From: an uncultured Marivita sp.
GTDB taxonomy: Bacteria > Pseudomonadota > Alphaproteobacteria > Rhodobacterales > Rhodobacteraceae
NCBI GenBank assembly: GCA_947503115.1
Contig: CANNCS010000012.1
Location: 1-54,237, forward strand
Length of the DNA: 54,237 bases
Direction: 5' to 3'
Positions 1 to 54,237 of this stretch are shown one piece after another. The translations under genes were made by a program, and so were the position numbers. Position 1 is the first letter of the stretch. Each line of letters begins with the position of its first letter. A model generated the notes under the pieces. The model did not search any database, was not told the DNA's origin, and saw only the letters and a program-made list of their open reading frames with translations.

Positions 1-1
1 C

Positions 2-52
2 AGGGAACGCCGTGCGCTGGACGCGCTCGATGAAATCCGCGGAAACAGGTAA
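2..52 (+). CDS. 3' end of a truncated CDS at the window edge
   Basis: An open frame enters from the left edge and stops at TAA (50-52). The visible tail is 16 residues, rich in Arg, Glu and Leu (RERRALDALDEIRGNR), with GC-rich third positions as in the neighbouring genes. It is too short to assign to a family. It converges with the minus-strand thioesterase gene, leaving about 60 bases between the two stops in which I see no clear terminator. Confidence 0.35.
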   Translation, partial: RERRALDALDEIRGNR

Positions 53-115
53 GAAGTGTCAGACTCGGAGCACTAGGATAAACGCATAGCTCCACCCGCC
101 AAAGTTGTATTTTCC

Positions 116-547
116 CTAATTCTTCAGGGAGTTAAGAATTTCGGTCACCGCTTCTGGTAGCGGGGCAGGGCGGCCGTCAGCGCCGACATGTACCTGTGAA
201 AAGAACCCTTCCGCCCCGGCGGTGCCGCTGTCATTGCCGAAGAGTGCGATCTCGTAGCGGAAGGATGAGGTTCCGATATGGGCGATACGGATGCCGGCGG
301 TCAGGATATCGGGAAAGCCCAACTCTGCGTGGTAGCGGCAGCCGCTTTCGACGACGAGGAATTTGGTGGCGTTGGGGCCGCGGATCTCGATCCCCTGTTC
401 GATTTGCCACAGACTCACCGCCGTATCAAAGAGCGCGTAATACGTGGCGTTGTTCAGGTGCCCATATTCGTCATTGTCCTGCCAGCGGGTCGGTAGGGTG
501 CGAAAGGCGCGGTAGTCGGCGCGGGTTCCCGGGGGGGTGCGCGGCAT
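116..547 (-). CDS. Acyl-CoA thioesterase, 4HBT (hot-dog) family
   Basis: A 143-residue protein of the single hot-dog-domain 4-hydroxybenzoyl-CoA thioesterase type, expected to hydrolyse an acyl-CoA thioester in the cytoplasm. The family's N-terminal motif is clear at about residues 21-33 (RWQDNDEYGHLNN), containing the Asp/Glu and GH-x-NN positions of YbgC/FadM-like enzymes. The length is normal for the family and the substrate cannot be read from sequence. Its ATG overlaps the upstream gene's stop by one base (TGATG), so it is translationally coupled as the last gene of a three-gene minus-strand operon. Family assignment is firm; the physiological role is open. Confidence 0.85.
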   Translation of the reverse strand: MPRTPPGTRADYRAFRTLPTRWQDNDEYGHLNNATYYALFDTAVSLWQIEQGIEIRGPNATKFLVVESGCRYHAELGFPDILTAGIRIAHIGTSSFRYEIALFGNDSGTAGAEGFFSQVHVGADGRPAPLPEAVTEILNSLKN

Positions 548-1305
548 CAGCCGGACCGCATCAGCCTAAAGGCGGCAGACGCGCCCCAGCCCGCCGCGAT
601 GGCGATGGCAAGAGACAAAAGACCATAGGCCAGTGGCTGTTGGCGCGACAGGTTGTAGAGCCAACGTTCCAGCCCAACCTTACGCACCTCGATGCTGGTT
701 TCGTAATTCGACACCACTTTGCCGCCGCGGGTCAGGAATACACGGGTGGCGTATTCACCTTCGGTCAGGTTTGCAGGCATCTGGATCGCAGTGTTGAACA
801 GAGTGGATTCGCGCAGATCGACCGCACCTTCGTCCAAAACGTAGAGCCCGTTGTCCATACGGATGCGCACCAGTGCGTCGATGAATTCCTGCGGGTTGGC
901 AACTTGCGACCATGCCCCGATCGACCGGATTCGACGCGGGATAGAGATTGTATGGCGCAGGTCATCGGCTTCGTTCAGCACGTCTTCCCACGGGGCCGAG
1001 GTGGAAATCGCATAGAAGCTGGGCGCGGCGGACACGTCCATTGCATCGGTGTTCACCCAAATGCCCAGCACACGGTCCTTGCGGCGTACAGTGATCGGGG
1101 CTTGCGGGCCGGAAATGGTCACGATGACCTGAAGCGGCTCGCCTTCGGGGATCGGAACTTCGCGTTTGATGGCGCCGTAGATGATGACCTCTGAGCCATC
1201 AAAATTGGTCGAAATCGAAACCTGATCCCGGCTGAGGCCAAGAACCACCTCTTCCGCCCTGAGCGGCGCGGCGAGGAGCAGGAGGATCAAGAGAAGCCCG
1301 CGCAT
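547..1305 (-). CDS. TIGR02186 family membrane-anchored periplasmic protein
   Basis: A 252-residue protein with an N-terminal signal sequence (about residues 1-17), a mostly beta-type extracytoplasmic domain, and one C-terminal transmembrane helix (about residues 226-246) followed by a short basic tail. This matches the alphaproteobacterial TIGR02186 family, whose biochemical function is not known. Members are commonly found next to a TauE/SafE exporter, and here the gene sits directly downstream of one, joined by a TGATG stop/start overlap. This suggests that the two act together at the membrane, perhaps in sulfite/organosulfonate or other anion export. That role is inferred from context only. 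Confidence 0.8.
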   Translation of the reverse strand: MRGLLLILLLLAAPLRAEEVVLGLSRDQVSISTNFDGSEVIIYGAIKREVPIPEGEPLQVIVTISGPQAPITVRRKDRVLGIWVNTDAMDVSAAPSFYAISTSAPWEDVLNEADDLRHTISIPRRIRSIGAWSQVANPQEFIDALVRIRMDNGLYVLDEGAVDLRESTLFNTAIQMPANLTEGEYATRVFLTRGGKVVSNYETSIEVRKVGLERWLYNLSRQQPLAYGLLSLAIAIAAGWGASAAFRLMRSG

Positions 1306-2219
1306 CAGTGGCCTCCTGCCGCGCCGATCGAGAACAGTTCGGACGGCTGGATCAGAAGGTCGAGTGCGAGCTTTCCGCAGACTACAAGAACCATGAGCGC
1401 CAGCAGGATGCGCAGTTGTTCAGCTTTGAGCTTGGCCCCGATTACGGTGCCGATCTGTGCGCCAACAACGCCGCCGATCAAAAGCAGGACGGCCAGCACC
1501 ATGTCCACGGTATAGTTCGTTGTGGCGTGTAGCAGGGTCGTGAAGCCAGTGACGAAGATAATCTGGAACAGCGAGGTGCCAACTACCACCTTGGTGGGCA
1601 TGCCCAGCAGGTAGATCATTGCGGGCACCATGATAAAGCCGCCGCCCACACCCATGATCGCCGCGAGGATGCCGACCAGAATGCCGACGATCACCGGAGG
1701 AATAACCGAGATATAGAGCCCCGAAGTGCGGAAGCGCATCTTGAAGGGCAGGCCGTGAATCCAGTTATGCTTTTTGCGCTTAGGGGCCGAGCCGGATCGT
1801 GTCTTGCGGATCGCGTTCAGGCTTTCCACAAACATCAGCGACCCGATGATGCCAAGGAATACGACGTAGCAAAGTTTGACCAGCAGATCGACCTGACCAA
1901 GGCTCTTGAGGTAGTTGAACACCCAGACGCCAAGTGCTGCGCCAATGAGCCCCCCGACAAGAAGCACCGTCCCCATCTTGAGGTCGACCGTTTTTCGCCT
2001 GAGATGGGCGAGCACGCCGGAAAAGGACGACGCGACGATCTGGTTTGCCTCGGTCGCCACGGCGACTGCGGGGGGGATGCCGATGAAGAACAAAAGCGGT
2101 GTCATCAGGAACCCGCCGCCAACACCGAACATGCCAGACAGCACTCCCACCATCCCGCCAAGGCCAAGCAGCAGGAACGCGTTGACCGATACTTCGGCGA
2201 TGGGAAGGTAGATCTGCAT
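1305..2219 (-). CDS. Sulfite exporter TauE/SafE family membrane protein
   Basis: A 304-residue polytopic inner-membrane protein of the TauE/SafE (DUF81) family. The two repeated halves each begin with the glycine-rich motif typical of the family (LGLGGMVGVLSGMFGVGGGF in the first half, GILAAIMGVGGGFIMVP in the second), with about eight membrane segments and a basic cytoplasmic loop in the middle. The family exports sulfite, sulfoacetate and related anions; the substrate here is unknown. I prefer the ATG at 2219 over an upstream in-frame TTG at 2237. A possible promoter (TTGAAA, 18-base spacer, TATGGA; 2225-2254) would start transcription almost at this ATG, so the mRNA may be leaderless. First gene of the three-gene operon. 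Confidence 0.88.
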   Translation of the reverse strand: MQIYLPIAEVSVNAFLLLGLGGMVGVLSGMFGVGGGFLMTPLLFFIGIPPAVAVATEANQIVASSFSGVLAHLRRKTVDLKMGTVLLVGGLIGAALGVWVFNYLKSLGQVDLLVKLCYVVFLGIIGSLMFVESLNAIRKTRSGSAPKRKKHNWIHGLPFKMRFRTSGLYISVIPPVIVGILVGILAAIMGVGGGFIMVPAMIYLLGMPTKVVVGTSLFQIIFVTGFTTLLHATTNYTVDMVLAVLLLIGGVVGAQIGTVIGAKLKAEQLRILLALMVLVVCGKLALDLLIQPSELFSIGAAGGH

Positions 2220-2224
2220 GTTTG

Positions 2225-2254
2225 TCCATAGACCCAACCTTTGCCCCGTTTCAA
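2225..2254 (-). promoter_or_regulatory. Possible sigma70 promoter of the TauE operon
   Basis: Read on the minus strand: TTGAAA, an 18-base spacer, then TATGGA. The predicted transcription start falls within a base or two of the ATG at 2219, which would make the message leaderless. There is only a weak GGA element upstream of that ATG. Called by eye. Confidence 0.3.
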
Positions 2255-2313
2255 GCGGTCCGGTGCCGCAGGTGCAAAAAGGACTTACGAAAGTGGGTCA
2301 ACTGGACTTAGCG

Positions 2314-2369
2314 AGCGGGCGGGTGATGCGTTGGCGCATCACCCGTTTCTGTTGTTGGAAACGCCCGCT
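2314..2369. repeat. Nested inverted repeats after the BMP ABC operon
   Basis: A perfect 10-base inverted repeat (GGGTGATGCG, loop TTGG, CGCATCACCC; 2321-2344) sits inside a second 7-base repeat (AGCGGGC at 2314-2320, GCCCGCT at 2363-2369). It lies between the last ABC permease gene (stop at 2381) and the TauE operon, both on the minus strand. There is no T-run on the minus strand, so it is either a Rho-type or RNA-stabilising 3' structure rather than a classical intrinsic terminator. Confidence 0.5.
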
Positions 2370-2380
2370 TAACCTGACTG

Positions 2381-3346
2381 TCAGCGTTCCTTGACGTAGG
2401 GCTCGCCACCGGCGCGCGGTGGAATCGCTTTGCCGACAAATCCAGCTAGGATCACCACGGTCAGGATGTAGGGCAACGCGTCCATGAATTGGACCGGTAC
2501 AACAAACGCGCCAAGGTCGATGTTCTGATAGCGCAGCGCCACAGCCTGAAGCAGGCCGAACAGAAGGCAGGCATAGAGCGCGTACCAGGGCCGCCATTTG
2601 GCAAAGATCAGTGCGGCCAGCGCGATGAACCCGCGCCCGGCGGTCATGTCCTTGACGAAGCCCGCTTGCAGCGCTGTGGCCAGATAGGCCCCCGCAATGC
2701 CACAGAGAATGCCGCAAATACCCACGACGACGTAGCGCAGACCAACCACTGACACACCAGCTGTGTCCACCGCCTCGGGTGCTTCGCCTACAGCGCGCAG
2801 GCGCAGGCCAAACCGTGTCCGGTAGAGCAGCCACCACGTTAGCGGGACCATCGCAAAGGCGACGTAGACAAGGATTGAATGGCCCGAGATCAATTCGGCA
2901 TAGATCGGTCCAATGATAGGCACCCCAGCCAGTTCGGCAGTGCCGGGAAGTATGATCGGCTCGAATCGGCCCGCCCCAATAAGCGAGGGCGTACGTCCGC
3001 CTTGGCTGAACCAGTCCTGAGCGATCAGGACGGTAAGGCCAGCGGCGAGGAAGTTGATGGCGACTCCCGAGATCAGCTGGTTGCCGCGAAACGTAATCGA
3101 CGCCAGCCCGTGCAGCACTGAAAGCGCCAGCGAGGCAAGGATGCCAGCACCAAGCCCCATCCACACGTCACCGGTGATTGCGGCGATGGCTGCGGAAAAG
3201 AATGCGGCGGCGAGCATCTTGCCTTCGAGGCCGATGTCAAAGATGCCAGCGCGTTCGCTGAAGAGGCCTGCCAGACAGGCCAGAAGCAGCGGTGTGGCCA
3301 GACGTACTGTGCTATCGAGCACCTGAAGCAGTGTTGCGAAATCCAT
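2381..3346 (-). CDS. BMP-type ABC transporter permease 2 (NupQ/YufQ-like)
   Basis: A 321-residue inner-membrane permease of the BPD_transp_2 family with about eight to ten hydrophobic segments. It resembles the second permease of nucleoside/simple sugar importers (B. subtilis NupQ/YufQ type). A typical family stretch, ERAGIFDIGLEGKM, lies at about residues 31-44. It would pair with the permease encoded just upstream (one-base TGATG overlap) to form the channel driven by the double ATPase at 4430-6469 and fed by the BMP binding protein at 6566-7561. It is the last gene of the operon. Confidence 0.9.
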   Translation of the reverse strand: MDFATLLQVLDSTVRLATPLLLACLAGLFSERAGIFDIGLEGKMLAAAFFSAAIAAITGDVWMGLGAGILASLALSVLHGLASITFRGNQLISGVAINFLAAGLTVLIAQDWFSQGGRTPSLIGAGRFEPIILPGTAELAGVPIIGPIYAELISGHSILVYVAFAMVPLTWWLLYRTRFGLRLRAVGEAPEAVDTAGVSVVGLRYVVVGICGILCGIAGAYLATALQAGFVKDMTAGRGFIALAALIFAKWRPWYALYACLLFGLLQAVALRYQNIDLGAFVVPVQFMDALPYILTVVILAGFVGKAIPPRAGGEPYVKER

Positions 3347-4446
3347 CAGGCTTTCCTCCGGGAGGCGAGGAAGAGTTTTTCAAGCGGCATCCGCACCATA
3401 TTGTCGAGAGCGCCTGTGAAGAGGATCACCAGCGCCTGAATCACCACGATCAGTTCGCGCGGGATGTTTGTCCAAAGCGCCAATTCTGCGCCGCCTTGGT
3501 AGAGGAAGCCGAACAGCAATGCGGCCAGCAGCACGCCGAGCGGATGCGATCGTCCCATCAGGGCAACGGCGATGCCGATAAAGCCTGCGCCCTCGGTTGC
3601 GTTCATGACAAGGCGTTCCGCTTCGCCCATTGTAGTGTTGAGCGCCATCATTCCTGCAAGACCACCCGAGATCAGCATGGCCACCACGGTGATCTTGACC
3701 GGGCTGATGCCTGCGTATTTAGCGGCCGATTCCGACTGACCAAATGCACGGATCTCATAGCCCAACTTGGTGCGCCAGATCAGCACCCAGACGGCAAGGC
3801 ACATGAAGATCGCGAGAAAGAATGTCACGTTTGCCGGGGCGCCCCGAAACATCGCGGTTTCTGCGGTCGAGAACATGTCTTGGAAGGTGGGCAATTGCGC
3901 GGCTTCGGGGAAACGGGCGGTTGCCGGGTCCATAGCGCCTTGGGGGCGCAGGATATTCACGAGGATATAGTTTAGGACAGCGGCGGCGATGAAGTTGAAC
4001 ATGATCGTGGTGATCACGATATGGCTGCCGCGCTTGGCTTGGAGATAGGCCGGGATCAAGGCCCACATTGCGCCGAATAGCGCGGCGGAGACCGTTGCCC
4101 CGAGCAACGCCACATACCAGTTGGGCCATGGGATGTAGAGGCAAGCCAGTGCCACGCCCAAGCCCCCGATCATTGCCTGACCTTCACCACCGATGTTGAA
4201 CAGACGGGCGTGGAAGGCGACGGCAACAGCCAAGCCGGTGAAGATGAAATTGGTCGCGTAGTAGAGCGTATAACCCCAACCCGACGACCGCATCAGCGCG
4301 CCGTCGACCATCAACTTGAATGCAGCTACTGGATCTTCACCAATTCCAATGATCACCAGCGCTGATAGGATTGCAGCAAGGAGAAGTGAAATCAGGGGGA
4401 CAAGGACCGCGTCGGCCCAGCCGGGCATCTTATCCATCTTTGTCAC
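3346..4446 (-). CDS. BMP-type ABC transporter permease 1 (NupP/YufP-like)
   Basis: A 366-residue polytopic permease of the BPD_transp_2 family, longer than its partner as is usual for the NupP/YufP-type subunit. The central motif ARLFNIGGEGQAMIGG (about residues 80-95) is the counterpart of the glycine-rich loop in the second permease. The start overlaps the end of the ATPase gene by 17 bases and the stop overlaps the next permease start, so expression of the three genes is coupled. It forms half of the membrane channel of a nucleoside- or purine-related importer; the substrate is inferred from family only. Confidence 0.9.
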   Translation of the reverse strand: MTKMDKMPGWADAVLVPLISLLLAAILSALVIIGIGEDPVAAFKLMVDGALMRSSGWGYTLYYATNFIFTGLAVAVAFHARLFNIGGEGQAMIGGLGVALACLYIPWPNWYVALLGATVSAALFGAMWALIPAYLQAKRGSHIVITTIMFNFIAAAVLNYILVNILRPQGAMDPATARFPEAAQLPTFQDMFSTAETAMFRGAPANVTFFLAIFMCLAVWVLIWRTKLGYEIRAFGQSESAAKYAGISPVKITVVAMLISGGLAGMMALNTTMGEAERLVMNATEGAGFIGIAVALMGRSHPLGVLLAALLFGFLYQGGAELALWTNIPRELIVVIQALVILFTGALDNMVRMPLEKLFLASRRKA

Positions 4447-6469
4447 TCTCCTCGGGGTCTTTTTTGGCCTCTGGTGCCTTGGGTTTCTGCGGCCCGGTCT
4501 GGATGATCGTCGCGCTCAGGCTGCCGAGGCTGATCGACTCGGTTTGCAGCACTGCGTCGGTATCCAGAGGAGCGGTCGACAATTCTATTGGCTCGTCTGA
4601 AGGCTCTGACGGTGGGGAGATATCGGGCACAGCAGGTTCATCGACTATTGTCGTGGTCTCCACCTCTATCTCGGGTTCGGCATCTTCGCTTGGTTCGGAA
4701 GGCGCGTCGTCCGTTGTCAGCTCTATTGCGGCGTCCTCAGGCGTCTTTGGTGCATCATCTTCGGGCTGTGCCTGGGATACGGTCGGTTCGGTCTCAGCCG
4801 GAATGTCGCCCTCTGTCTCTGTCGAGACCTCAGCTTCCGTTTCAGCCGTGTCTTGTGCACCTTCTTCGCTCGTGGCTATTGAGGGCGCCGGCATGGCGAC
4901 ATGGGCCGTATCGGTGATGCCAGCCATCAAGAGGCCCAGTTCCTGTTCGTTGGTCTCGCTCGGGATGCGTTCGCCCATGACCTGACCATCAAACATTACC
5001 GCGATGCGGTCGGAGAGCGAGAAGATCTCGTCTAGTTCGACTGATACCAGCAGGATCGCTTTGCCCTCGTCGCGCAGGCGGATGATTTGCTGGTGGATGA
5101 ATTCAATCGCGCCGATATCGACGCCGCGTGTTGGCTGACCAACGAGCAGAATATCCGGGTTGCGTTCGATCTCGCGGGCCAGAACGATCTTTTGCTGGTT
5201 TCCGCCCGAGAAATTGCGCGCGGCCAGTTTTGGATTTGGCGGACGCACATCGAAGCGTTCCATTTTGGCGGCGGCCTCGGCTTTGATGGCGGCGTTGTCC
5301 ATCAAGGGGCCGGACTGAATTTTCGGATCGCGGTGATAGCCGAAGATGGTGTTTTCCCATGCTGTGAAGGGCATGATCAGCCCCTCGCGGTGCCTGTCTT
5401 CGGGGACATGGGCAATGCCACGCGCGCGGCGCGACTGGCCGTCGGACTGTCCACCGCTCAGGTCGATCTGTTGCCCGTTCACGCGGATCGTACCTGTGGC
5501 GCTGGCATAACCACCCAGCACCTCTAGCAATTCGGACTGGCCGTTTCCGGCGACACCCGCAATGCCGAGGATCTCTCCGGCTCGCACGTTAAGCGAAATG
5601 CCCTTGAGCCGTTCCACGCCCTTGTCATCGGTCAGGCGCAAATTTTCGACTTCGAGCACTGGCTTACCTGGTTCGGCAGGTTTCTTGTCGACCTGAAGCA
5701 GAACTTTGCGGCCCACCATCATCTCGGCCAACCGTTCGGGGCTGGTTTCCGAGGTTTCGATCGTCGCCGTCATCTCTCCGCGTCGCATCACCGATACGGT
5801 GTCGGTGGTGTCCATGATTTCGCGCAGTTTGTGAGTGATCAGGATGATCGTCTTGCCCTCTTTGCGCAGATTATCGAGGATGCGGAAGAGGTGGTCGGCT
5901 TCGGCAGGTGTCAGAACGCCTGTCGGTTCGTCGAGAATTAGAATGTCGGCCTGGCGATACAGCGCCTTTAGGATCTCGACGCGCTGCTGGTGGCCAACGC
6001 TCAGGTTTTCGATGATCGCGTCGGGGTCGACGTTAAGTTCGTATTCTTCGGCCAGTTGCTTCAACACACCGCGCGCTTTGTTCAGCGACGGGCGGAGCAG
6101 GGGGCCGTCTTCGGCGCCGAGGATCACGTTTTCGAGGACAGTGAAGTTTTGTACCAGCTTGAAGTGCTGGAAGACCATGCCGATGCCTGCCTTGATCGCA
6201 GCCTGACTGTCGGGGATCTGGGTTTCTTTGCCGTTGATGAATATTTGCCCACTGTCGGCTTTGTAAAAGCCATAGAGGATCGACATCAGCGTTGATTTGC
6301 CCGCGCCGTTTTCGCCGATAATTCCGTGAATCGTGCCGGGTTTGACGCTGATCGAGATATTCTTGTTGGCTTGAACCGGGCCAAACGCCTTGGAAATGCC
6401 TTTGAGTTGGATGGCGGGCGGGACCGGTGTCAGGTCAACCTCGGGTTCGGGGGCAACGGCGGTATTCAT
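4430..6469 (-). CDS. BMP-type ABC importer, fused double ATPase with acidic C-terminal tail
   Basis: A 679-residue protein with two tandem ABC domains, as in RbsA/YufO-type ATPases. Domain 1 has Walker A GENGAGKST (52-60), signature LSVGHQQ (156-162), Walker B ILILDEPT (about 177-184) and switch His about 213. Domain 2 has a degenerate Walker A (GVAGNGQSE, about 305-313), signature SGGNQQ (421-426), and GQPTRG in place of DEPTRG, typical of the second domain in this family. Both domains end near residue 520. The remaining roughly 160 residues are a low-complexity, strongly acidic tail rich in Glu, Asp, Thr, Pro and Ser, ending in a charged Lys/Glu stretch; relatives are usually about 510-530 residues. 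The tail's function is unknown. Confidence 0.92.
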   Translation of the reverse strand: MNTAVAPEPEVDLTPVPPAIQLKGISKAFGPVQANKNISISVKPGTIHGIIGENGAGKSTLMSILYGFYKADSGQIFINGKETQIPDSQAAIKAGIGMVFQHFKLVQNFTVLENVILGAEDGPLLRPSLNKARGVLKQLAEEYELNVDPDAIIENLSVGHQQRVEILKALYRQADILILDEPTGVLTPAEADHLFRILDNLRKEGKTIILITHKLREIMDTTDTVSVMRRGEMTATIETSETSPERLAEMMVGRKVLLQVDKKPAEPGKPVLEVENLRLTDDKGVERLKGISLNVRAGEILGIAGVAGNGQSELLEVLGGYASATGTIRVNGQQIDLSGGQSDGQSRRARGIAHVPEDRHREGLIMPFTAWENTIFGYHRDPKIQSGPLMDNAAIKAEAAAKMERFDVRPPNPKLAARNFSGGNQQKIVLAREIERNPDILLVGQPTRGVDIGAIEFIHQQIIRLRDEGKAILLVSVELDEIFSLSDRIAVMFDGQVMGERIPSETNEQELGLLMAGITDTAHVAMPAPSIATSEEGAQDTAETEAEVSTETEGDIPAETEPTVSQAQPEDDAPKTPEDAAIELTTDDAPSEPSEDAEPEIEVETTTIVDEPAVPDISPPSEPSDEPIELSTAPLDTDAVLQTESISLGSLSATIIQTGPQKPKAPEAKKDPEESDKDG

Positions 6470-6514
6470 GAAATATCCCTGCGTCAGTCTTCGGGTCTGG
6501 CGCCCGATACGTGG

Positions 6515-6540
6515 CGGAGCGGCCGTGACCGGCCGCTCCG
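6515..6540. repeat. Strong intercistronic hairpin between binding-protein and ATPase genes
   Basis: A perfect 11-base inverted repeat (CGGAGCGGCCG, loop TGAC, CGGCCGCTCCG) lies in the 96-base gap between the binding-protein gene and the ATPase gene. No T-run follows on the minus strand. In many binding-protein-dependent importers such an element protects the upstream message from 3' exonucleases and lowers downstream expression, giving excess binding protein; that role is inferred here. Confidence 0.6.
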
Positions 6541-6565
6541 ATAGTCTACGCGTCTTCTAATCGGT

Positions 6566-7561
6566 TCAGAAGCTCAGCGCGGGACAGCTGTCGTCGGACA
6601 TGTAGTCATGCACCGCAAGTTCACCGCTGGCGATCTTGGCAGACGCATCGTCCACAGCCGCTTTCATGTCTGCGCTTACGAGTGCTTCGTTATGCTCGTC
6701 CAGAGCGTAACCGATGCCGCCGTTGGCGATGCCCATGACGTTGAAGCCGGTTTCCAGATCGGTGCCAGACTTCATCGCGTCATACACTGCGTTGTCCACG
6801 CGCTTCATCATGGAGGTCAGAACCTGACCCGGGTGCAGGTAGTTCTGGTTGCTGTCCACGCCGATTGACAGGATGTCTTCATCCGCTGCTGTCTGCAGAA
6901 CACCAACGCCTGTGCCGCCAGCCGCAGCGTACACCACGTCAGCGCCTTGGCTGATCTGTGCCTTGGTCAGCTCGGAGCCCTTTACCGGGTCGTTCCATGC
7001 GGCCGGTGTGGTGCCGGTCATGTTGGCCACAACGGTTGCATCCGCGTTCACCGCTTTGACGCCTTGTGCGTAACCGCAGGCGAATTTGCGGATCAGCGGG
7101 ATATCCATGCCGCCAATAAAGCCGACGGTGCCGGATTCAGAGGCCATCGCCGCCATCATGCCGACGAGGTAGGAGCCTTCATGTTCGTTAAAGACGACAG
7201 AGCGCACGTTTGGCGCATCGACGACCATATCGATGATCGCGAACTTGGTGTCCGGGTAATCCGGAGCCACTTCGCCCAGAACGTTGCCGAAGGCAAAGCC
7301 GGTCATCACGATCGGGTTATTGCCGTTCTCGGCAAAGCGGCGGAGTGCCTGCTCACGCTGAGCTTCGGACTGAAGTTCGATCTCGCGGAACGTCTCGCCG
7401 GTTTCTTCGGCCCAACGCACAGCGCCGTTGAAGGCAGCTTCGTTGAAGGATTTGTCAAACTTGCCGCCCAGATCGAAAATCAGGGCCGGTTCGGCGACAG
7501 CCGCGCCAGCGGTGAGCGCCAAAGCAGCGGCGGCACCGTAGAGTTTAGTCATAAGGGTCAT
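6566..7561 (-). CDS. BMP family ABC transporter substrate-binding protein
   Basis: A 331-residue periplasmic binding protein of the basic membrane protein (BMP/PnrA/Med) family, which binds nucleosides, purines or related ligands. A signal peptide covers about residues 1-23 (MTLMTKLYGAAAALALTAGA), with cleavage likely after AVA. There is no lipobox cysteine, so the protein should be soluble in the periplasm. The mature part starts with the family's strand and loop LIFDLGGKFDKSFNEAAF. I chose the ATG at 7561 because GGGAG lies six bases upstream; an upstream in-frame TTG at 7660 has no such support and would spoil the signal peptide. It is the first gene of the importer operon. Confidence 0.9.
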   Translation of the reverse strand: MTLMTKLYGAAAALALTAGAAVAEPALIFDLGGKFDKSFNEAAFNGAVRWAEETGETFREIELQSEAQREQALRRFAENGNNPIVMTGFAFGNVLGEVAPDYPDTKFAIIDMVVDAPNVRSVVFNEHEGSYLVGMMAAMASESGTVGFIGGMDIPLIRKFACGYAQGVKAVNADATVVANMTGTTPAAWNDPVKGSELTKAQISQGADVVYAAAGGTGVGVLQTAADEDILSIGVDSNQNYLHPGQVLTSMMKRVDNAVYDAMKSGTDLETGFNVMGIANGGIGYALDEHNEALVSADMKAAVDDASAKIASGELAVHDYMSDDSCPALSF

Positions 7562-7631
7562 TTGCAGCTCCCAGGTGTTGGACTGCGACGGCTTGATTGC
7601 GTCGCTTGGTGAGATCAAGTGATCAGCTGCA

Positions 7632-7660
7632 ATTAAGGCCGCACGTGAACGATAGTTCAA
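7632..7660 (-). promoter_or_regulatory. Possible promoter of the BMP importer operon
   Basis: Minus strand: TTGAAC, 17-base spacer, CTTAAT. It would start transcription about 65 bases upstream of the chosen start of the binding-protein gene. The -35 is good and the -10 moderate. Called by eye. Confidence 0.35.
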
Positions 7661-7710
7661 CCGCTTTTTGTGTCAGAGCCTTGTGACGTTGGCGTAGGAA
7701 CGCGCTTACC

Positions 7711-8124
7711 CTACGCAATGGCCAGCGAAAGCAGCACGGCATCGTCCTTTGTGCCGTCACGCAGCGTGTAATATGCGCGCCGCTGGCCAACGGGTGCGAA
7801 TCCATGCGCGGCGTAGAACGCGCGGGCAGATCGGTTGCCGTTGGCGACCTCAAGGAAAATGCGGGTCACGCCCTGTTTGTGTGCCAGAGTGATGAGCTCG
7901 GACAGAAGGGAAGAGGCCACCCCCTGCCGCTGTGTCATTGGTTCGGTGGCAAGAGCGAGGATCTCGCACTCATCGGCAACCAGTTGCGCAATCAAGCCGC
8001 CAGTCTCTCGATGAAGCATCATGTTGTGTTTGGCTGCCAGTGTGTCCGTGATATCTTGCGCGGACCATGGGCGCATCTGGACATAGGCCCGGTCCATAAT
8101 CGCGGCGAAACCGGCAGGTGTCAC
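7711..8124 (-). CDS. rimI: GNAT N-acetyltransferase, RimI-like
   Basis: A 137-residue single-domain GNAT acetyltransferase. The acetyl-CoA binding motif A is visible around QRQGVASSLLSEL, followed by the motif B pattern VANGNRSARAFYAAHGF. Its start overlaps the end of tsaB by four bases. The family partner RimI acetylates the N-terminus of ribosomal protein S18, and rimI commonly lies beside tsaB. Position and size support the RimI name, though small GNATs are hard to assign by sequence alone. Confidence 0.75.
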   Translation of the reverse strand: MTPAGFAAIMDRAYVQMRPWSAQDITDTLAAKHNMMLHRETGGLIAQLVADECEILALATEPMTQRQGVASSLLSELITLAHKQGVTRIFLEVANGNRSARAFYAAHGFAPVGQRRAYYTLRDGTKDDAVLLSLAIA

Positions 8125-8696
8125 GGCAGGATCACCGGTGCCGTATCGCGGGCCGGGGCGGCGTCGGCGGGTTTGATGTAAAGCGGCTTGGGGCGCGCGT
8201 CGCGGTTGATATCTGAGTGTGCGGCCACTTCGGCCAAAGCGCCGATCAATGCGTGTGGGTCATCCGAAAATATGGCGTCGGGGGCATCTCTTGCCGTGAT
8301 CAGCGAAGGCGCGGCACCCGGAAACTGCGCATAGATCATATCGCGCGGAGCTGTGACTGCTACGGTCTGGCCGGGGTGCAGATGATGCAGTGCATCAAGC
8401 GTCGATATGCCAACAGCTGGGACGTCCAAACCCAAAGCAAGACCACGGGCCGCCGATACAGAAATCCGGATCCCAGTGAAATTCCCCGGGCCGATACCGA
8501 CGCCGATACGGGTCAGATCGGACCATGTCTTGTCCTTTTGGCCAAGAAATTCCTCGAGCATCGGCATCAGATGTTCGGCCTGACCACGGGCCATTTCGTC
8601 GACATGGGTTGCCACAACGCGTCCGTCGCAAAACAAAGCGGCTGCGCAATGCGCAGCCGATGTGTCAAACGCCAGAAGGGTTGTCTTAGACAGCAA
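8121..8696 (-). CDS. tsaB: tRNA threonylcarbamoyladenosine biosynthesis protein TsaB
   Basis: A 191-residue ASKHA-fold protein. It has the N-terminal LAFDTSAAHCAAAL strand-turn, a conserved H (QAEHLMPMLEE), and the central GPGNFTGIRISVSAARGLA motif that defines TsaB. TsaB pairs with TsaD (and TsaE) to form t6A37 in ANN-decoding tRNAs. It lacks the metal-binding histidines of TsaD, as expected. Its start overlaps the end of the nfu gene by 11 bases and its stop overlaps rimI, so all three genes form one tight minus-strand operon. Confidence 0.92.
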   Translation of the reverse strand: MLSKTTLLAFDTSAAHCAAALFCDGRVVATHVDEMARGQAEHLMPMLEEFLGQKDKTWSDLTRIGVGIGPGNFTGIRISVSAARGLALGLDVPAVGISTLDALHHLHPGQTVAVTAPRDMIYAQFPGAAPSLITARDAPDAIFSDDPHALIGALAEVAAHSDINRDARPKPLYIKPADAAPARDTAPVILP

Positions 8697-9249
8697 CCGG
8701 GCGCACCTCGGTCACTTCCGGGATGTAATGGCGCAGCAGGTTCTCGATTCCCATTTTGAGCGTCAGGGTCGAAGATGGGCAGCCCGCGCAGGCACCTTGC
8801 ATGTGCAAATAAACCACGCCCCGGTCGAAGCCGTGGAAGGTGATGTCGCCGCCATCCTGTGCCACAGCAGGACGCACGCGGCTGTCCAGCAATTCTTTGA
8901 TTTGACCAACGATCTCGCCATCTTCGCCGGTGTGCTCGGCATGTCCGGAGGGCGCTTGCGCGTCGCCTGCCATGACCGGGTCGCCGGACTGGAAATGCTC
9001 CATTATCGCACCCAGAAGCGCGGGCTTCAGGTGGTCCCAATCGGTGCCATCATCCTTTGTCACCGTGACGAAGTCATGGCCAAAGAACACGCCTTTGACA
9101 CCCGATACCGCGAAAAGCCGCGTGGCCAGAGGGGATGCTGACGCGCCTTCGGCTGTCGGAAAATCGGCTGTTCCCATGTCGAGCACGGTTTGGCCGGGCA
9201 GGAACTTGAGCGTGGCTGGGTTGGGCGTTGATTCAGTCTGGATAAACAT
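8686..9249 (-). CDS. NifU family Fe-S cluster carrier (Nfu-type)
   Basis: A 187-residue protein with an N-terminal Nfu_N domain (starting MFIQTESTPNPATLKFLPG) and a C-terminal NifU-like domain with the cluster-binding CAGC motif (C154 and C157). Proteins of this form carry [4Fe-4S] clusters to target apoproteins in the cytoplasm. A strong Shine-Dalgarno (CAGGAGGTG) precedes the ATG at 9249. It is the first gene of the nfu-tsaB-rimI operon. The upstream promoter carries an Irr-type iron control element (9307-9323), which fits an iron-responsive Fe-S supply gene. Confidence 0.92.
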   Translation of the reverse strand: MFIQTESTPNPATLKFLPGQTVLDMGTADFPTAEGASASPLATRLFAVSGVKGVFFGHDFVTVTKDDGTDWDHLKPALLGAIMEHFQSGDPVMAGDAQAPSGHAEHTGEDGEIVGQIKELLDSRVRPAVAQDGGDITFHGFDRGVVYLHMQGACAGCPSSTLTLKMGIENLLRHYIPEVTEVRPVAV

Positions 9250-9275
9250 GGCGACACCTCCTGATGACGATCACA

Positions 9276-9304
9276 TATATGCGCATGCGCCGGAGCAGCG
9301 TCAA
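9276..9304 (-). promoter_or_regulatory. Sigma70 promoter of the nfu-tsaB-rimI operon
   Basis: Minus strand: TTGACG (9299-9304), 17-base spacer, CATATA (9276-9281), giving a short 5' leader before the Shine-Dalgarno of nfu. Both hexamers and the spacing are close to consensus. The Irr-type palindrome ends only two bases upstream of the -35. Confidence 0.6.
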
Positions 9305-9306
9305 GG

Positions 9307-9323
9307 TTTAGAACTGTTCTAAG
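9307..9323. promoter_or_regulatory. Irr-type iron control element (ICE) upstream of nfu
   Basis: The sequence TTTAGAACTGTTCTAAG contains the perfect palindrome TTAGAAC-T-GTTCTAA. It matches the alphaproteobacterial Irr box / iron control element as I recall it (TTTAGAA-NNN-TTCTAAA) at all but the last base. It lies directly upstream of the -35 of the nfu promoter, a position where a bound regulator could contact RNA polymerase; an activator role would fit, but repression is also possible. The match is seen in the sequence; binding is inferred. Confidence 0.65.
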
Positions 9324-9349
9324 TTGTTGGTTGGACAGCGCAGATCGTT

Positions 9350-9880
9350 CTAGCGAATGGGAAGCAATGTCACCATAAAAGTCCCAGATACCGGCATCGG
9401 TGCGGACAGGTCGATGGTCTGCCCGAAATCCGTGCTTTGCTCGAGTGTTCCAGAGAATATGCCGCTGACGCGCAGCAGGTTGTCCTCAAGAGACCGATCC
9501 GTCACGGTGAGGATCAGGCCTCCACTATCCATCCGACCGTACCAGCGTTCGAATTCGGACCCTTCGGCGCGACGGAGAAGGGACATTTCCGGTAGTTGTG
9601 CGTTGTCGCGCAGCAAGTCGAAGGCGAGCCTTAGAGATTGGAATCGCTGCCATGTCTCCAAATCGGAGGGCCGTGTCAGGATACTTACCCTCAAAAAGCC
9701 ATGCGAGCCGGTCCAATCGCTATGGCCCGCGCTCAGCGGCAATTCCAGAGTTTCATCTGCCAGAGTGAGCGTGATGTACCCCTCTTCCTTGGCATTTGCC
9801 ATCGGGGCAGAGATGAAACTCAAGGCCATGCAGAGCGTCAAAGCTGCGTGCAGCCAGCGAAACCCTAAAAAAGCAGTCAC
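9350..9880 (-). CDS. Hypothetical secreted protein
   Basis: A 176-residue protein with a signal peptide (hydrophobic core about residues 10-27, cleavage probably after ANA) and a mature domain of mixed beta character that I do not recognise. I propose the GTG at 9880 as start because AAGGA lies seven bases upstream; an ATG at 9925 has no ribosome site. The mature part has no cysteine, so no disulfides. It follows the universal stress protein gene by 63 bases, and the pair may be co-transcribed. No function can be assigned. Confidence 0.65.
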   Translation of the reverse strand: MTAFLGFRWLHAALTLCMALSFISAPMANAKEEGYITLTLADETLELPLSAGHSDWTGSHGFLRVSILTRPSDLETWQRFQSLRLAFDLLRDNAQLPEMSLLRRAEGSEFERWYGRMDSGGLILTVTDRSLEDNLLRVSGIFSGTLEQSTDFGQTIDLSAPMPVSGTFMVTLLPIR

Positions 9881-9943
9881 GTCATAATCCTTCGTCTTGC
9901 AGCGGACACGGCTTGGTCGTGCCACCCGACGCGAGAGGACGTG

Positions 9944-10399
9944 TCAGGTGATCGCTTCGAGCCGCTCTTTTGACAGTTCACCCGGAACAATGGTGATCGG
10001 GATCGGCAGGCTTCCCGAGTTCTTGGTCAGTTGCGTGACAAGCGGACCGGGGCCTTTCTTGCCGGAGTTGGCCCCCAGAACCAGAACGCCGATGTCAGGA
10101 TCGTCCTGTACCTGGGCGATGATCTCGGTCACTGCCTCGCCCTCGCGGATGACAAGTTCTGGATCGACGCCCTGCTTGTCGCGCATCCATTTGGCAAAAA
10201 CCTCAAAATGCGCATGAATGCGCTCGCGCGCCTCTTCCCGCATCACTTCGCCGACGCCAATCCAATGATTGAATTCGTCCGCCGGGATGATCGACAAAAT
10301 CTCGACCCCGCCGCCCGTATTCGCTGCCCGCATCGCGGCAAAGCGCATGGCATTCAGGCATTCGCGGCTGTCATCCAGCACAACAAGAAACTTACGCAT
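9944..10399 (-). CDS. Universal stress protein (UspA family)
   Basis: A 151-residue single-domain Usp. It opens with the typical MRKFLVVLDDSRECLNAMRF strand-loop-helix and ends with the nucleotide-binding pattern of ATP-binding members (VLGANSGKKGPGPLVTQL, then PIPITIVPG). The usual G-2x-G-9x-G pattern is only partly matched, so ATP binding is uncertain. The start is the ATG at 10399, with GGGAG about eight bases upstream; an in-frame codon at 10447 lacks support. It is probably a cytoplasmic stress-related protein. Confidence 0.85.
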   Translation of the reverse strand: MRKFLVVLDDSRECLNAMRFAAMRAANTGGGVEILSIIPADEFNHWIGVGEVMREEARERIHAHFEVFAKWMRDKQGVDPELVIREGEAVTEIIAQVQDDPDIGVLVLGANSGKKGPGPLVTQLTKNSGSLPIPITIVPGELSKERLEAIT

Positions 10400-10477
10400 A
10401 GATGTTCTCCCGCAGGGGATCATGACGCAGGAACCGGATCCGCGCAATAGAGCTTGGCACCTTGATGCCCACCGGCG

Positions 10478-11341
10478 TCATTTTCCCGAATGCGCCCAAT
10501 CCCAATACATTTCGCGCACGCGACGCGTGACAGGGCCCACTTGGTACGAGGTGTCCTCGAACCCGATCACAGGTGTGACCTTGTTCATGTTGCCAGACAG
10601 GAACACTTCGTCCGCAGCTTCGAAATCGGCAAAGCTCAGTACGGTTTCATGTACCTTGGTGCCGTCGGCCCGCAGATTGGTCATGTGGCGCGCCCGGGTG
10701 ATGCCCGCAAGGAAGGTGCCATTTGCGATCGGGGTGAACACCTCACCGTCCTTGACCATGAAGACGTTGGCGGTGGCGCTTTCGGCGACATTGCCCATGG
10801 CGTCGGTCACAAGCGCGTTTTGGAACCCGCGCGCCCGCACTTCGGCCAGCATGCGCGCGTTGTTGGGGTACAGACAGCCCGCCTTGGCATTCACGACCGC
10901 GCTTTCCAGAACAGGGCGGCGGAACTGTGTCTTGCCCAATGTCACGCTGGCGGTTTCGGGTGCCATTGGAATTTCTTCGAGACAGATGGCAAAGCCGGTC
11001 TTGCCAGCTTGTGGAACAATTGCAGTAATGTCGCCGTCAATGGCCCAGTACATCGGGCGGATATAAACGGCGGTGTCCTTGGAATAAGCGCGCAAGCCGT
11101 CCCAGACGATCTGCACCATGTCCTCGGCGCTGACTGTGGGCGTGACCATCAAGGCCTCGGCAGAGCGATTTACGCGTTCGCAATGAGCGAGCAGATCCGG
11201 GGCGACACCGTTGACGTAGCGCGCACCGTCAAAGACGCCGCTGCCCAGCCATGCGCCATGGTCGGCGGCGTTCATCACCGCAACATCGCCATTGTGCCAA
11301 GTGCCGTTGAAATAGGTGTGGATGTTTTTGCCGGTTGCCAT
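10478..11341 (-). CDS. ilvE: Branched-chain amino acid aminotransferase (fold-type IV PLP enzyme)
   Basis: A 287-residue class IV aminotransferase. The PLP lysine is probably K153 in NAKAGCLYPN, and the cofactor-binding EAxxAN-like motif is AESATANVF (187-194). The early HGAWLGSGVFDGARY segment is typical of IlvE/DAAT-family enzymes. Length fits the family (about 285-310). It most likely transfers amino groups to branched-chain 2-oxo acids, but close relatives include D-amino acid transaminases and aminodeoxychorismate lyase. A near-perfect Shine-Dalgarno (AAAGGAGGT) precedes the ATG. Confidence 0.82.
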   Translation of the reverse strand: MATGKNIHTYFNGTWHNGDVAVMNAADHGAWLGSGVFDGARYVNGVAPDLLAHCERVNRSAEALMVTPTVSAEDMVQIVWDGLRAYSKDTAVYIRPMYWAIDGDITAIVPQAGKTGFAICLEEIPMAPETASVTLGKTQFRRPVLESAVVNAKAGCLYPNNARMLAEVRARGFQNALVTDAMGNVAESATANVFMVKDGEVFTPIANGTFLAGITRARHMTNLRADGTKVHETVLSFADFEAADEVFLSGNMNKVTPVIGFEDTSYQVGPVTRRVREMYWDWAHSGK

Positions 11342-11408
11342 AACGACCTCCTTTGTTGCGGCGCACGTTAGGTGCGTGACTGGGGAAGGTCCAGAGAAGG
11401 AAAGGCGG

Positions 11409-11450
11409 AAAGGTGCTTCAAAGCACCTTGGACAAACCTTTTCGAAAAGG
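11409..11450. terminator. Two adjacent hairpins downstream of the VOC gene
   Basis: Two inverted repeats lie in the gap between the VOC gene (stop at 11479) and ilvE: AAGGTGCT-TCAA-AGCACCTT (11410-11429) and the palindrome CCTTTTCGAAAAGG (11437-11450). On the minus strand the first is followed by a pyrimidine-rich stretch (TCCGCCTTTCC), which is terminator-like though not a clean T-run. Confidence 0.45.
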
Positions 11451-11478
11451 CGTGTTCCAGAGCGTAGGGGCGACCGTA

Positions 11479-11961
11479 TCAGGCTGCTTCGAGCAGCAGC
11501 GCGTCAAGATCAAGCGGAGCGTTCACCATTTCCAACTCACCCTGTGCATTCCGGGGCCATTCGGGCTCGGGGCGGTCTCGATAGATCTCGATGCCGTTTC
11601 CGTCGGGATCGTTGAAATAGATCGCTTCGCTGACGCCATGATCTGCAGCGTCTTCGATCTCGACTCCGGCATCAAGCGCCGTGCGGAACGCCTGCGCCAG
11701 CGCTGCCCGATTGGGATAGAGAAATGCGACATGGAATAGTCCGGGGCTGCGTGTGGGTGCGCGCGGGCCGTTTTCGCTGAACCAGGTGTTCAGGCCGATA
11801 TGGTGGTGATAGCCGCCTGCCGATAAAAAGGCCGCCTGATCGCCATAGTGCTGCATTACGTCCAGACCGATCACATCGCGGTAGAAGGCGATAGAGCGAT
11901 CAAGATCAGTGACTTTGAGGTGGACATGCCCAATGGTCATGCCGGGATGCGCTTTGGTCAT
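11479..11961 (-). CDS. VOC superfamily (glyoxalase/extradiol dioxygenase-like) protein
   Basis: A 160-residue vicinal-oxygen-chelate protein with two beta-alpha-beta-beta-beta modules, starting GHVHLKVTDLDRSIAFYRDV. Probable metal ligands are the first-strand His in GHVHLKV, the His in GLFHVAFLY and the Glu in NGIEIYRD, the pattern of CatE-like ring-cleaving dioxygenases and related enzymes. The substrate is unknown. The ATG at 11961 has AGGAAAG just upstream; an in-frame upstream extension to 12138 runs into trpS and is not credible. It lies 94 bases downstream of trpS on the same strand. Confidence 0.8.
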   Translation of the reverse strand: MTKAHPGMTIGHVHLKVTDLDRSIAFYRDVIGLDVMQHYGDQAAFLSAGGYHHHIGLNTWFSENGPRAPTRSPGLFHVAFLYPNRAALAQAFRTALDAGVEIEDAADHGVSEAIYFNDPDGNGIEIYRDRPEPEWPRNAQGELEMVNAPLDLDALLLEAA

Positions 11962-12055
11962 GGTCTTTCCTTTCGACCGTTTCGACCAATTTAGTCCTGC
12001 GCGCCTATGCCGAAAAGGGCGATCGGCGCGCAAGATCTGTGCATCTGTGCGGTGC

Positions 12056-13090
12056 TTACGAGACCATCCCGATGATTTCGTAAGTTTGTTTGAGGATCGG
12101 CGCAGCAATGGTGCGGGCCCGTGCGGACCCTTTTTCAAGGATCGCGTCGATTTCGTCAGGTTGCTGCATCAGCCGCGCCATTTCGGTCGAGATCGGCGCA
12201 AGCTTTTCGACCGCAAGTTCGGATAGCATCGGTTTGAACTCTGAGAAGGGCCTACCGCCAACATCGCGCAGCACGGCATCGACCGACAGATCCGCCAGAG
12301 CGGCGTAGATGTTGACGAGATTGCGCGCTTCGGGACGACCTTCCAACCCGTCGACCTCGGAGGGCAGCGCGTCCGGGTCGGTTTTGGCCTTGCGGATCTT
12401 TTGGGCGATGGCGTCGGCATCGTCGGTCAGATTGATCCGGCTGGCATCCGAAGGGTCGGACTTTGACATTTTCTTGGATCCGTCCCGCAGCGACATTACA
12501 CGCGTTGCCGCGCCTTCGATCACTGGTTCAGTGATCGGGAAGAATTCGACGCCGTAGTCATGGTTGAACTTTGTCGCGATGTCGCGGGCCAACTCAAGAT
12601 GCTGCTTCTGATCTTCGCCCACGGGCACATGGGTCGCATGATAAACCATAATGTCTGCGGCCATAAGCGCCGGATAGGCAAGCAGCCCCAACGAGGCGTT
12701 CTGTGTGTTCTTGCCCGCCTTGTCTTTCCACTGGGTCATGCGTTGCATCCAGCCCATGCGGGCGATGCAGTTGAAAATCCAAGCCAATTGCGTGTGCTCT
12801 GCGACCTGACTCTGGTTGAACAGAATGGATTTCGCAGGATCGAGGCCGGATGCGATATAGCCTGCGGTCAACTCGCGGGTTTGGCGGCGCAAAACGTCGG
12901 GCTCGAACAGCGTGGCGGTGATCGCGTGCAGGTCGACGATGCAATAGATCGTCTCGAATTCCTCGTCCTGCTTTTCGACAAAGCGCTTGATCGCGCCAAG
13001 GTAGTTGCCCAGCGTCAGTCCACCTGAGGGCTGAATCCCCGAGAAAATGCGGGGCGTGAACGCGGGAGAGGTTTGGACCCCCTCGGACAT
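12056..13090 (-). CDS. trpS: Tryptophanyl-tRNA synthetase
   Basis: A 344-residue class I aminoacyl-tRNA synthetase. The HIGH-type motif appears as [17 protein letters not shown] (about residues 18-34, TLGN core), and the second signature is [13 protein letters not shown]. The length matches bacterial TrpS. It charges tRNA-Trp in the cytoplasm. In related genomes trpS lies near murJ and glnD, and the same neighbourhood is seen here, with murJ further upstream on the same strand. Confidence 0.96.
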
Positions 13091-13167
13091 GGCAAAACTC
13101 CATCTGGCAAAACTGATGCTGGTGCCTTACCCATGACCCAAAGTGCCGTCAAGCAAGGGCCAGAGCA

Positions 13168-13857
13168 GTGACCCATCCACATAACGAATCCCCGCTGAAC
13201 CCGTTGCCCCCGGTGGTGATTGCGCTGTTCCTTGTCATTGTTGGCTTGGAAGTGGCCTTCAATCTTGGCGCGCGTGGTCTGATCGGTGGGCCTCAGGCTG
13301 TGGGGTGGCGCCTTGGCACGCTGGAGCGGTTCGCCTTTTCCGCCGAGATCTTCGCATGGATGCGCGAGTCGGGGCGTTGGCCCATTGAACATGTAATGCG
13401 GTTTGTTTCGTACCCGTTTGTCCATGCCAGCTTTACCCATGCACTGTTTGCGGGTGTGATGCTGCTGGCCCTTGGCAAGATGGTGGGCGAAGTGATGGGC
13501 AGCCTTGCGGTACTGCTTCTCTTTTTTGTGTCCGCCGCCGGTGGCGCTTTGGTTTATGCACTGTTGGTGGGCAGCTCTACGCCGCTGATCGGAGCCTATC
13601 CTGCTGTCTATGGCTTGATCGGTGGGTTCACCTATCTGCTGTGGCTTCGGCTGGGGCAGTTGGGTGAAAAGCAGGTGCGCGCGTTTACCCTGATCGGATT
13701 TCTTTTGGCGATTCAGCTGATTTTTGGGCTTCTTTTTGGGGCGAATGCCGAATGGGTGGCTGATCTGGCGGGCTTTGTCATCGGGTTTGCGATGTCGACA
13801 CTTCTGGTGCCTGGTGGGTGGGCCAAGCTGGTCGACCGTTTGCGTCAGCGCAATTAG
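13168..13857 (+). CDS. Rhomboid-family membrane protein lacking the catalytic residues
   Basis: A 229-residue protein with about six membrane helices and the rhomboid layout. After the amphipathic loop (about 45-75) comes the helix-2 motif FVHASFTHALFAGVMLLALG with both conserved histidines (H86, H91). The residue matching the oxyanion Asn (GlpG N154) is A95. The GxSG serine motif is GAYP (142-145), so the nucleophile Ser is replaced by Tyr. The helix-6 His of the usual AHLGGF motif is D199 in ADLAGF. It is therefore expected to be an inactive rhomboid, perhaps binding membrane clients. The start is GTG with a weak Shine-Dalgarno. Its stop overlaps the convergent murJ stop by three bases. Confidence 0.82.
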   Translation: MTHPHNESPLNPLPPVVIALFLVIVGLEVAFNLGARGLIGGPQAVGWRLGTLERFAFSAEIFAWMRESGRWPIEHVMRFVSYPFVHASFTHALFAGVMLLALGKMVGEVMGSLAVLLLFFVSAAGGALVYALLVGSSTPLIGAYPAVYGLIGGFTYLLWLRLGQLGEKQVRAFTLIGFLLAIQLIFGLLFGANAEWVADLAGFVIGFAMSTLLVPGGWAKLVDRLRQRN

Positions 13858-15395
13858 CGACGTCTGAACGCTTCGCGGAATTCGCGCAGTGAAAAGGCTC
13901 CGATGCCTTGTCCGATCAACGCGTAGCTGACCATGCCCAAAGCAATCAATGCGGCGAGTGCCAGAAAGCGGATCCCCGCCATCGCAAGCAGCGGACCAAG
14001 CAGAAGTGTCCCAGCCCACAGCACGCCGCCCATTGCCCCGGAGGCAAGACACACGCGCCAAATGCGACGACGAAACCGGTCGTCGAACCGGGCGACATCG
14101 CCCATCTTGCGGCCTCCCCGCGCCAACATCCAAACCATGACCCATCCGGCCAAGGTCGTGGCGATGGCTGGTGCGATCCATCCGATGAACGGCGCCAGCC
14201 CCACGGCGACCGCTGCGTTTACGATCATTGCCCAAACCGCAAAGCGGAAGGGGGATTTTGTGTCCTCGCGCGCGAAGAACAAGGGTTGCAGAACCTTCTG
14301 TAGCACAAAGGCTGGAAGCCCCAGACCATAGATGGCAACTGCCGCCGCGATGGCCGCTGAATCGTCCGCACCTGTGGCGCCACGTTCGAACAGCACGGAC
14401 ACCACCGGCAGTGGGATCACAATCAACGCAACCGCGGCCGGGATAGTCAGGGCAAGTGAAAGTTCACCGGCACGCGAGAAGGCGTGTTTTGCTCCGGTGT
14501 CATCCTGAGCACTGAGGCGTCTGGACAGGTCTGGCAAGAGCACGATCCCAACCGCAATTCCGACCACGCCTAGCGGCAATTGGTAGAGCCGGTCTGCTGC
14601 GTAGAGCCAACCTACTGCCTTGTCGAAATGCGATGCAACCTGTTGGCCAACCAGCAGATTGATTTGCATCACCCCTCCGGCCAGCGCGGCTGGGATGGCG
14701 ACGACGACGAGCCGCTTCATCTCGGGTGTCCAGCGCGGCCGCGTCGGGCGCAGTCGGAGTCCGGCGCGGTCGGTGGCGATCCAGACAAGAGCGAGTTGGG
14801 CGATGCCTGCGGCAGGCACCGTCCAGACCAGCCAACGGATCACGTCGCCCCCACTGTAAGTGGCCCAAGCCATTGAGATGCAGACAAAAATATTTAGAAA
14901 CACAGGCGCTGCGGCAGCAGCGGCAAAGCGGCCTGTGGCATTCAGAACACCGGAAAATAGGGCGGTCAGCGACATCAGCAGGATGTAGGGAAAGACGATG
15001 CGGCCGTAATCTACCGTCAGATCGAACCGTGCGTCGCCGACAAAACCACCGGCGGTCAGCCAGACCAGACCGGGCATGAAAATCATGGCGATGGCGCTGA
15101 GTATGAGCAGCACGAACGCAAGCCCGGACAGCGCCTGAGTGGCAAAGCCGACAGGGTTGTCATCGGTCTCTAAACGCTTGGAAAACATGGGAACGAAAGA
15201 GGCGTTAAAGGCGCCTTCGGCGAAAAAGCGGCGGAACATGTTGGGCAGGCGGAAGGCGGCGACGAAGGCATCCATCACTGGGCCTGGGCCAATGAAGGCA
15301 AGGATCATGACCTCACGCAGGACGCCCAGAATGCGGCTCATCAAAGTCCAGAAGCCGACGGTGAGAACACCGGAAATGAGGCGGATGGGTTTCAT
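13854..15395 (-). CDS. murJ: Lipid II flippase MurJ (MviN)
   Basis: A 513-residue polytopic protein of the MOP superfamily with about 14 membrane segments. The N-terminus has the family pattern TLMSRILGVLREVMILAFIG and the signature FRLPNMFRRFFAEGAFNASF (about 50-69). It flips the lipid-linked peptidoglycan precursor across the inner membrane. I chose the ATG at 15395 because AAGGAG lies five bases upstream; the frame stays open for 84 further codons upstream, but that part is low in coding character and carries the GTACG repeats. It ends tail-to-tail with the rhomboid gene. Confidence 0.95.
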   Translation of the reverse strand: MKPIRLISGVLTVGFWTLMSRILGVLREVMILAFIGPGPVMDAFVAAFRLPNMFRRFFAEGAFNASFVPMFSKRLETDDNPVGFATQALSGLAFVLLILSAIAMIFMPGLVWLTAGGFVGDARFDLTVDYGRIVFPYILLMSLTALFSGVLNATGRFAAAAAAPVFLNIFVCISMAWATYSGGDVIRWLVWTVPAAGIAQLALVWIATDRAGLRLRPTRPRWTPEMKRLVVVAIPAALAGGVMQINLLVGQQVASHFDKAVGWLYAADRLYQLPLGVVGIAVGIVLLPDLSRRLSAQDDTGAKHAFSRAGELSLALTIPAAVALIVIPLPVVSVLFERGATGADDSAAIAAAVAIYGLGLPAFVLQKVLQPLFFAREDTKSPFRFAVWAMIVNAAVAVGLAPFIGWIAPAIATTLAGWVMVWMLARGGRKMGDVARFDDRFRRRIWRVCLASGAMGGVLWAGTLLLGPLLAMAGIRFLALAALIALGMVSYALIGQGIGAFSLREFREAFRRR

Positions 15396-15457
15396 GCGTG
15401 CTCCTTGCGCGTGCCGAACGGGGTAGAGCAGAAATCGTCCGGCGAAAAGTGCCTGTT

Positions 15458-15591
15458 GTACGCTTGGGCTGTACGAACCGTGCGCTTCGAGGGCAGTTTT
15501 AGGCCGATTTTGGCTGAAACAGGCTGATTTCGCGACGTGGCATGACCAATCGTACGAAACGCTTGGTCCGTCCGTACGAAACGTCTGTACG
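15458..15591. repeat. Cluster of five GTACG motifs between murJ and an orphan antitoxin gene
   Basis: GTACG occurs at 15458, 15471, 15552, 15574 and 15587. Two pairs have identical 13-base spacing and a shared CTGTACG second half (15458/15471 and 15574/15587). The copies at 15552 and 15574 share the 11-mer CGTACGAAACG. The cluster lies in the 299-base divergent gap between murJ (minus) and the Phd-like gene (plus). Spaced repeats like these look like an operator array, plausibly for the antitoxin-like protein itself, but no binding protein is known from the sequence. Confidence 0.5.
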
Positions 15592-15694
15592 GTTTCAGCC
15601 TTCCAAGGCGAAGACCCGCAACGCCCGGCGCGCTTACCTTTTGTCAATTCTTTTGCTGCAAAGTCGCCCCTCGCATTGACCCGAGGACGTGACC

Positions 15695-15997
15695 GTGTAC
15701 CGCTACAATCTTTCTCCGATCGAAGATGTCAGCACCGACTGGCTGCGCAGCCACCTGAGGCAAGTGCTCGAAGAGGTGCGCTACCATGGCGCGCGTTACG
15801 CGGTTTTGCGGCGTGGCAAACCTGTGGCTGGGTTGGTTCCGATCACCGAAGCGCGTGCATTGTTCGAGGCAACGCGCGCCGACCGGGCCTACCGGGATCA
15901 GCATCGCGAATTGCTACGTCGGGATGAAGACCGGTTGAGGCAAGCCGTGGCCGATACTGGTGAAGCGGACTATCGGTCCATGCAGGGTCTCAGATGA
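15695..15997 (+). CDS. Phd/YefM-family antitoxin-like protein (orphan)
   Basis: A 100-residue protein whose first half resembles the Phd/YefM prevent-host-death fold: NLSPIEDVSTDWLRSHLRQV, then the signature ARYAVLRRGKPVAGLVPI. The second half is a charged helix rich in Arg, Asp and Glu. Phd proteins bind DNA as dimers and neutralise a Doc or RelE-type toxin encoded next door. No toxin gene is visible on either strand nearby. Of two GTG codons, 15695 has GAGG eight bases upstream, while 15689 has it only two bases away, so 15695 is preferred. The upstream GTACG cluster may be its operator. Confidence 0.7.
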   Translation: MYRYNLSPIEDVSTDWLRSHLRQVLEEVRYHGARYAVLRRGKPVAGLVPITEARALFEATRADRAYRDQHRELLRRDEDRLRQAVADTGEADYRSMQGLR

Positions 15998-16021
15998 ACG
16001 AATTCATCGCGTGCCCCAATC

Positions 16022-16050
16022 GAAAAGCCGCCACCATGTGCTGGTGGCGG
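16022..16050 (-). terminator. Intrinsic terminator of the DUF4214 gene
   Basis: Minus strand: a 9-base perfect stem (CCGCCACCA / TGGTGGCGG) with loop GCACA, followed by CTTTT. It lies about 50 bases beyond the stop of the DUF4214 gene. Confidence 0.7.
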
Positions 16051-16101
16051 TATGCTGTGTTCCGGCTCTGGAGGCAGATCACGGACGTGTTTTCGAAACA
16101 G

Positions 16102-17991
16102 TCAGGCGATGTCTGCAAACGGGTTGTCGATAACTCCGACCACTGGCATCAGAAGATCGGTGCTGCCCGCTTCGGCCGTAGCCAGCGATGCGTCGGACAA
16201 CCCTTGGGCGATGGTAAGGCTGTCGGCGCTGCCGTCAAACGCGTCCATGACGCTGTTGGCCGCAGCGATATCGTTTTGCCCCTGGATCACCGCGAAATAG
16301 AGGCCCAGATCGGTTTTGGATTCAATGTAGGCGACATCGGCAGGCGAGCCAGTTGCAGCACGAGCGCCTGCCAGAAGATCGAGAATGAAGCCACTGGCGG
16401 TCACATTGCCGGACGCCAATTGACCGCTCCAGAAATCGAAGCCGTCCTGATCGGGGTCGCGACCCAGCACGTTATTATAGACCGCAGTAACAAATTCGCC
16501 GTCGCTGACCCCGGCATAAAGCGCCGTTGTTTCCGGCTGGGTGAAGAACAGGTTTGCAATCGCCTCGAACGAAAAGCCGTTCGTCTGAAAGGCGGTGGCC
16601 CAGAAAGAGAGGCCCAATGCATCGGCCGCACGGTCGAAATAGGCGATGTAGAGTTCGGTCAGCGTCGTCAGATCGGCTGCGGAAATCTGGCCGATCCCGT
16701 CGTGTTTATCGAGATCGAGCTGCACGCCACCTTCGGTGAGTATGGTTTCCACCTGCAAGAGTGCGGCACTTCCCTCGGTGTTGCTGCGGTCAGTGGCTGT
16801 CGTGATAGCCCCGTTGAAACTCAGGTTCATGTTGCCTTGGGCGACAGACTCAAAGCGGACCGTGTCACGCCCTTCGCCCCCGTCGATGCTGTCGTCGCCG
16901 GCAAGGTCGGACAGGAAGATGTCGTCACCTTCATACATGCGGACGATCTGGGCTCCGGGCCCGTCGGTCACCGTATCGCCCAGATCAGTGGCGAACAGAA
17001 CAGTCAGTTCCGGGGTCGCGGCGAAATCAATTGTTTCAACAAAGCCGAATCCGTCGTTGTTCACGACCCCAGTGGAGAAATTCAGATCAAGCCCGGAGGT
17101 TACCCCGTCGAACAGAAAATCCAGCAAAGGCAATCCAGCCCCGGGGTCGACATTGTAGGCGTCCGATCCAGGGCCGCCGATCAGTGCGACCACCTGTCCG
17201 GCAGCCAGGCGGATCGTATAGGTGTCTGCGCCGCTGGTGCCTTCCAACCCAAGATACTGAACCAGAGCATTGTCGACATTTTGCAGGGTGTCAGAGAACC
17301 CGGCAGAGGTGATAGTGCCTGTGTTCTGGACCCCGTCGATTTCAAAGGTGACCGGCGCGCTGACCATGTCGTAGTCGAGAAAGTATCCGGGGCCAGAGGC
17401 ATCTGTCGTGTCTTGGAAGATGATAATGTCATTGCCGGTGCTGCCGACAATGCGGTCGCCATCTGTGTCGCTTGCGCCGGAGTCGATGATGTCATTGCCG
17501 GAAGTGCCTGCAACGTCATCGTCGAACGGCGATCCGAAGAAGGTAATCGGGGTGGTGAGCAATGGCAGGAATCCGCCCCATGCCACTTCTTGGTTGAAGC
17601 CGAACAGGGCAGAACTGGCATCAAGAGTGATCCGGGAAGAGCTGTTGAAAAGCGCGGCGAGACCAGTGAGATCAGACTCATTTGCAATGTCGTTCAACGC
17701 CTCTTGAAACGCATTTGCCGACCAGTTGATCCCTGTGATTGTGGCCTGTTCGATGTCCAGTCCGTTGAACGACATCGACGTGATCGTGCCCGAGATGAGA
17801 TCGCCGCCAGCATTTGCCACCAAGCCGATCCCTTGGAGGACGACGTTCACATTCGCCTGGGAATAGATGGTGTGCGTCAGAATCGCTTGGGTCGGCGTGA
17901 TCGAGGTGAGTTCAACGCTCAACGCGCCTGCGGTGTCGTAGAAGGATTGTTCCAGAAAGTTGGAGTTGTTCCCGGTATAAGTGAACTGCAT
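16102..17991 (-). CDS. Large DUF4214 protein with RTX-like calcium-binding repeats
   Basis: A 629-residue acidic, Asp/Gly/Thr-rich protein without a classical signal peptide. The N-terminal third is beta-rich. RTX-like nonapeptide units occur at about 158-192 (AGTSGNDIIDSG, VGSTGNDIIIF) and again in the middle (LAGDDSIDGGEGRDTVRF). A DUF4214 domain follows (about 435-570: LTELYIAYFDRAADALGLSF, then AVYNNVLGRDPDQDGFDFW). Proteins of this build are usually exported by type I secretion; no secretion genes are nearby. The gene lies 29 bases downstream of glnD on the same strand, between glnD and murJ, and looks like an accessory insertion there. Confidence 0.8.
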   Translation of the reverse strand: MQFTYTGNNSNFLEQSFYDTAGALSVELTSITPTQAILTHTIYSQANVNVVLQGIGLVANAGGDLISGTITSMSFNGLDIEQATITGINWSANAFQEALNDIANESDLTGLAALFNSSSRITLDASSALFGFNQEVAWGGFLPLLTTPITFFGSPFDDDVAGTSGNDIIDSGASDTDGDRIVGSTGNDIIIFQDTTDASGPGYFLDYDMVSAPVTFEIDGVQNTGTITSAGFSDTLQNVDNALVQYLGLEGTSGADTYTIRLAAGQVVALIGGPGSDAYNVDPGAGLPLLDFLFDGVTSGLDLNFSTGVVNNDGFGFVETIDFAATPELTVLFATDLGDTVTDGPGAQIVRMYEGDDIFLSDLAGDDSIDGGEGRDTVRFESVAQGNMNLSFNGAITTATDRSNTEGSAALLQVETILTEGGVQLDLDKHDGIGQISAADLTTLTELYIAYFDRAADALGLSFWATAFQTNGFSFEAIANLFFTQPETTALYAGVSDGEFVTAVYNNVLGRDPDQDGFDFWSGQLASGNVTASGFILDLLAGARAATGSPADVAYIESKTDLGLYFAVIQGQNDIAAANSVMDAFDGSADSLTIAQGLSDASLATAEAGSTDLLMPVVGVIDNPFADIA

Positions 17992-18020
17992 TTCTTGGTC
18001 CTGAAAATTGGCTTTGACGA

Positions 18021-20831
18021 TTATTCCTTGGCGCGCGCCGCTCCTTCTGTGATGGCGGTGCGCAGTTTGGCTTCAAGAGCTTTTCTTTTGCTTTCGGAAT
18101 GGAATTTCAAACCGAACATGTCTTTGACGTAAAACGTATCCACGACCTGTTCGCCATAAGTCGCGATCACTGCAGAGGCAATGTAGACGTTGGCGTTGGC
18201 CAAGGTTCGGGTCAGGTCGAACAGAAGGCCGGGGCGATCGCGTGTGTCGACTTCGATGATCGTGTAGATCTCGGAACCTTCGTTGTCGAAGGTGATGGAA
18301 GTCGGGACATTGAAGGCGCGTTCGCGTTTTTTGATTTTGTCGCGGGGTTTTATCGCGTCGCGCGGGACAATGTCACCGCGCAGGGTTTTTGAGATCATGT
18401 CGCGCAGGCGCGGGATCCGCACGTCTTCGTAGGGTGATCCGTCGCCGTCCTGAATCCAGAAGACGGCTGTCGCGAACCCGTCTTTCGACGTGAAGGTGCG
18501 GGCGTCGACGACGTTTGCGCCGACCAGAGCCAAGGCACCGGCGAGCCGTGAGAAGATACCGGGGTGGTCCGCTAGGGCAAAGCAGGCACGGGTCGCATCG
18601 CGGTCTTCGTCGGGGTGGATGTCGATGCGGATTTCGTTGTCGCCGATATCGCGCAGCAGTTCGGCAAAGACCTTGTGGGCGGTGACGTGCAGACCTTGCC
18701 AGTAGGGCGGATAGTGGCGGCCGGTTTCGACGCGCAGGTCTTTCGCATCCCAGCCTTCGAGCGCGTCGCGCAGGGTTTTCTTGGCTTCTGCCCCGCGGTT
18801 CTCGCGGTTGAGCGCCTCCATTCCATCCTCAAGCGCACGTCGGGTCTGGCGGTAGAGGGCGCGGATGAGGACGGCTTTCCAGTTGTTCCAGGTGCCAGGA
18901 CCAACGCCTCGGATGTCGCACACTGTAAGGACACAGAGCAGGTCGAGCCGTTCGCGGGTTTGCACGGCCTTGGCGAAATCGCGCACGGTGCGTGGATCGG
19001 CGATGTCGCGTTTCTGGGCCATGTCCGACATCAGCAGGTGGTAGCGGACCAGCCATTCGACGGTGGCGCAATCCTGTTTGTTGAGACCCAACCGTGGCGC
19101 GACCTTGCGGGCGATTTGAGCGCCAAGGATGGAGTGATCTTCGTCCCGGCCTTTACCGATGTCGTGTAGGAGCAGCGCGACGTAGAGCACTTTGCGGTTT
19201 ATGCCGTCCTTTAGGATGGAGCTGGCGACGGGCAGGTCTTCTTCGAGATGGCCGTTTTCGATCTCGCTCAGGTGCCAGATGCATTGGATTGTGTGTTCGT
19301 CCACCGTGTAGTGGTGGTACATGTTGAACTGCATCATTGCTACGATCGGCTCGAACTCGGGGATGAAGGCAGACAGTACGCCCAGTTCATTCATGCGACG
19401 CAGAGCGCGTTCGGGGTTGCCGTGTTTGAGCAGGAGGTCGAGGAAGATGCGCTGTGCTTCTTTGTCGTTGCGCATTTCCTTGTCGATCAGGTTCAAATTG
19501 GCGCTGATCAGGCGCATGGCGTCAGCGTGGATCAGCAGACCAGTGCGCAGCGCCTCTTCGAAGATGCGCAACATGTTCATTTTGTCGGCCAGGAAAGCCG
19601 CGTCATCGGTGATGGCGAGGCGGTTGTTCACCACTTCGTAGGCATCGCGCGTCTTGGGAACGCGTTTGAAGAGCCGCAGCAGCAGGGGCGGTTCCTTTTG
19701 CTGCGAAGCTTCGAGCGAGGTGAGGAAGATGCGGGTCAGATCGCCCACCGAGGTGGCATGGCGGAAGAAATCCTGCATGAAAATTTCGACGCCGCGGCGA
19801 CCGCCCTTGTCGGCATAGCCCATGCGATCAGCGACTTCGACCTGCATGTCGAAGGTGAGCTGCTCGGTTGCGCGGCCCGAGGCGAGGTGCAGATGACAGC
19901 GCACGGCCCAGAGAAAATTCTCGGCTTTGACGAAGGTTTGGAATTCCTCGGGCTGGAAAACTCCGGCGCGGACCAGCTTGCTCAGATCGTCGGTGTGATG
20001 GATGTATTTGGCGATCCAGAACAAGGATTGCAGATCGCGCAGGCCGCCTTTGCCTTCTTTGACGTTCGGTTCGACCATGTATCGCTGGCCTTGCTTGACA
20101 TGCCGGGCATCGCGCTCGGCCAATTTGGCATCAACGAATTCAACCTCGGTGCCTCTGAAAAGCGTGTTCCAGAGTTTGGTGTCCAGCTCGACCGCCAGCG
20201 GCTCGTAGCCGACCAAAAAACGGTGTTCAAGCATGGCGGTGCGGATGGTGAAGTCTTCCGTGCCAAGGCGCAGACAATCTTTGACGGTGCGCGACGAGTG
20301 CCCGACCTTCAGTTTCAGATCCCACAGAATGTAGAGCATGGATTCGATGACGCTCTCGGCCCATGCGGTGATCTTGTAGGGTGTCAGAAAGAGCAGATCG
20401 ACGTCGGAAAACGGCGCCATTTCCCCGCGTCCGTAACCGCCGACCGCCAAGACTGACAGGCGTTCGCCTTCGGTGGGATTGGGGTTGCGGTGTATCCGTT
20501 CCGTGACGATCTCGAATGTCAGCGTGATCAATTGATCGGTGAGCCAAGTGTAGCCCGTGGTCACTGGCAGTGAATTGCGTGGCTGCAGATCGAGCCGCGC
20601 GGCAATGGCGGCACGTCCAGTGCTTTGCGCGCCCTTGAGAACCGCGACAACCGCAGTGCGGACCTCGCGTTCATCAAAGCTGTCTCCGACTTCGGCCCAC
20701 ATCGCGTCGCGTGTGGCCGTCACATCTAGAATGTCGGAGAAGTTATCAGAGGCGGTGGCCGCCCCCGATGTGTTGGTCAGGCTTAGAGATTTAGAAGCCT
20801 GCGCCGCCGAAGCCGGATGGGGCTGGGTCAA
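18021..20831 (-). CDS. glnD: [Protein-PII] uridylyltransferase / uridylyl-removing enzyme
   Basis: A 936-residue bifunctional nitrogen-status sensor. The nucleotidyltransferase domain has GGYGRGE (131-137) and the catalytic Asp pair in SDVDLLFL (D143, D145). The uridylyl-removing HD domain carries LLHDIGKGRDEDHS near residue 555. Two ACT domains near the C-terminus (about 735-800 and 845-925) should bind glutamine. It uridylylates PII at low glutamine and removes UMP at high glutamine. All domains look intact. Its start lies 41 bases inside the end of the upstream LpoA-like gene, so the two are probably coupled. Confidence 0.96.
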   Translation of the reverse strand: MTQPHPASAAQASKSLSLTNTSGAATASDNFSDILDVTATRDAMWAEVGDSFDEREVRTAVVAVLKGAQSTGRAAIAARLDLQPRNSLPVTTGYTWLTDQLITLTFEIVTERIHRNPNPTEGERLSVLAVGGYGRGEMAPFSDVDLLFLTPYKITAWAESVIESMLYILWDLKLKVGHSSRTVKDCLRLGTEDFTIRTAMLEHRFLVGYEPLAVELDTKLWNTLFRGTEVEFVDAKLAERDARHVKQGQRYMVEPNVKEGKGGLRDLQSLFWIAKYIHHTDDLSKLVRAGVFQPEEFQTFVKAENFLWAVRCHLHLASGRATEQLTFDMQVEVADRMGYADKGGRRGVEIFMQDFFRHATSVGDLTRIFLTSLEASQQKEPPLLLRLFKRVPKTRDAYEVVNNRLAITDDAAFLADKMNMLRIFEEALRTGLLIHADAMRLISANLNLIDKEMRNDKEAQRIFLDLLLKHGNPERALRRMNELGVLSAFIPEFEPIVAMMQFNMYHHYTVDEHTIQCIWHLSEIENGHLEEDLPVASSILKDGINRKVLYVALLLHDIGKGRDEDHSILGAQIARKVAPRLGLNKQDCATVEWLVRYHLLMSDMAQKRDIADPRTVRDFAKAVQTRERLDLLCVLTVCDIRGVGPGTWNNWKAVLIRALYRQTRRALEDGMEALNRENRGAEAKKTLRDALEGWDAKDLRVETGRHYPPYWQGLHVTAHKVFAELLRDIGDNEIRIDIHPDEDRDATRACFALADHPGIFSRLAGALALVGANVVDARTFTSKDGFATAVFWIQDGDGSPYEDVRIPRLRDMISKTLRGDIVPRDAIKPRDKIKKRERAFNVPTSITFDNEGSEIYTIIEVDTRDRPGLLFDLTRTLANANVYIASAVIATYGEQVVDTFYVKDMFGLKFHSESKRKALEAKLRTAITEGAARAKE

Positions 20832-21981
20832 GGATAATCACCTGGTTGTTACGCACGGTCGCCACTGCGAGACCGCGTTCATTGGTTCCGTCCGGGCGCA
20901 AGCGGAAGACGCCATTTGCGCCCTGGAAGCCCGAATTCTGCGTCAGCGCTCGCATACTTAGGGCATCAGAGCTGCCCTGCCGCACAAGAGCGCCAACGGC
21001 GGCGATGCCGTCGAAGGCGAGGCCTGCAAGCGGGTGTGGATCGGCCCCGAATTGCGCGCGGTAACGGCTGTCAAAGGCGTTCTTGGCCGCCGTGTCAGGC
21101 AGAGTAAAATATCCCCCCTGCGCGCCCCGCATGGACAGGATCTGAGCGGGAACATCCCAGCGTGCAAGGCCCATGAACTGGGTGGCCGTCGGGTTAACGC
21201 CTGCTTCGGGCAGCAGTTGCAGTAGAATTGGCAACGCACCAGCCGCGTTCGAAGTCAAAAAGAGCGTGTCGGCGCCTGTGGAATTGATGCTGTCGCGGAT
21301 GCGCGGAACGGCAGACGCCACGCCTTCTTGCGAGAAGGGGAAGGATTGAACGGCAGCAACGCGCACGCCGTTCTGACTTGCAGCGGCCTGGATGGCTGCT
21401 TTGCCGAATTCGCCTTCGACGTTTTGCGGGTGCGCGATCACAACCGAATTGCGGCCTTCGCGCGCAGCGTAACCCAAGAGGCGGTCTGCGGTATTGCGGA
21501 AGGTCGGGCCGAGCACGAACACATTGCCGCCGGCAATGGACGGGTTGTTCGAAAAACTAAGAACGTTGACGCCATTATCGGCTACCGCAACGCCTGCAGC
21601 ATTGGCCGCTTCGCCGAAGAGAGGGCCAATAATGATCTGGGCGCCTTCAGCCACGGCGGTTTCGGCCTGAAGGGCGGCGCGCTGGGCATCACCGGCGGTG
21701 TCGTAGACCCGCAAGTCGATCTCGACCCCGTCGAGCGAGGCAACAGCAAGGCGCGCGGCGTTCTCGAGGCTGGCGGCAATGCCGCCTGCACCACTGTCCG
21801 TGCGGGGAATCAATAGGGCCACCGAGACGGGTGCGTTCACGTTGATGTTTGGTCCGGAGCCAACGCCGGGTGCGGACATCATCGCTGGGTCACAAGCCGC
21901 TAGACCGACAAAGGCCGCAACTGCTGCAACTTTGCGCAACAGCTTGCGGGAGGGGGACAAAACAGCCAACATAAAACGCAC
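20791..21981 (-). CDS. LpoA/LppC-like penicillin-binding protein activator lipoprotein
   Basis: A 396-residue lipoprotein precursor with a lipobox LAAC at 27-30, so C30 should be lipidated. The mature part is a type I periplasmic binding protein-like fold (PSVALLIPRTDSG-like start, then IIGPLFGEAANAAG), matching the C-terminal LppC domain of LpoA but without the N-terminal TPR part, as is usual in alphaproteobacteria. LpoA activates PBP1A in E. coli; here that function is inferred by family. It is divergent from rsmI, with 80 bases between the starts. Confidence 0.85.
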   Translation of the reverse strand: MRFMLAVLSPSRKLLRKVAAVAAFVGLAACDPAMMSAPGVGSGPNINVNAPVSVALLIPRTDSGAGGIAASLENAARLAVASLDGVEIDLRVYDTAGDAQRAALQAETAVAEGAQIIIGPLFGEAANAAGVAVADNGVNVLSFSNNPSIAGGNVFVLGPTFRNTADRLLGYAAREGRNSVVIAHPQNVEGEFGKAAIQAAASQNGVRVAAVQSFPFSQEGVASAVPRIRDSINSTGADTLFLTSNAAGALPILLQLLPEAGVNPTATQFMGLARWDVPAQILSMRGAQGGYFTLPDTAAKNAFDSRYRAQFGADPHPLAGLAFDGIAAVGALVRQGSSDALSMRALTQNSGFQGANGVFRLRPDGTNERGLAVATVRNNQVIILDPAPSGFGGAGF

Positions 21982-22061
21982 TCCTTTTGCACGCCGGACA
22001 GGTTTGGGCGCGCTTACTCAATTGGGGCAGATAATAAACAACGACAAAGGCGGGTCCAGAC

Positions 22062-22919
22062 ATGAATTGGCAGACACGCGAGATCGCGCCCGGGCTGTAC
22101 CTGGTGGCGACCCCGCTGGGCAATGCGCGCGACATCACGCTGCGAGCACTTGACCTGCTGGCGGGAGCGGATGTGCTTGCGGCAGAGGACACCCGATCGC
22201 TGCGTCGGTTGATGGAGATCCACGGTGTGGCCTTGGGGGACCGCCCGTTGGTGGCTTATCACGATCACAACGGGGATCGTGCCCGACCGAGGCTGATGGC
22301 TGCGCTGGAGGCGGGGCAGTCGGTTGTCTATGCATCCGAGGCTGGCACTCCGTTGATCTCGGACCCGGGGTTTGATCTGATGCGGGCGGCTTTGCAGGCC
22401 GGGTATCCCTGTACCACGGCACCGGGGGCCACGGCCGCAGTGGCTGCCCTTACCCTGTCGGGTTTGCCGTCGGATCGGTTCCTTTTTGCGGGGTTTCTGC
22501 CAAATAGCGCGGGCAAGCGGAAAACGGCGCTGGCTGAGTTCGTTGGCGTGCCGGCGACGTTGATTTTCTACGAATCCCCGAAACGTCTTGGAGCGATGCT
22601 GCGCGATGCGGCAGGTGTTTTTGGGCCAGATCGGGAGGCGGTGGTGTGCCGCGAATTAACCAAGAAATTCGAAGAGCGTTGTGCGGGTACGTTGCTGGAT
22701 TTATCAACAAAATATGCGGATGAGACCCCGAAAGGCGAAATTGTCGTTCTGATTGATCGTGGTGTTGGGGCTGTTACGGATCAGGCCACGTTGGACGAAG
22801 CGTTGCAGGATGCGTTGACGCGGATGTCAGTCAAGGATGCGGCCAGCGAAGTGTCTAAGGTTTTTGGGGTTCCGCGCCGCGAGGCGTATCAAAGAGCGAT
22901 GGCGTTAGGCAAAAATTGA
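22062..22919 (+). CDS. rsmI: 16S rRNA (cytidine(1402)-2'-O)-methyltransferase RsmI
   Basis: A 285-residue SAM-dependent methyltransferase of the tetrapyrrole-methylase fold. The N-terminal motif GLYLVATPLGNARDITLRAL is diagnostic of RsmI, with the second motif LAAEDTRSLRRLM and the SAM loop PGATAAVAALTLSGLPSDRF. It methylates the 2'-OH of C1402 in the decoding centre. It heads a plus-strand series rsmI-yraN-gshB and is divergent from the LpoA-like gene, an arrangement common in proteobacteria. Confidence 0.94.
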   Translation: MNWQTREIAPGLYLVATPLGNARDITLRALDLLAGADVLAAEDTRSLRRLMEIHGVALGDRPLVAYHDHNGDRARPRLMAALEAGQSVVYASEAGTPLISDPGFDLMRAALQAGYPCTTAPGATAAVAALTLSGLPSDRFLFAGFLPNSAGKRKTALAEFVGVPATLIFYESPKRLGAMLRDAAGVFGPDREAVVCRELTKKFEERCAGTLLDLSTKYADETPKGEIVVLIDRGVGAVTDQATLDEALQDALTRMSVKDAASEVSKVFGVPRREAYQRAMALGKN

Positions 22920-22958
22920 TGAATTGGGCTTAGCGTCGAGGATTGAAGGAGGTGCTTT

Positions 22959-23384
22959 ATGCCATTCGACTTTCAGTGCGATGCGGTTGGGGCCAATCAT
23001 AAAAAGCGTGATGTTGCGCCGGTAGGTGACCTGCGACGGATCAATTACCATGCCGGGATCAGCGCAGAACAAGCCGTTGCGCGCCATTATCAGGACAGTG
23101 GGGCTGTGCTGCGCGAAACGCGTTGGCGGGGGCGTTGTGGTGAGATCGACCTTATCTTGTCGGAGGGCGACCGCGTGGTTTTCGTAGAGGTCAAGAAAAG
23201 CCGTACCCATGCCGCAGCTGTGCAACGTGTAACGGCCCGGCAGATTGGCCGTATTCTACGCAGCGCCGAAGACTATCTGGGCCAATGCCCGGCGGGGGCG
23301 TTGACGGACGCGCGACTGGACGTGGCACTGGTGGATGCGCAGGGCAGGATCGACATCATCCCGAATGCAAGCATGGGCCTTTGA
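22959..23384 (+). CDS. YraN family (UPF0102) endonuclease-like protein
   Basis: A 141-residue protein with the restriction-endonuclease-like core of the YraN family. The visible pattern AEQAVARHY, then ETRWRGRCGEIDLIL and VVFVEVKKSRT gives the E...D...ExK layout of Holliday-junction-resolvase-like nucleases. The N-terminal 25 residues are not part of the usual domain, and an internal start is possible, although the first ATG has AGGAGGTG nearby. The cellular role is not established. It lies 39 bases after rsmI. Confidence 0.87.
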   Translation: MPFDFQCDAVGANHKKRDVAPVGDLRRINYHAGISAEQAVARHYQDSGAVLRETRWRGRCGEIDLILSEGDRVVFVEVKKSRTHAAAVQRVTARQIGRILRSAEDYLGQCPAGALTDARLDVALVDAQGRIDIIPNASMGL

Positions 23385-23450
23385 CGGGGTGATCTTGCAC
23401 GCCCTCATGGCTTGCGCCATTACACGGGCAGAGTTTGCAAGGGGCGTCAC

Positions 23451-24383
23451 ATGAAAATCGCTTTTCAGATGGATCCGATCCAGTCGGTCAACATCAATGC
23501 CGACAGTTCTTTCCGGCTGGCCGAAGAGGCGCAGGCACGCGGGCATGAGCTGTTTTTCTATAGCCCGGACAAGTTGGCCTATGACGAGGGGCGCATCCTT
23601 GCCGTCGGTCATTGGTTCACGGTGCAACGTGTGCAGGGCGACCATGTAGCGTTGGGGCCAGAAGTGCAGGTCGATCTGGAGGACGTCGATGTCGTCTGGT
23701 TGCGGCAAGATCCGCCCTTTGACATGCATTACATCACTTCGACCCATCTGCTGGACCGGCTGAAGGGCAAAGCGATGGTGGTCAATGATCCGTTCTGGGT
23801 GCGAAACTATCCTGAAAAGCTGTTGGTGCTGGATTTCCCGGATCTGACGCCGCCGACGATGATTGCGCGGGATTTGGCGACGATCAAGGCATTCAAGGCG
23901 CGGCATCAGGACGTGATTTTGAAGCCGTTGTACGGCAATGGTGGCGCGGGTGTTTTCCGGTTGGACGCCAATGATCGCAACCTGTCGTCGCTGCACGAAC
24001 TGTTCACCGGATTTTCGCGTGAGCCGCTGATTGTTCAGAAATTCCTGCCGGATGTGTCGGCGGGCGACAAGCGGGTGATCCTTGTCGATGGCGAAGCGGT
24101 CGGCGCGATCAACCGGGTGCCAGCGGCAGGCGAGACGCGGTCGAACATGCATGTTGGTGGGCGACCCGAGAAGATCGGACTGACAGAACGCGATCTGGAG
24201 ATTTGCGCGCGGATCGGACCGCTTTTGCGCGAAAAGGGACAGGTGTTTGTCGGGATCGATGTGATTGGCAACTACCTAACCGAGATCAATGTAACCTCGC
24301 CCACTGGCATTCAGGAACTCGAACGTTTCGACGGGGTCAATGTGGCCGAAAAGATTTGGCAGGCGATCGAGGCCAAGCTTTAA
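23451..24383 (+). CDS. gshB: Glutathione synthetase
   Basis: A 310-residue ATP-grasp enzyme that joins gamma-glutamylcysteine and glycine. The N-terminal MKIAFQMDPIQSVNINADSS and the motifs LRQDPPFDMHYITSTHLLD, KPLYGNGGAGVFRLD and EINVTSPTGIQELER are typical of bacterial GshB. The start is the ATG at 23451, with AAGGGG six bases upstream; an in-frame codon at 23412 has no ribosome site. It is the last gene of the rsmI-yraN-gshB series and converges with comM. Confidence 0.95.
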   Translation: MKIAFQMDPIQSVNINADSSFRLAEEAQARGHELFFYSPDKLAYDEGRILAVGHWFTVQRVQGDHVALGPEVQVDLEDVDVVWLRQDPPFDMHYITSTHLLDRLKGKAMVVNDPFWVRNYPEKLLVLDFPDLTPPTMIARDLATIKAFKARHQDVILKPLYGNGGAGVFRLDANDRNLSSLHELFTGFSREPLIVQKFLPDVSAGDKRVILVDGEAVGAINRVPAAGETRSNMHVGGRPEKIGLTERDLEICARIGPLLREKGQVFVGIDVIGNYLTEINVTSPTGIQELERFDGVNVAEKIWQAIEAKL

Positions 24384-24412
24384 GCGGTATTCATCGGGCA
24401 TTGCAGCCTGTC

Positions 24413-25924
24413 TCACGTGGTATTTTGGGGCAGTCGGTAACTGAGCGCCTCGGCGATATGGTCGCGGGTGATGTTGTCTGTGGTGTCCAGATCGGCGATG
24501 CTGCGGGCGACGCGCAACACGCGATGATAGCCGCGAGCTGATAGGCCGAAGCGATCGGCGGCGCTGGTCAAAAGCGCGCGGGCTGGCGTATCGAGCATTG
24601 TGGTCTGGTCAAGAAGGGTGCCTTCGAGATCGGCGTTTTGGTGCATGTCTGGGTGATCCTGAAAACGGGCTGCCTGAACCGCTCGGGCTGCGGCAACACG
24701 GTTGGCCAATTCATTGCTGGCGGCACCGGAACTGGGCAGGTCCAGATCGCGGAAGGCAACGGGCGGCACGTCGACGCGTAGATCAAAACGGTCCATCAGA
24801 GGGCCAGAGATGCGGCCCATGTAATCCTCGCCGCAGTTCGGTGCGCGCGAACAGGCGCGGGCCGGATCGCTGAGATAGCCGCACTTGCAGGGGTTTGCTG
24901 CGGCGACCAGCATGAACCTGCAGGGGTATTTGATATGTGCGTTGGCGCGGGCGACCATGACCTCGCCTGTCTCAATCGGTTGGCGCAAGGTTTCAAGTAC
25001 GGCGCGTGGGAACTCAGGGAATTCGTCCATGAAAAGCACGCCGTTGTGAGCGAGGCTGATTTCACCCGGCTTGGCAGTGCGCCCACCGCCGACGATGGCT
25101 GCCATAGAGGCGGTGTGATGTGGTTCGCGAAACGGGCGATGGCGGGAAATGCCGCCGGCTTCGATCAAACCAGAGAGCGAATGCACCATTGAGGTTTCCA
25201 GCGCCTCGGCCGGGGTGAGCGGTGGGAGAATGCCGGGCAGGCGGGCGGCCAGCATGGATTTCCCAGAGCCCGGCGTGCCGACCATCAGAACGTGATGCCG
25301 CCCTGCTGCGGCGATTTCGAGCGCGCGTTTGGCGCGTTCCTGACCTTTGACATCGCGCATATCGCGGCTGTCGGGGGCGTGGCTGACTTCGCCGGGGTCG
25401 CAGGGCGCGAGCGGGGTGCGTCCGGTCATGTGCTGGATTACGTCCATCAGGCCTTTGGCCCCGATCACCTGACAGCCACCGACCCACGCCGCCTCGGCGC
25501 CGGACGCTGCGGGGCAGATCAGGGCGCGGTTTTCCTCGGCAGCGGCCATTGCGGCAGGCAGAGCGCCGATCACCGGGATCAGCGCGCCGTCGAGCGACAG
25601 TTCCCCAAGGGAGACAGTGTCGGACACGGTGTCTTTTGGCAGAATATCGAGTTCCGCCAACAGCGCCAGCGCGATGGGCAGATCGAAATGCGAGCCTTCC
25701 TTTGGCAGGTCGGCAGGTGAGAGGTTCACTGTGATGCGTTTGGACGGCAGTGCGATATGCAGGGTGGAGAGAGCGCCGCGCACCCGGTCGCGGGATTCGG
25801 ATACGGCTTTATCAGGCAGGCCGACAATGCCAAAGGCCGGCATGCCGGGGGTGATGGCGCATTGCACCTCGACCATGCGGGCGTCCACGCCTTCGAAGGC
25901 GACTGTATAGGCATGCGCAACCAT
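24413..25924 (-). CDS. comM: YifB/ComM family Mg-chelatase-like AAA+ ATPase
   Basis: A 503-residue protein. It has an N-terminal LonC-like domain (about 1-170), an AAA+ core with Walker A VGTPGSGKSMLAARLPGILP (around residue 215) and Walker B ISLAHNGVLFMDEFPEF, and a C-terminal Mg-chelatase-like domain. A four-cysteine zinc-like cluster is seen in AANPCKCGYLSDPARACSRA and PNCGEDY. ComM relatives act as branch-migration helicases helping integration of transforming DNA. The length is standard. It converges with gshB with 29 bases between stops. Confidence 0.92.
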   Translation of the reverse strand: MVAHAYTVAFEGVDARMVEVQCAITPGMPAFGIVGLPDKAVSESRDRVRGALSTLHIALPSKRITVNLSPADLPKEGSHFDLPIALALLAELDILPKDTVSDTVSLGELSLDGALIPVIGALPAAMAAAEENRALICPAASGAEAAWVGGCQVIGAKGLMDVIQHMTGRTPLAPCDPGEVSHAPDSRDMRDVKGQERAKRALEIAAAGRHHVLMVGTPGSGKSMLAARLPGILPPLTPAEALETSMVHSLSGLIEAGGISRHRPFREPHHTASMAAIVGGGRTAKPGEISLAHNGVLFMDEFPEFPRAVLETLRQPIETGEVMVARANAHIKYPCRFMLVAAANPCKCGYLSDPARACSRAPNCGEDYMGRISGPLMDRFDLRVDVPPVAFRDLDLPSSGAASNELANRVAAARAVQAARFQDHPDMHQNADLEGTLLDQTTMLDTPARALLTSAADRFGLSARGYHRVLRVARSIADLDTTDNITRDHIAEALSYRLPQNTT

Positions 25925-25990
25925 GAGATCCGGTCCTCGTCTGTTGCGAGGGTGAAGCCATCATGGTTGCGAAATGGTTAACACGCGCGT

Positions 25991-26677
25991 TCAAACCGAT
26001 CCGGGCCAAGGTTTCGTGTCGAAGGGCTTGGCATAGCGGGTCAGGGTTTCCCCGATGCGCAGCCCCATATCGCGCCATTCTTGGAACCACGGATCAGAGA
26101 GATGGGTCTCAACGTAGTGTTGGGCAACGTCGGAGAGTGTGACGTCATAGCCTGCGAACCGGGCCGCTACTGGGGCAAAGGCGATGTCGGCAATGGAGTA
26201 TTCCCCAAGCAGCCAAGGCCCCTTGTCGGCATAAAGCCTGCGGGCGTGGGTCCAGATGGTTTCGATCCTAGCGATGTCGGAATGTGTGGCATCGGAGAGT
26301 GTCACATCGCAGTAGGCGGTGCGCAGGTTCATCGGGCATTCGCCCCGCAGCGCCGTGAACCCGGAATGCATTTCGGCAGCGAGCGCCCGGCCAAGGCCAC
26401 GGGCGGCAGGGTCTGTAGGCCACAACCCACCGTCGGGGTGTCGGCTGTGCAGTTCCTCGGCCATGGCAAGCGAATCCCAGATCACAGTGCCTTCGGGTGT
26501 GCGCATCGCAGGGACCGTGCGTGCCGGCGCAATGTCTGCGAGCTGATCGGCGACCTTGGCCTTGTGAAAATCCACGAGGCAGATCTTGGGCGCGATGTCG
26601 AGTTTGCGGAACAGAAGCCAGCCACGCAGTGACCAGCTGGAATAGGCGTAATCGCCGATGAAAAGCTCGTAATCCAT
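25991..26677 (-). CDS. Glutathione S-transferase family protein
   Basis: A 228-residue GST with an N-terminal thioredoxin-like domain (MDYELFIGDYAYSSWSLRGW, probable catalytic Ser in the YSSWS loop), the cis-Pro region RTVPAMRT and the glutathione-binding Glu/Asp-Ser pattern IWDSLAMAEEL, then an all-helical C-terminal domain with the N-capping motif YSIADIAFAPV. The chosen ATG at 26677 has GGAGA seven bases upstream; the frame extends to 26800 without support. Substrate unknown. Confidence 0.87.
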   Translation of the reverse strand: MDYELFIGDYAYSSWSLRGWLLFRKLDIAPKICLVDFHKAKVADQLADIAPARTVPAMRTPEGTVIWDSLAMAEELHSRHPDGGLWPTDPAARGLGRALAAEMHSGFTALRGECPMNLRTAYCDVTLSDATHSDIARIETIWTHARRLYADKGPWLLGEYSIADIAFAPVAARFAGYDVTLSDVAQHYVETHLSDPWFQEWRDMGLRIGETLTRYAKPFDTKPWPGSV

Positions 26678-26826
26678 GCGGGGGTGTCTCCAATTGCCCA
26701 ACTTTCGCACAGTTCTATCGCGGTCCGATGGGCTTTCCCAATTTCGAATTGTGCGTGAAGTCATCACCGGAACGAATAGGACGCAAGGTCGTTGGCCCAA
26801 TGTTGAAACTTTTTTTCATAAATCTT

Positions 26827-26855
26827 TGATCCAAGGGCTGGGGACCCTCGTAGAC
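26827..26855 (+). promoter_or_regulatory. Possible RpoE (group IV sigma)-type promoter of rpoH2
   Basis: TGATCC (26827-26832) is the -35 hexamer I recall for Rhodobacter RpoE-ChrR promoters (TGATCC, about 18 bases, TAAGA-like). At 18 bases spacing the sequence is TAGAC (26851-26855), a partial -10 match; a better TAAGA (26860-26864) sits too far away. In Rhodobacter, rpoH2 is known to be RpoE-dependent, which makes the site credible, but the -10 is weak. Confidence 0.4.
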
Positions 26856-26884
26856 GGTATAAGAGATTAATTCAGGGGGCACCC

Positions 26885-27763
26885 ATGGCACTGGACTCGT
26901 TTAACGACCACACCCTGTCTCGTCGCGCAATGAAAGCAGAATTGCTGGACGCGGAGACGGAACTCAAGCTGGCCTATGCATGGCGCGATCAGCGCGACGA
27001 GGTTGCGCTCCATCGATTGATCACGGCGTATATGCGTCTTGCGATTTCGATGGCGTCGAAGTTCAAGCGCTATGGTGCGCCGATGAACGATCTGATCCAG
27101 GAAGCGGGTTTGGGCCTGATGAAAGCGGCAGACAAGTTTGACCCAGATCGGGGCGTGCGGTTTTCGACCTATGCTGTTTGGTGGATCAAGGCGTCCATTC
27201 AGGATTACGTGATGCGCAATTGGTCGATCGTGCGAACCGGGTCTACGTCTTCGCAGAAATCCTTGTTTTTCAACATGCGCCGGGTTCAGGCACGGCTGGA
27301 GCGAGAAGCGGCGGCTGAGGGTAAGGTACTCGAAGGGCACGAGATGCGCCGGATGATCTCGGAAGAGATTGGCGTGCCGTTGCATGATGTGGAGATGATG
27401 GAGGGCCGGTTGTCCGGGTCTGATTATTCGCTGAATGCGACGCAATCCACCGAGGATGAGGGTCGCGAGTGGATTGATGCACTGGAAGACGAGAGTGCGC
27501 AGGCGGATGAGCGGGTCGAAGAGGATTTGGACCTCGCGCAGTTGCGCCAGTGGTTGATGATGGCCATGAACCAACTGAACGAACGTGAGCGCTTCATCGT
27601 GCGCGAACGCAAGTTGCGGGAAGATGCACGGACGTTGGAGAGCTTGGGCAATGAACTGGGTCTGTCAAAGGAACGTGTGCGGCAGCTTGAGGCAGCGGCG
27701 TTTGCAAAGATCCGTAAGACACTTGAAGCGCAGAGCCCCGAGGTGCATCACTTCCTTTCATGA
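26885..27763 (+). CDS. rpoH: Heat-shock/oxidative-stress sigma factor RpoH (RpoH2 type)
   Basis: A 292-residue sigma70-family factor. Region 2 is clear (AYMRLAISMASKFKRYGAPM, then YAVWWIKASIQDYVMRNWSIVR, ending near 117). The RpoH box is QKSLFFN (124-130), specific to the heat-shock group. Region 4 has a helix-turn-helix SLGNELGLSKERVRQLEAAA. I suggest RpoH2 because of the TGATCC promoter element and the general divergence from RpoH1; paralogue assignment is tentative. The next gene starts inside its stop (four-base overlap). Confidence 0.9.
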   Translation: MALDSFNDHTLSRRAMKAELLDAETELKLAYAWRDQRDEVALHRLITAYMRLAISMASKFKRYGAPMNDLIQEAGLGLMKAADKFDPDRGVRFSTYAVWWIKASIQDYVMRNWSIVRTGSTSSQKSLFFNMRRVQARLEREAAAEGKVLEGHEMRRMISEEIGVPLHDVEMMEGRLSGSDYSLNATQSTEDEGREWIDALEDESAQADERVEEDLDLAQLRQWLMMAMNQLNERERFIVRERKLREDARTLESLGNELGLSKERVRQLEAAAFAKIRKTLEAQSPEVHHFLS

Positions 27764-28539
27764 GACATGCGCTGGCTTTAATGTTGTTCGCCCCCACGGC
27801 TTTGGTCGCTGGGGGCGTTTTTGATGGTGTGGACGTTGTGTTCCTTGGGGAGTTGCATGACAACCCGGCCCATCATTTGCGACAGGCCGAGATCGTGACC
27901 GAGTTGGCGCCACGCGCGTTGGTGTTCGAGATGCTGACGCAAGCGCAAGCGGATGTGGTGACGCCGGAGTTGGTGAAAGACGCGGCGGCGTTGGAAGCGG
28001 CTTTGGACTGGAACGCCAGCGGGTGGCCCGAATTTTCGATGTACTATCCGATCTTTGCGGCAGCCCCCGAGGCGGCGTATTTCGGGGCGGCCGTGCCAAG
28101 GGACGTGGCGCGGGCGGCGATGGCGGAGGGGTTGCACACCGGTTTTCGCGGCGATGTCGAGGACTATGGGCTGACCACGCCATTGCCTGAAGAGCAACAA
28201 GCGAAGCGCGAGGCGTTGCAACTTGCAGCCCATTGCGATGCAATGCCCGAAGAAATGCTGCCGGTGATGGTCGACATTCAGCGCTTGCGGGATGCGGAGT
28301 TAGCCTATTCTGCGGTGCAGGCGTTCGAGGCGCATGGTGGGCCTGTGGTGGTGATCACCGGGAACGGGCATGCACGGAGGGATTGGGGCGCGCCGGTTTA
28401 CCTGATGGAGGCAGCGCCCGGCTTGCGGATTGCGTCGCTTGGGCAGGGTGAGGATGATGTCGCGCCGTCCGGTCTGTTTGATGTTGTCGAAAGCGCGCCT
28501 GCTGCGGACCGTGGAGACCCTTGCGCTGCGTTCCGCTGA
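27760..28539 (+). CDS. ChaN family (haem-binding/iron-related) exported protein
   Basis: A 259-residue protein of the ChaN/PdgA-like family. The start of the mature domain has the hallmark VDVVFLGELHDNPAHHLRQA, followed by ALVFEMLTQAQADVV, typical of the TraB/ChaN/EreA fold. The N-terminal hydrophobic segment (about 1-19) is a signal peptide, but it has no lipobox cysteine, so unlike Campylobacter ChaN this protein is probably soluble in the periplasm. ChaN binds haem dimers and is linked to iron uptake; here that is by family only. It is coupled to rpoH by a four-base overlap. Confidence 0.8.
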   Translation: MRHALALMLFAPTALVAGGVFDGVDVVFLGELHDNPAHHLRQAEIVTELAPRALVFEMLTQAQADVVTPELVKDAAALEAALDWNASGWPEFSMYYPIFAAAPEAAYFGAAVPRDVARAAMAEGLHTGFRGDVEDYGLTTPLPEEQQAKREALQLAAHCDAMPEEMLPVMVDIQRLRDAELAYSAVQAFEAHGGPVVVITGNGHARRDWGAPVYLMEAAPGLRIASLGQGEDDVAPSGLFDVVESAPAADRGDPCAAFR

Positions 28540-28598
28540 TTGAGTTTTGTCCGGCGGCCCCGTAACAAAGGTACGGAACCCTGTCAGGACTGTGCCTT

Positions 28599-29792
28599 AT
28601 GTTGAGCGGCAAACGTATCCTTCTGATCATCGGCGGCGGGATCGCGGCGTATAAATGCCTCGACCTGATCCGCCGCTTGCGTGAACGCGGTGCGGCGGTG
28701 ACGCCTGTCATGACGCGGGCGGCGACCGAGTTTGTGACGCCTTTGTCAGTGTCGGCGCTCGCGGGGGAGAAGGTCTATACCGACCTGTTCGATCTGACGG
28801 ATGAAGCCGAGATGGGGCATATTCAGCTGTCCCGCGTGGCGGATCTGGTGTTGGTCGCCCCAGCGACGGCGAATCTGATGGCTAAGATGGCGCAGGGGAT
28901 GGCGGGCGATTTGGCGACGACGTTGCTTTTGGCCACGGACACACCGGTGATGATCGCCCCTGCGATGAACGTGCGGATGTGGGACCATCCGGCGACTCAG
29001 CGCAATTTGTCGGTGCTGCGGGAGGATGGGGTGTCCGTCGTGGGGCCGAATGAGGGCGATATGGCGTGCGGCGAATACGGGCCGGGGCGCATGGCGGAAC
29101 CATTGGAGATCGTCGACGCGGTTGTCGGTGCGCTGGCGGATGGGCCCTTGCGGGGCAAGCGGATTGTCGTCACCTCTGGTCCGACCCATGAGCCGATTGA
29201 TCCGGTGCGCTATATCGCCAACCGATCCTCGGGCGCGCAGGGAACGGCAATTGCCGCCGCGTTGCGCGCGCAGGGTGCCGAGGTGGTGTTTGTTACGGGC
29301 CCGGCGGATGTGTCGCCGCCTGACGGCGTCGAGGTGGTGCGAGTGGAAACCGCGCGCGAGATGCGGGCAGCGGTGCTGGCGGCCTTGCCTGCGGATGCGG
29401 CGGTGTTTGCTGCGGCGGTTGCCGATTGGCGTGTGGTCGGCGCGTCGGACAGCAAAATCAAGAAGGTTGCAGGTGCTTTGCCGACACTGGAGTTCGAAGA
29501 GAACCCTGACATTTTGGCCGAGGTGTCGCGGATGTCAGAAGATCGCCCCGCATTGGTGGTAGGTTTTGCTGCTGAAACCAATGACGTGATCGAAAACGCC
29601 ACCGCCAAGAGGGCGCGCAAGGGCTGCGACTGGATCGTCGCAAATGACGTGTCGCCTGCCACCGGAATCATGGGCGGGACCGAGAACGCGGTCACGCTTA
29701 TTTCCGAAGCCGGGTCCGAGGCGTGGCCGCGCATGGGTAAAGACGCGGTGGCGCGTCAATTGGCGGTACGGATTGCCGACGCGCTGGTCTGA
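28599..29792 (+). CDS. coaBC: Bifunctional phosphopantothenoylcysteine decarboxylase / phosphopantothenate-cysteine ligase
   Basis: A 397-residue fusion. The CoaC flavoprotein half (about 1-180) shows [16 protein letters not shown], the catalytic His in EMGHIQLSR, the PAMNVRMW substrate clamp and the CGEYGPGRM flap. The CoaB half (about 185-397) has the [19 protein letters not shown] motif and AAVADWRV. It catalyses two consecutive steps of coenzyme A synthesis. The downstream dut start is 50 bases away, and the two commonly neighbour each other in proteobacteria. Confidence 0.95.
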
Positions 29793-29812
29793 CCGCACGG
29801 TCGGGCCATTTT

Positions 29813-29836
29813 GCATATTTGGAAAAAGAAGAAGGG
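29813..29836 (+). repeat. 24-bp leader repeat, copy 1 (before dut)
   Basis: The sequence GCATATTTGGAAAAAGAA followed by GAAGGG is identical over 24 bases to 52719-52742. Here it ends six bases before the preferred GTG of dut, so its GAAGAAGGG end can act as the ribosome site. A CACGGTC heptamer precedes both copies by 6-10 bases. Confidence 0.75.
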
Positions 29837-29842
29837 CAAAGC

Positions 29843-30301
29843 GTGGTCACGATCGAGTTGACATGGGACGAGGGCGCGGACAGGTCGTTGGGACTGCCGA
29901 CCTACGCCAGTGCTGGGGCGGCAGGTGCAGACCTACGGGCGAATTTTCCTGATCGTGGCGTTGTCGCGCTGAAGCCTGGCGCGCGGGCGTTGGTGCCGAC
30001 TGGTCTGCGTATGGCGATCCCCGAAGGATTTGAAGTGCAAATTCGGCCGCGTTCCGGTTTGGCGTTGAAGCATGGGATTACCTTGCCCAACGCTCCGGGA
30101 ACCATCGACAGCGACTATCGAGGGCCTTTGGGGGTGATTCTGATGAATGCCGGGGACAAGCGGTTCGAGATTTCGCACGGTGACCGGATCGCGCAAATGG
30201 TGGTGGCACCTGTGTTGCGCGCGGAGTTCGCTTTGGTTGACACGCTGGACGACACGTTGCGGGGCGTGGGTGGTTTTGGATCGACCGGGGTGTCAGAATG
30301 A
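29843..30301 (+). CDS. dut: Deoxyuridine 5'-triphosphate nucleotidohydrolase
   Basis: A 152-residue trimeric-type dUTPase. All five motifs are visible: [12 protein letters not shown] (1), [12 protein letters not shown] (2), [11 protein letters not shown] with the catalytic Asp (3), GDRIAQMVV (4) and the C-terminal Gly-rich arm [10 protein letters not shown] (5). It hydrolyses dUTP to dUMP and PPi, preventing uracil incorporation into DNA. A GTG start at 29843 is supported by GAAGGG seven bases upstream; an in-frame TTG at 29819 would lie inside the repeated leader and seems unlikely. The stop overlaps the next gene by four bases. Confidence 0.93.
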
Positions 30302-31371
30302 TTGTCGTCTTTGCTATGGCAGGTGCGCTTTGGGGGCTTGGCGCGCTGATGAAAATGCCGAGGAAAGCGCGATTGTATATGATCGGACTGCTTTATGTGG
30401 GTGTTCTGTTCATTCAAATCGCTTTGCCTTTGGGGCATCCGTTGCGCATGGCGACCGGCGAGAGCGCGGCGCTTTGGATACTGCTCGGCGTCTTTGCGGC
30501 TTTGGCCGTGCTGTATGGGCGGATCGTCAAAGGGTTGAAGGACCGGGCGCTGATCAAGGAACAGAGAGAGGCGTCGCCTGTTACACGGAGCGAACGTTTT
30601 TCCGCCTCGGAGCTGGAGCGCTATGCGCGCCATATCGTGCTGCGCGAGATTGGTGGCCCTGGGCAGAAGGCGTTGCGCGATGCCAAGGTGCTGGTCATTG
30701 GTGCGGGCGGTTTGGGTGCACCGGCGTTGCAGTATCTGGCAGCCGCCGGTGTTGGCACGATCGGGGTGATTGACGACGATGTTGTCGAAAATGCCAATTT
30801 GCAACGTCAGGTGATCCATCGCGATGCGGATATCGGTATGCCCAAGGTGTTTTCCGCCCAAGCTGCAATGGTGGCGCAGAACCCGCATGTCGAGGTACGC
30901 CCTTATCATCGGCGGCTGACCGAGGATATGGCGGAAAAGCTGGTGTCTGAATATGATCTGGTGCTGGATGGAACCGATAATTTCGAGACGCGCTATCTGG
31001 CAAATCGGGCCGCTGTTGCAATGGAAAAATCATTGATTTCCGGAGCTTTGTCGCAGTGGGAAGGGCAAATTTCCGTCTTTGATCCGGCGTCGGGCACGCC
31101 GTGTTACCAATGTATCTTCCCAGAGGCTCCGGCGGATGGTTTGGCCCCATCTTGTGCTGAGGCTGGTGTGATTGGGCCATTGCCGGGTGTCATCGGATCA
31201 ATGATGGCTGTGGAGGCGATCAAGTTGGTCACCGGTGCGGGACAGGCCCTGAAGGGCGAGATGTTGATTTACGATGCGCTTTGGGGAGAGACCCGAAAGA
31301 TCAGTCTGAAACCGCGCGGGGATTGCCCGATTTGCGGCGAACGTGCTGTGGACATGGCTGTGACGCGCTGA
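30298..31371 (+). CDS. Membrane-anchored HesA/MoeB/ThiF family adenylyltransferase
   Basis: A 357-residue protein with an N-terminal region of about 75 residues forming probably three membrane helices (1-17, 28-45, 57-74), a basic linker, and a complete E1-like domain. That domain has the ATP loop GAGGLG (135-140), the Arg/Gln [10 protein letters not shown] segment, two zinc-type CxxC pairs (C269/C272 and C343/C346) and a Cys at the ThiF/MoeB active-site position (C286 in [11 protein letters not shown]). MoeB and ThiF adenylate the C-terminus of a small sulfur carrier; the partner here is unknown. The membrane anchor is unusual compared with the soluble E. coli enzymes. It overlaps dut by four bases. 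Confidence 0.87.
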
Positions 31372-31396
31372 CACCGCTTTCCTTTTGCGTGGGCCA

Positions 31397-31425
31397 TTGT
31401 TGTTGGCCTCGGACGGCCCTAGGTT
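31397..31425 (+). promoter_or_regulatory. Possible promoter of the M3 peptidase gene
   Basis: TTGTTG, 17-base spacer, TAGGTT, located about 30 bases before the start codon. A weak match called by eye. Confidence 0.25.
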
Positions 31426-31451
31426 TTGTTCAAACCGATTAGGAGCGTTCG

Positions 31452-33464
31452 ATGACAAACCCGTTGCTTGAAACCTGGGCCACCGACTTTGGCCTGCCGC
31501 CGTTCGACTTGGTCAAAGATGCGCATTTTGCGCCTGCGATCGAGGCTGCGATGGCCGAAGGGCTGGCAGAGGTCGAGGCTGTGGCAACCAACGCGGAGCC
31601 GCCGACTTTCGAAAACACCGTTGAAGGTTTGATGAAGACGGGGTCGGCCTTGGACCGGGTGTTGGGGGTGTTCTACAACCTTGCAGGCGCCGACAGTACG
31701 GACATGCGCGAAGAGATCATGCGGGAATTTTCACCCAAGTTGGCGGCCCATTCTGCTGCGATCTATGGCAATCAGGCGCTGTTTGCGCGGATCGAACAGG
31801 TTTGGTTGGCGCGCGAAGCGTTGGATCTGACGCCTGAACAGGCGCGCGTGTTGATGTTGACCCATCGCGGTTTTGTGCGGGCAGGCGCCGCGTTGACCGG
31901 GGATGAGGCTGCGCGGATGAAAGAGATCAAGGGGCGGTTGGCCACCTTGGGCACCCAGTTCGGGCAGAACCTTTTGGCGGATGAGCGGGATTGGCAGCGG
32001 GCGCTTTCGGAGGACGAGCTTGAGGGGTTGCCGGGATTCGTGGTGAGCGCGGTGCGTGCGGCGGGCAAAGAACGCGGGGCGGATGGCCCTGTCTTGACCC
32101 TGTCACGATCGGTGATCGTGCCGTTTTTGCAGTTTTGCCCGAACCGGTCTTTGCGGGAAGAGGCGTGGCGGGCGTGGGCCGCGCGCGGTGAGAATGGCGG
32201 CAAGACTGACAATCGCGGTGTGGCGGCCGAGATTCTGGCGTTGCGGCAGGAGCGGGCCAACCTGCTGGGATATGACGATTTTGCGTCTTACAAGCTTGAG
32301 ACGGAGATGGCGAAGACTCCGGAGGCCGTTCGCGGTTTGTTAATGGATGTGTGGAAACCTGCGAAAGCGCGGGCTTTGGCAGATGCCGCGCTTTTGGAAG
32401 AAAGGATGTTGGCCGATGGTGTGAACGGGCCGCTTCAGGCGTGGGATTGGCGGTACTATTCCGAGGCGCGGCGCCGCGAGGAGTTTGCGCTCAACGAGGC
32501 AGAGTTGAAGCCGTATTTCCAGTTGGAAAAGATGATCGAGGCGTCGTTTGCCTGTGCCAACCGGTTGTTCGGGTTGGAGTTCAGGCCATTGGATGTGGCG
32601 CTGTATCACGCGGACGCGCGGGCGTGGGACGTGACGCGGAACGGGCAACATGTGGCGGTGTTTATCGGGGACTACTTTGCGCGGACGTCGAAGCGGTCGG
32701 GCGCGTGGTGTTCGGCGATGCGGTCGCAGCGCAAGTTCCCGGATGTGCAAGCGCCGATTGTCGTGAATGTCTGCAATTTCGCCAAGGGTGATCCGGCGCT
32801 GTTGTCTTATGACGATGCGCGGACGTTGTTTCATGAATTCGGTCACGCTCTGCACCAGATGTTGTCGGATGTGACCTATGACATGATCTCGGGTACGTCG
32901 GTTGCGCGGGACTTTGTTGAGTTACCAAGCCAGCTTTATGAGCATTGGCTGGAAGTGCCGGAGGTGTTGCAGGAATTTGCGATACACGCAGAAACCGGAG
33001 AGGCGATGCCGCAGGAGATGTTGGACAAAGTGCTGGGGGCGGCGACCTATGATATGGGGTTCCAGACGGTGGAATACGTGGCCTCGGCACTGGTTGACCT
33101 AGCGTTTCACGAAGGGGAACCGCCCGCCGATCCGATGGCGGAACAGGTCAAGGTGCTGGCGGAATTGGGAATGCCCGAAGCGATTGTCATGCGCCACGCG
33201 ACACCGCATTTCGCCCATGTGTTCACCGGAGACGGCTATTCGTCTGGGTACTACAGCTACATGTGGTCCGAAGTGATGGATGCGGACGCTTTCGAGGCAT
33301 TCGAGGAAGCCGGCGGCGCGTTTGATCCAGCGATGGCGGGCAAACTTGAGGAGTTCATCTTGTCTGCCGGCGGGTCCGAAGAGGCGGACGTGCTTTATAC
33401 CAAGTTCCGTGGGCGGATGCCCGGAGTTGAAGCGCTGTTGAAAGGGCGTGGGTTGGCGGCCTAG
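31452..33464 (+). CDS. M3 family oligopeptidase (oligopeptidase A / Dcp-like)
   Basis: A 670-residue zinc metallopeptidase. The catalytic motif HEFGHALH starts at residue 461, with the downstream third ligand Glu in the ARDFVELPSQLYEHW stretch. The N-terminal helical region and overall length match the PrlC/Dcp group of cytoplasmic peptidases that degrade short peptides, including cleaved signal peptides. Its start follows AGGAGCGTTCG. It is monocistronic, about 80 bases after the ThiF-like gene. Confidence 0.93.
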   Translation: MTNPLLETWATDFGLPPFDLVKDAHFAPAIEAAMAEGLAEVEAVATNAEPPTFENTVEGLMKTGSALDRVLGVFYNLAGADSTDMREEIMREFSPKLAAHSAAIYGNQALFARIEQVWLAREALDLTPEQARVLMLTHRGFVRAGAALTGDEAARMKEIKGRLATLGTQFGQNLLADERDWQRALSEDELEGLPGFVVSAVRAAGKERGADGPVLTLSRSVIVPFLQFCPNRSLREEAWRAWAARGENGGKTDNRGVAAEILALRQERANLLGYDDFASYKLETEMAKTPEAVRGLLMDVWKPAKARALADAALLEERMLADGVNGPLQAWDWRYYSEARRREEFALNEAELKPYFQLEKMIEASFACANRLFGLEFRPLDVALYHADARAWDVTRNGQHVAVFIGDYFARTSKRSGAWCSAMRSQRKFPDVQAPIVVNVCNFAKGDPALLSYDDARTLFHEFGHALHQMLSDVTYDMISGTSVARDFVELPSQLYEHWLEVPEVLQEFAIHAETGEAMPQEMLDKVLGAATYDMGFQTVEYVASALVDLAFHEGEPPADPMAEQVKVLAELGMPEAIVMRHATPHFAHVFTGDGYSSGYYSYMWSEVMDADAFEAFEEAGGAFDPAMAGKLEEFILSAGGSEEADVLYTKFRGRMPGVEALLKGRGLAA

Positions 33465-33515
33465 GGCCGCCACAGTTCCGACTGGTCCTGACCGGCATTG
33501 TCCGGTGTCACCTTG

Positions 33516-34355
33516 TCATCGCGCCGTGGCGAATAGCGGGATGGGCGGGGTGACAAGCTGGCGCGGGTGCTGGTGTGTGGTTTTGAACCCGGGCCAGACG
33601 GCGGGAAGGAGGCCGCGCAGGTCGACCGGTTTCTCGCGCCCTTCCGGGCGGCGCGTGACGTTGGCGGGTGTGATGTACGGTCGCTTGTAACTGTCATGTT
33701 TGACCCAGGTCTCGCGGCCAATGTCGCGCCAGACGCCATCGGTGTTCTTCACCACGCGTTCACGGCGGATTTCGAACGTGTGAGGCACGCCCATCACCTT
33801 CTTCCGTGGGAAGATCTCCCGCTCGGAAACGAAGGCGATGTCGGCCGCGCCGAGCATGCTGGTTTTGGTTTCGAAGCAGCTGTCCCAGTCCTTCCCGTCA
33901 AAGCTCAATGGCGCTTCTTTCAGGGGCCGACGGGATTGGAGCGCATCGCAGTATGGACCGCTCGGGTTCTTCAGCGCGATGTGCTCGAACGCGTTGCGTT
34001 CAAAGCCGCGCTTCGAATCCAGCACGAGGACGCCGTCGAAACCGCTCAGCAGGAGCCGCGCGGCCAGGTCTTCCTTGCTTTTCGCAGCAGGTCGGTAGCC
34101 GCGATACTGTTCCGCCTGTATGGCGATGGTTCCATGGGGCTCGATGGCAGTGAGCGGGATGTCGTTCGCCTGATAGGATCGGGCAACCTTGTCGGCGGCT
34201 GGCGCCAGCACGAATTTCGGGGCAACGAGCAGCACGAGCAACAGGGCAAGGCCGATGGCCCAGCCATAGGGAAGGCCCAGTCTGGACGCCAGATACATGA
34301 GCCAGCCGCCTATCGCGATCAGGGCCAGCGCAAAGACAAGGCTGTAGATGCTCAT
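33516..34355 (-). CDS. Hypothetical membrane-anchored protein
   Basis: A 279-residue protein with two N-terminal hydrophobic helices (about 4-20 and 30-48) and a roughly 220-residue soluble domain containing two cysteines (in SGPYCDALQ and WDSCFETK) that could form a disulfide if periplasmic. I do not recognise the family. The ATG at 34355 has no Shine-Dalgarno. The reading frame remains open upstream for about 55 codons and encodes another hydrophobic stretch (VVLAFLVIATIVAIA) but holds no ATG, GTG or TTG, so the true N-terminus is doubtful. It is convergent with the M3 peptidase gene. Confidence 0.6.
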   Translation of the reverse strand: MSIYSLVFALALIAIGGWLMYLASRLGLPYGWAIGLALLLVLLVAPKFVLAPAADKVARSYQANDIPLTAIEPHGTIAIQAEQYRGYRPAAKSKEDLAARLLLSGFDGVLVLDSKRGFERNAFEHIALKNPSGPYCDALQSRRPLKEAPLSFDGKDWDSCFETKTSMLGAADIAFVSEREIFPRKKVMGVPHTFEIRRERVVKNTDGVWRDIGRETWVKHDSYKRPYITPANVTRRPEGREKPVDLRGLLPAVWPGFKTTHQHPRQLVTPPIPLFATAR

Positions 34356-34540
34356 GGTTAACGAAGACGCGCTATGGGCAAGGCCGGATCCAACCGCAGC
34401 GAGGCCGAAAAGCAGAAAAGGCGATGCGATAGCGACAATGGTCGCGATGACGAGAAAGGCGAGGACTACTGAATTGCTCCGAACAAGAATACGGAAGCAT
34501 GGATGCGTGGAACCTTGGCGCTAGACAAGACGGGATCGTG

Positions 34541-34912
34541 TCAATCCTGAGGCGTCGGATCGGTTCCTTCCAGCGATGCTGCGACGGGAATGTTGAGCTT
34601 TTCGTGCTCGAGAAACGCCTCGAAGGCGTCGAGGTTGACGGCTTCGAACTGACCAAAGCTCTGCATCCAGATGCTGGCATCACGCAGGGCATATGGTTCC
34701 AGCTTGCACCACTTCACCCGCCCACGTTTTTCCTGACTGATCAGTCCGGAATTGGCGAGGATCATCAGGTGTTTCGAAATGGCGGCCAGCGACATATCGA
34801 ACGGCTCGGCCACGTCGGTCACGGCCATGTCGTCTTCAAGCAGCATCGACAGGATCTGCCGGCGGGTCGGGTCGGCCAGAGCGGCGAAGACAGTATCGAG
34901 TGTTGGTGCCAT
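34541..34912 (-). CDS. ArsR-family winged-helix transcriptional regulator
   Basis: A 123-residue winged-helix protein: TLDTVFAALADPTRRQIL, then the recognition helix SLAAISKHLMILANSGLI and a beta-wing QEKRGRVKWCKL. It has no CxC metal site of classical ArsR, so it belongs to the group often paired with SRPBCC/AHSA1 genes; no such gene is adjacent. I choose the ATG at 34912. It lacks a Shine-Dalgarno, but a TTGAGT/TACTGC promoter ends only five bases before it, so a leaderless message is likely. An in-frame ATG at 34975 would add 21 residues that overlap the operator. Confidence 0.82.
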   Translation of the reverse strand: MAPTLDTVFAALADPTRRQILSMLLEDDMAVTDVAEPFDMSLAAISKHLMILANSGLISQEKRGRVKWCKLEPYALRDASIWMQSFGQFEAVNLDAFEAFLEHEKLNIPVAASLEGTDPTPQD

Positions 34913-34942
34913 GGGTCGCAGTAGACGACTGTATTGGGGAAA

Positions 34943-34960
34943 CTCAACCGGAAAGTTGAA
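34943..34960. promoter_or_regulatory. Putative operator of the ArsR-family regulator
   Basis: The inverted repeat TCAAC-CGGAAA-GTTGA lies 32 bases upstream of the regulator's ATG and overlaps the -35 hexamer (TTGAGT on the minus strand, followed by an 18-base spacer and TACTGC). This is a standard layout for autorepression. It is also close enough to influence divergent transcription towards the F0 operon, though the atpI promoter is about 120 bases away. Confidence 0.5.
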
Positions 34961-35084
34961 TATGGAGAATGGCATGAAATCATTCAATTCAGGCCTGCGA
35001 CCGATTGGATTGCGCGCGCGCCGACTGATAAGAATGAAATTAAATCAGATAGTTAGGTTGTATGAGTGTGCGCTAACCAGCGCC

Positions 35085-35113
35085 TTGACTCAGGCCATGC
35101 TGCACCGTAGCAC
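35085..35113 (+). promoter_or_regulatory. Possible promoter of the F0 ATP synthase operon
   Basis: TTGACT (35085-35090), 17-base spacer, TAGCAC (35108-35113), about 30 bases before the preferred atpI start. The -35 is strong and the -10 only fair. Called by eye. Confidence 0.4.
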
Positions 35114-35143
35114 ATGGCCAAAGTTCCAACCGAGGTGGAGCGC

Positions 35144-35491
35144 ATGTCTGAGAGTGATCCAAAGCAGAAGCTGAAAGAGCTGGAAGCGCGGATTGCGGCG
35201 GCCAAAGGGGCCAAAGAGGACAAGCCGCATCAAGAGGAACATTACAGCCAAGCGCAACAAGCGTGGCGCATGGTGATCGAGATGGTTTCCGGTCTTGGGA
35301 TCGGGTTTGGCATCGGATACGGGCTTGATGCGGTCTTTGGGACGCAGCCTTGGTTGATGGTGCTGTTTACATTGCTGGGCTTCACGGCAGGGGTCAACGT
35401 CATGATCCGAACCGCCAAGGAGTTTCAGGTCAAGCAACTGGCCGATCTGGCCGGAGAGAACGAGAGGGATCGACATGGCGACGGAAGCTGA
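35144..35491 (+). CDS. atpI: ATP synthase protein I (AtpI/AtpZ family)
   Basis: A 115-residue protein with a charged N-terminal half and two membrane helices (about 50-68 and 73-92) containing the glycine-rich [17 protein letters not shown] segment of AtpI/AtpZ. It is the non-stoichiometric first gene of F0 operons, involved in c-ring assembly or Mg2+/Ca2+ handling. The ATG at 35144 has GGAG four bases upstream and is preferred over the ATG at 35114. It overlaps the start of atpB by 17 bases. Confidence 0.88.
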
Positions 35492-36224
35492 GGGCGGCGG
35501 ACTTGTATTCCACCCGATGGACCAGTTCATCGTCAAACCGCTGTTTGGTGACGGCGCGGTGGGCATGTTCACCTTTACCAATGTAGCGCTGTGGCTCTTG
35601 CTGGCGGTGGCCTGCGTGATTGCGCTGATGGTGCTGGGCACGTCCAAGCGCGCAACTGTGCCGACGCGGACGCAGTCGATTGCCGAGCTGGCCTATGGCT
35701 TTGTCTACAAGATGGTCGAGGATGTGACCGGCAAAGATGCGGTGAAATACTTCCCGTACATCTTCACGCTGTTTATCTTCATCGCCTTCTCGAACTTCCT
35801 CGCTTTGATCCCGACATCTTTCTCGCCGACCTCGCATATTGCGATCACGGCGATCCTTGGTTTCGGTGTGTTCATCGCGGTCACCGTTCTGGGCTTCGTT
35901 AAAAACGGCGCAAGCTTCCTCGGTCTGTTCTGGGTGTCGAGCGCGCCATTGGCGCTGCGTCCGATCCTTGCCGTGATCGAACTGATTTCCTACTTCGTGC
36001 GCCCGGTAAGCCACTCTATTCGTCTTGCTGGCAACATCATGGCGGGCCACGCGGTTCTTAAAGTGTTCGCGGGCTTCGCTGCGATCACCGCTGTTGCGCC
36101 GCTGTCGATCCTCGGCATCACGGCAATCTATGCACTGGAAGTGCTCGTGGCCTTCATCCAGGCTTACGTGTTCACGATCCTGACCTGCGTGTACCTCAAG
36201 GACGCGCTGCACCCGTCACACTAA
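35475..36224 (+). CDS. atpB: F0 ATP synthase subunit a
   Basis: A 249-residue polytopic stator subunit forming the two proton half-channels. The essential arginine is R183 in the motif [13 protein letters not shown], with the following conserved Asn. The C-terminal helix has the usual Gln ([12 protein letters not shown]). It sits between atpI and atpE as in other alphaproteobacterial F0 operons (a-c-b'-b), while the F1 genes are not in this window. Confidence 0.97.
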
Positions 36225-36283
36225 TACCGGTGGGTGCTTGCACCCATCCCAAGTTTCAACTTCCAATCGTAAGGAGAATTCAC

Positions 36284-36508
36284 ATGGAAGGCGATCTCGC
36301 ACACATCGGCGCAGGCCTGGCAGCAATCGGTTCCGGCGCAGCCGCAATCGGGGTGGGCAACGTGGCCGGCAACTACCTCGCAGGTGCCCTGCGTAACCCG
36401 TCCGCTGCTGCTTCGCAGACAGCAACCCTCTTCATCGGTATCGCGTTCGCAGAAGCGCTGGGGATCTTCGCATTCCTCGTGTCGCTGCTGCTGATGTTCG
36501 CCGTCTAA
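36284..36508 (+). CDS. atpE: F0 ATP synthase subunit c
   Basis: A 74-residue hairpin of two membrane helices. The glycine-rich first helix, the polar loop RNP (37-39) and the proton-binding glutamate E57 in [11 protein letters not shown] are all present. The Glu-Ala-Leu context is that of a H+-type, not Na+-type, ring. The start ATG at 36284 follows AAGGAG at good distance; an upstream in-frame codon at 36230 only adds translated leader. Codon use is strongly optimised, as expected for a highly expressed gene. Confidence 0.97.
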
Positions 36509-36593
36509 GCTTCGGACTTTTATCCTTACGCGCGGGCGGTGCCGTAATCACGCGGCCCGCCCGATGTAACGACAAGTTCCGACGGAGGACGAC

Positions 36594-37139
36594 ATGGCAA
36601 CCGAAACCACTGGTACAGCCAGCGCATGTGTAGGCCCGGATGGCAGCGCCATCGGTATGCCGCAGCTTTGCGCCGACTGGATGCCGAACCAGATCTTCTG
36701 GCTATTGATCGCGCTCATCGCGATTTACTTTGTCCTGTCCCGCATCGCGTTGCCGCGCATTGCGTCGGTTCTGGCGGAACGACAAGGCACGATTACGAAC
36801 GACCTCGCGGCTGCTGAAGATCTGAAGCAGAAAGCTGTTGAGGCCGAGGACGCCTACAATAAGGCTCTGGCAGACGCCCGTGCCCAGGCGCAGGAAATTA
36901 TCGCCCAAAACAAGGCCGAAATGCAGGCTGAGTTGGATAAGGCGATTGCCAAGGCAGATGCAGAAATTGCGGCCAAGGCTGCGGAATCCGAAAAAGCGAT
37001 TTCGGAAATCCGGGCATCGGCTGTGCAAAGCGTCGAAGCCGTGGCGAAAGATACGGCGGGCGCCATTGTGGCTGCCGTTGGTGGGCAGGCGGATGACGCT
37101 TCGGTCGCCGCTGCCGTTGACGCACAGATGAAGGGGTGA
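36594..37139 (+). CDS. atpF': F0 ATP synthase subunit b'
   Basis: A 181-residue stator stalk subunit with one membrane helix (about residues 34-52) and a long Ala/Glu/Lys-rich coiled coil. The extra N-terminal segment of about 25 residues before the membrane helix distinguishes b' from b. Photosynthetic and many alphaproteobacterial enzymes have the b/b' heterodimer. It ends directly against the next b gene. Confidence 0.93.
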
Positions 37140-37144
37140 GCGAC

Positions 37145-37705
37145 ATGAAACGTATCATGACCATTGCCGCAGCATCTCTTATGGCGAGCCCAGCCTTCGC
37201 GGCGTCTGGCCCGTTCTTCTCGCTGAAAAACACCGACTTCGTGGTGTTGCTTGGCTTTATCGTATTCATTGGCGTGCTTCTGTACTTCAAAGTACCTTCG
37301 ATGCTGACGGGTTTGCTGGACAAACGCGCCGAAGGCATCAAGAGCGAGATCGAAGAAGCAAAAGCGTTGCGGGAAGAAGCGCAGGCTCTTCTTGCTTCTT
37401 ATGAGCGTCGTCAGCGTGAAGTTCAGGAACAAGCCGACCGTATCATCGCTCATGCCAAAGACGAGGCCGTTCTGGCCGGTGAGCAGGCGCGTGCGGATCT
37501 TGAAAAGTCGATTGCTCGCCGTTTGGCAGCAGCCGAAGATCAGATCGCATCCGCTCAGGCGAGCGCCGTCAAAGACGTGCGGGACCGCGCGATTGCCGTA
37601 GCAATCAAGGCTGCCCGTGACGTTGTGGCCAAGCAGATGACCGCCAAAGACGCGGCCAAGAGCATCGACAATGCAATTGCTGAGGTCGGTCAGAAACTGC
37701 ACTGA
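37145..37705 (+). CDS. atpF: F0 ATP synthase subunit b
   Basis: A 186-residue peripheral-stalk subunit. It begins with a signal-like stretch ([20 protein letters not shown]) that is typical of alphaproteobacterial b subunits, then one membrane helix (about 30-49) and a coiled coil to the C-terminus. The ATG at 37145 has AAGGGG eight bases upstream; a GTG at 37136 that overlaps the previous stop is less well placed. It is the last gene of the operon. Confidence 0.93.
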
Positions 37706-37725
37706 TCACACCTAGCAGCACGAAC

Positions 37726-37757
37726 AAAAAAGAGCCCCGGTTATCCGGGGCTTTTTT
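37726..37757. terminator. Bidirectional intrinsic terminator after the F0 operon
   Basis: Perfect 8-base stem AGCCCCGG/CCGGGGCT with loop TTAT, an A-run upstream and T-run downstream. It can stop the F0 operon on the plus strand and yggS coming from the other side. This is the strongest terminator in the window. Confidence 0.92.
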
Positions 37758-37817
37758 GTGTTTAGAGAGTGCGAACGCGTTGAAGCATCAATGTTTTCCG
37801 TTATCGGAAAACCATTC

Positions 37818-38477
37818 TTAACCGGCGGGCGGGACTCTTTCCCCAAAGAGAGCAGACCCTACACGAATATGTGTCGCGCCAAATGCGATGGCCTGTTCGA
37901 AGTCGTCGCTCATTCCCATGGATAATTGGTTCAGGCCATTGCGTTCCGCGAGCTTGCGCAGCAGCGCGAAATGTAGCGACGGGGTTTCGTCAACCGGCGG
38001 GATACACATGAGGCCTTGCACCGGCAGGTCAAGATCACGACATTCCTTGATAAAAGCGTCTGTGTCTGCCGGAGCGATCCCGGCTTTTTGCGGCTCTTCT
38101 CCGGTATTCACCTGAATAAACAGCTGCGGACACTGGCCCATTTCCTGTGCAAGACGGGCAAAGGTTGTCGCCAGTTTCGGGCGGTCGAGAGTGTGGATCG
38201 CGTCAAAAAGTTCAAAGGCCTGACGGGCCTTGTTGCTTTGCAGCGGACCAATCAGATGCAGATCAATCCCGTCAAAGGTTTTTCGGAAGTCCGGCCATTT
38301 TCCAGCTGCTTCCTGAACACGGTTTTCGCCAAAGCTGCGTTGGCCTTCTTGCAGAACAGCTTCGACCCGTTCGTTCGGTTGAACCTTTGACACTGCGATC
38401 AGAGTGATGTCTGAGGAATCGCGGTCGGCGTCCTTGGCTGCTTTGGCGATGCGCGCGGTGATGTCGTTCAATCCCAT
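37818..38477 (-). CDS. YggS family pyridoxal phosphate homeostasis protein
   Basis: A 219-residue alanine-racemase-like TIM-barrel protein. The PLP lysine is K31 in LIAVSKVQP, followed by the family stretch FGENRVQEAAGKW and the C-terminal GMSDDFEQAI. YggS/PLPBP binds PLP and controls its cellular level without a catalytic partner domain. The ATG at 38477 has GGGGAG seven bases upstream. Its first 10 bases overlap the 3' end of the sulfotransferase gene. Confidence 0.92.
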   Translation of the reverse strand: MGLNDITARIAKAAKDADRDSSDITLIAVSKVQPNERVEAVLQEGQRSFGENRVQEAAGKWPDFRKTFDGIDLHLIGPLQSNKARQAFELFDAIHTLDRPKLATTFARLAQEMGQCPQLFIQVNTGEEPQKAGIAPADTDAFIKECRDLDLPVQGLMCIPPVDETPSLHFALLRKLAERNGLNQLSMGMSDDFEQAIAFGATHIRVGSALFGERVPPAG

Positions 38478-39937
38478 GGTGTATCTCCCCAAGCGTCAAT
38501 GAAGGGTTTCAGCTCGGTCTCATAGCGACGCCAAGCAGCGGCAGAGCTTTTGTAGATTGGTTGGCGGACCTGATGCAGGCTGAGTGTTTTTACGGTGCCG
38601 CTTTTTTTGTGGAAGTTAAGGCACTCGTCTTCCCAATCAAGCCCGGCCGCGGCAATCAACCGTTTGGACTGGGTTTCAGGGTCGTCCACGAGGTCTTCAT
38701 ACCGGATCTCGACGAAGCGATCGGGAAGGGTCTCGCGCCAATGACGAACGATTTCGCGGAAAGATTTAATCACATCGGCAATCGATGCGAGATCGTTTGC
38801 ATAGCGATGTGTTCCCGCGTTGAAGTGATTTTTGTAGATCGACAATGCAATGTCACGTGGGTCGCGGTGGACCACGATAAAGCGCGCGTTGGGAAGAGAG
38901 GCGTGCAGTAATCCATAGATCAGGAAGGCCATGATCGACTTGTCGGTCAGATATGGCGTTGCAGACTTGGCGAAGGGCTGGATCGCGGTTGTCAGCTGTT
39001 GGGCGAAGTCATGTAGTTTGCCTTGCGGCTCTTGTGACAGGAGACGCATCTCGTGGCTTTTGCCGAAGAGCTCGTACGCGGTCCGTAGTCCGACCGCCAT
39101 TTCGCCGCCTGCATGGACCTGGCTGTGGCTGGCGATGATCTGTTCAACAAGTGTCGTGCCTGAGCGAGGAAGCCCGGTGACAAAGATCAGGCCCGGTGTG
39201 GTGCCCTTGGCCTCTGAAACGGGATTGAGGCCTGTCTGGGCCGCCAGAACGCCGGAATACTCGGTTTTGCGCCCGGTCGCATCGTCCGGCCAGAGATCGG
39301 CCTGCGCCTTGTTTGCGCGGTGGAGGTGACCAAAAACCTTGTCGAAGTTTTTGGTGTCTTCCATTGCCTTCGCGAGTGCAAAGTTGATGTGCATTCGCCC
39401 TTGGACCGACAGCTTTGGGTGGTTTGCCAGCCGACGCATTGCGCCAATCATTGGATCATTGGGTTGGATGCGGATCGTTGTCGCCAACATGCGGTAAAGC
39501 TCTGCATCATGGGGATGTTTTTTTTGCAGCTTGCGCAGCATTTTTTCGGATTCGTCGAACTGTCCGGCTGTCTGTAGATAGAGGGCTTTTTCCGCCTGTG
39601 GTTTGATGGCCTTCGGATCAAGCGCGATCATCTGGTCCAGCAGAGACAAGACAATGTCATGGTGGTCGGCTGCAGTATGCGCAGCGATTGCTTCGGTCAG
39701 GATGGCGGGTTCGGAGCCGCGCAGTTCTAAAGCACGATCAATCGCACGTAAGCGTTTTTCCTGATCTCCAAGGCGCGCGGCCATGCGGGCGCGTTGATAG
39801 TGAATTTCGGGCAGGTTGGGGGCTTGTAGAGCGAGGCCGTCCAGTAGCCCAGCGGCTTGTACAACATCACCCTGACGGGCGAGAGTCAGCGCTTTGTCGT
39901 AAGTGGTTTTGACAGCCTGGAGCGGGTTGGTGTGCAT
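38468..39937 (-). CDS. TPR-containing sulfotransferase
   Basis: A 489-residue protein. The N-terminal half (about 1-210) contains tetratricopeptide-like helices, and the C-terminal half is a Sulfotransfer_3 domain with the PAPS 5'-phosphosulfate loop TGLPRSGTT (254-262) and the 3'-phosphate loop VVHRDPRDIALSIYKNHF. It transfers sulfate from PAPS to an unknown acceptor. TPR-sulfotransferases are frequent in marine alphaproteobacteria and are often linked to surface polysaccharide or lipid modification. Cytoplasmic. Confidence 0.9.
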   Translation of the reverse strand: MHTNPLQAVKTTYDKALTLARQGDVVQAAGLLDGLALQAPNLPEIHYQRARMAARLGDQEKRLRAIDRALELRGSEPAILTEAIAAHTAADHHDIVLSLLDQMIALDPKAIKPQAEKALYLQTAGQFDESEKMLRKLQKKHPHDAELYRMLATTIRIQPNDPMIGAMRRLANHPKLSVQGRMHINFALAKAMEDTKNFDKVFGHLHRANKAQADLWPDDATGRKTEYSGVLAAQTGLNPVSEAKGTTPGLIFVTGLPRSGTTLVEQIIASHSQVHAGGEMAVGLRTAYELFGKSHEMRLLSQEPQGKLHDFAQQLTTAIQPFAKSATPYLTDKSIMAFLIYGLLHASLPNARFIVVHRDPRDIALSIYKNHFNAGTHRYANDLASIADVIKSFREIVRHWRETLPDRFVEIRYEDLVDDPETQSKRLIAAAGLDWEDECLNFHKKSGTVKTLSLHQVRQPIYKSSAAAWRRYETELKPFIDAWGDTPWD

Positions 39938-39975
39938 CGGTGCCCTTGCCTTTTGCTCCTAGCTACTTGGGTGCC

Positions 39976-40010
39976 GCACAAAAGAAAAGAGCGGGCAATG
40001 CCCGCTCTTT
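39976..40010 (-). terminator. Intrinsic terminator downstream of porin copy A
   Basis: Perfect 11-base stem AAAGAGCGGGC/GCCCGCTCTTT with loop ATT on the minus strand, followed by TCTTTTGTG. The flanking GCACAAAAGAAAAG is shared with the terminator of porin copy B, so the two porins carry related 3' ends. Confidence 0.85.
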
Positions 40011-40036
40011 CCCTAACCAAATCTGGTTATGAGCTA

Positions 40037-40954
40037 TTAGAAGCTCATCGACAGACCGAGCGAGTAGCTGTCCGACTCTACGTCGTTGCCAAAGTCGCTG
40101 TTGCCGTAGCCGAGGTGTGCAGCAAGACCGCCACCCAGGTCGTATGTTGCGGCCAGACCGAAGCCGGAGCAATCGCCACAGCCGAGGGACCAATCGGTGT
40201 ACTCACCGTAGTTCACGCCGATGGACAGTGCGTTCATGGAGTAGCCAACGCCAACTGCCATGTGCGTACCTTCGTCGGACTGACCTTCGATGTCTGCCTG
40301 AGTGTAGTTGATCGCTGCGGAGAAGCCGCCACCGAACTTGGCGTCGAGGCTTACACCAACGAGGTCAGCAACGTCTTCCTGGGTCTGGTAACCAAGGCCG
40401 ATGCCGATCGCTGCGCCACCGAGGTCGGTGGAGTAACGCAGGCCGAGACCCCAAACCGGGTCAGCTGCGCCTGTGTCGTCGATTTCTGCGGACAGACCGG
40501 CTGTGAAGCCAGCTGTGGAGTAGGAAACGCGAGCGATCTGACCGTCGAATGTACCGTCGAGGCCGGAGTTGCCGTTGTAGCCAGCGTGTGCTGTTTCGTC
40601 ATCCGCGATGGAACCACCTGCGAGAGCAACTTCCTGCAGAGCTGCGTCAAACGCACCGTCTGTGTCGCCCATGTCGAGGCGCAGGTTGCCGTAAGCGAGG
40701 AAGTATGTTTCGCCGCCCTGAGTGGTGTTGCCGAAAGCACCGTTTTCGTCGAGGTCGACTTTGGCGCCGAAGGACAGACCACCGTCGGATTCACCGGTCA
40801 TGGAGAATGTGACGTCGATGTCGGTGTGCCACTGGTCGGTTGCATAAGCGTCGCCGCCGATGATGCCGATTTCAGCATAACCAGTGATTGCTACGTCTGC
40901 CGCTGCGATGCCAGCGGTTGCAACCAGCGCGGTGGAAGCAAGAAGACTATTTGG
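40037..40954 (-). pseudogene. Porin copy A, 5' end lost at an insertion junction
   Basis: An open frame of 305 codons encodes an outer-membrane porin that aligns along its whole length with copy B at 41750-42670: signal peptide remnant SLLASTALVATAGIAAADVA, SGYAEIGIIGG-like start, many alternating beta strands and the C-terminal aromatic SLGLSMSF. Homology stops abruptly at about 40946. In place of MKTLLL the frame reads N-P-stop, with the TAA at 40955-40957. No ATG, GTG or TTG exists before the internal Met of MTGESDGG, which would lack the signal peptide. The body carries no frameshift, so the loss is recent or the copy is kept by gene conversion. Confidence 0.8.
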
Positions 40955-41079
40955 TTAGAACATGGTTTTTGGTTCGACTGTTGCTGCCAGTCGTTTCGCA
41001 GATTGCATCGTTGTCACATTCAGCATCGTGCCCGTGCTTATCCAATTGTAGCTTTTGGATAATCATTTCGGAGCAAGCT

Positions 41080-41665
41080 ATGATACCCTTCTTCAATCGC
41101 AACAAGAACGCACAAGACCAGCACAGTCGAACAAGTGAAGCGCTCACACTAAGTGTGTTCTTCGATGATCATTATTTTCCCCACGCTCAAGCCAGCAAGC
41201 GTGCACCAGATTTGGATTGGCATGTTTTCAACAAGCACATGAGACCCAGTTTGGGACGCTATCTGATTGTTGATCTCAAAAACCCAGTGTTGGATGTTTG
41301 GAAGCGTGAGCAAACTTTAACTGGATACCAGAAAGCAACCATCAACAAGCACATTCATTTAATGAACCGCATGTTGAATTTAGCACGACACTGGGGATTT
41401 ATCCCGCAACATGATCCACAGCAGCAGAACCTCAGATGCTTGCAGCTTGGTGATCATCGCCAGCGTTTTTTAACCGAAGCTGAGATTGATCGCTTGCTCA
41501 CGCACTGAACTTGCATTGCACAAACAATTGCAACGTGAGCTGCGTCACCGAGCTTGGTTAGCGCAGCATCTGCCCAACACCAAGCAACAGCGTAAGTCAC
41601 AGCGTCGTGTGTTGATGATTCGTTCTGCGTTAGCACTCAAGCTCCAACGCTGTGTCGATCACTGA
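41080..41665 (+). pseudogene. Tyrosine recombinase (phage-type integrase) remnant
   Basis: From an ATG at 41080 with GGAG six bases upstream, 142 residues form a SAM-like core-binding domain: DLDWHVFNKHMRPSLGRYLI, then TINKHIHLMNRMLNLARHWG, and the catalytic-domain entry RFLTEAEIDRLL, ending in TGA at 41508. In the next frame, 41507-41665, translation gives ELALHKQLQRELRHRAWL and then HLPNTKQQRKSQRRVL and SALALKL, which resemble the later integrase segments (ELALLTG-, LPNTKNGKSRRVPLS-, ALALL). Thus the catalytic domain is frameshifted, internally deleted and lacks the R-HxxR-Y residues. Non-functional as it stands. Confidence 0.65.
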
Positions 41666-41666
41666 T

Positions 41667-41689
41667 CTTACTTCAAACTTTGAAGTAAG
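41667..41689. repeat. Perfect 11-base inverted repeat after the recombinase remnant
   Basis: CTTACTTCAAA, one central C, TTTGAAGTAAG. It starts one base after the TGA of the second-frame remnant and ends where homology to the porin 3' region (GCACAAAAGAAAAG) begins. It could be a terminator stem without a T-run or a boundary structure of the insert. Confidence 0.6.
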
Positions 41690-41724
41690 CACAAAAGAAA
41701 AGGGTGAGCACTGAGCCCACCCTT
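41690..41724 (-). terminator. Intrinsic terminator of porin copy B
   Basis: Minus strand: AAGGGTG-GGC...GC-CACCCTT stem with one internal mismatch, followed by TTCTTTTGTGC. Related in flanking sequence to the porin A terminator at 39976-40010. Confidence 0.75.
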
Positions 41725-41749
41725 AACCAAGTAGCAGTTCGATTAGCTA

Positions 41750-42670
41750 TTAGAAGCTCATCGACAGACCCAGCGAGTAGTCATCGCTGTCAACGCCGTT
41801 CACATCGCTTGTGCCGAAGCCTGCGTGTGCTGCAAGACCTCCACCCAAGTCGTATGTTGCAGCGAAGCCGAAGCCAGACTTTTCGCTACCGGCAACGCCA
41901 GCAACGTCGTTGTACTCACCATAGTTCAGGCCCAGCGAGATAGCATTCATGCTGTATCCAATGCCAATGCCCATGTGTGTCTGGTTCTCAAGTCCAGCAG
42001 CAGCATAGTCCAATTCGCTGAAGTTGACACCAACACTAAAGCCATTCTCCATCGCAGCCTTTGCGCTGATACCGATCAAATCACCAGTGTCTTCCTGCGT
42101 CTGGTAGCCGACGCCAACGGTCACCGATGCGCCGCCCATGTCAGAGCTGTACGCAGCACCCAAACCCCAAACCGGGCTCATAGCACCAGTATCGTCGATT
42201 TCTGCCGACAAGCCAGCAGTGAAGCCTGCTGCAGAGTAAGACACACGAGCGATCTGCCCGTCAAAGGTACCGTCCAAGCCGCTGTTGCCGTTGTAGCCAG
42301 CGTGTGCTGTTTCGTTGTCGTTGATCGACGCACCCGCAAGCGCAACTTCTTGCATTGCAGCATCATAGGCACCGTCTGTGTCGCCCATGTCCAAGCGCAG
42401 ACCGCCGTACGACAGGAAGTAGGTTTCACCACCCTGTGTAGTGTTGCCGAATGCACCATTTTCATCCAAGTCAACAGCTGCACCGAACGCCAAACCACCG
42501 TCGCTTTCGCCGGTCATTTTGAATGTGACGTCAATATCAGTGTGGAACTGACTGTCTACGTTATCACCGCCGATGATGCCGATTTCAGCGTAACCGGAGA
42601 TTGCGACGTCTGCTGCTGCGATGCCAGCAGTTGCGACCAGCGCTGTGGAAGCAAGAAGAAGAGTTTTCAT
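41750..42670 (-). CDS. Outer-membrane porin, copy B (intact)
   Basis: A 306-residue porin precursor. The signal peptide is MKTLLLASTALVATAGIAAA (residues 1-20), followed by about 16 predicted amphipathic strands with Asp/Gly-rich turns and a C-terminal SLGLSMSF ending in Phe as required for BAM recognition. The ATG at 42670 follows GAGGG. It matches the general porin type of Rhodobacterales, forming water-filled channels for small hydrophilic solutes. The sequence is closely similar to the truncated copy A downstream, but with more AT-rich synonymous choices. The 5' leader holds a small hairpin (CCGGA-CCA-TCCGG, 42706-42718). Confidence 0.9.
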   Translation of the reverse strand: MKTLLLASTALVATAGIAAADVAISGYAEIGIIGGDNVDSQFHTDIDVTFKMTGESDGGLAFGAAVDLDENGAFGNTTQGGETYFLSYGGLRLDMGDTDGAYDAAMQEVALAGASINDNETAHAGYNGNSGLDGTFDGQIARVSYSAAGFTAGLSAEIDDTGAMSPVWGLGAAYSSDMGGASVTVGVGYQTQEDTGDLIGISAKAAMENGFSVGVNFSELDYAAAGLENQTHMGIGIGYSMNAISLGLNYGEYNDVAGVAGSEKSGFGFAATYDLGGGLAAHAGFGTSDVNGVDSDDYSLGLSMSF

Positions 42671-42731
42671 TTTTTCCCTCATGTGTTCGTAAGGCACGTA
42701 CCAAACCGGATGGTCCGGATTAGCTGCAACC

Positions 42732-42761
42732 TCTATGCTCTTTGGTGGGATGTGTTTGCAA
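42732..42761 (-). promoter_or_regulatory. Possible promoter of porin copy B
   Basis: Minus strand: TTGCAA, 18-base spacer, CATAGA, about 60 bases before the porin ATG. A moderate match by eye. Porin A has no equivalent upstream region, since the insert replaced it. Confidence 0.3.
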
Positions 42762-42879
42762 GCCAAGCAGTCCTAGGCCGGGCAACTTCACGACCTGTGA
42801 TGCTCATTTGCCACAAGACTTTTCCACAGACTTTCCCTTTGAAAGAACACGACCTTAGACTCTCTGGCTCAAGTTCGGC

Positions 42880-42908
42880 TTGTCGTAATTGGGATCGGCT
42901 TGTATGCA
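42880..42908 (+). promoter_or_regulatory. Possible promoter of the DUF3576 gene
   Basis: TTGTCG (42880-42885), 17-base spacer, TATGCA (42903-42908), followed by a short leader to the start at 42946. Called by eye. Confidence 0.4.
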
Positions 42909-42945
42909 AAGCACAAGGCAAACAGGCAAACGAGGGCAGTCTCCC

Positions 42946-43455
42946 ATGGACCTTACACGTTTCAGGACCGGTTTTGGCGTTGCTCTTGTAGCGGTGTCTG
43001 TGTCGGGATGCGGCTTTTTCGGAGGCTCATCTGACCGTGATCCTGTCGAGACACGCCCCGCGAATGACATTATGGACGAAATCCTTGACGATAGTCGTCC
43101 GAACCGCGCGCAGTCGTCGCTTTTTGATTTTCTGCGTATTCGCGATGACGCAGGGCAGATCGGTGCCGTTAATAAATACATTTGGAATGCAGCGCTTGAG
43201 ACGCTGGATTTCCTGCCGGTTGAATCGGTTGATCCGTTTACTGGTGTCATCACAACCGGATACGGCACGCCCCCCGGTGGCGGCAGAGCATACCGCGCGA
43301 CGATTCTCGTGAATGATCCGGCATTGGATGCGCGGTCGTTGAACGTGGCTTTGATGACGCGTTCTGGCCCTGCCAGCGGTGCCACCGTCCGGGCCGTTGA
43401 AGATGCCATCCTGACGCGGGCGCGCCAATTGCGTCAGCAAGACAGCCGCTTCTAA
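42946..43455 (+). CDS. DUF3576 family lipoprotein
   Basis: A 169-residue precursor with signal sequence and lipobox VSGC (Cys about residue 22), so likely an outer-membrane lipoprotein. The mature part includes NDIMDEILDDSRPN and YIWNAALETLDFLPVESVDP, features of the DUF3576 family of alphaproteobacteria, whose function is unknown. The ATG at 42946 is preferred over 42889 because the shorter form starts just before the signal peptide; GAGGG lies nine bases upstream. It is immediately upstream of a convergent glycosyltransferase gene, not part of the leuS operon. Confidence 0.85.
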   Translation: MDLTRFRTGFGVALVAVSVSGCGFFGGSSDRDPVETRPANDIMDEILDDSRPNRAQSSLFDFLRIRDDAGQIGAVNKYIWNAALETLDFLPVESVDPFTGVITTGYGTPPGGGRAYRATILVNDPALDARSLNVALMTRSGPASGATVRAVEDAILTRARQLRQQDSRF

Positions 43456-43531
43456 ATCATGATAACGCTTATTCGTTAGACCCTTGCTCGGGCGTTTTTC
43501 GCACGGATTACCGTTGTTTGGCCGGGGAATG

Positions 43532-44794
43532 TCAGTCGTTTGGTGTGCGCACCGGGTGAATGGCGGCGAGGTCGTCCACCCATTTGATTTGCCTTGGCAG
43601 GCACACGCGTTTGAGGTCGTAGCGTTCGCGTGCGAATCGGCGGGCGTTCGATCCGAGGAAATCGCGACGTTCTGGTGAGGCCAAAAGTGCACAGGTTTCT
43701 TCGACCAGTTTATCCTGGGCAAAGAAATCGACCAGTACTCCGGTTTGTCCATCGATGATCGCCTCGCGTACCGGTGCGGTATCAGACGCGACAATTGCAC
43801 ATTTCGCGCTCATTGCTTCGATCAGCGACCACGAAAGAACGAACGGGTAGGTTAGGTACACATGTACCGTGCTAACCTGAATCACCGACAGGAAGGTGCT
43901 GTAAGGCACCCTGCCAAGGAAATGCACGCGGCTCCAGTCAGCGTCTGGAATTTGGCTACGCACCTCGTCAATAAAGGTCTGCTTCCACGTTTTCCCCGAA
44001 GGCGGACGCGCGCCATAGCTGGTATCCTCTCCACAAAGTAGCACCACTTGTGCGTCGGGGCGGCGGCGCAGCAATTCGGGCAGGGCGCGCATGAACCGGT
44101 GGTAGCCACGATAGGGTTCGAGGTTGCGATTGATGAACGTGATCACTTCATCTTGCGGCGTTAGGTTCTTGCCATTTGGCAGCGCGAGAACTGCGCTCGG
44201 ATTCGCGTTGATCACATCCGTGTCGACGCCATCGTGGCATGTGGTTATGCGCGCCTGAAAGGTATCGGGAAAGGTGCTGGCTTGAAAGTGAGTCGGGCTT
44301 AGCCCGGCATCCATGACCTCTTCGTGCAGGCGATTGTTGATGTTCTTCAAGCGAAGCCGTAGCGGATCGCGGTCAGGCGTCGGGCTTGGAAACTCAGGGT
44401 CGAACCCGGTCTCAGCCTTGCCTGAGCGGTGATAAAGCTCGCAATAAAGGCCAAGCCGGGCGTCAGGCCAGACATCCTTGAGAAACAGGCTTTCTCCCCA
44501 GCCGTGATGCGCAAGGATGACGTCTGGATCAAAACGCCGTTCTTTCAGCGCCAGTGCAGCTTCGTAACAACTTGTTCCGCGAAGAATTTTGGTTTCGAAA
44601 TCTGCAAGCCATGGGTGAATACCCTGCGTGGTCGAGCCTTTGACGACGTAAGGCAAGACGGTGATGCCGTTCCACTTTGTCGCCTCCTTGACCTTTGGGG
44701 TCAGAACGACAACCTGATGACCGCCCGCGGCAAGTGCAGGCCCAAGGTGCTTGAACTGGGCTGGGAAGTTCTGATGGATCAGGAGTATTTTCAT
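43532..44794 (-). CDS. Glycosyltransferase family 4-like protein
   Basis: A 420-residue GT-B fold enzyme. The N-terminal Rossmann domain starts MKILLIHQNFPAQFKHLGPA; the C-terminal domain has the donor-site pattern SWSLIEAMSAKCAIVASDTA with the catalytic-type Glu and PVREAIIDGQTGVLVDFF. It probably transfers a sugar from a nucleotide donor to a polysaccharide or lipid. Acceptor and donor cannot be read. It stands alone, divergent from leuS and convergent with the DUF3576 gene, with no polysaccharide cluster nearby. Confidence 0.87.
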   Translation of the reverse strand: MKILLIHQNFPAQFKHLGPALAAGGHQVVVLTPKVKEATKWNGITVLPYVVKGSTTQGIHPWLADFETKILRGTSCYEAALALKERRFDPDVILAHHGWGESLFLKDVWPDARLGLYCELYHRSGKAETGFDPEFPSPTPDRDPLRLRLKNINNRLHEEVMDAGLSPTHFQASTFPDTFQARITTCHDGVDTDVINANPSAVLALPNGKNLTPQDEVITFINRNLEPYRGYHRFMRALPELLRRRPDAQVVLLCGEDTSYGARPPSGKTWKQTFIDEVRSQIPDADWSRVHFLGRVPYSTFLSVIQVSTVHVYLTYPFVLSWSLIEAMSAKCAIVASDTAPVREAIIDGQTGVLVDFFAQDKLVEETCALLASPERRDFLGSNARRFARERYDLKRVCLPRQIKWVDDLAAIHPVRTPND

Positions 44795-44942
44795 CTGCCC
44801 GGTCGTCTTGCTTTTGGTTTCATAGGGTATGATCGCAAAAAACCGACATCACAATGGCGCAGATGGGGGCGGGACTGGACGATCCTGTGGCATCAGCCTA
44901 TCACCCTGCCAACAGAAGATGCACATCCGAAGGACACATTCC

Positions 44943-47528
44943 ATGTCGCGTTACGACCCCTCTGTCATCGAACCCAAGTGGCAGGCCGTCTGGGAAGAGA
45001 GTGAAACGTTCCGCGCCGTGCGGTCGGACGACAAGCCGAAATACTATGTGCTGGAAATGTTCCCCTATCCTTCGGGGCGCATCCATATCGGTCATGTGCG
45101 CAACTACACGATGGGCGACGTGATCGCGCGCTACAAGCTGTCCACCGGGCATAATGTATTGCATCCAATGGGCTTTGACGCCTTTGGCATGCCGGCCGAA
45201 AACGCCGCAATGGCGTCGGGCGGGCATCCTAAGGATTGGACCTATTCGAACATCGATACGATGGTCAGCCAGATGAAGCCTTTGGGATTTGGTCTGGACT
45301 GGTCCCGCATGTTCGCAACGTGTGATCCCGAATATTACGGCCAGCAACAGGCGCTGTTCCTCGATATGTTGGAATCTGGTCTGGTCTACCGAAAGAACGC
45401 GGTGGTGAACTGGGACCCGGTCGATATGACGGTTCTGGCGAACGAACAGGTGATCGACGGCAAGGGCTGGCGCTCGGGTGCCGAGGTGGAGCGGCGAGAG
45501 CTGACTCAGTGGTTCTTCAAAATTTCAGATATGTCCGAGGAATTGCTGGACGCTTTGGACACGCTGGACGACTGGCCCGCCAAGGTGAAACTGATGCAGG
45601 CCAACTGGATCGGTAAATCGCGCGGGTTGCAATTTGCGTTCTCGACCATTGATGCACCTGACGGATTTGACCGGATCGAGGTCTACACGACCCGCCCCGA
45701 CACGCTAATGGGCGCGTCTTTTGTCGGTATTTCGCCCGATCATCCGTTGGCCAAGCATTTGGAAAAAGACAACGCTGAATTGGCCGCGTTCAATGCCGAG
45801 TGCCGCAAAGGTGGAACCACCGAAGAGGCATTGGAGAAGGCCGAGAAGAAAGGCTTTGATACCGGGCTGCGCGTGCGCCATCCGTTTGATACGGCGTGGG
45901 AATTGCCAGTCTATGTCGCGAATTTCATCTTGATGGATTACGGCACTGGCGCGATTTTCGGCTGCCCTGCACATGACCAGCGTGACCTTGATTTCGCGCG
46001 CAAGTATGACCTGCCGGTGCAAAGCACTTATGCGCCTGCGACGGGAGAAGACGCCTTTGTCCTGCCCGAAGATGGTGGCCCGGCCTATGTGCCACCAAAA
46101 ACGGAAGCTGTGCGTTACATCAAGGGCTTTGCCGGAGAAGAAGCGCAGACAGGCAATGAAGGCATCGATGCGGCCATCGACTTCTGTGAAAAGAACGGCG
46201 TTGGCCATGGTGTGACCAAGTTCCGGCTTCGCGATTGGGGGTTGAGCCGCCAGCGCTATTGGGGCTGTCCGATTCCGGTGGTGCATTGCGATGCCTGCGG
46301 TGTTGTGCCCGAGAAGAAAGAAAACCTACCGATTGCGTTGCCTTATGACGAGGACGGCACGGCGATTGATTTCGGTGTTCCGGGCAATCCGCTTGATCGT
46401 CACCCGTCATGGCGCAACTGTGCGTGCCCGTCCTGCGGTCAGCCGGCCACACGCGAAACCGACACGATGGACACGTTTGTCGATTCGTCTTGGTACTTTG
46501 CCCGTTTCACCGCGCCCCGCGCGGACACGCCGACGGATATGGCAGATGCCGATTACTGGATGAATGTCGACCAGTATATTGGCGGCATCGAACATGCGAT
46601 TCTGCACCTGCTTTATTCGCGTTTCTTTGCCCGCGCGATGCACATCACCGGACACCTGCCGGAACGCTGCAAGGAACCGTTCAACGCGCTTTTCACGCAA
46701 GGCATGGTGACGCACGCGATTTATCAGACGAAGGGGGCAGATGGCCGTCCAGTCTATCATTATCCCGAAGATGTTGAGTTGCGCGACGGAAAGGGTTTCT
46801 TGACGGACGGCACAGAGGTGCAAATCATTCCTTCGGCCAAGATGTCGAAATCCAAGAACAACGTGGTCGATCCTGTCGCGATCATCCAGCAGTACGGGGC
46901 CGATACCGCGCGGTGGTTTGTGTTGTCCGACTCGCCCCCCGAACGGGACGTGGAGTGGACCGCATCGGGTGCAGAAGCGGCAGCGCGCCATCTGGGTCGG
47001 GTCTACCGGATCGCGGCAGAGGTGGCGGACGCCAACGACGCGGCCAATTCCGAGGACGATGCGCTCCTGCGCGAGATGCACAAGGCGATCCATGACGTGA
47101 CCGTGGGTGTGGAAAGCTTTGGCTTTAACGCCTCGATTGCGCGGCTTTATGCCTTCACCAACGCTTTGTCCAAATCCAAGGCGGGGTCCGATGCCAAGCG
47201 GCAGGCAGCCAAAGCGCTGGCGCAGCTCATGTCACCGATGACACCGCATTTGTCCGAAGAAATCTGGGGGCTGCTTGGTGGCGAAGGCCTTGTTGCGAAC
47301 GCGCTGTGGCCGGTGGCAGACGAGGCGATGCTGGTTGAAGACAGCGTTACACTGCCGATTCAGGTGAACGGCAAACGCCGGGACGAGATCACCGTGCCCA
47401 AGGATATGGACAAGGCCGAGGTTGAAAAGCTGGCGCTGGCGACCGATGGTGTGAAACGTGCGCTGGATGGCGCGAGCCCAAAGAAGGTGATCGTTGTGCC
47501 GGGTCGGATTGTGAATGTGGTTGCATAG
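44943..47528 (+). CDS. leuS: Leucyl-tRNA synthetase
   Basis: An 861-residue class Ia synthetase. HIGH is at 48-51 ([17 protein letters not shown]), the CP1 editing domain lies at about 225-430, and KMSKSKNN is near residue 632. The length is typical. The preferred ATG at 44943 is preceded by AAGGA; an upstream in-frame ATG at 44829 has no ribosome site and overlaps a TATGAT promoter-like element. First gene of leuS-lptE-holA; its stop lies 14 bases inside lptE. Confidence 0.97.
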
Positions 47529-48009
47529 ACGCCAGACGCTTTTTGCGCTGTCCGCGCTTGTCGCAGGCGCAGCCTGTGGTTTTACGCCTGCTTATGGGCC
47601 GGATGGCGGTGCGTCGGTTTTGCAAGACAATCTGCGGGTTGTTGCTCCCGAGCGCCGGGATGGTTTCCTGATTGCGCAACGGCTGGAAGACCGGTTCGGT
47701 CGTAATGACGGGGGGCGCTACGTGCTTTCCGCTACGCCGACGATCCAGCGGCAAGCGCTGGCGACTTCGGTCGAAGGCACGACCAACCGGTTCCAACTGA
47801 CGGGCCGCGCGGATTTCGAATTGCGCGACACCGTAACAGACACGGTTGTCCGGCAAGGCCGTGTGACCGATTTCACGGGTTTTTCGGCCACCGGGTCGAC
47901 GGTCGCGACATTGGCCGCTGAGCGCGACGCAGCAGCGCGGCTGATGGCGATTCTCGCAGATCAGATTGTTGACCGTCTGGTGATCTCGGCCAGCGGCCTG
48001 CCCGCATGA
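47515..48009 (+). CDS. lptE: LPS-assembly lipoprotein LptE
   Basis: A 164-residue lipoprotein with the lipobox GAAC (C21) and the start of the mature part [11 protein letters not shown], typical for alphaproteobacterial LptE. It plugs the LptD barrel in the outer membrane to deliver LPS to the surface. The order leuS-lptE-holA is widely conserved in proteobacteria and supports the assignment of this otherwise poorly conserved protein. It overlaps leuS by 14 bases and holA by four. Confidence 0.9.
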
Positions 48010-49031
48010 AGCTGCCCCCGCGCGAGGCGTCGGGCTATTTTGCCCGCCCCGATCCTGCGAAGTTGGGCATCCTGATCTATGGCGAAGACGCGATGCGCGT
48101 TGCTTTGAAGCGGCAGGAGCTGATTGCGGCCTTGATCGGGCCGGAGGGTGAGGGCGAAATGCGCCTGACGCGCATTCCTGCGGCGGAGTTGCGCAAAGAG
48201 CCAGCGCTTTTGGGGGATGCGATCAAGGCGGTCGGGTTCTTTCCGGGCGCACGCGTGGCATTTGTCGAAGACGCGAATGACACAGTGATCAAACCGATCA
48301 CTGCGGCGATCGAGGACTGGCAGCCGGGTGATGCGCAGATCGTGGTGACGGGCGGGCAATTGCAGGCCAAGTCGGCGCTGCGCAAGTTGTTCGAGGGGCA
48401 TTCCAATGCCTATGCGGCGGCGCTTTATAACGATCCACCCAGCCGTGCAGAGATTGAAGCCGAACTGACCCGTGCAGGTCTGGCCCGCCCTGATGGTGCC
48501 GCGATGGAAATGCTGACGTCGTTGTCAAAGGAGCTGGATCCAGGCGATTTCCGTCAGACGCTTGAAAAGATCGCGCTCTACAAACTGGGGGATGACGCGC
48601 CGCTGTCGCCGGACGAGGTGACGCTTTGCGCGCCGGGTTCGACCGAGGCTGATCTGGATGATGTGCTCAATATCGTGGCTGAGGGACGCACCGGAGAAAT
48701 CGGCCCGGTTATGGCGCGGCTTGAGGCGCAGGGCACTGCGGCGGTGACACTGCTCATTATGGCGACCCGACATTTCCGCGCGTTACACACGGCAGCGTCT
48801 GACCCCGGAGGTGTCGGGCAAGGTATGGGGCGGCTTCGGCCGCCGGTGTTCGGCCCGCGTCGGGATCGGATGTCGCGGCAGGCGTCAGGTTGGGGCATGT
48901 ACCGATTGGAACAGGCGTTGCAGATGCTTTTGGAGACCGATCTTTCGCTGCGCTCTGCAGGGCAGCATGGGCCTGCACTGGCGATTGTGGAGCGCGCGCT
49001 CATCCGGCTGGCGATGCTGGGGCGCAGGTAG
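48006..49031 (+). CDS. holA: DNA polymerase III subunit delta
   Basis: A 341-residue clamp-loader subunit. It has the N-terminal AAA+-like domain without a functional Walker A (GILIYGEDAMRVALKRQELI), the middle helical lid, and the C-terminal collar domain (RLEQALQMLLETDLSLRSAG). Delta opens the beta clamp. Overlaps lptE by four bases. Length matches the family. Confidence 0.93.
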   Translation: MKLPPREASGYFARPDPAKLGILIYGEDAMRVALKRQELIAALIGPEGEGEMRLTRIPAAELRKEPALLGDAIKAVGFFPGARVAFVEDANDTVIKPITAAIEDWQPGDAQIVVTGGQLQAKSALRKLFEGHSNAYAAALYNDPPSRAEIEAELTRAGLARPDGAAMEMLTSLSKELDPGDFRQTLEKIALYKLGDDAPLSPDEVTLCAPGSTEADLDDVLNIVAEGRTGEIGPVMARLEAQGTAAVTLLIMATRHFRALHTAASDPGGVGQGMGRLRPPVFGPRRDRMSRQASGWGMYRLEQALQMLLETDLSLRSAGQHGPALAIVERALIRLAMLGRR

Positions 49032-49069
49032 AATTTTCCAGGCGAATGCCGGGTTTTGGGAGGACGAAC

Positions 49070-49653
49070 ATGTACAAACTGGTGGGCAATCGCGCGACGC
49101 GGGCGTTTCGGGCGTTGTGGCTGTTAGAGGAACTGAGTGTGCCATATGAGCATGTGCCCGCGGCACCCCGGTCTGAAGAAGTGCGGGCTGTCAGCCCATT
49201 AGGGAAGGTGCCGGTGCTGGTCGTTGGCGATGATGTGATTGCCGATTCGACGGCGATCCTGACTATCTGGCTGACAAGCACGGCGCGTTTACGCATCCAG
49301 CGGGCACCGTGGCGCGGGCCCGCCAAGACGCATGGACGTTTCGGGTGCTGGACGAGGTGGATGCAGTGCTTTGGACAGCGGCGCGGCACAGTTTCATCCT
49401 GCCCGAAGACCAGCGTGTGCCCGGAGTGAAAGAGAGCCTGAAGGCCGAATTTGCGCAGAACCTTGAGCGGATCGCGGGAGAGATGACGTCGGATTGCCTT
49501 GCTGGCGATGAGCCGACCGTACCGGATTTCGTTCTGGCACATTGCCTGGGTTGGGCGCGGAACGCAAAGTTCCCGGATGCGCCGGAGGCTCTGGTCGACT
49601 ATCTGCGACGGCTTCGGACGCGACCTGCCTTCGAGCGAGCGGCCGCGCTCTGA
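49070..49653 (+). pseudogene. Glutathione S-transferase gene with a one-base frameshift
   Basis: A GST starts at ATG 49070 (GGAGG six bases upstream) with MYKLVGNRATRAFRALWLLE, the cis-Pro loop GKVPVLVV and the DS in IADSTAILT. At about 49263 the frame breaks; after restoring one base the next frame continues YLADKHGAFTHPAGTVARAR and runs to the stop at 49653, including the C-terminal helical domain. A single-base deletion in CTGACTATCTG explains everything (ILT-YLADKHG). Either a recent pseudogene or a sequencing/assembly error. As read, the first frame would end in an aberrant tail at 49429. Confidence 0.85.
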
Positions 49654-49830
49654 GGTAAGGGCGTTCAAAAGCCTTTGGGGAAGCCCTTTGAAAGAGCTTC
49701 CCGCGCGCCGTGGGGGAGAATTGTTCGCATCGGAAACCGGTCAGCCGCAAATCCGCGCCAAGGTGTCGGGATTGTTGATCCATCCCAGCCCTGATTTGCG
49801 GTTAGAGTATTCCCGACAAGGGAGACCGCG

Positions 49831-52599
49831 ATGACTAACACGATCCGCTTTACTCTGGACGGCAACGAGGTTGAGGCCCGCAAGGGCGAGACCATTTGGG
49901 AAGTGGCCAATGGCCGGGGCCTCGTGATCCCGCATCTGTGTCACAAACCGGCACCCGGCTATCGTCCCGATGGCAACTGCCGCGCGTGTATGGTCGAGGT
50001 TGAGGGTGAACGCACTTTGGTTGCGTCGTGCATCCGCGAACCCTCCTCTGGAATGGTGGTCACCACCGACTCGCACCGCGCCAAGTCCGCACGCAAGATG
50101 GTGGTCGAAATGCTGCTGGCCGACCAGCCCGAGCGCGACGCGGCGCATGACAAGTCTTCTCATCTTTGGGACATGGCCGAGGCGAACGGAGTTACGGAAA
50201 GCCGACTGCCGACACTTGAGGCCGAGCGGATTCCTTTGCTCGACGACAGCCATGTTGCCATGCGCGTGAACCTTGATGCCTGCATCCAATGTGGTCTTTG
50301 CGTCCGCGCCTGCCGTGAAGTGCAGGTGAATGACGTAATCGGCATGGCAGGACGCGGGCATGATGCTTACCCGGTGTTCGATTTCGACGACCCAATGGGC
50401 GCTTCGACTTGTGTGGCCTGTGGCGAATGCGTGCAGGCTTGTCCGACGGGCGCGCTGATGCCTGCGACTGTGCTGGATGACGCGCAGGTGGGCGATAGCA
50501 AGGATTATGACAAAGAGGTCGAAAGCGTCTGCCCGTTCTGCGGCGTGGGCTGTCAGGTCTCGCTTAAGGTCAAAGACAACAGGGTTGTCTATGTCGAGGG
50601 GATCAATGGGCCGGCAAACGAAGGGCGGTTGTGCGTCAAAGGACGCTTTGGGTTCGATTATATCCACCACGATCACCGCCTGACCAAACCACTCATCCGG
50701 CGCGACGACGCACCTGCGAAAGGGCTGAACGTCGATCCGAACAAATGGCAAGAGGTTTTCCGTGAGGCGACGTGGGACGAGGCGCTGGATTTTGCGGCCG
50801 GGGGGCTGAAGGGCCGAGGGCGCGAAGTGGCGGGGCTTGGATCGGCCAAGTGTACGAACGAAGAGGCGTATCTCTTCCAAAAGTTCATTCGTCAGGGTTT
50901 CGGCCACAACAACGTCGACCACTGTACGCGCCTCTGTCATGCCTCTTCAGTGGCGGCACTTCTGGAAAACGTTGGATCGGGCGCGGTGACGGCTACGTTC
51001 AACGAGATCGAGAATGCCGACGTCGCCATCGTGATCGGCGCGAACCCGATCGAAAACCACCCGGTGGCGGCGACCTATTTCAAGCAATTCACCAAGCGCG
51101 GTGGCAAGCTGATCGTTATGGACCCGCGCGGCCAGGCGCTGAAACGTCACGCGACGCATATGCTGCAATTCCGCCCCGGTGCGGATGTGTCGATGCTCAA
51201 CGCGATCATGCATGTGATCGTCGAGGAAGAGTTGTATGACCGCCAGTATATCGAGGCCTATACCGAGAACTGGGAGGCAGAGAAGGCGCATCTGGCGGAT
51301 TTCGCGCCCGAAAAGATGGCCGATATCTGCGGCATCGACGCGGAAACCCTCCGGGCGGTGGCGCGTGACTTTGCCGGTGGTAAGGCGGGGATGATCTTTT
51401 GGGGCATGGGGGTTAGCCAGCACATTCACGGCACGGACAATTCGCGATGCCTGATCTCCTTGGCGCTGATGACCGGGCATGTAGGGCGCCCCGGTGCAGG
51501 TCTGCATCCGCTGCGTGGGCAGAACAACGTGCAGGGTGCGTCGGATGCGGGGCTGATCCCGATGTTCCTGCCGGATTATCAGTCGGTGATGGATGACGGT
51601 GTACGATCTGCCTTTACCGAAGTTTGGAAATCGGAGGATTTCTCGAACCAAAAAGGTTTGACGGTCACCGAAATCATGGATGCGGTCCACGAGGACCATA
51701 TCAAGGCGATGTATATCCTGGGTGAAAACCCTGCCATGTCGGACCCGGATGTGGAACACGCGCGAGACGCTCTGGCCAAGCTGGATCATTTGGTGGTGCA
51801 GGACATCTTTCTAACCGAGACTGCGAATTATGCCGATGTGATCCTGCCCGCGTCGGCTTTTGCCGAAAAGTCGGGCACGGTGACCAATACCAACCGTCAG
51901 GTGCAGATGGGCCGTCCTGCGGTGACACCTCCGGGTGACGCGCGCGAGGATTGGGCAATCACAACCGAGCTTGCGCGGCGCTGCGGCATGGCGTGGGGTT
52001 ATGACAGTCCGGCGGATGTGTTTGCTGAAATGAAGCTGAACATGCGGTCGCTTGAGAACATCACCTGGGACCGTCTGGCGCGCGAGAATGCTGTGACCTA
52101 TCCATCGCTGTCGCCGGAAGACCCGGGTCAGCCGATTGTGTTTGGCGATGGTTTCCCCCGGCCGCAGGGGCGCGCGCGGTTCACGCCTGCCTCTGTGATT
52201 GCGCCCGATGATGTGCCGGATAAGGACTATCCGATGATCCTGACCACAGGGCGGCAGTTGGAGCATTGGCATACGGGGTCGATGACACGGCGGTCGGCTG
52301 TTTTGGATGCGGTCGAGCCGGAGGCGAACTGTTCGCTGCATCCGAGCACTCTGCGCAAGATGGGCGTCGAACCCGGTGGACATGTGCGTCTGACCACCAA
52401 GCGCGGGTCGGTTGTCGTCATGGCGCGGGCCGATCGCGCTGTTGCGCCGGATATGGTATTTCTGCCATTCGCCTATGTCGAAGCGGCGGCGAACATCCTG
52501 ACCAATTCGGCGCTGGACCCCTACGGTAAGATCCCTGAGTTCAAGTTCTCGGCGGTGCGGGTCGAGTCTGTGGATGCCGGTGCGGTGGCTGCGGAATAG
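49831..52599 (+). CDS. Formate dehydrogenase alpha subunit (Mo/W-bis-PGD, Fe-S)
   Basis: A 922-residue oxidoreductase. It has an N-terminal [2Fe-2S] domain (C37, C50, C53, C67), a two-cluster ferredoxin domain (C151/C154/C157/C161 and C194/C197/C200/C204), then the molybdopterin catalytic domain with its own [4Fe-4S] (C234, C237, C241, C268). The metal-ligand position is C369 in DHCTRLCHASS, a Cys in place of selenocysteine. The NuoG-type His-Cys3 cluster between residues 67 and 150, present in longer FdsA proteins, is absent. It oxidises formate (or reduces CO2). Strikingly, no fdsB/fdsG diaphorase or fdhD gene is adjacent, so its electron acceptor is not evident. AAGGGAG precedes the ATG. 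Confidence 0.9.
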   Translation: MTNTIRFTLDGNEVEARKGETIWEVANGRGLVIPHLCHKPAPGYRPDGNCRACMVEVEGERTLVASCIREPSSGMVVTTDSHRAKSARKMVVEMLLADQPERDAAHDKSSHLWDMAEANGVTESRLPTLEAERIPLLDDSHVAMRVNLDACIQCGLCVRACREVQVNDVIGMAGRGHDAYPVFDFDDPMGASTCVACGECVQACPTGALMPATVLDDAQVGDSKDYDKEVESVCPFCGVGCQVSLKVKDNRVVYVEGINGPANEGRLCVKGRFGFDYIHHDHRLTKPLIRRDDAPAKGLNVDPNKWQEVFREATWDEALDFAAGGLKGRGREVAGLGSAKCTNEEAYLFQKFIRQGFGHNNVDHCTRLCHASSVAALLENVGSGAVTATFNEIENADVAIVIGANPIENHPVAATYFKQFTKRGGKLIVMDPRGQALKRHATHMLQFRPGADVSMLNAIMHVIVEEELYDRQYIEAYTENWEAEKAHLADFAPEKMADICGIDAETLRAVARDFAGGKAGMIFWGMGVSQHIHGTDNSRCLISLALMTGHVGRPGAGLHPLRGQNNVQGASDAGLIPMFLPDYQSVMDDGVRSAFTEVWKSEDFSNQKGLTVTEIMDAVHEDHIKAMYILGENPAMSDPDVEHARDALAKLDHLVVQDIFLTETANYADVILPASAFAEKSGTVTNTNRQVQMGRPAVTPPGDAREDWAITTELARRCGMAWGYDSPADVFAEMKLNMRSLENITWDRLARENAVTYPSLSPEDPGQPIVFGDGFPRPQGRARFTPASVIAPDDVPDKDYPMILTTGRQLEHWHTGSMTRRSAVLDAVEPEANCSLHPSTLRKMGVEPGGHVRLTTKRGSVVVMARADRAVAPDMVFLPFAYVEAAANILTNSALDPYGKIPEFKFSAVRVESVDAGAVAAE

Positions 52600-52718
52600 G
52601 CGATATCGAGCGTTAACACGCGGAGGTTTCTCGGCCATGGGCTTGCATCCCGTGGCCGATCTGCGTCTGGTTGGGTGACGCGTTTGACTATGCTGCTGCA
52701 TGTGTCACGGTCAGATTC

Positions 52719-52742
52719 GCATATTTGGAAAAAGAAGAAGGG
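52719..52742 (+). repeat. 24-bp leader repeat, copy 2 (before the M20 hydrolase)
   Basis: Identical over 24 bases to 29813-29836. Here it ends eight bases before the ATG at 52751, again placing GAAGAAGGG at ribosome-site distance. Sequence beyond the repeat differs, so this is a conserved leader element and not part of a gene duplication. Confidence 0.75.
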
Positions 52743-52750
52743 GCAGGGTT

Positions 52751-53950
52751 ATGCTTCCCGTAAACCCGGATCGATTTTTGGCGGACCTGCACCAATTGAG
52801 GAGTTTTGGGGCGGCCGGTGTTGGGAAAGGCGTTGTGCGCCCAGCCTATTCCGAAGCGGATATTGCCGCGCGGACCTGGTTGGCGGAACGCATGCGCGAG
52901 GCGGGCCTGTCTGTGCATGTGGATCCAGTTGGGTCGGTGTTCGGGCTGGCTGATGACACGTCACTTTTGATGGGATCACATTCCGACAGCCAGCCCGAGG
53001 GCGGTTGGCTGGACGGGGCGCTGGGGGTCATCGCGGCGCTGGAAGTGGCGCGGGCCTCGGCCGAGGCGGGTGGGCCGCCTGTTTCGGTTGTGTCGTTTCA
53101 GGATGAGGAAGGCCGGTTCGGAGTAACAACAGGATCGGCGGTCTGGTCCGGCAACCTGTCCTTGGAGAAAGCCGACGGTCTGACAGACCGGGACGGGGTG
53201 TCGTTTGCCGAAGCGCGGGCACGGATGCTGGGGCGCTCGGACGCGTTCGTCGATCCCGCGCGGTTTGCCGGATTCCTTGAGATGCACATCGAGCAGGGTC
53301 CGATCTTGGACCGCGAGAATGAGGCGATAGGCGTGGTCGATGCTATTGTCGGTATTCGCGACATGAAGGTCACGTTGGTGGGCGAGCAGAACCACGCAGG
53401 CACCACACCTATGCGGGGGAGGCGCGATGCGTTTCAGGCGTTGTCTCGGTTCAACAGTCTGATCGCAGAGCGGTTCGCAAATGTCGTCACGCCCGCCACC
53501 GTTTGGACCATCGGACATGTAACGTTGCATCCCAATGCGTCGTCGATCGTACCGGGAAAGGTGACGTTTTCCATGCAGTGGCGGGATGGCGATGCAGACC
53601 GGCTGGGCCGGATGGAGGCCATAATACGCGGGGCTGCCGAAGAGGTCGCTGCCTCTGGCGGGTTCGATCTGAGTTTCGGACCGATGCTTGGATTAGAGCC
53701 GGTGGACATGGATGCCCGTCTGCGCGGCGCTCTGGAACATGCGACCGAAGCGAAAGTGCCGGGACGTTGGCGCAAGATGCCATCGGGTGCGCTGCATGAT
53801 GCGACCAATGTGTCCAAGCTGATGCCAGTGGCGATGTTGTTCGTGCCGTCGATTGGCGGGATCAGCCATGCGTTCGGTGAAGATACGGCAGAGCCTGATC
53901 TGGTCACTGGGCTGGGTGTTTTGGCCGGCGCGGTTGAGGCTTTGGGCTGA
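52751..53950 (+). CDS. M20 family zinc amidohydrolase (N-carbamoyl-L-amino acid hydrolase / allantoate amidohydrolase type)
   Basis: A 399-residue M20/M28-fold enzyme. Metal ligands are visible as H77 in [13 protein letters not shown]88 in GWLDGALG, E119/E120 in FQDEEGRFG and the His in [11 protein letters not shown], a pattern typical of HyuC/AllC-type carbamoylases. The dimerisation domain (about 205-320) starts near [10 protein letters not shown]. It cleaves a carbamoyl or ureido amide releasing ammonia and CO2; substrate unknown. The ATG at 52751 follows the repeated leader. It is not obviously linked to purine degradation genes in this window. Confidence 0.88.
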
Positions 53951-53997
53951 GCGCGGGAACTGTGTTATCCTGCCGTTAGGTCGGCAAGGGGCACGAT

Positions 53998-54159
53998 ATG
54001 GATCTGACGGCGATGGCGTTCTACGCGCTTGTATGTGGCGGGCTGGGGGCGTTGTCGCCTCGATTGCCGTCCTTTTGGCAACGGTTCGCTGTGGCGGCGC
54101 TGGTCGGGATTGTCGCCGCAGCGCTGTTGCCGGTGGTGCGTGGCGTGCTTGGAGTCTGA
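53998..54159 (+). CDS. Small two-helix membrane protein
   Basis: A 53-residue ORF with ATG at 53998 and AAGGGG six bases upstream. It encodes MDLTAMAFYALVCGGLGALS, a short basic loop (PRLPSFWQRF) and a second hydrophobic helix ending VVRGVLGV. The hairpin of two helices around a proline-rich turn suggests a small inner-membrane protein. GC-rich codon use resembles the neighbours, and the gene lies 47 bases after the M20 stop, so it may be co-transcribed. I do not know the family. Confidence 0.6.
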   Translation: MDLTAMAFYALVCGGLGALSPRLPSFWQRFAVAALVGIVAAALLPVVRGVLGV

Positions 54160-54237
54160 TCCTAGTGTTCCCCGCCTGACATAGGATTCCCAACGCTGCT
54201 GCGTCGTGGCATGATTGGCGGATGAGACGCTCCGACA

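Follow-up and report, generated by a model that had tools for sequence, protein, structure and literature searches.

The locus described here raises the question of why the remains of an integrase gene should lie between two closely related porin genes, one of which lacks its start. It was found in a 54,237 bp stretch of DNA from an uncultured Marivita sp. of the Rhodobacteraceae (hereafter the window). The two porin genes are in tandem on the minus strand, their products are 74% identical, and both belong to Porin_4 (Pfam; E 1.2e-40 for the left-hand porin body at 40037–40945 and E 3.5e-44 for the right-hand body at 41753–42659). The DNA between them is AT-rich, as an initial annotation of the sequence had stated, with a GC content of 0.44–0.50 against about 0.50–0.62 around it. 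The right-hand gene (41753–42670) has a normal start, MKTLLLASTALVATAG, which lies in a segment that we call the host head (42660–42690, minus strand), comprising the ribosome site GAGGGA, the ATG and the first porin codons, upstream of which is the conserved host leader. The left-hand gene has the same signal-peptide codons as the right-hand one from LLAST onwards and no start, and reading back from LLASTALV leads to an in-frame stop (40955–40957) three codons upstream. We call porin copies 'headless' when the host leader and the start are both missing; in the window, as in locus L060, any start is blocked by a stop. The native left-hand porin is followed by a hairpin at 39976–40010, the counterpart of a terminator-like hairpin of the right-hand porin at 41700–41724 (minus strand; four such sites were found and 1.9 expected). 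To the left, near the native porin tail, is a gene at 38468–39937 (minus strand) that on sequence impression is TPR/sulfotransferase-like, and to the right, near the porin head, is a DUF3576-like lipoprotein gene (42946–43455, plus strand).

The key to the arrangement is a core of 15 bases, GTGGAAGCAAGAAGA (plus strand), common to three places: the signal-peptide codons of the left-hand porin at 40932–40946 (attL; minus strand), the right-hand porin at 42645–42659 (attR; minus strand), and the empty site in the relative G405 (locus L061). The two copies in the window share these 15 bases and then show silent differences, and they are the only two copies of the core in this genome. Apart from the insert itself, a search of the same genome with it matched a single stretch, 45 bases at the second core. 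L061 4400–5449 aligns with window positions 39897–40946 at 90.4% identity and its next bases continue into the window at 42660, the head matching L061 across the junction; alignment with close relatives has in this way yielded the empty site, both junctions and the core. Because GTGGAAGCAAGAAGA is present at both ends and at the empty site, we delimit the element core to core as 40947–42659, including the right-hand porin body. In its present form it is a 1713-bp deletion derivative. The insert had been thought to end at 41690 with a 23-base inverted repeat, and a perfect repeat is there (41667–41689), but the element continues to 42659. The neighbouring porin was likewise said to have had its start removed; the left-hand porin does lack one, although the start itself was kept and today belongs to the right-hand porin.

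Within the element, an open reading frame from 41080 (41080–41508, plus strand) encodes residues 1–140 of a 318-residue tyrosine recombinase and matches a PHROG integrase family (E 2e-7), which bears out the N-terminal part reported earlier; the stub has no match to PF00589. There is no frameshifted catalytic part of the kind that had been described. The catalytic domain is absent, and the segment at 41501–41664 (plus strand) comes from the far end of the element, as the 3′ part of a different small ORF (57 residues in M. cryptomonadis L003); it is 94% identical in amino acids to residues 4–57 of its L003 and L060 counterparts. Between 41500 and 41501 lies a deletion scar, at which 2865 bases corresponding to L003 5421–8285, the whole catalytic domain included, have been lost. 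The full-length integrase of L059 matches PF00589 (E 5.7e-36), and R164, K189, H258, R261, H284 and Y293 (L059 numbering), the catalytic R, K, HxxR, H and Y, are present in the 21 alignment rows other than the window; in the window stub all of them are absent. Since the integrase has no catalytic domain, the host is probably locked on the acquired porin. We note a second relative of the integrase in the same genome (C180, 3270–3932; L092, L245), which is 42% identical with a short N-terminus and matches PF00589 (E 4.7e-32). No porin was found near it on its 5.2-kb contig, and it could be a source of recombinase acting in trans or could be unrelated.

The 23-base repeat (a hairpin between the small ORF and the convergent porin) was considered in two other roles. 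As the terminal repeat of a transposon it was rejected, the element ends being the cores; it is perfect only in the window and L060 (two copies), the hairpin of L059 is altered, and L058 does not retain it. Against a terminator, no T-run follows the repeat.

Longer copies of the element occupy the same site in three relatives, with 4.8–5.8 kb between the cores and a full-length integrase. A search of species genomes returned four loci. Three of them have the integrase at the same porin junction, namely those of M. cryptomonadis (L003, 99% identity) and of two genome bins, one from Marivita (L005, 81%) and one from the Rhodobacteraceae (L004, 72%); the remaining locus belongs to a Desulfobacca bin (31%). 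The two pieces of the element that remain in the window are close to the L003 sequence (545 of 552 bases identical for 40947–41499, and 181 of 189 for the second piece), and the flanking porins match it at 783 of 904 and 737 of 906 bases. The longer elements carry the integrase, small genes that include one for a DUF6626 protein (E 4e-23 in L059), and a second small recombinase (PF00589, E 5.5e-26 in L003) followed by the 57-residue ORF. The element of G404 has an extra ORF of ~235–249 residues (L058 5734–6483) with no family match above the cut-off. M. cryptomonadis has two copies of the 23-base palindrome (L003 8456–8478 and 8659–8681) and a remnant of another element end before the porin, possibly a sign of repeated element replacement.

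Seventeen genomes of the genus were compared for the state of the site, one of which, G398, was left unclassed. Eleven have one porin (E 1e-20 or better), headed and with a core that is free of an insert; in ten of these both the sulfotransferase-like and the DUF3576-like gene adjoin it, and in the other (G401) the contig starts at the porin tail. Five, including the window, have a headless porin at the junction, and in one of them (G407) the contig ends 113 bases past the core. An integrase of at least 78% identity is present in four of the 17, none of them among those with a single headed porin. Five genomes break at the identical base, and in 15 other genera the break is no more than about three codons away. 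Judged by these alignments, the break in the window is neither a chance event nor a contig join. Two outcomes that would have undone the initial annotation are unlikely on the same grounds: a contig join, given the same core break in three relatives with integrase and in G407, and an insert that is native intergenic DNA in all relatives, given the eleven insert-free genomes.

The two porins in the window have different histories. A tree of 20 porins (G398 left out) and pairwise comparisons place the headless porin of the window 95% identical in amino acids to the single headed porin of G405, which is the sister of the window in the flanking-gene tree (support 1.000). A separate clade, with support 1.000, unites the four element porins and stands on a long branch; nearest to it are the headless porins of G397 and G407 (0.910). 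The description of a decayed recombinase inserted between tandem porins was thus right as far as it went; by the tree, the second porin arrived with the element, and the two are not an old tandem pair struck by an insertion. The insertion point itself lies in signal-peptide codons at which recombination has recurred. Between the window and M. cryptomonadis dS is 0.05 for the integrase stub and 1.60 for the neighbouring sulfotransferase-like gene, so transfer of the element from species to species was recent. Its porins are more diverged than the integrase (dS 0.74 vs 0.05), and these unequal ages require some further exchange, for which site-specific recombination alone is insufficient. A third class of porin, with about 50% identity to the others, is found under the same head in G406, G401 and G396 (L070, L071, L072), which have no close integrase and do not form a clade in the flank tree (some supports are low), so the body under the head seems to have been replaced more than once. 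Values of dN/dS are 0.10–0.25 for headless pairs and 0.12–0.15 for headed pairs, the two highest (0.22 and 0.25) being between headless copies; headless porins are accordingly not decaying freely, or not yet.

The explanation that we consider highly probable, from sequence comparison, is that the insert is a decayed site-specific porin-swapping element. The integrase would use the signal-peptide-coding DNA of the porin as its attachment core, and a circle carrying a porin body and its integrase would recombine with the core in a host porin gene. This would fuse the leader, ribosome site, start and first codons of the host in frame to the porin body of the element and leave the host's own body headless on the integrase side; reversal would restore the old porin. 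In other genera with headed and headless cores in inverted orientation, inversion of the intervening DNA would swap the body behind the head. Since the core is signal-peptide-coding DNA, each product would be in frame and keep its export signal, with little change in head or signal peptide. Comparison between genomes shows an empty site, a common core, longer copies at the same site, a displaced native porin and a foreign second porin; cutting by this integrase, circle formation, reversible switching in a living population and selection for porin change are steps that we infer.

The pairing of integrase and porin extends well beyond Marivita. Among the matches listed for 394 family genomes (with up to five candidates scored per genome), 17 genomes outside the genus have near full-length integrases 42–57% identical to that of the element, at 18 loci; a 99-residue fragment in G104 (52% identity) was left out of the counts. 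A porin adjoins the integrase at all 18 loci, which represent 17 other genera and include a second locus in G289. Near weaker relatives of the integrase no porin adjoins (0 of 12), in a control whose porin model had loci of the first set as training data. Of the 17 genomes, 15 have one headed porin and another without ribosome site or start, the resemblance between them beginning within about three codons of the same place. The two exceptions are G129, where the contig begins at the core, and G144, in which both porins are headed. The two G144 porins (L081 5946 and 11083) have near-identical ribosome sites and starts, and the second is divergent from the integrase. An in-frame ATG occurs at the core or on the integrase side in eight genomes (G397, G407, G369, G411, G174, G384, G117 and G030), and weak expression of those headless copies is therefore possible. 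Where the integrase lies behind the porin tail, the porin is headed in G030, G259, G129 and G174 and headless in G154, G148, G384 and G024, and both states are thus seen next to the integrase.

There are further observations on individual loci. Two other genera have elements (L076 7643–10756 and L082 9353–13451) whose second recombinase is of the same kind, at 57% and 62% identity, and which include a DUF6626-like gene. In L076 the integrase has a headless porin next to it, and the 20-kb stretch yielded no second one. In a search beyond the family, four of 385 genomes of the class pass E 1e-60, the window's own genome included, and no porin was found within the 2.5–3.8 kb fetched around the integrases of G452, G612 and G704.

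The core is more strongly conserved than the remainder of the genes. Over 19 headless–headed pairs (G142, with only 50 codons, and G144 are left out), 138 of 156 core codons are identical, with 95 expected from the rest of the gene, and none of about 20,000 simulations reached this value; the pairs are not all independent, as they include four from Marivita and two from G289. Eight of the 19 give p < 0.05 singly, the window not among them, and G045 and G289 show weak core identity. Nine of the 394 genomes contain a 20-base form of the core, eight of which have the integrase (nine of the 17 integrase genomes have no match), an enrichment that is partly by construction since the pattern was written from integrase loci. 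In all six genomes with two hits to this form both copies are the same variant. Core-to-core distances in other genera range from about 6 kb to hundreds of kb, the inverted pairs of G174 and G148 being about 6–8 kb apart. Eleven pairs in other genera share a contig, nine of them in inverted orientation (one-sided p 0.033); the direct ones are in G117, which has an element of the Marivita type, and in G144, and the four Marivita pairs are also direct.

The genus of G369, represented by 13 genomes, has two arrangements downstream of the core. Nine of the genomes have the integrase beside a headless porin in which the first core codon is ATC, and the nine headed copies that were found begin the core with CTC; this split between integrase side and head side places the crossover inside the core. 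In G369, G409, G411, G412, G414 and G419 the order is DUF3576-like gene, head, porin and YggS-like gene, G409 and G414 having extra DNA before the last of these. The YggS-like gene of G413 and G418 instead follows the headless porin at the integrase; G413 has a different porin behind the head and then a different gene, and in G418 the contig ends in the headed porin. No YggS-like gene was found in the stretches fetched from G410 and G415. All of the DNA downstream of the core has changed partners, as is predicted for recombination between the core at the head and that at the integrase, the two arrangements being observed between species only. In G416, G417, G420 and G129 contigs stop no more than about 20 bases from the core, perhaps a sign of mixed arrangements. 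Comparison across the family shows both the pairing of integrase with porin in other genera and, in this one genus, the two arrangements.

A different way of swapping porin bodies would be homologous recombination at the conserved signal-peptide codons, with the integrase a passenger that lands in porins. The unequal ages of integrase and porin in the Marivita element need exchange beyond the integrase, and three genomes of the genus without a close integrase have the third porin class behind the same head, both as this explanation would have it. However, the common runs at the core, 8–73 bases, are short for homologous recombination, a passenger sits poorly with an integrase that adjoins a porin at every one of the 18 loci, the ATC/CTC split puts the crossover inside the core, and the same-contig pairs are inverted in nine of eleven cases. 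We regard it as unlikely to be the main explanation.

Equally, the integrase could be the remnant of a prophage or plasmid whose attachment site happens to be in a porin and which has no part in porin variation. The stub does match a PHROG integrase, and the longer elements carry accessory genes and a second recombinase. We nonetheless give this reading a low probability: among the matches listed, phage relatives are 28–29% and plasmid relatives 30–34% identical (three plasmid records in the 60–80% band are left out), identity is at most 36% in the best 80 viral contigs among the matches listed, no phage structural gene (Pfam) was found among seven element proteins scanned, and a porin body is inside all four genus elements for which the far end is seen. 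An old tandem duplication, one copy of which later lost its start to a deletion by an unrelated integrase element, would account for 74% identical porins in tandem with a terminator-like sequence in common, but is very improbable, as none of the 17 genus genomes was found to have two headed porins, the headless copy is nearly the same as the single porin of the sister genome while the other copy falls in the element clade, and the break recurs, at the identical base in the five genomes and at most about three codons away in the 15 other genera.

If the element does exchange porins, the parts of the protein that differ are of interest. Porins are abundant outer-membrane proteins and are known phage receptors in other bacteria. 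The predicted structure of the element porin of the window has 16 strands (mean pLDDT 74.5). Among the 20 porins mean pairwise identity is 0.94 in the signal part, 0.70 in the strands, 0.77 in the periplasmic turns and 0.45 in the outer loops when the long third loop, at 0.76, is set apart, the sides of the loops being assigned by convention. In this predicted structure, variation is greatest in the outer loops, where phages or predators would touch the protein. A porin-swapping element agrees with the earlier hunch of selection for recombination at a porin pair, with selection itself the conjectural part.

Some integrative elements are known to bring a replacement for the part of the target gene that they cut off, usually a short 3′ end that leaves the product unchanged. 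The porin element likewise would replace the cut part, and differs in replacing nearly the whole gene and yielding a different protein. The best analogue appears to be the switching of the vsa locus of M. pulmonis and the vpma locus of M. agalactiae. In the available part of PMC2268961, a lambda-type tyrosine recombinase (HvsR and Xer1, respectively) adjoins each locus, site-specific inversion joins a silent copy to a single expression site, and disruption of xer1 gives phase-locked cells. For vsa the expression site comprises the promoter, the ribosome site and 714 bases at the start of the coding region; for vpma it is the promoter (PMC2268961). The likeness, as far as that portion of the source goes, is in the recombinase beside the locus and in one headed copy with headless copies that have a common 5′ core. 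The mycoplasma genes, however, encode lipoproteins of wall-less bacteria, whereas those considered here encode outer-membrane porins of Rhodobacteraceae; here the core is in signal-peptide codons, the distance to silent copies can reach hundreds of kb, and one version travels from species to species together with its own porin.

DNA inversion also alters outer-membrane proteins in Bacteroides fragilis (PMC4747536, in the part available). The inversions described in that part are of promoters, in contrast to the exchange of whole mature porins under a fixed head that we propose here. A tyrosine integrase has reportedly been proposed for inversions of Thermococcales chromosomes. These are large and said not to arise from homologous recombination, and the available part of PMC5495485 states no exchange of surface proteins. 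Among open-licence papers, within the matches listed, we found none on porin exchange by a recombinase in Rhodobacteraceae.

Taken over the family, the comparisons suggest that Rhodobacteraceae probably have a horizontally spreading system in which a dedicated tyrosine recombinase uses signal-peptide-coding DNA as its site. Insertion, excision or inversion, in some cases spanning hundreds of kilobases, would exchange whole mature outer-membrane barrels behind a single promoter. Such surface variation would be reversible and might help cells to evade phages or grazers. If this is true, a recombinase dedicated to whole porins helps to explain porin diversity under a constant head in marine bacteria, and the surface-protein switch is also mobile between species. 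The model predicts hidden porin variants in clonal populations and would bear on phage resistance.
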